DNA of 34,165 nt from contig NZ_CP023283.1 in NCBI RefSeq assembly GCF_002896875.1, forward strand, positions 1 through 34,165, written 5' to 3'. Source of the DNA: Nostoc sp. CENA543 (lineage in GTDB: Bacteria > Cyanobacteriota > Cyanobacteriia > Cyanobacteriales > Nostocaceae). The notes under the pieces were generated by a model, which saw nothing but the letters and a program-made list of their open reading frames with translations, searched no databases and was not told the origin of the DNA. Positions 1 to 34,165 of this stretch are shown in pieces (position 1 is the stretch's first letter; each line of letters begins with the position of its first letter). Both the position numbers and the translations under genes were made by a program.

Positions 1-154
1 TACGGGCTATAAATCCCACAACTTTTTCATGTTCTCCGCTTGGAGGGGGCATTTCAAAAATTACTCCGTTACGTAATTCATAGCGTTTACCATCGTTGGG
101 ATACCATTCGATAAATTCATCAAATGTCAGTAATTTTGGCAAAGATTGGGTCAT
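1..154 (-). CDS. Uma2-family (DUF820) protein, N-terminal part; continues at 34165-33705
   Basis: This is the first 51 codons of a Uma2-family protein. The family is very abundant in cyanobacteria, has a PD-(D/E)XK nuclease-like fold, and its role is unsettled. The ATG is at 154-152. The start MTQSLPKLLTFDEFIEWYP is nearly the same as that of the intact paralogue at 1954 (MTQALPKIVTFDEFIAWYP). The frame runs off the left edge after GFIAR with one base left over. That base joins bases 34165-34164 to make a lysine codon, and the frame continues as KLTVEFDRLNLPY, which the paralogue also has at this place. The whole gene is 615 nt (204 residues). It diverges from hsdM, and its 3' end is followed by a 90-residue gene in the same orientation. 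The family and the join are secure; the biological role is not. Confidence 0.9.
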   Translation of the reverse strand, partial: MTQSLPKLLTFDEFIEWYPNDGKRYELRNGVIFEMPPPSGEHEKVVGFIAR

Positions 155-401
155 AATCTTACCTCCATATATATTTTACTTTATCAAACGCTGCATATTT
201 TTTATCGGGATAATTCAATTATGTTTGATTGTTATAGTGTTTATTTGCAAAGATTTGGATGAAAATTTTAGGCTAATTTTTACTTATATACTTAGGCAAT
301 TAGCATAATTAAACAGCTATTGCTTAATTTATAGTAAGTCAGAAAATAACTTTATCTGTTGTCATTCTTCTTTACGCCAATCATCACAACAATTTTAAAC
401 T

Positions 402-429
402 TTGACAACACTACCTAATTGCGTATAAT
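402..429 (+). promoter_or_regulatory. sigma70-type promoter for hsdM
   Basis: A consensus -35 hexamer TTGACA (402-407) is separated by 16 bp from a consensus -10 TATAAT (424-429). Transcription would start near 436, downstream of the TTG at 419 that opens the longest hsdM reading frame. That start is therefore unlikely, and the TTG at 470 is favoured. The rest of 155-401, between the divergent Uma2 and hsdM genes, is AT-rich with no other convincing feature. Confidence 0.75.
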
Positions 430-469
430 CACAAAGCAGCAATTATATAGTGATTACTTATTTAAAACA

Positions 470-1927
470 TTGAGCGCAACCACTGATATCGTCCAAAAAC
501 TCTGGAATCTCTGCCATGTCTTGCGGGACGACGGGATTACTTATCTCGATTATGTAACTGAATTAACATACCTTCTGTTCCTGAAGATGGCGCAGGAAAC
601 AGGGACAGAAAGCCAAATCCCTGAAGGCTGTCGCTGGGGTGATTTGGTGGTTAAGGATGGCATCGAACAGATGAACTTTTACCGCGCCACCTTGTTAGAA
701 TTAGGTTCTAAAAATACGCCGCTACGGGTGCAGGCCATCTTTGCTAATGCCCAAACAGCCCTGAAAAAACCGCAAATCCTTAATAAGCTGGTCAAAAGCA
801 TTGATGAACTGGACTGGTACTCTGCCAAGGAAGAAGGCTTAGGCGATTTGTACGAAGGACTGTTAGAGAAAAACGCCAGTGAGAAAAAATCTGGTGCAGG
901 GCAATACTTTACACCGCGTCCTTTGATTGATTGCATGGTGGAACTCATCAAACCACAAGCGGGGGAACTGGTACAAGACCCCGCAGCCGGGACTGGTGGG
1001 TTTTTAATTGCTGCTGACCGCTATATCAAAAAACACACCGATGATTTATTTGACCTCAGTGAAGCGGAACAGTCGTTTCAGCGTTACCAAGCATTCTACG
1101 GCATTGAATTAGTACAGGATGCCCATCGGCTGTTATTAATGAATATGCTGCTACATGGTATTGAGGGCGATGTCAGCTTAGGCGATACTCTCTCCAGTGA
1201 TGGACAGCAGTTACCAAAAGCCAAGGTTATCTTAACTAATCCCCCCTTCGGCACGAAAAAGGGTGGTGGACTGCCTACACGGGATGATTTTACATTTCCC
1301 ACGTCAAACAAGCAGTTAGCTTTTTTACAGCATATCTATCGCGGACTGTTACCCCAAGGACGGGCGGCGGTGGTGTTACCTGATAATGTGCTGTTTGAAG
1401 ATGGGCAAGGGCGGAGCATCCGCGCTGATTTAATGGATAAGTGCAACCTGCATACAATTTTACGGTTGCCTACGGGGATTTTCTACGCTCAAGGTGTCAA
1501 GACTAATGTGCTGTTTTTCCAACGGGGAACGACAGACAAGGGGAACACCAAGCAGGTGTGGTTCTATGACATGAGAACTAATATACCTACTTTTGGCAAG
1601 CGCACACCTTTAACTAGAGAGCATTTTCATCCGTTTGAGTCAGCCTATGGCGATGACCCCAATGGTAACAGTCCCCGTGTTGACCAAGGGGAGTTGGGAC
1701 GTTGGCGTTGCTTCACGCGGGAGGATATTGCTAAACGTGGCGAAAACCTGGATATAACTTGGCTGCGGGATGAAAGTTTGCAGTCGGGGGATGATTTACC
1801 AGAACCAGATGAGATTGCCGCCGCTATTATGGCGAAGTTACAAACAGCGATCGCAGAAATGGAGGCGTTGACGGCGTTGCTAGAAGGCGAGGAAGAAACC
1901 GAGGAAGGGACAGCACTTCTAGAATAA
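470..1927 (+). CDS. hsdM: Type I restriction-modification DNA methyltransferase subunit (HsdM)
   Basis: This is the adenine N6-methyltransferase subunit of a type I restriction-modification complex; with HsdS it forms the modification enzyme. Counting from the upstream TTG at 419, the N-terminal HsdM helical domain covers about residues 20-150. The segment GQYFTP (161-166) and motif I DPAAGTGGFL (187-196) bind S-adenosylmethionine, and the catalytic motif NPPF is at 274-277, as expected for N6-adenine enzymes. I place the start at TTG 470 (protein begins SATTDIVQKLW) because a consensus promoter lies just upstream and the extra 17 residues of the longer frame look unlike the family. There is no clear ribosome-binding site. 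The gene is intact and full length. hsdS lies 1.8 kb downstream behind inserted genes, and hsdR lies upstream across the sequence junction. Confidence 0.95.
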   Translation: MSATTDIVQKLWNLCHVLRDDGITYLDYVTELTYLLFLKMAQETGTESQIPEGCRWGDLVVKDGIEQMNFYRATLLELGSKNTPLRVQAIFANAQTALKKPQILNKLVKSIDELDWYSAKEEGLGDLYEGLLEKNASEKKSGAGQYFTPRPLIDCMVELIKPQAGELVQDPAAGTGGFLIAADRYIKKHTDDLFDLSEAEQSFQRYQAFYGIELVQDAHRLLLMNMLLHGIEGDVSLGDTLSSDGQQLPKAKVILTNPPFGTKKGGGLPTRDDFTFPTSNKQLAFLQHIYRGLLPQGRAAVVLPDNVLFEDGQGRSIRADLMDKCNLHTILRLPTGIFYAQGVKTNVLFFQRGTTDKGNTKQVWFYDMRTNIPTFGKRTPLTREHFHPFESAYGDDPNGNSPRVDQGELGRWRCFTREDIAKRGENLDITWLRDESLQSGDDLPEPDEIAAAIMAKLQTAIAEMEALTALLEGEEETEEGTALLE

Positions 1928-1953
1928 AAGCAAACCCACAGTAACTAATTGTT

Positions 1954-2571
1954 ATGACCCAAGCCTTACCAAAAATAGTTACCTTTGACGAATTTATCGC
2001 GTGGTATCCCGAAAACTCTGGGGTACGCTACGAACTGCACAATGGGGAAATTGTCGAAATGGCACAGCCTACAGGGAAGCATGAAAGGATAAAAGGATTT
2101 TCGGCGGCTGAATTGACTGTAGAGTTTAGACGATTAAATCTCCCCTACTTTATCCCTAATCAAGCAATAGTAAGACCACCGGAAAGAGAATCAGGTTATT
2201 TCCCAGATGTATTAATCCTCAATGACGCTGCTTTAGTTGATGAACCGCTTTGGGAAAAATCTTCTACTGTGACTAAGGGTACATCAATTCCTTTAGTTAT
2301 TGAGGTTGTCAGTACAAATTGGCGCGATGATTACTATCTCAAACTTGCCGATTATGAAGAGATGGGCATTCCTGAATATTGGATTGTTGACTATGCAGCA
2401 TTGGGAGCTAGGAAATTTATTGGTAATCCCAAACAACCCACTTTCTCAATCTATCAACTAATTGATGGGGAATACCAAGTTACTCAGTTTCGGGGTAGCG
2501 ATAAAATTATTTCTCCTACTTTCCCTGAGTTAAATTTGACGGCAGAACAAGTTTTTAATGCTGGTCAATAA
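1954..2571 (+). CDS. Uma2-family (DUF820) protein
   Basis: This is a 205-residue Uma2-family protein with a PD-(D/E)XK-like core. The likely active-site elements are FPDVLIL (Asp near residue 87) and the IEVVST strand (Glu near 118), followed by the lysine-containing NWRDDYYLKLADYEE segment. It starts 26 nt after the hsdM stop and may share its transcript. Its C-terminal half is almost identical to the second Uma2 protein on this plasmid (33705-154): both share RDDYY, DYEEMGIPEYWI and ALGARKFIGNPKQPT, while the N-terminal and middle parts differ more. This suggests recent duplication or gene conversion. Uma2 genes are often scattered as multicopy families in cyanobacteria, so the link to restriction-modification may be only positional. 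Confidence 0.88.
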   Translation: MTQALPKIVTFDEFIAWYPENSGVRYELHNGEIVEMAQPTGKHERIKGFSAAELTVEFRRLNLPYFIPNQAIVRPPERESGYFPDVLILNDAALVDEPLWEKSSTVTKGTSIPLVIEVVSTNWRDDYYLKLADYEEMGIPEYWIVDYAALGARKFIGNPKQPTFSIYQLIDGEYQVTQFRGSDKIISPTFPELNLTAEQVFNAGQ

Positions 2572-2610
2572 TTATTGGATGTACTCAATTATCAGAGGTA
2601 GGTAGTTAAG

Positions 2611-2778
2611 ATGAGCGATAAACAATTGAAAACCTCTGCCAATAAAACTCCCTTGGGAGAAAGTTTACGTGAAATTCGCTCTAGGATTGTTGCTTCTGGT
2701 GAACCTTTATTAAATAGAGATGAAATAGAAAAAGAAATTGCTAGTCGTCGCGGGGGATTACAGGAAACTGACGCATGA
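2611..2778 (+). CDS. Small antitoxin-like protein, 55 residues
   Basis: This short frame begins ATG at 2611 and encodes 55 charged residues (MSDKQLKTSANKTPLGESL and onward), ending TGA at 2776-2778. An AGAGGTAG stretch about 10 nt upstream can serve as ribosome-binding site. The pattern LGESLREIRSRI, then LLNRDEIEKEIASRRGG, resembles small cyanobacterial proteins that precede PIN-domain toxins, so I infer an antitoxin-like role. No toxin gene follows directly; the next genes are a second antitoxin-like protein and then the VapB-like/VapC pair. It may be a solitary antitoxin left after loss of its toxin. Assignment is by composition and context only. Confidence 0.55.
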   Translation: MSDKQLKTSANKTPLGESLREIRSRIVASGEPLLNRDEIEKEIASRRGGLQETDA

Positions 2779-2848
2779 AGATAACTTTTATTTTTGATTA
2801 ATTTTTTATTGTCGATATTCTAGAGTAATGTCTAAAGGAGAAACAGGA

Positions 2849-3112
2849 ATGCACAGTATTAAATTATCAAAGCGTGTCGGGGCAGATGGGATTTTACATT
2901 TAGATATTCCAGTAGGAATCACAGATAAAGAAGTAGAAATTATGGTGATTTATCAACGAATAGAAAAACCAAATCAGCTAAAAACACCAGAGGAATTAGG
3001 TTGGCCTCCTGGTTTTTTTGAGCAGACCTATGGCAGTTGTCAGGATGACCCCATTGTTATTGATTATGAGGGTGATTTTGAAGAAAGGGAAATGAGAATA
3101 ATTGATATTTAG
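2849..3112 (+). CDS. Antitoxin-like protein, paralogue of the VapB-like gene downstream
   Basis: This encodes 87 residues beginning MHSIKLSKRVGADGILHLDI. I use ATG 2849 rather than 2828 because AGGAG lies about 10 nt upstream and the product then aligns from its first residue with the next gene (MDSIKIRSHVGKDGILHLDI). Both share an N-terminal beta-rich segment, DIPV, a strand of alternating hydrophobic residues, and a GWxPGFFE motif before an acidic tail. The family is a small cyanobacterial group usually found just upstream of PIN toxins, so an antitoxin role is likely. The tandem copy without its own toxin points to duplication within the cassette. Confidence 0.7.
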   Translation: MHSIKLSKRVGADGILHLDIPVGITDKEVEIMVIYQRIEKPNQLKTPEELGWPPGFFEQTYGSCQDDPIVIDYEGDFEEREMRIIDI

Positions 3113-3124
3113 GTTAAAGAAAGT

Positions 3125-3358
3125 ATGGATAGTATAAAAATCAGATCCCATGTGGGTAAAGATGGAATTTTACATTTAGATATCCCTGTAGAAATGCCAG
3201 ATACAGAAATTGAAGTCACGGTAACAATTAAAAGAGTTACACCACAACAACGGGGCTGGATGCCTGGTTTTTTTGAAGAGGTAATTGGTGGTTGGGTAGG
3301 AGAACCGCTAGAAAGACCAGAACAGGGAGAATATGAAATTAGGGAGCAGCTATTTTGA
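3125..3358 (+). CDS. VapB-like antitoxin of the PIN toxin pair
   Basis: This is a 77-residue protein starting at ATG 3125, 12 nt after the preceding paralogue. It has an N-terminal beta-rich part that could dimerise or bind DNA, followed by a RGWMPGFFEEV motif and an acidic C-terminal tail (EPLERPEQGEYE) that could neutralise the toxin. Its TGA at 3356-3358 overlaps the TTG start of the toxin gene at 3355-3357, so the two are translationally coupled, as is usual for type II toxin-antitoxin pairs. The antitoxin assignment rests on this coupling and the paralogy, not on a recognised classical DNA-binding fold. Confidence 0.75.
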   Translation: MDSIKIRSHVGKDGILHLDIPVEMPDTEIEVTVTIKRVTPQQRGWMPGFFEEVIGGWVGEPLERPEQGEYEIREQLF

Positions 3359-3762
3359 TTTATCTGCTCGATTCAAATGTTTGTATCCGCTTAATAAATA
3401 ATAGTAGTCCTGCGGTAACAAATCGACTGGCAGCACAACAACCAGAAGATATTTTAGTTTCTACAATAACCCAATTAGAACTGTACTATGGTGCTTACCG
3501 TAGCACCCAACAGGAGAGAAATTTAGAAATATTGCAACGTTTTTTTAGTCAGTTTACTATTATCCGTTTAGACCCAGAAGCCGCAAGGATAGCAGGGAGA
3601 ATTCGGGCTGAGTTAGCAGCTAGTGGTACGCCGATTGGCCCTTATGATGTGCAGATTGCTGCTATTGCAATGGCGAATAATTTGATAGTCGTTACGCATA
3701 ATACGCGGGAATTTGGGCGAGTTAATGGGTTGCAGATTGAGGATTGGGAGGAAGAGGGTTGA
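3355..3762 (+). CDS. vapC: PIN-domain ribonuclease toxin (VapC family)
   Basis: This is a 135-residue VapC-type toxin, expected to cleave RNA with Mg2+ and to be held inactive by the protein encoded just upstream. The PIN acidic residues are in place: Asp6 in YLLDSNV, Glu42 in TQLELYYG and Asp98 in GPYDVQIAA. The THNTREF segment (114-120) stands where the last acidic or amide residue usually lies. Length is typical. The start is TTG (3355), nested in the antitoxin stop. The toxin stop (3760-3762) overlaps the likely TTG start of hsdS (3759), so antitoxin, toxin and hsdS form a chain of overlapping TTG-started genes. The pair may have moved into the restriction locus as a stabilising module. 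Confidence 0.92.
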   Translation: MIYLLDSNVCIRLINNSSPAVTNRLAAQQPEDILVSTITQLELYYGAYRSTQQERNLEILQRFFSQFTIIRLDPEAARIAGRIRAELAASGTPIGPYDVQIAAIAMANNLIVVTHNTREFGRVNGLQIEDWEEEG

Positions 3763-5333
3763 TTCAGGATATAGATGATTTTCCAATGCTTCCAAAAAAT
3801 TGGATATATTCCAAAATTGAGGAGATAGCAGAAATTAGTATGGGGCAAAGTCCTCCAGGCGATTCTTACAATGTTGATGGAGTTGGAATACCATTAATAA
3901 ATGGGCCAGTTGAGTTTGGTTCTACTCCATTTTCTAAAACAATAAAATCTAAATTTACTACTTTGCCAACAAAAATGTGCAAAGAAGGTGATTTAATATT
4001 ATGCGTGCGTGGTTCAACCACTGGACGAATGAATATTGCTGGTTTTGATGCTTGTATTGGTCGAGGTGTTGCTGCTATTCGCTCACACATTTATCAGCAA
4101 TATTTAAATATTTTTATTCATTTCAATCAATATCAAATACATAGATTAGGAACAGGCTCAACATTCCCCAACGTATCTGCCGATATTTTAAATAAAATTG
4201 TTATCCCCCTACCACCCCTGAACGAACAACGCCGGATAGTTGCGAAAATAGAGGCACTGAAGGCTAGGAGTCAGCGAGTGAAGGAGGAGCTTGAGGATAT
4301 TCCTCAACTGCTAGACCAGTTCCGTCAATCTGTCCTCGCCGCCGCCTTTCGTGGCGACCTCACTGCTGATTGGCGGGAGCAGAATCCTGATATTGAACCT
4401 GCAACAGTTTTGCTGGATAGAATTCAAAAGAAAAGACAAAAACAATATCAAAAGGCTTGTGAAGAAGCAAAGAAAAAAGGATATAAAAAGCCAAGGAAAA
4501 TTTTTATTGATGAAATTCCATTAGTTGAGGATGAATTCTCTGATTATCTACCAGCATTATGGAGAGTTACTAATATTGACTTTCTAGCTCATGTGACTAA
4601 GCTTGCAGGATTTGAATACACAAAGCACATGAAACTAGAAGACAATGGAGACATTCCAGTTGTGAGAGCACAAAATGTTCAAATGGGAATGTTTGTTCCA
4701 GAAAATATTAAGTATATTTCTAAGGATGTCTCTGACTTTCTTGAACGTTCTCAACTACATGGAAGAGAAATACTCATGGTGTTTATTGGTGCAGGAACTG
4801 GAAATGTTTGCTTGGCTCCAAAAGATGGAAGATGGCATTTAGCACCTAACGTTGCCAAGATTGATGTAGACGGAATTCATACAAAGTATCTTCTTTTCTA
4901 TCTTCAGTCACCTATTGGTCAAAAAAATACACTTTTTTGGGCAAAAGCAACTGCTCAAGCCAGCCTTTCTATGGAAACAATTAGAAAAATTACCGTTTAT
5001 CTTCCTCCTTTAGAAGAACAACAAAAAATAGTGTGTCGTGTTGAGTCTTTATTGCAAGTTATTGATCGAATTGAACAACAATATCAACAAGCCAAAACAG
5101 ACATTGATCAACTCGACCAATCCATTCTCGCCAAAGCCTTTCGCGGCGAACTCGTACCCCAAGACCCGAACGACGAACCTGCATCCGTCCTGCTAGAACG
5201 CATCCGCGCAGAACACGCCAAATTCCAAACCAAAACAGCTAAAAAATTCACCACCAAAACCAGCACACGACGTACCAAAAAAACACAACCATTAGAAGAA
5301 GAATCGGTACAGCTAGACCTGGGGTTAGAGTAG
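3759..5333 (+). CDS. hsdS: Type I restriction-modification specificity subunit (HsdS)
   Basis: HsdS sets the bipartite DNA target of the type I complex. The protein (about 524 residues) has the classic duplicated design: first target-recognition domain (from about residue 5, LPKNWIYSKIEEIAEI), a central conserved helix starting LPPLNEQRRIVAKIEAL and ending FRGDLTADW, a second target-recognition domain, then a matching C-terminal helix starting LPPLEEQQKIVCRVESL and ending FRGELVPQDP. The tail is basic. The start is probably TTG 3759, 8 nt after a perfect GGAGG and overlapping the vapC stop; TTG 3744 and ATG 3786 are alternatives. Both domains look intact, so together with HsdM a working methyltransferase can be predicted even though hsdR is broken. 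Confidence 0.93.
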   Translation: MIQDIDDFPMLPKNWIYSKIEEIAEISMGQSPPGDSYNVDGVGIPLINGPVEFGSTPFSKTIKSKFTTLPTKMCKEGDLILCVRGSTTGRMNIAGFDACIGRGVAAIRSHIYQQYLNIFIHFNQYQIHRLGTGSTFPNVSADILNKIVIPLPPLNEQRRIVAKIEALKARSQRVKEELEDIPQLLDQFRQSVLAAAFRGDLTADWREQNPDIEPATVLLDRIQKKRQKQYQKACEEAKKKGYKKPRKIFIDEIPLVEDEFSDYLPALWRVTNIDFLAHVTKLAGFEYTKHMKLEDNGDIPVVRAQNVQMGMFVPENIKYISKDVSDFLERSQLHGREILMVFIGAGTGNVCLAPKDGRWHLAPNVAKIDVDGIHTKYLLFYLQSPIGQKNTLFWAKATAQASLSMETIRKITVYLPPLEEQQKIVCRVESLLQVIDRIEQQYQQAKTDIDQLDQSILAKAFRGELVPQDPNDEPASVLLERIRAEHAKFQTKTAKKFTTKTSTRRTKKTQPLEEESVQLDLGLE

Positions 5334-5477
5334 CGAAGACAAACTAGCGATCGCACCAACTCAATAACTTATCCTCTCACACCAGAGCTTGACACCATCT
5401 ATTTATTGCTGAAAAGCAACCAGAGCAAACATTTCGCCCTAAATCTCGGAATGTTCCTGAATCCCTGCCAAAACTCT

Positions 5478-5590
5478 AAAAAGCTAAAAAGTTAAAAAGC
5501 TAAATTTAGCTAAAGTCAAAAAGCTAAAAAGATAATTAGCTAAATTTATTAATTGACAAATTAATCAAATGAGTTTAAGTTAATTGGCTA
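5478..5590. repeat. AGCTAA repeat array upstream of parA; candidate partition site or operator
   Basis: The AT-rich gap between hsdS and parA (5334-5615) carries repeated GCTAA motifs: AAAGCTAA near 5481 and 5521, TTAGCTAA near 5506 and 5535, and TTGGCTAA near 5584. It also holds a perfect 14-bp palindrome AGCTAAATTTAGCT (5498-5511). A TTGACA at 5553-5558 could be a -35 box, but the -10 is weak. Repeats directly before a parA gene are the usual place for a centromere or for an autoregulatory site bound by the partner protein. That role is inferred. Confidence 0.6.
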
Positions 5591-5615
5591 ATTTAATAAA
5601 TTACTAAAAATATAT

Positions 5616-6395
5616 ATGTTGACGATTACCGTAAGCTCCTTGAGTGGCGGACAGGGCAAGACGACGACCTCACTGTTCTTGGGGCGGCTGTTATCACGTC
5701 AGGGCTTGCCCACCTTGATGCTAGACTCCGACCCCCAACATAATCTCACCACCTATCTGGGGTTTGAGTTAGAACCCAACCAACCAACCCTATTGGAATT
5801 TCTCAAAAAAACAGTTGCACCAGAAGACTGCATTTACCCGACTCAAGACAACGACAACTTATTTCTTATCCCTGCCGACGACCAACTTGATACCGTACAA
5901 GATTATTTATCTAACAGTGGAGTGGGTGCAACCTTACTCAAACGACGATTGGAAGCCATCAGCAAAATATTCAAAGTCTGTATAATTGATGCCCCACCCC
6001 AGCGATCGCAAATTTGTTTGACAGTCATCGGCGCAGCAGATTTTTTGATTATCCCCGCCGAAGCATCAGTTAAAGGTTATGGTTCGCTAGTGCGGACACT
6101 GGACTTACTCAGTGGCTTGCAAGATGTCGGCGCAACGAATGCCCAAGTATTAGGTGTTTTACCCTTCCGCGACCGTTGGTTTGGGAACACCCAAGCCCAA
6201 GAAAGTCGGGCGGCTGTAGATGGAATGCGTGATGAAGTTGGCGAGGAGTTAGTTATACCCTCAATCCGTGAATCAGAACGCTACAAACAAGCCATCAACA
6301 AACGTACAACTCTCTCGCAGTTGGGGTATAACGACTTGGAATATCCATTTGAAATTTTAATTGAGAAAATTCAGGCTGCACTTGGGGGTAAATAA
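5616..6395 (+). CDS. parA: ParA-type plasmid partition ATPase
   Basis: This is a 259-residue Walker-type ATPase of the ParA/MinD family, expected to move plasmid copies over the nucleoid with a centromere-binding partner. The deviant Walker A is SGGQGKTTT at about residues 10-18, with a signature glycine-rich loop at the extreme N-terminus. Walker A' is LDSDPQHNLT (about 36-45) and Walker B is CIIDAPPQ (about 122-129). There is no N-terminal helix-turn-helix extension, which fits the short ParA class (type Ib) that pairs with small ribbon-helix-helix partners. ATG 5616 has no obvious ribosome-binding site. Two bases separate its stop from the partner gene. The upstream AGCTAA array is a plausible cis site. 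Confidence 0.93.
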   Translation: MLTITVSSLSGGQGKTTTSLFLGRLLSRQGLPTLMLDSDPQHNLTTYLGFELEPNQPTLLEFLKKTVAPEDCIYPTQDNDNLFLIPADDQLDTVQDYLSNSGVGATLLKRRLEAISKIFKVCIIDAPPQRSQICLTVIGAADFLIIPAEASVKGYGSLVRTLDLLSGLQDVGATNAQVLGVLPFRDRWFGNTQAQESRAAVDGMRDEVGEELVIPSIRESERYKQAINKRTTLSQLGYNDLEYPFEILIEKIQAALGGK

Positions 6396-6397
6396 TA

Positions 6398-6853
6398 ATG
6401 TCAGATAACGTACTCAACCAACTACGCAACAAACGCAATCGTTCGACAGTTGAACCACGCCAGGATGCACTCGTTCCCAAAGTACAACCCGAACCCCAAA
6501 CAGAAGAACAAAACTCACCACAGGAAACCAGCCCAGTACCAGCTACCGACAACCCAACTGCTACACCAGCAGACACAATCGCTGAACTCCAAGCCGAACT
6601 TGAAAAGTACCCCGAAACACGACGACATTCAGCGATCGTTTTAGAAAAAGACCTCGACCAAGAATTAACACGCTTTTGTAAAGACAGGGGAATCACAGTT
6701 GAGGTATTTCTAGAAGCGGCTTGGACTTTTGCTAATGCAGATAACGCACTTTTAGAAAAAATCACCACTGAAGCCAAACGCCGCTACGACCAACGTAAGC
6801 GAGTTGGTCAAATTAAGCGGTTAATAACTATGTTGAGTAATTCAGCTAAGTGA
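6398..6853 (+). CDS. Probable ParA partner (centromere-binding, ribbon-helix-helix-like)
   Basis: This 151-residue protein is encoded 2 nt after parA, the standard position for the DNA-binding partner. Residues 1-65 are polar, rich in Pro, Gln and Thr, and probably disordered, with basic patches near the start (LRNKRNR). The C-terminal part has a strand-helix-helix pattern from HSAIVLEKDLDQELTRF through GITVEVFLEAAWTF that suits a ribbon-helix-helix domain, then a basic tail (KRRYDQRKRVGQIKRL). In the small ParA systems a flexible N-terminal arm stimulates the ATPase while a C-terminal domain binds DNA; this layout matches, but the role is inferred from position and pattern. Confidence 0.72.
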   Translation: MSDNVLNQLRNKRNRSTVEPRQDALVPKVQPEPQTEEQNSPQETSPVPATDNPTATPADTIAELQAELEKYPETRRHSAIVLEKDLDQELTRFCKDRGITVEVFLEAAWTFANADNALLEKITTEAKRRYDQRKRVGQIKRLITMLSNSAK

Positions 6854-6959
6854 TAGGATATCTGCCATAAAGTTTTAGTTTCTATTTTGACGTTAATTTA
6901 ATTTCGGGCAGGTCTATAATATAACCTGATAGTTTCTGTCAAACATAGATATTTTCGTT

Positions 6960-8093
6960 TTAAAGGGGCAATGTTTTACAGTCATTAATAAAATCATAGA
7001 AATCAAATGGATGATATAAACCTTTATCAACCAGATCGAGAAACTCTTCGTGTAGACGACAAAGCTGCTCATTTCTTACGTGAGTAACCTTTTGTCCAAG
7101 GGAATATGACTTAGCCTTCTTGAGAATGCTAATGAATGAAAGCTTCAAAGAGCATTTAACATCTGAGCCGTAGAGATGCAATAGAATTTTCTGTTTCTCA
7201 TTCTCAACTTTCTTTGGATACTTATCCCAATTAGCCTTTAATTGCCTTCTGTAGCGGTTAGCAGTTCTCAGCAAATCTTGAACTTGCTTCTCTGAAAAAT
7301 TCTCATTAAAATATATGTTCTTGTTGGCATTAATGTACTGAATTAGATTCAAAGCTTTGATATCAATATCCATAGTCAATTGGATACTAACTTGATTTTT
7401 TGCTCCTACTTTATAAACATCTTTATCATACAAAATTAGAATAATTTGTGGAGAGAGTGGTAAAAATATTTCTAGTCCTTTAGAAGCAAGACCAACATTA
7501 CTACCGTATGTCTTTCGAGTTTCAAGAAATTGATTATAAAGAACCACTGGATTATCTGATGTTATAAAAGGTTCTTCGGTTTCGTTAATAATAAGTTTCC
7601 AATGAAGATCCCTAACTATTGGAAAAAATGATACTACTATTGTCAAATATTCTTGAACTGCATCCGTTAGAGTTAGAGCAATCTTTTGTTCTGATTCAGA
7701 TAAAATGTTAGGAGCTATTGATGATACAGTTTTTTTATATTTTTCCACTAATTCATCTATTGTCTCTGCTGCATATACGGTTCTACCAAGGAGGGTAATA
7801 ATAAACATCAAGAGCATTTGATGCTCTCTTGAATGTGCCGTAGGAAGACATTGTTCCTCTAATATAGAATTGATAATTTTCGCCGATTCTGTCTCTAGTT
7901 TTTGAAAAGCATCCTCGATTTTTAAATCACGACCATAAAAATAATTTTTAGATGCTTGCTCATATAGGTTCGCACTTTCAATAAAAGTATTAGAAGAAAT
8001 ATTAAAAACCCCTACTCTCTTTTCTTGAGAGTGTAGCGCAAACCTCTTCAAGTAAAACCTTGGTATAAAGTGCTGATTCTTTTTTTCAGGCAT
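6960..8093 (-). CDS. DUF4238 protein
   Basis: This is a 377-residue protein with the DUF4238 N-terminal signature NQHFIPRFYLKRFA (residues 6-19), followed by the usual mixed helical region and a segment around FITSDNPVVLYN that is also typical of the family. Its function is unknown. DUF4238 genes are often found alone in accessory regions of bacterial genomes and plasmids, and a defence or nuclease-like role has been suggested by context, though nothing in this sequence proves it. It is read opposite to its neighbours and is AT-rich compared with the flanking partition and recombinase genes, which suggests separate acquisition. No signal peptide or membrane segment is seen. Confidence 0.85.
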   Translation of the reverse strand: MPEKKNQHFIPRFYLKRFALHSQEKRVGVFNISSNTFIESANLYEQASKNYFYGRDLKIEDAFQKLETESAKIINSILEEQCLPTAHSREHQMLLMFIITLLGRTVYAAETIDELVEKYKKTVSSIAPNILSESEQKIALTLTDAVQEYLTIVVSFFPIVRDLHWKLIINETEEPFITSDNPVVLYNQFLETRKTYGSNVGLASKGLEIFLPLSPQIILILYDKDVYKVGAKNQVSIQLTMDIDIKALNLIQYINANKNIYFNENFSEKQVQDLLRTANRYRRQLKANWDKYPKKVENEKQKILLHLYGSDVKCSLKLSFISILKKAKSYSLGQKVTHVRNEQLCRLHEEFLDLVDKGLYHPFDFYDFINDCKTLPL

Positions 8094-8515
8094 TTAACTT
8101 TTAGAATTTATAGCAAAAATCTGTTTGGATAATAATGAGCTAGTATTCTAGGGACTAAACAATTTATCAAAAACTTATAAGCATCGCCCAACTGATAATA
8201 TTGCGTAACATGGCGGCAACTTAATACTCTCTACCCTAATTTTCGGATTAACTCTTTATATATGACTATGTATATTACATTCTGTAATATACATAAACCG
8301 CCTAAGAACGTCAATATTTGCTTTTCAACGAATTAGGCTATCAATTTTGCTATCAAAGCCGGAAATTACAGACCTATCATAACTAATTGACACCTGCCTA
8401 CTTCCGCAAGGAGTATTTTGCTCTTACAGGTTGTAAACATTTATGTTCCCTCCTACCGAGGTATGATGTACGTTATTGGAAACATACATTATCAATAACG
8501 AATTAGTGAGCATTT
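8094..8515. promoter_or_regulatory. Intergenic region with two inverted repeats ahead of the recombinase gene
   Basis: This 422-bp gap has no gene. It holds a near-continuous palindrome with 13-bp arms, TATGTATATTACA (8267-8279) and TGTAATATACATA (8283-8295), separated by 3 bp. It also holds a second inverted repeat with arms CGTTATTG (8471-8478) and CAATAACG (8493-8500) separated by 14 bp, ending 15 bp before the recombinase start. Inverted arms of 8-13 bp around a short core are what tyrosine recombinases use as crossover sites, so either repeat may be a recombination site; regulatory operators are the alternative. Confidence 0.55.
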
Positions 8516-9538
8516 ATGCCTAATGAGCCGGGTTGGGGGGAGCTAGTAAAAGTTGAATTAGAAGCGTGCTTAGATGCGCCAATAACTAGGTATTTTGACG
8601 CAGAGCTTCAGGGCGACCCCGATGTGTTGGCGCAGCTGTTGGCAGATAAACGCAACCCTAATACTCGACGGGCTTATGAGAAAGATTTGCGGGATTTCTT
8701 TATGAAGATGACTTTGATGCCGCCAACTGGGGATAGTGTGCTGGAGTTTCTGCACTTGCAGCGAGAGCAGGCGGTGATGGTGGTGCTGAAGTACAAGGCG
8801 AAATTGATAGCTTCGGGGGTGCGGGAGGCAACCATTAATCGGCGGTTGGCGGCGATTAAGTCTTTGGCGAAGATGGGGCGGAAGTTGGGGGTGTGCAACT
8901 ATTCCCTGGAGGATGTAGAAGGAGAGAAGGTCAAGGCTTATCGGGATACGCGGGGGGTTGATAGCAAGACGATAGCACTGGTGCTACAGCAGTTTGATAG
9001 GGAGACTTTGATTGGTAAGCGCAATTATGCCATCTTTCTGGTGCTGTGGGGTTTGGCTTTGCGTCGTCAGGAGATATGTCTTCTTAATGTGGGTGACTTT
9101 GATTTTTATGGGCGTAAGTTGCGGGTTTTAGGTAAGGGTAAGGGAACGAATGAAGAATATTTGGATATGTCCAAAGATGTGGCGGCGGCGATAGCTGATT
9201 GGTTAATTGCTAGGGGGGATTTGAATGTTAATTTACCGATTTTTACGGCGTTAGATTTTCATAATGAAGGGCATCGATTGACTACGGATGCTATCTATAA
9301 AATTGTGTCGGCGGCTTTTAAGAAGGTGGGGGTGAAGAAACCGATGTCACCGCACAGGGTGAGGCATTCGGCGATTACGGCGGCATTGGATGCAACGGAT
9401 GGGAATATTAGAAAGGTGCAGAAGTTGAGCCGTCATGCTGACCCCAGGACGTTGATGATTTATGATGATAATCGCAATAAAGATTTGTGGGAGATGTCGG
9501 AATTGTTGACGGGAATGTTGAAGGATTCGGGTGAATGA
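8516..9538 (+). CDS. Tyrosine recombinase / integrase (XerD-like)
   Basis: This is a 340-residue site-specific tyrosine recombinase. An N-terminal SAM-like core-binding domain (about 45-125, with NPNTRRAYEKDLRDFF) precedes the catalytic domain (about 145-335). The catalytic set is present: Arg183 in ALRRQE, a Lys in the LGKGKGTNEE hairpin (206-208), His280 and Arg283 in PHRVRHSAIT, His307 in SRHADPRT and the nucleophile Tyr316 in LMIYDD. Such enzymes resolve plasmid multimers or integrate elements. Two inverted repeats lie directly upstream, in line with a local target. No excisionase-like gene is recognised. On a multi-system plasmid a dimer-resolution role is the simplest reading, but integration of the adjacent cargo is possible. 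Confidence 0.93.
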   Translation: MPNEPGWGELVKVELEACLDAPITRYFDAELQGDPDVLAQLLADKRNPNTRRAYEKDLRDFFMKMTLMPPTGDSVLEFLHLQREQAVMVVLKYKAKLIASGVREATINRRLAAIKSLAKMGRKLGVCNYSLEDVEGEKVKAYRDTRGVDSKTIALVLQQFDRETLIGKRNYAIFLVLWGLALRRQEICLLNVGDFDFYGRKLRVLGKGKGTNEEYLDMSKDVAAAIADWLIARGDLNVNLPIFTALDFHNEGHRLTTDAIYKIVSAAFKKVGVKKPMSPHRVRHSAITAALDATDGNIRKVQKLSRHADPRTLMIYDDNRNKDLWEMSELLTGMLKDSGE

Positions 9539-9624
9539 AAATTCATAATTAAGGGCAGATATAGCGTCGCTGACACCAAGGGCATTTTTCCTTGCTACAT
9601 TAGTAAAATATTAGTTTAAATAAT

Positions 9625-10047
9625 ATGCTAGAGCCGGAAGAACAGTTTATAAACTTAATTTTTACAGAAATCCCAGATTTAAGAGAAACTCGTTGGCGTA
9701 TGTTTGACGAGCCACCAAAAGAAGTACCTTATACTGTAGTTGCTTATGGTTTATATAGGCAAGATAAAACCTTACTCGGTATTTGTTATTGGAGTGGAGA
9801 TTATTTTCAGCATAAGGGAGAAGGATGGTATTTAGCTGATATTAATGTGCCTGAGCATTTTAGAGAAAATGGCTACGGAACTGAGCTATTAAAGCGTAGT
9901 TGTGAAAAAATGTGGAGCGAAAAAAAAGAAATAATTGTACTAGCTAGATCTGGAGCTACAAAGAAGAGAACTTTTGAATGGTTTAAAAAAAGAGGATTTG
10001 AAGGTAACTTTGATTCCGTTTATATGTGGCAATATCCACCTAATTAA
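9625..10047 (+). CDS. GNAT-family N-acetyltransferase
   Basis: This is a 140-residue acetyltransferase of the GNAT superfamily, which moves an acetyl group from acetyl-CoA to an amine. The acetyl-CoA-binding motif A is visible as ADINVPEHFRENGYGTELL (about 72-90), with the RxxGxG-type pyrophosphate loop RENGYG. Motif B follows as TFEWFKKRGFEGNF. The substrate cannot be read from sequence. It is a single-domain protein without signal or membrane segments, and no cognate antitoxin gene of the GNAT-toxin type is seen beside it. It lies alone between the recombinase and the convergent GUN4-domain gene, within the likely cargo stretch. Confidence 0.85.
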   Translation: MLEPEEQFINLIFTEIPDLRETRWRMFDEPPKEVPYTVVAYGLYRQDKTLLGICYWSGDYFQHKGEGWYLADINVPEHFRENGYGTELLKRSCEKMWSEKKEIIVLARSGATKKRTFEWFKKRGFEGNFDSVYMWQYPPN

Positions 10048-10050
10048 GTC

Positions 10051-10080
10051 ATTACCTTTAACGATGGTAAGGGTAATTTT
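10051..10080 (+). terminator. Possible weak terminator after the GNAT gene
   Basis: ATTACC (10051-10056) pairs with GGTAAT (10072-10077), followed by a short T run. The stem is short and the loop is 15 nt, so this is a weak call. Nothing else is recognised in the convergent gap 10081-10302. Confidence 0.3.
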
Positions 10081-10302
10081 GACAGGCATGGGATGTTAAA
10101 AAAAATAAGCTGATTGATTGGATTGCAACCAGTTAAGTAAATCTGCCATATTCATAAAATTTAACAAAGTTTCTCCAAGGGCTTCTAACTAATTTACAGA
10201 AAGAGATTGAATACGTTATTGTAATTCTGGTGATATTTCACCCACTCGTCTAGCTTCATGAGGATTTGTATATCCATTAATCTTAATAACTCTCAGTATG
10301 CT

Positions 10303-12294
10303 TTATATATTAAAGTCTACAAGTCTCCATGCCAGAGAAGAATCAACACAAACCATTCCACCCAATCCCCATACGCCCACAGTCAGGGGTGCTACTGGGA
10401 GGTGTGCTTCTGGTGCTTTTATATCAAAAGTAATCTCTCTGTAATACAACCAATTTCCCTCTTTCCTCCATCCCACCTTGTCTCCAAAGGCATTCCAAAT
10501 TTTTTTGTCGTACTTTATAGTTCCGCCAACACGTTGATAAATGCGTTTTTGAACAGAAAAACCAAATCGCCCATTGCTGTACTTTACCCACAATTGGTCA
10601 ATGGTCTGAAGGTCTTCACACGGAAAATTATCAATGTGTTCCATATGTAACCAACCTACCTTTTCCCGTTTCGCAACCACTAACATCACCCGTGCTGTTT
10701 CCGTATCTGCTTCTCTCCACTTCCTAGCAGCTAGTAAATCACGTAGTTTGCTGTATTCCATCCCCACAGATGATTTTAGTTCCTCATTAGATGTTGTTAC
10801 CAAACCCAAATCTTGCCGAAACAGTAACACTGTTGGAGTCCGATTTTCCGGTTCTAACTCCAATTCCTTAAAACCTCTAATCACTGGAATATTTCGAGGT
10901 TGACCAGCAACATCCATTGGAGTAGGCACATGAACTACATCGTCTTGACCACTACTAAAACCAGGTATGATAAGTTGCCCTCCAGATTGAGCAGTAAAAT
11001 GTCTTCTGAACTCACATATTTTTCCATCTACTTTATTTTGTACTATGCACAGTAAAGACAAACAAGGAAACTTATCTGCTCCTTTCTGGGTTTTTCTAAA
11101 AGTTATAATTTTTTCAACAAGAGGTTTAAAAGTTTTTTCAATTACGGAAGTTAAACTATTTCGTTGTTCTCCTACATACCTAACTACTTTTAACGGTTGC
11201 AATGTAATAATTGCACAAGCCGCATCGAATATTTCTAATTTATTATTAGTTCCCATATATATAACAACAGCGTGTCGCCTTAATGTGCTAACAGCATCTC
11301 CTTCACTATTGATCAAATCAGTGATAGGTTTATCGAAAAATCCTGTATTTATTAGAGACATCCCTTCTTGGGCTAATGGCAAATTATTTTGCACAGGTGG
11401 ATATGAATAATAATCAATTGGTTCAAACGGAACTTTAAGCGTAAAAGTGCATAATTTAGGATCATGAGATGCAAGATTTTGAGATTGCTTTGATGCCATC
11501 TCGTAAACAGTCATAGCTATTTGGTTTAAATTATTTATATGGTGGTAAATATCTACTTTTGTATCTAAAGTGTTCTGTTGTAACCAATCCGAAATAGCTA
11601 AATTTAAGGCATCAACTCCTTTAGATGGATATAATTCTACTAGCTTTTGATAGTTTGGCTCTGGTCTAGTAAAAACTTCCACATTATTTGAGTCATCATT
11701 TTGTAATGTATGTGAGTAAGTTTTGTTTTGTAGTTGTGTAGACTTACCAATGGGAAAATTCATTAAAGGAGTTTGTAAATCTATCTCTTCTGGTGGTAAA
11801 TCTACACCGACTCTAGTACAAATGATATCTTCTATCTGAAAAATATCTACAGCTTCTTCAGGAAATGCAGAAGAGTTTTGCTGTTGTATATTCTTCATTG
11901 AAAATTTTCTATAACATTGAGAGATAACTCCATTAATAATTTGAAGTCTAAAAATTCCTGACCATTCACGATTGTTTGTTAACAAGCTACCTGATTTACT
12001 AAATGGTTGTTCAGACCAGAAAGTTATCACATTATCTTCTGTTTTGATTTGACAGAACCCTTGATTGGCAAAATCTGGATGATGGCAGACCATTAAATGA
12101 ATAGATTGAACTCTTGAACCCATTACTTCAACTGATTCAACCAAATATTTTGTCATCGCAATATGACATATCGTATCTGAATTACCTGAATTATTTGAAT
12201 CACGTAAAATATTACTAACGTGTTGCCTGGATTGTTGTTTTGATTGACGACGCTTTTCTCTTTCTAATTTACGGCGTTGACTTCGATTCATCAT
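10303..12294 (-). CDS. Large protein with C-terminal GUN4 domain
   Basis: This is a 663-residue protein. Residues 508 to about 640 form a GUN4 domain: YSKLRDLLAARKWREADTET, then NFPCEDLQTIDQLWVKYS, GRFGFSVQKRIY, and FGDKVGWR, ending with the AHLP signature. GUN4 binds bilins and Mg-porphyrins and stimulates Mg-chelatase; isolated GUN4 domains fused to other modules are common in cyanobacteria and may sense tetrapyrroles. The N-terminus is strongly basic (RSQRRKLEREKRRQSKQQ), and the long region 40-500 is unrecognised, with alternating beta-type and polar stretches and no P-loop, kinase or caspase motif that I can see. No membrane segment is evident. A RusA-like gene lies upstream in the same orientation across a 189-bp gap. 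The domain is certain; the protein's job is not. Confidence 0.85.
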   Translation of the reverse strand: MMNRSQRRKLEREKRRQSKQQSRQHVSNILRDSNNSGNSDTICHIAMTKYLVESVEVMGSRVQSIHLMVCHHPDFANQGFCQIKTEDNVITFWSEQPFSKSGSLLTNNREWSGIFRLQIINGVISQCYRKFSMKNIQQQNSSAFPEEAVDIFQIEDIICTRVGVDLPPEEIDLQTPLMNFPIGKSTQLQNKTYSHTLQNDDSNNVEVFTRPEPNYQKLVELYPSKGVDALNLAISDWLQQNTLDTKVDIYHHINNLNQIAMTVYEMASKQSQNLASHDPKLCTFTLKVPFEPIDYYSYPPVQNNLPLAQEGMSLINTGFFDKPITDLINSEGDAVSTLRRHAVVIYMGTNNKLEIFDAACAIITLQPLKVVRYVGEQRNSLTSVIEKTFKPLVEKIITFRKTQKGADKFPCLSLLCIVQNKVDGKICEFRRHFTAQSGGQLIIPGFSSGQDDVVHVPTPMDVAGQPRNIPVIRGFKELELEPENRTPTVLLFRQDLGLVTTSNEELKSSVGMEYSKLRDLLAARKWREADTETARVMLVVAKREKVGWLHMEHIDNFPCEDLQTIDQLWVKYSNGRFGFSVQKRIYQRVGGTIKYDKKIWNAFGDKVGWRKEGNWLYYREITFDIKAPEAHLPVAPLTVGVWGLGGMVCVDSSLAWRLVDFNI

Positions 12295-12483
12295 TTTTAA
12301 CCTACTTGAAATTAACCTACAAATAATATTTATAAAAAATAGAATTTATGAGTTTTTATCACCTTTTTTTCAAAATTCGCAATGAATCTATAGTTTCCAT
12401 ATATCCAAAGAAGTAATTTAAAAATTAAGTTAGAGATATACTTGCATTGTTTAGGAAGCAACCCACACATCTAACTTAATAAC

Positions 12484-13050
12484 CTATACTCCTAAACCTA
12501 TATTATACATTTCTGCCTTCGTTACTTTTGTATGAACATGGATTAACATTACAACAAGTGAATTGTCTGCTACTGGCTCCAAAAGTCTGTCAGTAACAAT
12601 ATTGATACGAGTTATGAGATTGTCATCTTCAAGTAGACAAAAAAAAGGATTTTCGTCTGGATCTGGCGTACTGCTTTTAGGAAGTTCGTTTATATTTTTT
12701 GGCATTCTAAGTGCATCTAAAAGAGTTTTTAACCTATTATCAATATCACCACCTTGCGTAACAATCTGGCCTGGTTCTTCTGGACGAAGTAAAGTTATAT
12801 CTAGTTCTGCTATCAAATTCATCTTTGTATTGACAAGAGGAACAAAAGTAAAATTTCCTATCTCTTGCAGAATATGAAAATTAACATAACTAAAATCTTT
12901 TTCTTTTCGCAGAAGATCCTGATAACTATTTAATGGCTTTTGCTTCCATAACTCACTCATTTGTTTATGTATACATTTGCGAATTGAATGTTTATGTAAC
13001 GGATTACCATTGCTATGAAGTTCGCCACGGTAATAAAGTCGAAATTCCAT
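12484..13050 (-). CDS. RusA-like (Holliday junction resolvase fold) protein
   Basis: This is a 188-residue protein. The pattern GDIDNRLKTLLDALRMP (101-117), followed by LLEDDNLITRINIV (139-152), matches the RusA family arrangement in which a D-x-DN-x-x-K-x-x-x-DAL segment and a later DD supply the metal-binding acidic residues (here Asp102, Asp104, Asp112, Asp142, Asp143). RusA enzymes cut Holliday junctions symmetrically and are usually phage-derived. This protein is longer than RusA (about 120 residues), with an N-terminal extension beginning MEFRLYYRGELHS, so it may be a related nuclease with another target. It sits upstream of the GUN4-domain gene in the same orientation. Family membership is inferred from the motif alone. 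Confidence 0.7.
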   Translation of the reverse strand: MEFRLYYRGELHSNGNPLHKHSIRKCIHKQMSELWKQKPLNSYQDLLRKEKDFSYVNFHILQEIGNFTFVPLVNTKMNLIAELDITLLRPEEPGQIVTQGGDIDNRLKTLLDALRMPKNINELPKSSTPDPDENPFFCLLEDDNLITRINIVTDRLLEPVADNSLVVMLIHVHTKVTKAEMYNIGLGV

Positions 13051-13133
13051 AATTTTTTATTTTGATATAAATATATTTTCAAGTTTAGTTGAAAATGCTC
13101 CTTGAAAGCAGTGCTTATGTTCGCAGTTCAATA

Positions 13134-13164
13134 AAAAGCCTTCGGATAATCACCGAGAGCTTTT
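13134..13164 (-). terminator. Rho-independent terminator of the minus-strand ATPase operon
   Basis: Read on the minus strand, AAAAGCTCTCGG and CCGAAGGCTTTT form an imperfect hairpin with a 7-nt loop, followed by TTTTATT-type sequence. It lies about 70 bp beyond the 13236 stop, as expected for the end of the operon that begins at 18759. Between the two, 13169-13260 carries many TCTGTC repeats. Confidence 0.6.
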
Positions 13165-13235
13165 AGTTTCTGTCTATTGTATTGGTGCTGTCTAGATGTC
13201 TGTCTGCTCTGTGCCTTGGTGTACAAGGATTCTGT

Positions 13236-15050
13236 CTACTTCTGTCCATTCTGCCCGTCTGTCTGTTGAAGGGGAATTTCGATAGTATTGGCATCTAGCC
13301 AGACGGACAGACTCGCCTCTACCAATTCATTAAACAGTCGCTTCAACTCCTCGGAACTGAACCGTTGACCTTTTACCTTAAAGTTGGGCTGTATTTCCTG
13401 TATGATTGCCTTCTTTCTTCCGGTGCGCTGGAGGTATTGCAGCAGTGATTGGGCTAGTGGTGTTAGGGATGGGGTAGGGCTTATTTCTGCCTTGGTATCA
13501 AGATTAAATTCCAGTTCATAAATCCGTTCTAAAGTGGCTTTATCAATGGGGGGATTTGGGTTAGCTTGTGCTGCTGATACAGTGTCACTAAAATCAGAGA
13601 TTTTTGCAGTCATTGTGGGCAGTTCAACTAATATCCATTCGTTAGAACTATCGAGTTTTACCTTGGCTAGACCCGTAGATTTGGGCTGTAATGTTACTGG
13701 ATCTACCTGTGCCAAACATTCAACTTGCAGCATTTTAGAAACCAGATTATGTAAACCTTTAATGCCAAATAAACAAGTCTGGGTATTGTTGTGAGCAACC
13801 ACAGTTAAAGGCATTTCTTGCTTGCGGCTCTTGGTCAGTGCCAACTTACCGAATTTCTCCAATAATTCTGCATCTTTAATAAAGTCGCCATAGGTGGTTG
13901 CTTCCTCACAAATTAGGGCTGTTGCTTTGCCCTCTGCCCAAAGTTTCTGCCGCCATTGCTCCTCACTTAAAGATGAATTATTAAAGGTTTTTAACCGTTG
14001 TTCCAATTCCTCAACATAATCGCGGATTTGTTGTTCAATATCTGACCAAGAGTGATAACTTTCAACCCCCCGCCATTCTGCTTTATTACTGTCAGGGTCA
14101 AGGACAATAACTCGGTAGCCAGCCTGTTTTTTCTGTTTGACGACGTAACGAGCCAGCCAAGACTTCCCGCCCCCCTGGTTGCCCCAAATTAAGGCAGTTT
14201 GTTTGATGAGGTTTTGCACCCATGCGGTGTTGCTGTTAGGTGGGATAACTGGCTGCTGCGCTTGTTCATCCACAGTTCCAGGTGTGCCATGTGGTAGCTG
14301 TGCGGTAGGCTGTTGCTGTGGTTCAAACTTAGAAAAACTTGCGCCACCATCAAGTAAGTGACCAAAGTCATAATAATCCTCTGCCGACATCGCCATGAGT
14401 AGGGCTATCTGCTGCTGTGGGGTAATACTTGCTATAAACTGCTGTCTAGCCTCAGCAATTTTGATACCACGCAAGTATTTGAGCAGTTCGTTACCAGATA
14501 GGTCTAACAGTTGCTCACCAAGTTTTACACTGTAAGACGCTCTCACACCTTCAAATTGTTTAGTAGCACGGTAGTGGGGTCTAATGTCGCTGAGATAGTC
14601 TTTGGCTTTAGAAGTTAACAACAGACCGATTCCCCCCAACACCATCGCCCCTATCCCAAAGTGAATTTTAAACGGATTATCAGCTGGTAGTTCTCGGAAT
14701 ACATATAAGCTTTCATGCTGGAGAAATGCCCACTCGTTATAGTTGGGGTTGCTGGTGCGGTACTGATTAGCCTTCAGATAGGGTGCTGGGATTTGCGATC
14801 GCTGTTCGTACCTACAATACTTATTACCCAGAAGTAAACGTTCTGTTTCTCCCTCTGCTTCTAGTGGTGCATCGTGTATCCTGGCTGATTTTGGGTAAAA
14901 ACATATTTCTTTCTTGGCTATCCCGTCCCCTAAATGCCCTACCACAACACAAATCACCGCGCCTACTACCGATGCCATCATTAGGAGATTTAGACGTAGT
15001 GGCAGACTATAACGACGCTGGTTAAGTTCTGATGGTTTTATGTCTTTCAT
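13236..15050 (-). CDS. Membrane-anchored P-loop ATPase, coupling-protein (VirD4/TraD) or HerA/FtsK-like layout
   Basis: This is a 604-residue ATPase. Two membrane segments (about 22-40 and 129-146) flank an extracytoplasmic loop of about 88 residues, the topology of type IV coupling proteins. The cytoplasmic part has Walker A GNQGGGKS (290-297), a VIVLDPDSNKAEW strand (315-327) typical of the HerA/FtsK/VirD4 group, a Walker B-like ALICEE (378-383) and a sensor-type VVAHN (417-421). A Pro/Gln-rich linker (about 243-275) precedes the ATPase, and a possible winged-helix segment lies at the C-terminus. It is the last gene of the minus-strand operon, and its ATG overlaps the previous stop (ATGA). 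With a MobV relaxase on the same plasmid, DNA pumping or coupling is the best inference; a partition anchor for the actin encoded upstream is an alternative. Confidence 0.8.
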   Translation of the reverse strand: MKDIKPSELNQRRYSLPLRLNLLMMASVVGAVICVVVGHLGDGIAKKEICFYPKSARIHDAPLEAEGETERLLLGNKYCRYEQRSQIPAPYLKANQYRTSNPNYNEWAFLQHESLYVFRELPADNPFKIHFGIGAMVLGGIGLLLTSKAKDYLSDIRPHYRATKQFEGVRASYSVKLGEQLLDLSGNELLKYLRGIKIAEARQQFIASITPQQQIALLMAMSAEDYYDFGHLLDGGASFSKFEPQQQPTAQLPHGTPGTVDEQAQQPVIPPNSNTAWVQNLIKQTALIWGNQGGGKSWLARYVVKQKKQAGYRVIVLDPDSNKAEWRGVESYHSWSDIEQQIRDYVEELEQRLKTFNNSSLSEEQWRQKLWAEGKATALICEEATTYGDFIKDAELLEKFGKLALTKSRKQEMPLTVVAHNNTQTCLFGIKGLHNLVSKMLQVECLAQVDPVTLQPKSTGLAKVKLDSSNEWILVELPTMTAKISDFSDTVSAAQANPNPPIDKATLERIYELEFNLDTKAEISPTPSLTPLAQSLLQYLQRTGRKKAIIQEIQPNFKVKGQRFSSEELKRLFNELVEASLSVWLDANTIEIPLQQTDGQNGQK

Positions 15051-15613
15051 TTCTTACGCCAGTAGAAAGATATGAGAACAGAAATAACTGCGGCTAACCC
15101 AAGAAATAACCCGTAATTAGTTTCTTTGGGTTTCTCGATGCCCTCGTAAGCTTTTACCTGTTCAGTTACGGTAGAAAAACTGTTACGGGCTATTTTGTCC
15201 ATGTCTTGGGCATCGCCTGTTAACTTCCATGAACTAGCGGCCAGGGTGGCAGTGCGAATTACACCAATGCCAAATTTCTGGCGGTCGCTGATTTGGGGAA
15301 TGATGCTGTTGTGAAATCGCAAGTAGCAGAGGGTAGCCGCCAAGGATGCGCCAACGGGTAAACCAGCAATCACGGCGGGGAACAGTCCAACACTGCCAGC
15401 AAGGTATAGATATTGGGTTGATGTGATTTGCAATCCTGCCAGGAATGCACCTTGGGCAATGCCTTGAGTTATGGTGATACTGCTGTCAGTTTCAGCAATC
15501 GCCTGTTGTAAAAGTTCAGAGTCGTACTGTTCACCGTCTACAGGCTGTATACCTTGGTCTACAATCTCTGCATCAAAGTAAATTGGTGTTTGTTTTTGAT
15601 TGTTGGTCAACAT
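15047..15613 (-). CDS. Unknown membrane protein
   Basis: This is a 188-residue protein of unknown family. The first 45 residues are acidic and polar; one or two hydrophobic segments span about 66-98 (YLYLAGSVGLFPAVIAG region) and a final membrane segment lies at about 168-184, closing with FYWRKK. The stop overlaps the ATG of the ATPase gene by the ATGA arrangement, which implies coupled translation and a possible physical partnership at the membrane. It has no recognisable enzymatic motif. In mobile plasmids such small multi-pass proteins often accompany coupling ATPases, but nothing here identifies a known transfer component. Confidence 0.72.
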   Translation of the reverse strand: MLTNNQKQTPIYFDAEIVDQGIQPVDGEQYDSELLQQAIAETDSSITITQGIAQGAFLAGLQITSTQYLYLAGSVGLFPAVIAGLPVGASLAATLCYLRFHNSIIPQISDRQKFGIGVIRTATLAASSWKLTGDAQDMDKIARNSFSTVTEQVKAYEGIEKPKETNYGLFLGLAAVISVLISFYWRKK

Positions 15614-15830
15614 AGGGACACTTTTCAGAAGAGATTAGCCCAGGGGTCGTGGTGTGCCATACAAACTTTGCATGGTGTAGGCGGAGGTGCAGGGGTGCTT
15701 TCGGTGCAGAGGGGAAGGAAAATTTTACTGCTAGTTTTCTCTCCTCTGCTCCTCCGCTCCTCTGCTCCCTTGCTTGCCTCCACCCAGCTTTTTTTGGGTT
15801 GGCAATACCACTAGACCTGGGCTTGTGCGT
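15614..15830. repeat. CT-rich intergenic repeat within the operon
   Basis: This 217-bp gap holds a purine-rich segment near 15700 (GCAGAGGGGAAGGAAAA) facing a pyrimidine-rich one ending near 15755 (TTTTCTCTCCTCTGC), which can form an imperfect hairpin. It is followed by more CTCCTCTGC-type repeats. Similar CTCTGC runs are scattered in Nostoc genomes. It may act as an internal attenuator, since it is the largest gap in the operon. Confidence 0.45.
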
Positions 15831-16436
15831 TTAGTCAATCAACCGTCTAAAGAAACCTTTCACACCGCGCATAGCGTTAGAGCCGTGTCTGTGAATATCT
15901 TTTAGGGTTTCTTTGGCTCGGTCTGCGGGTGAAAGTCCTTGTTGCTTGTCCTTGACCTGCTGCCACACCTGAGTTTGTGCCTTGGTTGCATCAATCTCAA
16001 TGGTTCTGAGCGTGGCACGGTGCGATTCACCCAATAAGTTAAGTGTCCGCCCATGCCGAAACTGTTCTTGGGCTAGCTGGTTGTCAGATGCAATCACTTT
16101 TTGCTGTAGTCCATAACCTAAACGTGCGTCACTAACTCTCACCTGTGACCAACCATCAGCCATTTTGTTGATAGTTGTACCGGCGGCGGTGAGAAACTGG
16201 GTTTCTTCTGCCATGACTGTTTCAGTTGCTTTTAAACCTTGGCTGAGATTACCGAATACGGCTTTGGCATTTTGGGCGCGTTGAGTTTGTTGGATGCGGA
16301 AATCTGCTACCTGCGCTGCTGCTGTTTCGTTACCGTCGAGGGCTTGAAATATGGTTTCTTGGTTAATGCCCGAAAGGGAATGTAAGGCAGCATAGGTGAT
16401 GGGTGCATCTAGTTTGAGTTTTACTGTCCGGTTCAT
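15831..16436 (-). CDS. Unknown helical (coiled-coil-like) protein
   Basis: This is a 201-residue protein read from ATG 16436, whose first base is shared with the TAA of the preceding gene (TAATG overlap); a longer GTG start at 16445 is possible. The sequence is almost entirely helical, rich in Ala, Gln and charged residues, with a long stretch of heptad-like spacing (about 45-170). The C-terminus is basic (HRHGSNAMRGVKGFFRRLID) and could contact nucleic acid or membrane. No family is recognised. Its tight coupling in the operon suggests a structural role together with the membrane protein and ATPase that follow. Confidence 0.7.
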   Translation of the reverse strand: MNRTVKLKLDAPITYAALHSLSGINQETIFQALDGNETAAAQVADFRIQQTQRAQNAKAVFGNLSQGLKATETVMAEETQFLTAAGTTINKMADGWSQVRVSDARLGYGLQQKVIASDNQLAQEQFRHGRTLNLLGESHRATLRTIEIDATKAQTQVWQQVKDKQQGLSPADRAKETLKDIHRHGSNAMRGVKGFFRRLID

Positions 16437-16831
16437 TACTCCCACGCTCCTAGTTCTTCTAGTCTGGTGAAGATGTTGTTTGCTTTGTCTCTAGTTGCGT
16501 CATCAGTGATATCGTTTAGTGCTGTTGAATCACCTTCCCCAAGTCTCCAAATCGTTTCGTCTGGTAGTTCTCCCCCAAAATTGCCTAAAAACTGACCGTG
16601 AGTTAAAGGATTGGGTGTTTCGTCAATGGTTTCAAATTGGTCATAGATTCCAGATTGTAGGTATGGCAGTGCTTCTCGAATGATTTGTTGCTGCTCTGGT
16701 GTTCTGCCTAAGTCTGGTTGGTATGGATCATCATTGGCCACGATGAAGGCTGCTTCTTGTGCCAATTCTGTTGGGCATCCATTGTTAGTTAGTGCGTCCA
16801 ATGCGGCGATAAATAGATTCTCGTTCTTCAT
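16436..16831 (-). CDS. Unknown acidic protein, 131 residues
   Basis: This is an acidic, soluble 131-residue protein with no recognised family. It begins MKNENLFIAALDALTNNG and carries several Asp/Glu-rich segments (VANDDPYQPD, ETIDETPNP, DITDDATRD). No membrane segment, signal peptide or metal motif is seen. It shares one base with the following gene (TAATG), so translation of the two is probably coupled. It lies in the middle of the actin-to-ATPase operon. Confidence 0.65.
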   Translation of the reverse strand: MKNENLFIAALDALTNNGCPTELAQEAAFIVANDDPYQPDLGRTPEQQQIIREALPYLQSGIYDQFETIDETPNPLTHGQFLGNFGGELPDETIWRLGEGDSTALNDITDDATRDKANNIFTRLEELGAWE

Positions 16832-16909
16832 CTTGCTAAAATCTCTGTGTGTTGTTTGACAACCAGAGGGCGATCGCCAGATTCGCAGTCCATGCGATCG
16901 CTCTCCCCA

Positions 16910-17107
16910 TTACTGAAAAAAACCTTCTCTCGATACATCCACAGCACAAGCTGTTGCTTCCCAGCCCAGCGCGTTGAGAAATTGCGTAACATCGCCGATT
17001 GTGACATCGGCATCAATTTGCAGTGCTAAAAATTGGGGATGTTGTCTGATTTGGGTGAGTAATTGTTGGGTTTGTGCAATTAATTCTAGTAGTGGTTGAT
17101 TCTGCAT
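16910..17107 (-). CDS. Small unknown protein, 65 residues
   Basis: This encodes a 65-residue protein beginning MQNQPLLELIAQTQQLLTQI, probably helical at first and then with ALQIDADVTIGDVTQFLNAL. I prefer this frame to an overlapping minus-strand frame at 16828-17016 because its composition is protein-like and its start lies 11 nt after the previous gene's stop. It has no recognised family. The 78 bp downstream contain two HIP1 octamers (near 16871 and 16896) and no gene. Confidence 0.5.
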   Translation of the reverse strand: MQNQPLLELIAQTQQLLTQIRQHPQFLALQIDADVTIGDVTQFLNALGWEATACAVDVSREGFFQ

Positions 17108-17118
17108 AATTCACCTCA

Positions 17119-17385
17119 TCAAAATAGTGACAATTGCAATGATTCTTGACTGATTACAGAACTCTTTGTAGTCACACCTTCCACTTCATAACAACGAGTA
17201 GTTAAAGCTTTGTGATTCAGCTTTAAATCTGCTTTTTTTCGTTGTCCTGCTAATGGACGAAAAATAAATTGTGGGGCTTGGATTGTGCCTGTTTTATACA
17301 GGTATTGATACATTGTTCTGTCTATTTGATACACTTTCGTAGACGATAACCAAGTGCTGTCATGAACTCTGCTTAAGTTGTTCAT
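17119..17385 (-). CDS. Small basic protein, 88 residues
   Basis: This is an 88-residue protein of unknown family whose ATG overlaps the stop of the preceding gene (ATGA at 17385-17382). The middle is basic (RPLAGQRKKADLKLNHK) and suggests nucleic-acid binding. The N-terminal part (YQIDRTMYQYLYKTGTIQ) could form a small helix-turn-helix or MerR-like start, but I cannot confirm this. It belongs to the same operon as the actin-like gene. Confidence 0.58.
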   Translation of the reverse strand: MNNLSRVHDSTWLSSTKVYQIDRTMYQYLYKTGTIQAPQFIFRPLAGQRKKADLKLNHKALTTRCYEVEGVTTKSSVISQESLQLSLF

Positions 17386-17639
17386 GAGGCTACCCCCTTA
17401 AATTGATTAGCCATAGAAGCTATTCCTGCTTTATTCGGTTGAATTGCTGTTGGTGTAGACACCTGATTTTTTGGAAATGTTTGTAAATTGATCCCACCCT
17501 GAAAAATCAGCTTCTCCACTGCTGCTGATAGTGCCTGTGTTGGGGCATCTTGAGGAATACCAAACATCTGGCACAATTCATAAACTGCTAAGTATGAGAT
17601 GCTTATACGCCGAGATTCATAGGACGTTTTATCAGCCAC
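17382..17639 (-). CDS. Small protein, possible ParR-like partner of the actin ATPase
   Basis: This is an 85-residue protein encoded 4 nt after the actin-like gene. The N-terminal half, SRRISISYLAVYELCQMFGI followed by a helix through ALSAAVEKLIF, has a strand-helix-helix pattern that could be a ribbon-helix-helix DNA-binding domain. The C-terminal half is polar and could be a flexible tail contacting filaments. In ParMRC systems the ParR gene directly follows parM, so the position fits. The 59-residue gene at 19000 is a competing candidate for the DNA-binding partner. The assignment is inferential. Confidence 0.58.
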   Translation of the reverse strand: MADKTSYESRRISISYLAVYELCQMFGIPQDAPTQALSAAVEKLIFQGGINLQTFPKNQVSTPTAIQPNKAGIASMANQFKGVAS

Positions 17640-17643
17640 TTGT

Positions 17644-18759
17644 TTACACTCCTATTGAGTTTTCTGTTAATAACTTCAGTCCAAACGCATTGATGAATTG
17701 GGGATTTGGTAAGACTACAAAGCCTAAACCAGCGAGATTTTGATCCACCACTGGCAGTGAAACACCACCACCCCAAGCAATAAGGTATTTAGCTCTATCC
17801 AGGTAATTACCAGAGGTAACGAAATTGGCGAATTTCTCAATTCTTGTAGCCCACCAATCATCAAGACATTGCCTATATTCAGCCTCAAAATTCTTGCCTG
17901 TGAGGTGATTTCCTCCGTAAGTTAAAGTTCCTTCCAAAATTCCTTTGTTCACTAAAGAAGGTGAATGTTTGACATCTTTGGATAGCAGACTTACTTTGTC
18001 GTTTCTCTTGTCTAATGCTTCTGCAATCATTGAGTGCAGTTCACCGCATCCACCTTCAATTAGATGGCGGTCTATGACTGCACCATTGCCGTTAAATACG
18101 GTAATTAGCCAAGTTGATGAACCGATATCAAGGGCGATGGCAATTTCTGATTCTTCTAGGGCTAGAGTTGGTTCACCGAATAAGCAATGGGCGATGCTTC
18201 CAAACCCTTCGGGATAAATGCCTGTAACTACGATTTCAACAGTTTTGGTGATAATTTCTCGATTTACGGGGTGTTTGTGTTGGAAGGTGTGAGTACCTTG
18301 CACTCTGCGCTTGATTTCTCCTCCCCAGCGTTCTGGGTTGTGGTTACTCAAGCTAATTGAAAGTTTCATACCATCTGGGACATTCAGAACTGCCAAATCT
18401 GCAAGGATGCTTTCTAGTGCCAGTTCTGCTTTTTTAGATTTGTCTTCGTGCAATAAGCTGTGGTCAAGTTTTGCGATCGCTGCACTACCCCAGAAAAATT
18501 GAGTGTCTTTTAAGTCTTTGCGTGAACCTTCGACATAACGAACCCAGCACCCATCTTTAGAAATGGTTTCGTGATGACGAATGTTCCGGTTGCGAACTAC
18601 TGAGTAGGCGGCTGGCATCATGATACAAAAATCACCATAGGTTGCCTTGCCATACCCAGCACCAGGGTCTTTACCTGCAATCAGGGCATTTAACCCAGAT
18701 TTGGCAAGCAAGTTAGCTTGAACAAGCCAATTTTTGTCATTGGTGTATGTGGTTGTCAT
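17644..18759 (-). CDS. Actin-like plasmid segregation ATPase (ParM/StbA-like), copy 1
   Basis: This is a 371-residue actin-fold protein from ATG 18759; the frame is open upstream to 18864, but that extension does not look like protein. Visible nucleotide-binding elements are a glycine-rich KDPGAGYGKA (30-39) at the phosphate-1 position, LDIGSSTWLITVF (210-222) as phosphate 2, and AWGGGVSLP (328-336) as the adenosine motif. The typical closing segment is PQFINAFGLKLL. Such proteins polymerise and push plasmid copies apart. The phosphate-1 loop is unusual: it has Pro after the Asp and lies after about 30 residues. It is the first gene of an eight-gene operon and diverges from a small ribbon-helix-helix-like gene across a repeat-rich region. 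Confidence 0.83.
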   Translation of the reverse strand: MTTTYTNDKNWLVQANLLAKSGLNALIAGKDPGAGYGKATYGDFCIMMPAAYSVVRNRNIRHHETISKDGCWVRYVEGSRKDLKDTQFFWGSAAIAKLDHSLLHEDKSKKAELALESILADLAVLNVPDGMKLSISLSNHNPERWGGEIKRRVQGTHTFQHKHPVNREIITKTVEIVVTGIYPEGFGSIAHCLFGEPTLALEESEIAIALDIGSSTWLITVFNGNGAVIDRHLIEGGCGELHSMIAEALDKRNDKVSLLSKDVKHSPSLVNKGILEGTLTYGGNHLTGKNFEAEYRQCLDDWWATRIEKFANFVTSGNYLDRAKYLIAWGGGVSLPVVDQNLAGLGFVVLPNPQFINAFGLKLLTENSIGV

Positions 18760-18920
18760 GGTTCTGATTATTGGTAAAAGTCTGAATCTTTCTGGCTTTA
18801 GAGAATTTAGAGGCTGAATCGCCTTTAATCCACACATCCAGTTTTTGGTAAGCCTAAACATCACTTTCTGGCTTCTATTGCCTTTGTTGGGTGGTTATTT
18901 TTGGCTGTCTACTGTCATGC

Positions 18921-19197
18921 TAACGCAATATTGTGCTGTTGCAATAACACAATAGATGAAGTTTTGTTATTGCAACAGTAAAATGAGTCAATAAATCTTA
19001 TGAGTAATGGCATGGGGAGACGTAACAATCCAGACTATTCACAAATAACTGCTCTAGTACCAAAAGACCTTGCTAAAAAGTTTCGCGTCTACTGCACGGA
19101 ACAGGAAATTCAGATCACCGACGCAGTTGAAGAAGCAATCAAGGAGTATCTGAGTAAAAGAGGTGTCCCACTCACTTGATGTTGCAATATTGCGTTA
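18921..19197. repeat. Nested inverted repeats around the small RHH-like gene; candidate centromere/operators
   Basis: TAACGCAATATTG (18921-18933) is exactly inverted as CAATATTGCGTTA (19185-19197), so the pair brackets the small gene at 19000-19179. Inside, CTGTTGCAATAACA (18936-18949) is inverted as TGTTATTGCAACAG (18965-18978). All carry a GCAATA core, and TGTTGCAATA recurs at 19180-19189. Located between the divergent actin-like operon and the small gene, they look like binding sites for a small dimeric regulator or partition adaptor. Confidence 0.7.
19000..19179 (+). CDS. Small ribbon-helix-helix-like DNA-binding protein, 59 residues
   Basis: This short gene (ATG 19000, TGA 19177-19179) encodes 59 residues. 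After a basic start (MSNGMGRRNNP), the segment SQITALVPKDLAKKFRVYC can form the beta-strand and first helix, and ITDAVEEAIKEYLSKRG the second helix of a CopG/Arc-type fold. It is divergent from the actin-like operon and bracketed by exact inverted repeats with a GCAATA core, so it is likely to bind them, as autorepressor, centromere adaptor or both. The fold is a pattern call. Confidence 0.72.
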   Translation: MSNGMGRRNNPDYSQITALVPKDLAKKFRVYCTEQEIQITDAVEEAIKEYLSKRGVPLT

Positions 19198-19289
19198 AGA
19201 TCACTTTGAACAAGAAAATATACAGTTTCAAAGATTAGGACTCAGTACAGTTTGTGTTAAATTCACATCATTAATCTTTAAAGTCACCA

Positions 19290-20024
19290 ATGACGATCGT
19301 GCAAGACCCAGTAGCAGATTTTCAACTCCCACCGCACAATGAAGCGGCGTTAGAGCAAATTAGGGAGGCGAAAGACTATGAATCTGCTCTTGCTCTAGCG
19401 GCTGGTGGTGCTGCACTCGTATCTGGTGGCATGATTCATCCGTTAGGCTGGGTTCTTTTTGCAATGGCTTATAAGCCATTGTACCGAGTTGAAAAACTCG
19501 CGCGACTGGAAAAATTAATGACTGTACTTTTAAGTGAGTTTAAAACTCAGGGAGTACAAGTCTTTCCGGTACTGAAGGTAGAAGATAACCATCCTATTGA
19601 CTTGTTTATCAGATTTCCCAAAAAGGCACACCTGATTATCTCTATTCGTTCGCGGGGAGAGAGTGAGGTGGTCTACAACGAAAAACGGGAAATTCTACAG
19701 GTAAAAAAGAAGAATAAGAGTGGTTTAACTACCTGGAGACCCTGCCCATTAGTTGAGCTATCGGATTATGAAAGATGGGTCACTAAAAATAGAGCTTTGT
19801 TCGGAATGACCTCAAAAGAGGTAACAAAAACACCGACAGCAAAAGTTTTGGTCTTATGGAGTCCTACAAAGGCAGCAGAAGACCACAACCCACATCTTTA
19901 TTCTGAGATGGGAAGCATGAAGCTTCTAGCTCTCAGAAGAAAAGGTACAGCATTTGTTATTCAAGAGGAGGAAGTAACAGAGTTGGTTAGGGCTTGGTTA
20001 GCCAAGTACGAAGAGACTAAATAG
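19290..20024 (+). CDS. Unknown protein with membrane segment and possible nuclease-like core
   Basis: This is a 244-residue protein of unrecognised family. A hydrophobic stretch at about 33-62 (ALALAAGGAALVSGGMI, then WVLFAMAY) is probably one hairpin or one or two membrane segments. It is followed by a basic-acidic helix and then a soluble domain with the strands VQVFPVLKV, IDLFIRFP and HLIISIRSRGESEVVY. The Asp before LFIRF and the later charged strand faintly resemble a PD-(D/E)XK or NERD-type restriction fold, but the second acidic position is not clear. It stands between the RHH-like gene and the primase-helicase gene, followed by a terminator, so it is probably transcribed alone. Function unknown. 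Confidence 0.65.
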   Translation: MTIVQDPVADFQLPPHNEAALEQIREAKDYESALALAAGGAALVSGGMIHPLGWVLFAMAYKPLYRVEKLARLEKLMTVLLSEFKTQGVQVFPVLKVEDNHPIDLFIRFPKKAHLIISIRSRGESEVVYNEKREILQVKKKNKSGLTTWRPCPLVELSDYERWVTKNRALFGMTSKEVTKTPTAKVLVLWSPTKAAEDHNPHLYSEMGSMKLLALRRKGTAFVIQEEEVTELVRAWLAKYEETK

Positions 20025-20031
20025 TGAAAAC

Positions 20032-20056
20032 CCCGTGTCTCGACGAGACAACAGGG
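20032..20056 (+). terminator. Rho-independent-type terminator
   Basis: CCCGTGTCTC and GAGACAACAGGG pair around a GAC loop, with two bulged adenines, and are followed by CTTTCTAATTT. It directly follows the 19290-20024 gene. The remaining gap to 20298 has no further gene; a short open stretch near 20165-20230 looks like chance or a remnant. Confidence 0.55.
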
Positions 20057-20298
20057 CTTTCTAATTTCTATTCAATTGGAATTGGGAATTGGGTTTTGAC
20101 AGAGCCTAATTAATATCCCTACCAGTAATTTTATCTTACTTTTTTGGAGTATTAAGCCATTGTAACATCGGCAACCAAAATAGAAAGAGCAACTCAGAAA
20201 TTTGATGAAATTGAATTGCTGAAGGCTTAGATAGAAGATTACTGCCCAAGGATAGCTCCAATTCCTCCAAAACAAACATTTAATGGAGGATTAGGAAA

Positions 20299-22782
20299 AT
20301 GTCGTTACAAGTATTGAATGACTCAGCTACCAAAAATAAACCAGTAGAAGTTAGCAAAACTAACCCCTGTCCCCACTGTGGAAAACCAGACTGGTGCTAC
20401 TCCATCGGTGAACTAACAGTCTGCAACCGAGATGCTGAACCCGCTACTGGCTGGGAGAGAACATCTAAAACCGACCGCAACGGCAAACCATACTACGCAC
20501 TAGCCACAGCCAAAAAATCACCACGTCCCCAAGGCAAGGAAGAATACGTTTACACCGACATAGCCGGTAATCCCTTAATTAAGGTCACAATCATTCGCCC
20601 AGGTAAGACCAAAGATAAGGATGTCTTTCAGGAATATTGGGACGGAACACGTTGGACGAAAGCCAAAGACTTTTCACCAGAACAAAAACGCTCCCACCAG
20701 CAACAAATTACCATCTATCGTTACGCCGAAATCAGGGAAGCGATCGCGTCAGGTAAAACCATCTTCATAGTCGAAGGTGAACGCCTAGCTGATAGCCTTT
20801 GGGCAAGAGACATAGCAGCCACTACCAACATCGGCGGTGCTGGCAAGTATCGCTCCTACGGCAACTACCAAAGTGCTTTAGAAGGTGCTAACCTAGTTCT
20901 TTGTCCCGACCGTGACGAGCCAGGGCTAAAGCACATGGAAGATATTAATGAAGACTTCCCAGATGCCAAGTGGTTGTATGCCCCACCCAGCGATTTTTAC
21001 TGGACACACTTACCCAAACATGGCGGATTGGATATTCAAGACTGGATAGACGACGGAGCAACAGCCGAAGACATCCTGCAAGCCATCGAGGATAGACGCA
21101 TTGTAGTAGATGCGCTCAACGAAACCCTAGAACTCGTTGCCGAGAGGGATAGACCAGCCCAAAGTAAGTATAAACAAAAATTGAATGCCATTCGTGCCGT
21201 GTGGGGAGAACGCCTACGCTGGAATACCCTCAAAAAACAAGTAGAACTCGACGGTAAACGATTACCACTTGACCGCATTGATTTACAAGTGGCAATTGAT
21301 ATTGACATTGACATCAGTAAAGAACAAGCCAAAGGCATTGTTTTAAAACTGGCTCAAGCCAACTCTTACAGCCCAGTAGTGGAGTATTTAGAATCAGTCG
21401 AAGGGCGTTACCCCAATGTAGATGTCAGTTTGTTAGATAAATTAGCCGAACGTTATTTTGGCACTACTGACCCACTACACGCCGCACTGATGAAGCGCAC
21501 TTTAATCGCCGCCGTCGCCAGGGCATTTGAGCCGGGGTGTAAACACGATGAAATTACCATCCTCCAAGGTAAGCAGAAATCCCTCAAATCCACATTCTGG
21601 GAAGTTTTAGCCGGGGAAGAATTTTTCACCGATGACCTCAACGGCACAGAGAAAGATGAGGTATTAAAAATCAGCCAGTATTGGATTTTAGAATATGCCG
21701 AGTTTGAGAACGCCTACAAGAAAAAGGATGTCTCCCAACTCAAAGCGTTTCTGTCCAGAAAGAAAGACTCAATGCGTCGCCCTTATGGGACTGATATTGA
21801 GGATTTCCCCCGTCCATCAATCTTAGTAGGAACTACCAATTTAGATGAATTTCTCTATGACCCCACTGGGGAACGTCGCTTTTGGGTAATTAAGGTTTTA
21901 TTTAAGAAAATACCCATCCACCTGCTAGAGCAAGAACGAGATTTAATTTGGGCAACGGCTGTAGCTGCCTACCGTAATGGTGAACAATGGCGACTGACTG
22001 AACAAGAAGATGAATGGTTAGACGCAGCCAATAAACAATACCAAAGCACCGACACATGGGAAGAGGCGGTAATGGCTTGGGCTGAGTTACACAAGGAAGT
22101 ATCTGTAGGGGAAATCCTCAGCGATGTCCTCAAGATTGAGTTAGCCAAGCAGAGTAAAGCCGAACAGAACCGTGTAGCTGCTATTTTACGTTCTCACGGC
22201 TGGACAAGGGGCGATCGCAAACGGGTAAAGGGTCGATTAATTCGTCCCTGGCTTCGACCCCAACAGGAAGTGGAACAAGAGGTGGAACGGGGGGTGGAAC
22301 AGGAGGTGGAACAGCCTCAAACCCTTGTAAAACATGACTTCCAGCCAGAGTGTTCCACCTGTTCCACCAATTCCCCCCAAACTTTGCCAAATTTTGAGAG
22401 CAATAATAAAACTGCCCCCTCAACACTGCTAGAAGTAACACCCCAAGAAATAGAACCGCTAGAAAAAAATCAAAAAAGTTTAGAGGAACAGGGGGTGGAA
22501 CAACTTGTAGATGAGCCGCAAACCCAGTCACCACAAGTAATAGAAGAGTGTTCCACCTCCCGTTCCACCCCCTGTTCCACCTCCCTATTTGTGGATGAAA
22601 AACAGGCACTAGTTGTAAATGTAGGACTGATGAGGGACTGCATTGCGGATCAATCGTGGGAAATGATCAACTCATTTTTAGAAGAATGGACTGATGAGTT
22701 TAAAGCAGCAGTGTGGCAGGAATTAACCCCAGAAGAACGCAAAGCAGTTAAGCAACTAAAGCGAGGTAACACCCATGAATAA
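20299..22782 (+). CDS. Zinc-finger/TOPRIM primase with VapE/D5-type helicase; probable plasmid replication protein
   Basis: This is an 827-residue replication protein. Residues 24-42 hold a zinc-binding cluster (CPHCGKPDWC, then a later Cys42). Residues 155-206 form a TOPRIM fold with the catalytic Glu159 in FIVEGE and the acidic pair Asp204/Asp206 in CPDRDEPG. Residues 380-560 are a VapE/D5-like helicase: a P-loop GKQKSLKS (424-431), a Walker B-like YWILEYAEFE, and GTTNLDEFLYDPTGERRFW, the signature of superfamily 3-like helicases. The tail from about 655 is low in complexity and is encoded by a 12-bp repeat (see 22271-22579). ATG 20299 is preceded by GGAGG. It is the best initiator-primase candidate on the plasmid; the last 8 nt overlap the next gene. 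Confidence 0.88.
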   Translation: MSLQVLNDSATKNKPVEVSKTNPCPHCGKPDWCYSIGELTVCNRDAEPATGWERTSKTDRNGKPYYALATAKKSPRPQGKEEYVYTDIAGNPLIKVTIIRPGKTKDKDVFQEYWDGTRWTKAKDFSPEQKRSHQQQITIYRYAEIREAIASGKTIFIVEGERLADSLWARDIAATTNIGGAGKYRSYGNYQSALEGANLVLCPDRDEPGLKHMEDINEDFPDAKWLYAPPSDFYWTHLPKHGGLDIQDWIDDGATAEDILQAIEDRRIVVDALNETLELVAERDRPAQSKYKQKLNAIRAVWGERLRWNTLKKQVELDGKRLPLDRIDLQVAIDIDIDISKEQAKGIVLKLAQANSYSPVVEYLESVEGRYPNVDVSLLDKLAERYFGTTDPLHAALMKRTLIAAVARAFEPGCKHDEITILQGKQKSLKSTFWEVLAGEEFFTDDLNGTEKDEVLKISQYWILEYAEFENAYKKKDVSQLKAFLSRKKDSMRRPYGTDIEDFPRPSILVGTTNLDEFLYDPTGERRFWVIKVLFKKIPIHLLEQERDLIWATAVAAYRNGEQWRLTEQEDEWLDAANKQYQSTDTWEEAVMAWAELHKEVSVGEILSDVLKIELAKQSKAEQNRVAAILRSHGWTRGDRKRVKGRLIRPWLRPQQEVEQEVERGVEQEVEQPQTLVKHDFQPECSTCSTNSPQTLPNFESNNKTAPSTLLEVTPQEIEPLEKNQKSLEEQGVEQLVDEPQTQSPQVIEECSTSRSTPCSTSLFVDEKQALVVNVGLMRDCIADQSWEMINSFLEEWTDEFKAAVWQELTPEERKAVKQLKRGNTHE
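22271..22579. repeat. 12-bp TGGAAC repeats in both orientations inside the primase gene
   Basis: TGGAAC occurs at 22271, 22283, 22295 and 22307 (exact 12-bp steps, GTGGAAC context) and again at 22496. The inverse GTTCCA occurs at 22352, 22361, 22550, 22562 and 22574 (the last three again 12 bp apart). The repeats encode VEQEVERGVEQEVEQ and then CST-rich stretches. Five copies face each way, so single strands could fold into hairpins. Confidence 0.8.
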
Positions 22783-23029
22783 ACCAGCGAAATCACCACG
22801 AGTCTTAAAAATGCACCCAGAGATGGGGGATTTAGCAGATCAACAGATGGACGCAGATAGAGAGTGGTTTATCAATCATCCGTTTGCTACCAAATATTAC
22901 CGCCAGCCCTTTGAGTGCGAAGTGGCAGAATTTGCAGCCCTGGAACCGGGGCGAAAACTCAAAAAAATGTTGGTTATGAAAGTAGACGAAGGGGCAAGAG
23001 CCAGGAGACCTATATTTGAGGATATGTAA
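22775..23029 (+). CDS. Small unknown protein coupled to the primase gene
   Basis: This is an 84-residue, charged, soluble protein whose ATG lies 8 nt inside the end of the primase-helicase gene, so the two are translationally coupled. It begins MNKPAKSPRVLKMHPEMGD and contains NHPFATKYYRQPFECEVAEF; no family or catalytic motif is recognised. Small proteins coupled to a replication gene are often copy-number or loading factors, but no such evidence is seen here. Confidence 0.68.
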   Translation: MNKPAKSPRVLKMHPEMGDLADQQMDADREWFINHPFATKYYRQPFECEVAEFAALEPGRKLKKMLVMKVDEGARARRPIFEDM

Positions 23030-23044
23030 TCAGATAAAAAAGGA

Positions 23045-23500
23045 TTAGCCAAACAGGTTGTCCAAAAAACCAGTTTTTAATTCACCAGGAATTAAACTAG
23101 AATCCTCATCATCATCCTCCTCCTGCTCCTCCAGTTCAGGCATTTCCTGAACTACAGCCGAATGGCTACCGTTACCATCAACAGCAGCAGCAAAAGGTAA
23201 CGGCACATAAGCATAAACCTCAGCATCCAAACCCAACTCCAGAGCCATAATGCCGAAATGAGATTCCGCCATCCGCCGTGAAATCAGATAAGAACAACGC
23301 ACCTGCTGAGGCGAAACCCCCCCCAACCGAGATTGAGCGCGGGGGAGAAAATACATCACCAACATCTCCTCCAACAACCTCTTAGCCTCAGTCGCCGACA
23401 AAGAATTGAGATAATCAGCAATCACAGCCATTGGTGTTCCCTCTATCGGCTGGAAGCGAGGCAAAGACAAACTCTTACGCTTTTTTTTGGCTCCTGTCAC
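23045..23500 (-). CDS. Possible adaptor protein of the second actin-like system
   Basis: This is a 151-residue protein read after the second actin-like gene and overlapping its end by 26 nt. It has a strongly basic start (TGAKKKRKSLSLPRF), a central helical section (about 30-95) and a very acidic tail (ELEEQEEDDDEDSSL) ending in a hydrophobic GFLDNLFG. A basic DNA-binding end plus an acidic, filament-contacting tail is the arrangement expected of ParR-like adaptors, and gene order (actin first, adaptor second) is as in ParMRC. No specific family is recognised; the role is inferred. Confidence 0.66.
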   Translation of the reverse strand: MTGAKKKRKSLSLPRFQPIEGTPMAVIADYLNSLSATEAKRLLEEMLVMYFLPRAQSRLGGVSPQQVRCSYLISRRMAESHFGIMALELGLDAEVYAYVPLPFAAAVDGNGSHSAVVQEMPELEEQEEDDDEDSSLIPGELKTGFLDNLFG

Positions 23501-24809
23501 CTTTAACCTCTTTCACCCTATCCAACAGCTGATCCATCATGCCAAAACAATCAACCAAGCGAAAAGGCAGCTCCTGCTCACCATCGCCGTAACCAATAAA
23601 AAAAGTAGATTGAATTTGACGAGTAATATTGTCCATCCACACCAAATTGCTCAAGCGTTTGCTTGTATCTTTATGCTTATAACCAGGAGCGCGTTTACCC
23701 TTGACCAGAGTATTACCAGTACCAGCATCAGGAGCGCAATTAAAGAAAGTCTCCAATTCGGGTTCTAAAAAAGCCGCCGCCCCACCACCAACAATCACAT
23801 CATTCACCCACTCAGGTAAATTCAACTGCAACCACTGCTGGAGGCGAAACCAATAATTACTCGTAGCCACAGAAATAGCAGCAGCAATATCCTGTATCTC
23901 CCGCTCCCGTAAAGAAGCATCCTTAGCAGCAGCTAATCCTTGAATCGCCTTCAAATTAATCCATTGCGGATGCACAGTACAACTAGGCAGCCCATATTTT
24001 TGGTATTGCTGACCGTAAACCTCCATCCTCGCCTCATACAAACCCAGAAACATAGCCGCAGCCAACTGGTCACGACCAATACCAGAAACACGAGAACAGA
24101 CCATCTCCAGAAACAAACTAAAACCCAACTGCGGACTATCGGCAAACTTCCGCACCCCCTGCTCAAAATAAAGCAGAGTCGTATTCCGGTGGCCCAACAT
24201 CAAAACAGCCACCTTGCGGTGTTGTAACCCAGACACACCATTGCGTTTAGTGTAGATAGCTAACAGACCAGCCCCTTCAGGACGGCAGAGAAAATGCTCA
24301 GACAACTGAACATTCCAAGATTGTCCACGAAACTTAAACTCAGCCAACATCTTCTGCAATTGCGCGTGAAAGCGTGGGTGGTCATTGTACTCATTCCAAG
24401 GCAGCAAGAAAGCCAGATGTACAACAACATGAGCCTTGCCGCCCTTACCATTTTTAGTAGAACTGACCTCATGCTTTTCTAAAATCACCCCGATAGCAGC
24501 CAGAACCTTATACAAAGCATTTTCATACTTACGTTCCTTAATGCGGTCGATATCAGCAAACACCAAAGCGAAATCACCAACCACAAAAATCTGATTTTGC
24601 CATTCAACAAAAGCCTCATGTTCAGGTAAAGGAATACCATTCCAGAGTTGACCTTGTTGGTAACGTAGAAAATCAGACTTGTTAATTTGCTCCAGATGAG
24701 GAGACATCATCAAAAACTGAGGTTTAGACCAGCCCTTAAATTGGTAGATCACCTTAGTACCAGAGCTGCCCACGTCAACCGACACAAAAAGGATATGGTT
24801 GTCAGCCAT
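23475..24809 (-). CDS. Actin-like plasmid segregation ATPase (ParM-like), copy 2
   Basis: This is a 444-residue actin-fold protein, distinct from the one at 17644. Phosphate-1 motif VDVGSSGTKV is at 11-20, a phosphate-2-like VAVLMLGHRNTTLLYF lies near residue 195-210, and the adenosine motif VIVGGGAAAFL lies near 340, followed by the helix ending ELETFF. The phosphate-2 site has a His in place of the usual Gly/Asp context, so hydrolysis may be atypical. It is longer than R1 ParM (about 320). It starts with ATG 24809 and overlaps the adaptor-like gene at its 3' end. Upstream lie spaced TGTG repeats that could be its cis site. Confidence 0.8.
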   Translation of the reverse strand: MADNHILFVSVDVGSSGTKVIYQFKGWSKPQFLMMSPHLEQINKSDFLRYQQGQLWNGIPLPEHEAFVEWQNQIFVVGDFALVFADIDRIKERKYENALYKVLAAIGVILEKHEVSSTKNGKGGKAHVVVHLAFLLPWNEYNDHPRFHAQLQKMLAEFKFRGQSWNVQLSEHFLCRPEGAGLLAIYTKRNGVSGLQHRKVAVLMLGHRNTTLLYFEQGVRKFADSPQLGFSLFLEMVCSRVSGIGRDQLAAAMFLGLYEARMEVYGQQYQKYGLPSCTVHPQWINLKAIQGLAAAKDASLREREIQDIAAAISVATSNYWFRLQQWLQLNLPEWVNDVIVGGGAAAFLEPELETFFNCAPDAGTGNTLVKGKRAPGYKHKDTSKRLSNLVWMDNITRQIQSTFFIGYGDGEQELPFRLVDCFGMMDQLLDRVKEVKGDRSQKKA

Positions 24810-25130
24810 AAAACAAGCGTCTAAGTGAGGGTCAAAAGAAATGTAACCTTATATAGAGAAGAGAGATAATAAGAAATCTAAAAAATGCACAAAGAAAAGC
24901 AATAAACTGTGTAGTAACTGTGCAGAGAGCGAGAAAAAAACCAACAGTGTGGTAGAGTGACAGCCAGCGAAAATGTGTACAACCTGTGCAAAGACAAAGA
25001 CAACACAAGAGCAGCCAAAAACCCAGTAAGATAGGTTAAAGCCATGCTAGACAAAGGTTTTCGCCAGCAAGAAACCACGCCTTGTATCCGCGCGTGGGGG
25101 CTACCAAAAAGCAATTCCGAGTAGAGCCGC
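24810..25130. repeat. Noncoding region with 11-bp-spaced TGTG repeats
   Basis: No convincing gene is present. AACTGTG occurs at 24905-24911 and 24916-24922 (11 bp apart), and TGTG recurs at 24948, 24974 and 24985, the last two again 11 bp apart. The region lies directly upstream of the second actin-like gene and may be its promoter and centromere. The evidence is only moderate because the motif is short. Confidence 0.4.
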
Positions 25131-25344
25131 CGAGACTATAGTGTACCCACTACACCTTTTTTGCCCTGCGGGTGGCTTACGCCATCTCTCCCTACGGTCG
25201 AGACACAAAAGGCTACGTGGGTGTCTGGGCTAAAACGTGAAGAAAAAATTGCCAGCCTTTGCACCCCGCCTTAAGGGCGGGGTGCAACCCTCACAGATGA
25301 ATCTAGTTGCCGAGTTGAAAGATAATAAGGCTGGCAATTTTTTC
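25131..25344. other. Candidate origin of transfer (oriT) upstream of the relaxase gene
   Basis: This strongly structured segment ends 53 bp before the relaxase start. TATAGTGT (25137-25144) resembles the nick region of MobV plasmids such as pMV158 (TAGTGTG followed by TTA), and the opposite strand reads GTAGTGGGTACAC. An outer exact 18-bp inverted repeat, GAAAAAATTGCCAGCCTT (25242-25259) and AAGGCTGGCAATTTTTTC (25327-25344), encloses a perfect 11-bp-arm hairpin TGCACCCCGCC / GGCGGGGTGCA (25260-25286). Relaxase genes of this family usually sit next to their oriT. The nick position is an inference. Confidence 0.6.
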
Positions 25345-25397
25345 TCGGTTTGGTGACTCGTCTGCGACGCATTATCCTGATTCACTCATGAAGCAGC

Positions 25398-27134
25398 ATG
25401 GCTTACGCAATTGCTCGAATCAAAAAACTCAAGCGCAGCAATTTAGCAGGCAGTGAAGCGCACACAGCTCGTGAACGAGAGACACCCAACGCTGACCGCA
25501 GCAAAAAAAATATCAGATTTATTGGTAGCAACTCATCAACAGAGACATTAGATCAGCTGGTAATCGACAAGATAGGACAACAGCAACGGAAGATTCGCCC
25601 TGATGCAGTGTATGCCGTGGAGATTTTACTCACCGCCAGCCCGGAGTATTTTAGACCAGACTGCCCAACGAAAGCAGGATATTACGAAGCTGACAAAGTA
25701 CGTGCATGGTTATTTGCATCTCAGCAGTGGCTACAGGATAATTACGGCTCACGCATTGTCAGAGCCGAACTGCACTTAGATGAAGCCACACCCCATATTC
25801 ATGCTTACTTTGTCCCCTTAGATGACAATGGACAACTCAGAGCCAAACACTTCTTCGACGGTCGGCAGAAAATGAGAAAGTTCCAAGATTCCTACTCCGC
25901 CGCTACAGAACATCTAGGGTTAGAACGTGGGATTAAAGGCAGTAAAGCCCAACACCAGGACATAAAAGACTTTTACAGCATAGTCAACGCCGGTATAGAA
26001 CCCAACAGCAAACTCAGCCAGTCCCAAATGCAAGCCAAAGCCGCCGACCGGGATAGAGCGCAAACCAGGAAACAGGAACTAGAACGCACAGCCAAAGCCT
26101 TGGCACAAGAGAATGAACGGTTACAACAGCGAATTCAGGAATTAGAAGCCTCAAAAAATCAGTGGTTACAGCAAGCAACCTTACTGCGTGAATTGGCATT
26201 AGAAGATGTGGCATGGCAGTTAGGATTAGACCGCGACCACAGTCAAGCGAATAGATGGAAGGGTCACGGTCACATCATTAATATAGATAAGTCAAAATTC
26301 TACGACTTTGCCCCTGGTCATCAAAAAGGTGGCGGCGGTGCAATTGATTTGGTAATGCACGTCAATGACTGCGATTTCAAAAAAGCGATCTCCTGGTTAC
26401 ATGACCGATTTGGAGAATCGGGGGTAATGAGGGCAGCCATAGCCAAAACTCAGCAGGAAGTAATTGAGATTGCCCAAAAACAACCAAGACCCCAATTTAC
26501 ACCCCCAGCAGCAGATGATAATCAATGGCTCTCAGTACAAAACTACTTAACTAAAAAAAGAGGACTGCCTAATTATTTGGTGTCAGCCCTGAAAGAATCA
26601 GGATTACTGTATGCCGACGAGCGAAAAAATGTTGTGTTTGGGATGCGTACTCTAACTGGGGAAGTCATGGGTGCATTTGTGCGTGGCACAGTGGGAGAAG
26701 ATAACACCTTCATGGGTTATGCCAAAGGGACAAAACGGTCTGAAAGCTGGTTTTATCTCCGGCTGGGTGGAGAAGATAGTGATGAAAACGATGAAATTCA
26801 GAGAGTGATTTTGTGTAAATCTCCCATTGATACCCTGTCAGTGGCGGCACTGGAGATAGAGATACATGACGGAGTACCTCCAGACAGAACCATGTATTTG
26901 GCAGTGGATAGCCCCCAGTCCTTACCGTTAGAGTTTCTCCGAACAATCCAGCGAATTGGAGTGACCTTTGATAATGATGAGTTGGGGAATGAAGCGGCTC
27001 ATGCTGTCAAGGAGTTGCTGCCACAGGCGCAAATAGTTATGCCTGACGAATTTGATTGGAATCAGCAGCTTTTGGCAACACTGGAACGGGAGAGATTGGA
27101 ACAAAAACCACGGTCAAGGGGGTTAAGGCGTTGA
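25398..27134 (+). CDS. MobV-family relaxase fused to a primase-like (DUF3991/TOPRIM) module
   Basis: This is a 578-residue mobilisation protein. Residues 1-190 are a MobV/Pre relaxase: motif I AHTARERETPNAD (21-33) and the metal-binding motif HLDEATPHIH (126-135). MobV enzymes nick one oriT strand and start conjugative transfer. A coiled coil (about 210-265) leads to a primase-like part: a DUF3991-like segment (270-340, FDFAPGH-type FYDFAPGHQKGGGGAIDLV), then a TOPRIM fold (468-545). The TOPRIM position normally holding catalytic Glu (ESPIDAL-type) is Lys474 in ILCKSPIDTL, while the DND pair (525-527) in FDNDELG is kept, so priming may be lost or altered. The fusion would let one protein cut, lead and help prime the transferred strand. 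The oriT-like region lies directly upstream. Confidence 0.9.
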   Translation: MAYAIARIKKLKRSNLAGSEAHTARERETPNADRSKKNIRFIGSNSSTETLDQLVIDKIGQQQRKIRPDAVYAVEILLTASPEYFRPDCPTKAGYYEADKVRAWLFASQQWLQDNYGSRIVRAELHLDEATPHIHAYFVPLDDNGQLRAKHFFDGRQKMRKFQDSYSAATEHLGLERGIKGSKAQHQDIKDFYSIVNAGIEPNSKLSQSQMQAKAADRDRAQTRKQELERTAKALAQENERLQQRIQELEASKNQWLQQATLLRELALEDVAWQLGLDRDHSQANRWKGHGHIINIDKSKFYDFAPGHQKGGGGAIDLVMHVNDCDFKKAISWLHDRFGESGVMRAAIAKTQQEVIEIAQKQPRPQFTPPAADDNQWLSVQNYLTKKRGLPNYLVSALKESGLLYADERKNVVFGMRTLTGEVMGAFVRGTVGEDNTFMGYAKGTKRSESWFYLRLGGEDSDENDEIQRVILCKSPIDTLSVAALEIEIHDGVPPDRTMYLAVDSPQSLPLEFLRTIQRIGVTFDNDELGNEAAHAVKELLPQAQIVMPDEFDWNQQLLATLERERLEQKPRSRGLRR

Positions 27135-27153
27135 TATCATTCAGCAGCCGGAC

Positions 27154-27277
27154 GAACTCTTGACCGCTTCGCTCGAATAAGCGGTGGCTCTTACGGGCAT
27201 GGAGATGTTGGTGAGGCTAATTAGATCCGCAAGCCCGCAAGAGCCACTCCGCTTCGCCGCTTATTCGCCAAGAGTTC
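27154..27277. repeat. Long imperfect hairpin downstream of the relaxase gene
   Basis: Three blocks pair in nested order: GAACTCTTG (27154) with CAAGAGTTC (27269-27277), GAATAAGCG (27175) with CGCTTATTC (27258-27266), and GTGGCTCTT (27184) with AAGAGCCAC (27239-27247); GGGC/GCCC extend the inner end. Arms are about 45 nt with a loop of about 35 nt. It starts 20 bp after the relaxase stop. It could be a terminator-like structure, a single-strand origin or a MITE-like remnant. Confidence 0.7.
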
Positions 27278-27376
27278 TTCAACTCTCACTTAGACCCTGT
27301 TAAAATAACTTCACCTCAAAAAATTCAATTTTTCGCCCCAAATGCCGTGTAAAAACGGCTGAAAAGAGAAATGGGC

Positions 27377-27405
27377 AAAATAACCGTAGTAGGTACGGTT
27401 ATTTT
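27377..27405. terminator. Bidirectional terminator-like hairpin
   Basis: AAAATAACCGTA (27377-27388) and TACGGTTATTTT (27394-27405) form a perfect 12-bp stem with a 5-nt loop and A/T runs on both sides, as in bidirectional rho-independent terminators. It lies between the relaxase gene and the phased repeats. Confidence 0.65.
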
Positions 27406-27452
27406 ATTATTTAACCGAAGAATTGTTGATGAGAAAAAATAGTGATTCCCTG

Positions 27453-27581
27453 TGCTTAGTCTAGGCATAGTCCCGGCATAGTGTAGGCATAGTTTGGGGA
27501 AATCATAAATAGAAACTACTGAAACCCAAGGCTTAGTCTAGGCATAGTCTGGAATTAGTCTAAGCATAGTGTAGGCATAGT
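27453..27581 (-). repeat. 11-bp-phased repeat array, GGCATAGT type
   Basis: GGCATAGT (or a close variant) occurs at 27453 (TGCTTAGT), 27464, 27475 and 27486, and again at 27530 (GGCTTAGT), 27541, 27552 (degenerate), 27563 (AGCATAGT) and 27574. Every step within a cluster is exactly 11 bp, and the two clusters are 44 bp (4 x 11) apart, so all units keep one phase. On the minus strand the core is ACTATGCC. This fits protein-binding iterons or a centromere. Confidence 0.85.
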
Positions 27582-27849
27582 CTAGAGAAATAGTAGTTTG
27601 GTATACAAATTATTGATTGAAAGTTCACTAATCGCATAGATTTAGTGGAGATTATAACTAAGCCCCGTTGAGGTGTGGTGACTTTTGTAGTGTTTATGTA
27701 GTTGAGTGGTAGTATTTTTTGACAACTCTGCTCGTCAAATCAATTTTGATTCAAAAAACTTGTTTCAAAATTTAGGCGTACTGTGCGAAAGTTTTAGTCA
27801 GAAATTTTTGGAGTAGAAATTAGGGTTATGAATTAGGTTTTTGGGGTCA

Positions 27850-28066
27850 AAATCCTTATATTTACCTTTGGTTTACCTTGTAAATGCCATTGAAATGCCA
27901 TAGATTTACCTTATTTTTGGCAGAATAACCAAATTTTTCAAAAAATCAATTTCAGGCAGCAGTAAATCCTTATTTCTGCCATTGGTATGCCATTAAAATG
28001 CCATTGGTTTACCTTATTTTTGCCTTTTTTAGAAAATCCTTGTAAATACCTTAAAAATGCCTTTGA
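27850..28066 (+). repeat. 11-bp-phased repeat array, WWTRCCWTNNN type
   Basis: Fifteen clear 11-bp units share CC at positions 5-6 and T at 8. Block A is 27850-27915 (6 units such as TTTACCTTTGG and AATGCCATTGA, with a degenerate seventh to 27926), block B is 27964-28029 (6 units) and block C is 28034-28066 (3 units). Blocks A and B both open with AAATCCTTATW. The core ATGCC is shared with the opposite-facing array at 27453. The surroundings (27582-28138) are very AT-rich and have no gene. Confidence 0.85.
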
Positions 28067-28159
28067 GGTTAAATAATGTTTAGGATGCGAAGTTTTTTTA
28101 AAGCTCTGATAAAATTCAGTAGCGAAAAATTTTAGTCGATGATGAGTCAGGGGCGATGT

Positions 28160-28486
28160 ATGCAAGCAAAAAGTGAAGTCATACTAAAATTTAGCGGTTC
28201 ACTACCTGAAGCTAAACCAGCAGCGAATAAAAAAGTGGAAGTCTCACTGACTGACCAGAATGGTGTAGTCTTCACCGCTTTGATTAATGCAAAAAGCTGG
28301 CGCAAGGCAGAAACAAATACGTCAGAGTTTGCAGACTGGGCTGGAGCTATATCTGGTAAGCTTGGTCAACCAACAGAGAATGGTTTTGAGGTAATTGATG
28401 CTGGGCTTCAGATATTTGAAAAAAAAGCGAAAGAGCCTAAACCAGATGCAGAGGTGGCCGTAGCTGAAGCTGGTGCAGCTTCTTAG
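28160..28486 (+). CDS. Small conserved cyanobacterial protein (resembles the family annotated FinO-like)
   Basis: This is a 108-residue protein read from ATG 28160, which follows AGGGGCG at a suitable distance; ATG 28139 is an alternative. The core SEVILKFSG, then ALINAKSWRKAETN, FADWAGAISGKLG and GFEVIDAGLQIFEKKAK resembles small Nostoc proteins often annotated as fertility-inhibition FinO-like. I recall this pattern and have not searched it; a true FinO RNA-chaperone function is not shown by the sequence. The C-terminal tail is Ala/Glu-rich and flexible. It lies directly downstream of the 11-bp arrays and upstream of a hairpin, so the arrays may control it or its product may act on them. 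Confidence 0.7.
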   Translation: MQAKSEVILKFSGSLPEAKPAANKKVEVSLTDQNGVVFTALINAKSWRKAETNTSEFADWAGAISGKLGQPTENGFEVIDAGLQIFEKKAKEPKPDAEVAVAEAGAAS

Positions 28487-28514
28487 ATTTGTAGACAGCA
28501 TTTAACAACCAAAT

Positions 28515-28550
28515 TTCTACCTCTGCAATGAGATGTTTGTAGAGGTAGAA
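28515..28550 (+). terminator. Hairpin terminator after the small gene
   Basis: TTCTACCTCT (28515-28524) and AGAGGTAGAA (28541-28550) are exact inverted repeats with a 16-nt loop, followed by GCACTTTTAA. It lies 29 bp after the 28486 stop and probably ends that transcript; the T run is modest. Confidence 0.55.
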
Positions 28551-28701
28551 GCACTTTTAATTGCCGATTCCAATGTTTTCTAAAAAAAGGAATCCTCAGC
28601 AATTAAGCATTCTCGATTGTCAATTACGTAATAATCGGTTAAAAAGATATTAAGCAAGTAATAATCTACACCATAAGGCTCTCAGGAGAAAGACTGACAC
28701 A

Positions 28702-29695
28702 ATGTTAGTATCGCCAAACTTTGGATTTCTAGAAATCCATGACCCGCAATTGGTGCGACTGGGAGCTTTAGCAGAAAGATATTTTACTGATGACCCTAAC
28801 ACCTGCCTCATCAAACTGCGTCAGTTTGGTGAACTCCTAGCGCAACTGATAGCCGCGCAGGTGGGAATGTACGATCATGAAGCACGGCAAATCGATTTAA
28901 TGCGCCGTCTGCGGGATAAAGGCATCCTCAAAGGCAAAATATATGATTTATTTGATCAATTACGTCTAGCTGGCAATGATGCCACACACGCATTAGCAGA
29001 TGACCATAGAACAGCTCTTAGTAACCTGAAATATGCCCGTCAGCTAGGAATATGGTTTCATCGAGTTAATACCAAAAATCCCGATTTTAACCCTGGCCCT
29101 TTTATTCCACCTCAAGACCCAGCCAGAGAAACCCAAGCACTCAAACAAGAATTAGCACAGTTGCGGACTGAGTTAGAAGCCAGTCGCACCGCCGCAGAAC
29201 TCGCACAAATTGCCGCCGAACAGGAAGCACAGCGTCGTATCTCTGCCCAAGAACTAGCTAAAGAAGCAGAAGCACAAAAACAAACAGCTTTAGATCACCT
29301 TGCGGCAATTCAAGCTATAGCCCAAACTCAATCAGTACAAACAATTCAAGAAACCATCCAGCGATCGCAACAAGCCGGGGATAATATTGACCTGGATGAA
29401 CGGGAAACCCGCCGCCTCATCGATGCTCAACTACGGGCAGCTGGTTGGGAGGTAGACTCAGAACAGCTTACTTATAGTAATGGTATTCGTCCCCAAAAAG
29501 GGAAGAATTTGGCGATCGCCGAATGGCCCACAAACGACGGACGCGCTGATTATGTTTTCTTTGTCGGACTCCAGGTAATGGCTGTAGTTGAAGCCAAACG
29601 CAAAAGAACAGATGTTTATGCTGCCATTGACCAAGCCAAGCGTTACAGTCGCGGCTACAAAATTCAAGGTAATGAAATCCTGCCCGGTGGCCCCT
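28702..29695 (+). pseudogene. hsdR: hsdR, 5' part: type I restriction subunit broken by an insertion sequence
   Basis: This is the N-terminal third of HsdR, the DNA-translocating endonuclease of the type I system. It opens with a DUF4145-type helical domain (about 10-125), then a coiled coil (about 145-225), and then the HsdR nuclease domain beginning DERETRRLIDAQLRAAGWEV. The PD-(D/E)XK residues lie in GRADYVFF (Asp) and VVEAKRKR (Glu, Lys). AGGAGA precedes ATG 28702. At codon 332 the frame enters the insertion sequence and stops at 29728-29730. Deleting 29696-31063 (the IS plus one target copy) rejoins the frame with the 3' part (31064-33402) as PGGPWGEYQV and restores 1,110 residues. As it stands, no full restriction subunit can be made. 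Confidence 0.92.
29685..29695. repeat. Target-site duplication, left copy (11 bp)
   Basis: CGGTGGCCCCT directly precedes the left end of the IS and is repeated at 31053-31063. Length 11 is within the range known for IS4-type elements. Confidence 0.9.
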
Positions 29696-31052
29696 CTTTC
29701 AAGGGTAGGGGTTTAAAAATCAGGCAGTAGAGAGAGTGATTTTCAAGACATGAAGTTGTGGAGTCAAGTTAGGCCAAGGCTGAGGGAAAAAGCTACCGAT
29801 AGGTAATGGCTCTCGATTGAGAACAGCAGCCTTAATGACTAAAAATCCACGGCGAAAACAACTCAAGCAACGATGGACAACACTATGTTTGAAATTGCGT
29901 CGAGCAACATGAGTGGGTGGGAGCTCATCTAGACTACTAATGGGTAGATTGGCATCAACTTCTCCACCAACGCTAACTTGCCACAGAGTAGCAACAGCCA
30001 TCGCTAACCAATGTCTCTCGGCGCGTTTGGGGTGAGTAATCTTGGTACGATGCCAACAAAAACCGCCGCGTTTACCATCTTTAAACAGACACTCAATCCA
30101 ACAGCGCATGGTATACCAGCAAGCATCCGCAATTTCCGGTGGTAAATCGGTGAGAATTAACCAAGGGTCAGCATAACCCTCGTCATGACGAGCTAACAAA
30201 GTACATTTGACAGAGTTAGTTTTGAAACAAGTAACTAAACCAGAGAACGACTGACCAACTTCTGTGACAAGAGTATTTATGGGTTGCCAAGATTCCATTC
30301 CTTGTGGTTTGAACTGTCCAATTTGGTTAATTCGCATAAATGGATGCCAACCGAGGGATTGAATTTGTTGATATAGCCAGTCAGCATAAAGTCCACGGTC
30401 TGTTGTCACTATGACAAACCAATCAGCTGGTATAGTCTCACTGATGTCGTTAAAGAGTTTTTGCCAGTGTGGTTTCCAACTTCCTGGTTTAGTTGCCTCC
30501 ACTATTTTCCAAGCAATCGGGATTCCGCAACCTCGATAAACAACACTAATCGCTAACACTGTAAATCTATCACTCAATGTTGTGGCATCCGCAGCTAATG
30601 CTAGACGTTTTTCCGATTCTGGCCACAAGCTCAGAATCCATAACAACAATGGTCTAAAACACAATGTTACATCTAGTGTTGCCCGTCCTGTTTTTGCTTT
30701 TGTTTTATCTTCCCCGTCTCTTAACCATTCTCTAAGTTGCTGACGTACTGTATTTTCTTTTTTCCCCAATAGCTCTGCTAAAAATACTGACACTGTTGTC
30801 AGTCCACACGATTGGGTCATCACTATCCCAAAACTCCACATTGCTAGTATCACTGCTTGCGACTTGGATAGATGGGGCATCTTTTCTATGACTTTTCTAG
30901 TCCATTGCCTTAATTCTTCACTTTTTCCTAAAAGCATTCTCCCCACACCCCCAATTCTTCGCCTTATCTGACTTGCGGATTTTTGCGAGCTGATAACCGT
31001 AGTTTATTTTACTGGCTAAACTGCCACTTTCTTAAACCCCTACCCTTGAAAG
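29696..31052 (-). mobile_element. IS4-family insertion sequence, 1,357 bp, inserted in hsdR
   Basis: The ends are inverted repeats: left CTTTCAAGGGTAGGGGTTTAA (29696 onward) and right, read inward, the same 21 bases, with further partial matching (GGCAG) beyond. The element is bounded by the 11-bp direct repeat CGGTGGCCCCT and contains a single minus-strand transposase gene with intact frame. Removal of the element restores hsdR precisely, so the insertion is recent and the ends are exact. Confidence 0.93.
29720..30946 (-). CDS. IS4-family DDE transposase
   Basis: This is a 408-residue transposase (GTG 30946; ATG 30937 is an alternative start). The DDE residues lie in LAADATTLSDRF (first Asp), VIVTTDRGLYAD (second Asp) and the IS4-type YREK signature YTMRCWIECLFKDGK, where Y, R, E and K are spaced 2, 3 and 6 residues apart exactly as the family requires. 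The frame is complete and reads opposite to hsdR. It catalyses cut-and-paste movement of the element through its inverted repeats. It belongs to the IS4 superfamily; the subgroup is not determined here. Confidence 0.92.
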   Translation of the reverse strand: MGRMLLGKSEELRQWTRKVIEKMPHLSKSQAVILAMWSFGIVMTQSCGLTTVSVFLAELLGKKENTVRQQLREWLRDGEDKTKAKTGRATLDVTLCFRPLLLWILSLWPESEKRLALAADATTLSDRFTVLAISVVYRGCGIPIAWKIVEATKPGSWKPHWQKLFNDISETIPADWFVIVTTDRGLYADWLYQQIQSLGWHPFMRINQIGQFKPQGMESWQPINTLVTEVGQSFSGLVTCFKTNSVKCTLLARHDEGYADPWLILTDLPPEIADACWYTMRCWIECLFKDGKRGGFCWHRTKITHPKRAERHWLAMAVATLWQVSVGGEVDANLPISSLDELPPTHVARRNFKHSVVHRCLSCFRRGFLVIKAAVLNREPLPIGSFFPQPWPNLTPQLHVLKITLSTA

Positions 31053-31063
31053 CGGTGGCCCCT
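31053..31063. repeat. Target-site duplication, right copy (11 bp)
   Basis: CGGTGGCCCCT directly follows the right end of the IS and equals the copy at 29685-29695. Confidence 0.9.
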
Positions 31064-33402
31064 GGGGTGAATATCAAGTTCCCTTCGTCTTCGCCACCAA
31101 CGGACGGGAATTTTTACGACAGTTGCAAACCAAAAGCGGTATATGGTTCTGTGATGTCCGCCGTCCTGAAAATATCCGTCGTCCTCTCACCACTTGGTAC
31201 CAACCAGAAGCCTTCATTGATGCCCTTAACCAAGACGTTGATAAAGCACATCAACTACTGGCTGAAGAAGGTTTTAACTATAACCTGCAACTGCGAGATT
31301 ACCAAATAAAAGCCATTCAAACAGTTGAAGCCAGATTAGCCCAAGGTGCAAGGGAACTGTTATTGGCAATGGCAACGGGGACAGGTAAAACTAAAACCTG
31401 CCTTATCCTGGTTTATCGTCTCCTTAAAACCAAACGTTTTCGCCGTGTTCTGTTTCTGGTAGACCGCACAGCATTAGGAGAACAAACAGGTAATGTTTTT
31501 AAAGAAACACGAGTAGAAAATCTGCAAACTTTTGCTGATATCTTTGATATCAAAGAATTAGGTGAAGCAATACTAGATAGAGATACTAAAGTTCACATTG
31601 ACACAGTGCAAGCATTTGTCAAACGTATTCTGTATCCAGGTGATAACACAAATATTCCCACGGCTGACCAGTATGATTGCATTGTTGTGGATGAATGCCA
31701 CAGAGGATATTTACTAGATAGAGAATTAAGCGATACAGAACTTACCTTCCGCGACTTTAACGATTACATTTCCAAATATCGCCGTGTTCTCGACCATTTT
31801 GATGCAGTAAAAATTGGACTAACCGCCACTCCAGCACTGCATACTACTCAAATATTTGGTCAACCTGTTTACCAATATACTTACAAAGAAGCGGTCATTG
31901 ACGGCTACCTTATCGACTGTGAACCCCCCATCCGCATAGTTACAGCCCTTAGTGAAGATGGCATGATGTGGCAACCAGGGGAAGAAATGGAATATTTTGA
32001 CACCATCACAGGCACAATTAATTTAGTTCATGCCCCGGATGAAGTCAAACTTGAGGTAGAACAGTTTAACCGCCAAGTTATTACCGAGGAATTTAATCGA
32101 GTCATCTGTGAATTTTTAGCAGCAAATATTGACCCATCACTGCCAGGTAAAACTTTAATATTTTGTGTGAAAGATGATCATGCTGATATTGTTGTTAACT
32201 TATTAAAACAAGCATTGATTGCCCAGTATGGCAGTGTAGAAGATGATGCAGTTATCAAAATTACTGGCAAGGCTGATAAACCATTACAATTAATCCGTCG
32301 CTTTAAAAACGAAGCTAATCCTAAAATTGCTGTCACAGTAGATTTATTAACCACTGGCATTGATGTCCCAGAAATCTGCAACTTAGTATTTATTCGGCGG
32401 GTGAACTCGCGCATCCTTTACGAACAAATGTTAGGACGGGCAACCCGACGCTGTGATGAGATTAAAAAAGAAGTTTTCTACATCTATGATGCTGTGAATT
32501 TATATGCAGCCCTGTCTCCTCTCTCCACGATGAAACCAGTGGCGGTTAATCCCAAGATTTCGTTTACCCAACTGGTGGAAGAATTGGGAACAGTCAATGA
32601 CAGCACTGCTGCGGCTACCATTGTTGACCAACTTCTAGCCAAACTGCAACGCCAGCAGAGGAAGTTAGGGGATACCAACCGGGAGAATATTGAAGCCGCA
32701 GCCGGAATGGCGATCGCAGAAATGATTAACCACCTGCGCCAAAGTGACCCCCAACAACTCAAGGAATGGTTTAAGCAACGGGCGGCGATCGCACAAATGT
32801 TAGATGCTAGAGATGGTGGTAGACAACCGATACTAATTTCTCGTCATGCTGATGAACTGCGACGGGTAGAAAGGGGTTATGGTAATGCCCAAAAACCTGA
32901 AGATTATTTAGATAGTTTTGGGGCATATTTACGGGAGAACATTAATAAGATTCCAGCTTTGATAGTTGTAACTACCCGTCCCCGTGAATTGACTAGGGCG
33001 CAGTTGAAGGAATTACGGTTGATGCTTGACCAAGCTGGATATTCAGAAAAAACATTGCAGGTAGCATGGCGGGAAATGACTAATGCTGATATTGCAGCTT
33101 CGATAATTGGATTTATCCGCCAAGCCACATTAGGGGATGCTTTAGTTCCTTATGAAGAAAGGGTGGACAAGGCAATGAAGAAAATTCTAGCTTCTCAAAA
33201 TTGGACACCACCCCAACGCAAATGGTTAGAACGCATTGGTAAGCAATTGAAGGTAGAAACTATTGTGGATAGGGAAGCACTAGACCAAGGTGAATTTAAA
33301 ACTCAAGGCGGTGGATTTGTCAGATTAAATAAAGCTTTTAATGGACGTTTAGAAGATATTTTGGTGCAGATTAATGAAGCACTATGGCAAGATGTGGGCT
33401 AA
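31064..33402 (+). pseudogene. hsdR: hsdR, 3' part: type I restriction subunit, helicase/translocase portion
   Basis: This carries the rest of HsdR after the IS. It begins within the nuclease domain (GEYQVPFVFATNGREF) and continues into the superfamily-2 motor: Walker A ATGTGKTKT, DECHRGY (motif II), GLTATPAL (motif III), and the motif VI region GRATRRCDEI. The C-terminal HsdR domain follows and ends at 33402. The frame is open throughout, so only the IS interrupts the gene. An internal TTG at 31123 could allow an amino-truncated helicase lacking its nuclease half, but that is speculative. The fragment and hsdM lie 1.2 kb apart across the sequence junction, in the same orientation. Confidence 0.92.
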
Positions 33403-33412
33403 TTTATTCTAA

Positions 33413-33685
33413 TTAAATTTCGTTTTGAATTAATGATGTATTTATAATCATCCGATTCACCAAACTCAGATAATCGTCTAATTCTTCATATCCGTCTAAT
33501 TCGGTTTCTTCTTCGGAAGTCAGAGCCGATTCTTTTTGTTTAATTAATAAAGCTTCAATTCGTCCTTGGACTAAGCTGGATGCACGAAATATTGGCACGC
33601 CTTTTACTAACTCGATGCGAACAGCACCATCTAAGGGTAGACTATTAGGCAAGTGTGACAATTTCAGAGGTAAATTGATTGTCAT
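33413..33685 (-). CDS. Small antitoxin-like protein downstream of Uma2
   Basis: This is a 90-residue protein encoded 19 nt after the Uma2 stop and read in the same direction, so the two form an operon. It begins MTINLPLKLSHLPNSLPLDG and contains RIELVKGVPIFRASSLVQGR, then an acidic helical segment (EEETELDGYEELDDYL) and a hydrophobic end. Such small proteins with an acidic middle are common in cyanobacteria, and some are annotated as antitoxin-like, but no toxin is identified beside it. The assignment is tentative. Confidence 0.62.
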   Translation of the reverse strand: MTINLPLKLSHLPNSLPLDGAVRIELVKGVPIFRASSLVQGRIEALLIKQKESALTSEEETELDGYEELDDYLSLVNRMIINTSLIQNEI

Positions 33686-33704
33686 GGTAATTATTTCCCA
33701 TCAA

Positions 33705-34165
33705 TTAGTTAGCAGCATCAAAAATCTGCTGTGCGGTTAAATTTAATTGGGGGAAGGTAGGTGATTTAATCGCTGTGTTACCCTGAAACGGAGTCATTTG
33801 ATATTCACCATCAACTAAACTACATACAAAAATAGTCGGTTGTTTGGGATTACCAATAAATTTCCTAGCTCCCAAAGCAGCATAATCAGCAATCCAATAT
33901 TCAGGAATGCCCATTTCCTCATAATCCCTAAATTTGTTGTAGTAATCATCTCGCCAGTTAGTCGATACAACCTCAACCACTAAAGGCACAGATGCAGCTT
34001 GGCTGACTGTTGACTGCTTTTGAAAAAGTGGTTCGTTGCTGAGGTTGTCTAGATTTAATAACAATACATCGGGTGAATAAGCAGATTCAGCACTAGGAGT
34101 TTTGACGAATGCAGTTTTGGGTATGGTGTAAGGAAGGTTCAGGCGATCAAACTCGACAGTTAACT
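33705..34165 (-). CDS. Uma2-family (DUF820) protein, C-terminal part; begins at 154
   Basis: This is the remainder of the gene that begins at 154 on the minus strand. Entering at base 34165, it continues in frame as KLTVEFDRLNLPYTIPK, then SPDVLLLN (the PD element), VEVVSTNWRDDYYNKFRDYEE (first acidic and following lysine positions), and ends as LNLTAQQIFDAAN at stop 33705. The longest uninterrupted frame that begins inside the window starts at ATG 34064, but this is internal; the true gene is 615 nt in total. The protein is 204 residues, almost the length of its paralogue at 1954 (205). It is followed by the 90-residue gene at 33413. Confidence 0.9.
   Translation of the reverse strand, partial: LTVEFDRLNLPYTIPKTAFVKTPSAESAYSPDVLLLNLDNLSNEPLFQKQSTVSQAASVPLVVEVVSTNWRDDYYNKFRDYEEMGIPEYWIADYAALGARKFIGNPKQPTIFVCSLVDGEYQMTPFQGNTAIKSPTFPQLNLTAQQIFDAAN

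Follow-up and report, generated by a model that had tools for sequence, protein, structure and literature searches.

Putative parC-type centromeres, one joined to a probable MobF-type oriT, on a plasmid of Nostoc

It is still an open question what connects plasmid partition with conjugation, and plasmids R1 and R388 each show a tie between the two. In actin-type partition systems the centromere, parC, is composed of direct repeats usually located upstream of parM, with units of 11 bp (R1) or 10 bp (pB171) (PMC9426499, PMC4949242). The parC of R1 comprises two sets of five repeats, and both ParM and ParR of this plasmid stimulate the relaxase TraI (PMC4949242). The R388 protein StbA binds next to oriT, at two groups of repeats, each with five 9-bp units and 2-nt spacers, and the Stb system balances stability against transfer (PMC3098194). 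The nic region of R388 is GGTGC-GTATTGTCT^ATAG, with the caret marking the nick (PMC4176350). Actins related to those of plasmids are also encoded on Nostoc chromosomes, where FcmB, the partner of FcmC, is described as a derivative of plasmid partition actins (PMC12645912).

Here we analyse a stretch of 34,165 nucleotides of a Nostoc plasmid contig (C6), referred to below in its entirety as the window, in which a preliminary description had noted families of 11-bp repeats and likened them to parC. We consider it probable, judging from sequence comparisons, that the repeat region holds two parC-type centromeres, one of which is fused to an oriT of the MobF type, and that it represents a site of both segregation and transfer.

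Two phased arrays and their neighbourhood in the window

The two repeat families were borne out far above chance and comprise nine and 16 units, i.e. 25 in total, where at least 24 had been claimed. Array 1, which is parC-like, consists of nine 11-mers on the minus strand with the consensus TAGACTATGCC and 0–3 mismatches per unit. Four of them form block A (27453–27496; starts at 27453, 27464, 27475 and 27486) and five form block B (27530–27584; starts at 27530, 27541, 27552, 27563 and 27574). Because the step from 27486 to 27530 equals 44 bp, or 4 × 11, the register is kept between the blocks, just as had been stated for this gap. Array 2 lies on the plus strand and the ATGCC cores of the two arrays accordingly face opposite ways, as described before. 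Its 16 units, placed by hand from the sequence and then checked, make up block a (27852–27928; seven units, five with the core T(A/G)CC(A/T)T; relatives on Nostocaceae plasmids), block b (27966–28031; six units, core in five) and block c (28036–28068; three units, core in two). The exact core is thus present in 12 of the 16 units, and CC at unit positions 3–4 in 15. The phasing, initially described as strict, is exactly 11 bp within each block, but in array 2 the steps between blocks are 48 and 15 bp and the register is lost. Array 2 is also looser than array 1 in that an automatic scan against a single 11-bp consensus performed poorer on it, giving 14 rows, several of them out of step.

The lag-11 autocorrelation has z = 8.2 for array 1, 6.0 for array 2 and 8.5 for the whole repeat region, and in each case none of 500 dinucleotide shuffles was as high. 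The four top lag-11 peaks of the 34-kb window all belong to these arrays, and a relaxed core can be followed in uninterrupted 11-bp steps through at most 6 units in the region vs 1 in the remaining window. In the stretch separating the arrays, lag 11 falls outside the top eight autocorrelation lags. Three GTAGT motifs at exact 11-bp steps (27687, 27698 and 27709; 27687–27713, plus strand) are located there, 5′ of the putative oriT described below (its trailing side), and several relatives have similar TGTAGT triplets in a comparable position.

Array 1 has relatives in 11 of 217 genomes of the family, the source genome counted in. At five of 11 other loci (L173, L174, L175, L178 and L183) the array precedes a parR-parM operon and has a divergent MobV gene on its other side, parR and parM having been assigned by an HMM for each. 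Neighbours differ at the remaining six loci, and some of them we take to resemble protelomerase fragments. Within the source genome, clusters of the array-1 unit were found on none of contigs C2, C3, C4 and C5. The ParR type that stands beside array-1 relatives had no match elsewhere in this genome in a search run without a positive control, and array 1 of the window may therefore be either an orphan or a target of ParR2 (see below). ParM1 (17382), one of the candidates put forward earlier, has neither an array nor a phased peak upstream of it in the window. As a partner of array 1 it was rejected, since contig C2 encodes a 94.6% identical ParM1 but carries no cluster of the array-1 unit. ParM1 belongs to a minus-strand cluster (13236–18864) together with small proteins and a HerA-like ATPase recognised by weak Pfam matches; contig C2 has 93–95% identical versions of ParM1 and two of its small neighbours, and the cluster may be a segregation or coupling module. 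The best explanation for array 1 appears to be a second, two-block parC-type centromere separate from array 2.

On the trailing side, the window encodes a MobV relaxase with a DUF3991/Toprim C-terminus (25398–27134, plus strand; Mob_Pre, 135.8 bits) and, on the minus strand, ParM2 (23475–24809) and its ParR-like partner ParR2 (23045–23500). ParM2 is an actin-like ATPase of the ParM/CorM kind. Its profile matches include CorM (PDB 9rmi; 6.6e−23) and Clostridium ParM (1e−9), and the best fold matches of its structural model (pLDDT 84.8) are CorM and R1 ParM (2.3e−13 for the latter). The NCBIfam family FcmB is matched with 38.7 bits, far under the cut-off of 300. ParR2 has a helical core and an acidic tail ending in LFG. 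In its model, helices are confident in residues 22–88 and the tail is disordered with a short helix near the end; there is no N-terminal strand, and a Foldseek search against the PDB returned nothing significant. Among 28 aligned ParR proteins, at least 90% share a Phe in the tail, which is thus nearly invariant, and 14 have the motif LF(G/S/N) there. ParR2 had been listed among possible array binders, and it does appear to be ParR-like, belonging to the same HMM family as the ParR proteins encoded beside arrays elsewhere. Another listed candidate, the conserved small gene at 28160–28486 (plus strand, 108 aa), is the first leading-side gene of the oriT-array cassette and matches no Pfam or NCBIfam family at E 0.1. 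It is unlikely to encode the array reader, because copies 73–88% identical to it adjoin unlike arrays of the GGGA type (L004, L005, L010 and L080).

Neither array is upstream of parM in the window: both are 2.6–3.3 kb from ParM2, with MobV in between. The DNA upstream of ParM2 (24850–25057, minus strand) has a weak 11-bp phasing, with 33 and 36 of 77 positions at lag 11 vs a window mean of 19.9 (sd 4.4), which is below the z cut and makes it a poor third parC candidate. Two further features of the window can be mentioned. A long hairpin just downstream of mobV (27151–27280) has a counterpart in the corresponding position of L004, L005 and L007 and matches no Rfam family at the gathering threshold. 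AT-rich 8- and 24-bp repeats (CTAAAAAG) at 5469–5544, just upstream of the ParA gene at 5616, are a candidate site of a third partition system.

A conserved element between the arrays and its linkage to MobF genes

BLAST searches with the repeat region retrieved relatives on many Nostocaceae plasmids, phased repeats among them, as the preliminary description had suggested looking for. The most widely recurring part is an element of ~50 bp (27741–27790, plus strand), which had gone unnoticed as an oriT and stands between the two arrays, with array 2 starting directly 3′ of it. Its near-invariant core is (G/T)GCGTACTGTGCG, represented in the window by GGCGTACTGTGCG (27775–27787). In the source genome, the element is also present on contigs C2 and C3 and twice on C5 (at most one core mismatch), each time with a phased array 3′ of it, and is absent from contig C4 at up to one mismatch in the core. 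The chromosome contains six one-mismatch matches to the bare 13-mer core, which we take as chance. At E 0.01 the element model matches 78 of the 217 family genomes; in an order-wide draw of 388 genomes, 14 match at E 1e−5, all but one of them (13/14) from Nostocaceae. No Rfam family was found at the gathering threshold.

Aligned copies of the element display a hairpin tendency followed by GTACTGTGC. The mean stem 5′ of the nick is 2.54 compared with 0.57 in shuffled sequences; a perfect stem is found in 44 of 87 distinct elements and is missing from the other 43, including that of the window. After the hairpin arm, the element reads GGC-GTACTGTGC^G and shares six of nine bases with GTATTGTCT, the hairpin-to-nick segment of R388; alignment with R388 GTATTGTCT^A predicts the nick at 27786/27787. 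Based on this similarity and on its genomic context, we identify the element as a putative oriT of the MobF relaxase family. The idea of a XerCD-like recombination site was dropped once the MobF linkage appeared.

The TrwC/MobF domain (PF08751) occurs in 60 of the 217 family genomes. From the PF08751 matches listed, we collected 90 stretches upstream of MobF genes, leaving out fragment rows of the same genes: a first set of 60, mostly the best-scoring ones, and 30 others, mostly weaker or fragmentary matches. The element is present upstream of 83 of these 90 Nostocaceae MobF genes and divergent from the gene in all 83. In the first set it was found in 60 of 60 cases, on the divergent strand and 117–1028 bp from the TrwC domain; in the second, it was found in 23 of 30, again divergent in every case. 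Matches scored 13.8–49.5, the top of 300 shuffles, used as the cut, being 5.0 and the reversed-pattern control 2.0. The seven misses are L241, L249 (a stretch of only 283 bp), L257 (4.6, below the cut of 5.0), L263, L264, L265 and L266. Contig C6, which includes the window, has no match to PF08751; in the source genome such matches are located on contigs C3 and C5. Given that the window encodes a MobV relaxase and lacks a PF08751 match, its oriT would be used in trans. Where plasmids are annotated, the relaxase gene preceding the element is of the MOBV, MOBP or MOBF type, and one plasmid with the element has no annotated relaxase. PLSDB types six of seven plasmid records as non-mobilizable, and the element is present in all seven. 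It is a sequence-defined candidate oriT for Nostocaceae plasmids.

The elements often occur in outward-facing pairs, which in several plasmids flank the relaxase gene, with the arrays on the outside. Among the 150 matches listed, neighbouring elements within 12 kb of each other form 23 outward, 4 direct and no inward pairs; outward examples are G150:C4, G150:C12, G123:C109, G131:C231, contig C5 of the source genome (9241(−)/14488(+)), L004, L075, L079 and L080. In Tolypothrix PCC 7712 plasmid unnamed12 (L078) there are two annotated protelomerase genes, and an oriT with a phased array adjoins each of them, at 26136(−) and 30555(+).

Phased arrays, ParM and ParR in relatives

Copies of the element were compared for phasing on either side. 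On the 3′ (leading) side, 113 of 122 copies have 10 or 11 bp as their best lag, with values above the 99% shuffle level in 108 of 122; on the 5′ (trailing) side, these lags are the best in 43 of 118 copies and exceed the shuffle level in 11 of 118. In the phasing counts close relatives are counted separately, and the 122 copies include the chance chromosomal match L047, which was excluded from the counts of motif orientation, hairpin stems and ParM linkage. Near-identical relatives were kept in the leading-side, motif-orientation and ParM-linkage counts; sites whose leading DNA was shorter than 330 bp or duplicated that of another site were excluded from the leading-side and ParM-linkage counts, which reduces the 60 MobF stretches of the first set to 55 rows in the latter. 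The array units vary widely, including ACCAT or GCCAT at 11 bp, GGGAA or GGAAGT at 10 bp, TGACGC, ACACAG and others. For two motif classes, orientations relative to the nick on the leading side are 388:76 and 275:27, and those on the trailing side 143:164 and 24:31; copies belonging to neither class number 36 of 121. Strong 11-bp arrays away from an oriT leading side were also observed, in L008 (7858–8063; TGGCATTGAAT) and L010 (5824–5976; CAACTGTTCTA).

The combination of a widely varying unit with a constant pitch of 10–11 bp would be expected of a DNA-shape (bendability) code at oriT, used by HU-like proteins without any sequence-specific reader, and HU-family genes are indeed located near oriT and array in L005 (10336–10593), L010 (4686–4868) and L071 (36575–36868). 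Nevertheless, the identity at lag 10/11 in the best window is mostly 45–70%, the motifs keep one orientation, and the motif follows the ParR type, all of which make a pure shape code very improbable.

In relatives, the arrays are linked to ParM and ParR. At 48 of the 55 sites upstream of MobF genes, a gene detected with the profile of the window's ParM2 starts 213–461 bp past the nick and is codirectional, with none in the opposite direction, and the array occupies the gap between the nick and the start of this gene. Such a gene is present also in 20 of the 30 further MobF stretches, and in G107:C36, G108:C2 and G128:C51 a ParM-like gene immediately follows a relative of array 2. On contig C3 of the source genome the order is MobF, oriT, array, ParM-like gene, ParR-like gene. 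Two contigs with oriT and array, C2 and C5, yielded no ParM2-like gene, and for 66 of 121 elements no ParM2-like gene is located within 1.5 kb on the leading or 3 kb on the trailing side, partly because many of the loci are short. Starting from ParM2 gave a similar picture: searching named genomes with the ParM2 alignment returned 57 loci (many of the strains overlap the family set), of which 54 have a ParR-like gene assigned to the HMM family of 23045, 41 a divergent MobF gene upstream, 40 the oriT, and 42 upstream DNA with a 10- or 11-bp phasing that exceeds the shuffle level. Closer ParM2 relatives without MobF (L187–L196) have no match to the oriT pattern in the flanks fetched (at most 3.5 kb, some shorter), where a strong phased array was found only in L190 and a different repeat in L193. 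In L184–L186 the array is downstream of ParR, and in L184 and L185 the oriT core is there as well.

The phased arrays 3′ of MobF oriTs usually end, beside MobF genes, at parM, mostly followed by a ParR-like gene, and are therefore best read as the parC of type II loci. They might, however, be accessory sites of the relaxosome or of the leading region, comparable to the StbA sites of R388, with ParM merely being the next gene. The position between oriT and the first leading gene and the 11-bp pitch are the same as in R388 (PMC3098194), and arrays adjoin oriT also where no ParM2-like gene is within reach. The phased stretch nonetheless reaches the parM start in 48 of the 55 MobF sites, the next gene usually being ParR-like, and the array motif tracks ParR more than MobF, which leads us to regard the accessory-site explanation as rather unlikely. 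For 16 non-redundant loci, array k-mer distances correlate with distances of ParR and ParM at 0.65 each and with those of MobF at 0.26; in partial correlations, the value for ParR is 0.65 when MobF is controlled for (p 0.0005), and that for MobF is 0.28 when ParR is controlled for (p 0.008). The contrast is smaller over all 34 loci (ParR 0.60, ParM 0.59, MobF 0.52; partials 0.54 for ParR and 0.43 for MobF). The correlation between array and ParR is weakened as evidence by shared descent, and the linkage could reflect one inherited module.

The same context bears on replication iterons, the main alternative offered at the outset, by which the region would be oriV. It is AT-rich indeed (34% GC), a large Rep-like ORF on contig C2 (judged by reading) ends ~460 bp from the element, and the cumulative GC-skew minimum is ~1–4.2 kb from the element in 7 of 12 plasmids, above chance by a rough estimate. 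However, this minimum, which is confounded by gene direction, is 5–20 kb off in the other five plasmids, the Rep gene of the window (20299) is 4.7 kb away, and most MobF-linked arrays adjoin MobF and ParM. Moreover, the element is common to plasmids with VapE, CyRepA1 or PriCT-2 Reps, and L076 has three near-perfect direct repeats spaced by 22 bp (18084–18160) right before its PriCT-2 Rep gene, possibly the replication iterons of that plasmid. Thus, the AT-richness stands, and an origin of replication is nevertheless an improbable explanation of the arrays. By eye, the VapE-type Rep of the window (20299–22782) and a large but different Rep-like ORF of a co-resident plasmid (G000:C2:19509–23057) have a similar C-terminal stretch.

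The preferred reading thus remains that of parC-type centromeres, and the initial analogy with parC and ParM, strongly supported in relatives, holds in part: the arrays precede parM in 48 of 55 MobF-linked sites of relatives and a parR-parM operon in five of 11 array-1 loci, but in the window neither does. Judged by gene content and order, the relatives appear to belong to type II ParMRC loci and the arrangement in the window does not. As the window has no array upstream of parM, the claim for it rests on homology to parM-linked arrays. The notion of a single system did not survive, since array 2 appears to belong to the MobF oriT and array 1 to be a separate parC-like site.

Proposed function and comparison with known systems

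We propose for array 2 the role of a parC-type centromere, which adjoins oriT on its 3′, leading side and offers about one ParR site per helical turn. A ParR-like protein, expected to be of the RHH type, would coat the phased sites, and its C-terminal tail would cap filaments of the actin-like ParM, which would position the plasmid before division. A MobF relaxase would nick the same DNA at GTACTGTGC^G and transfer the strand in such a way that the centromere enters the recipient first; on MobF plasmids, parM-parR would also be among the first DNA to enter. The cassette in the window may be a partly orphan copy, with MobF supplied by another plasmid (contigs C3 and C5) and the arrays served either by ParM2-ParR2 (23045–24809) or in trans by co-resident plasmids, such as that with ParM-ParR beside oriT on C3. 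More tentatively, oriT and parC might constitute a portable docking cassette. Plasmids that had lost MobF and parM-parR would retain it and depend on co-residents for the MobF that transfers them sideways and for the actin filaments that bring them into daughter cells, with partition and conjugation acting as one nucleoprotein machine in which ParR-ParM at parC positions the relaxosome. With one array built onto the site cut for transfer, inheritance and transfer appear to be wired together, and an actin-type centromere built onto a MobF oriT would make the link between partition and conjugation directly testable. Neither this oriT nor an oriT-parC fusion is described in the titles and opening abstract lines returned by our literature searches, subscription papers and bioRxiv aside.

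Among known systems, the closest by components are the ParMRC systems of R1, pB171, pSK41 and pCW3, which combine phased direct repeats, an actin-like ParM and the adaptor ParR; the two-block layout of array 1 resembles the two sets of five repeats in R1 parC (PMC4949242). Unlike in those four, the putative centromere here sits next to a MobF oriT, with the MobF gene divergent from it, the unit motifs differ between co-resident plasmids, and many copies have no parM-parR in reach. ParR of R1 is reported not to bind oriT specifically (PMC4949242), whereas here a parC-like array adjoins oriT. FcmB/FcmC of Nostoc and CorM/CorR of Anabaena, the latter compared by PDB title alone, represent the best-matching actin family of ParM2, but FcmB/FcmC are chromosomal and shape cells, whereas the genes studied here reside on plasmids beside oriT and arrays. 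By position, the closest is the oriT-stbDR-stbABC region of R388 (MOBF11), where repeats of 11-bp pitch are also located beside a MOBF oriT on the side that enters first (PMC3098194) and where, as proposed here, stbDR is tied to both stability and transfer (PMC3098194). However, stability of R388 needs StbA and not the Walker-type ATPase StbB (PMC3098194), whereas the neighbour here is an actin-like ParM. In our judgement, the region would work like parC of R1 and sit like stbDR of R388.
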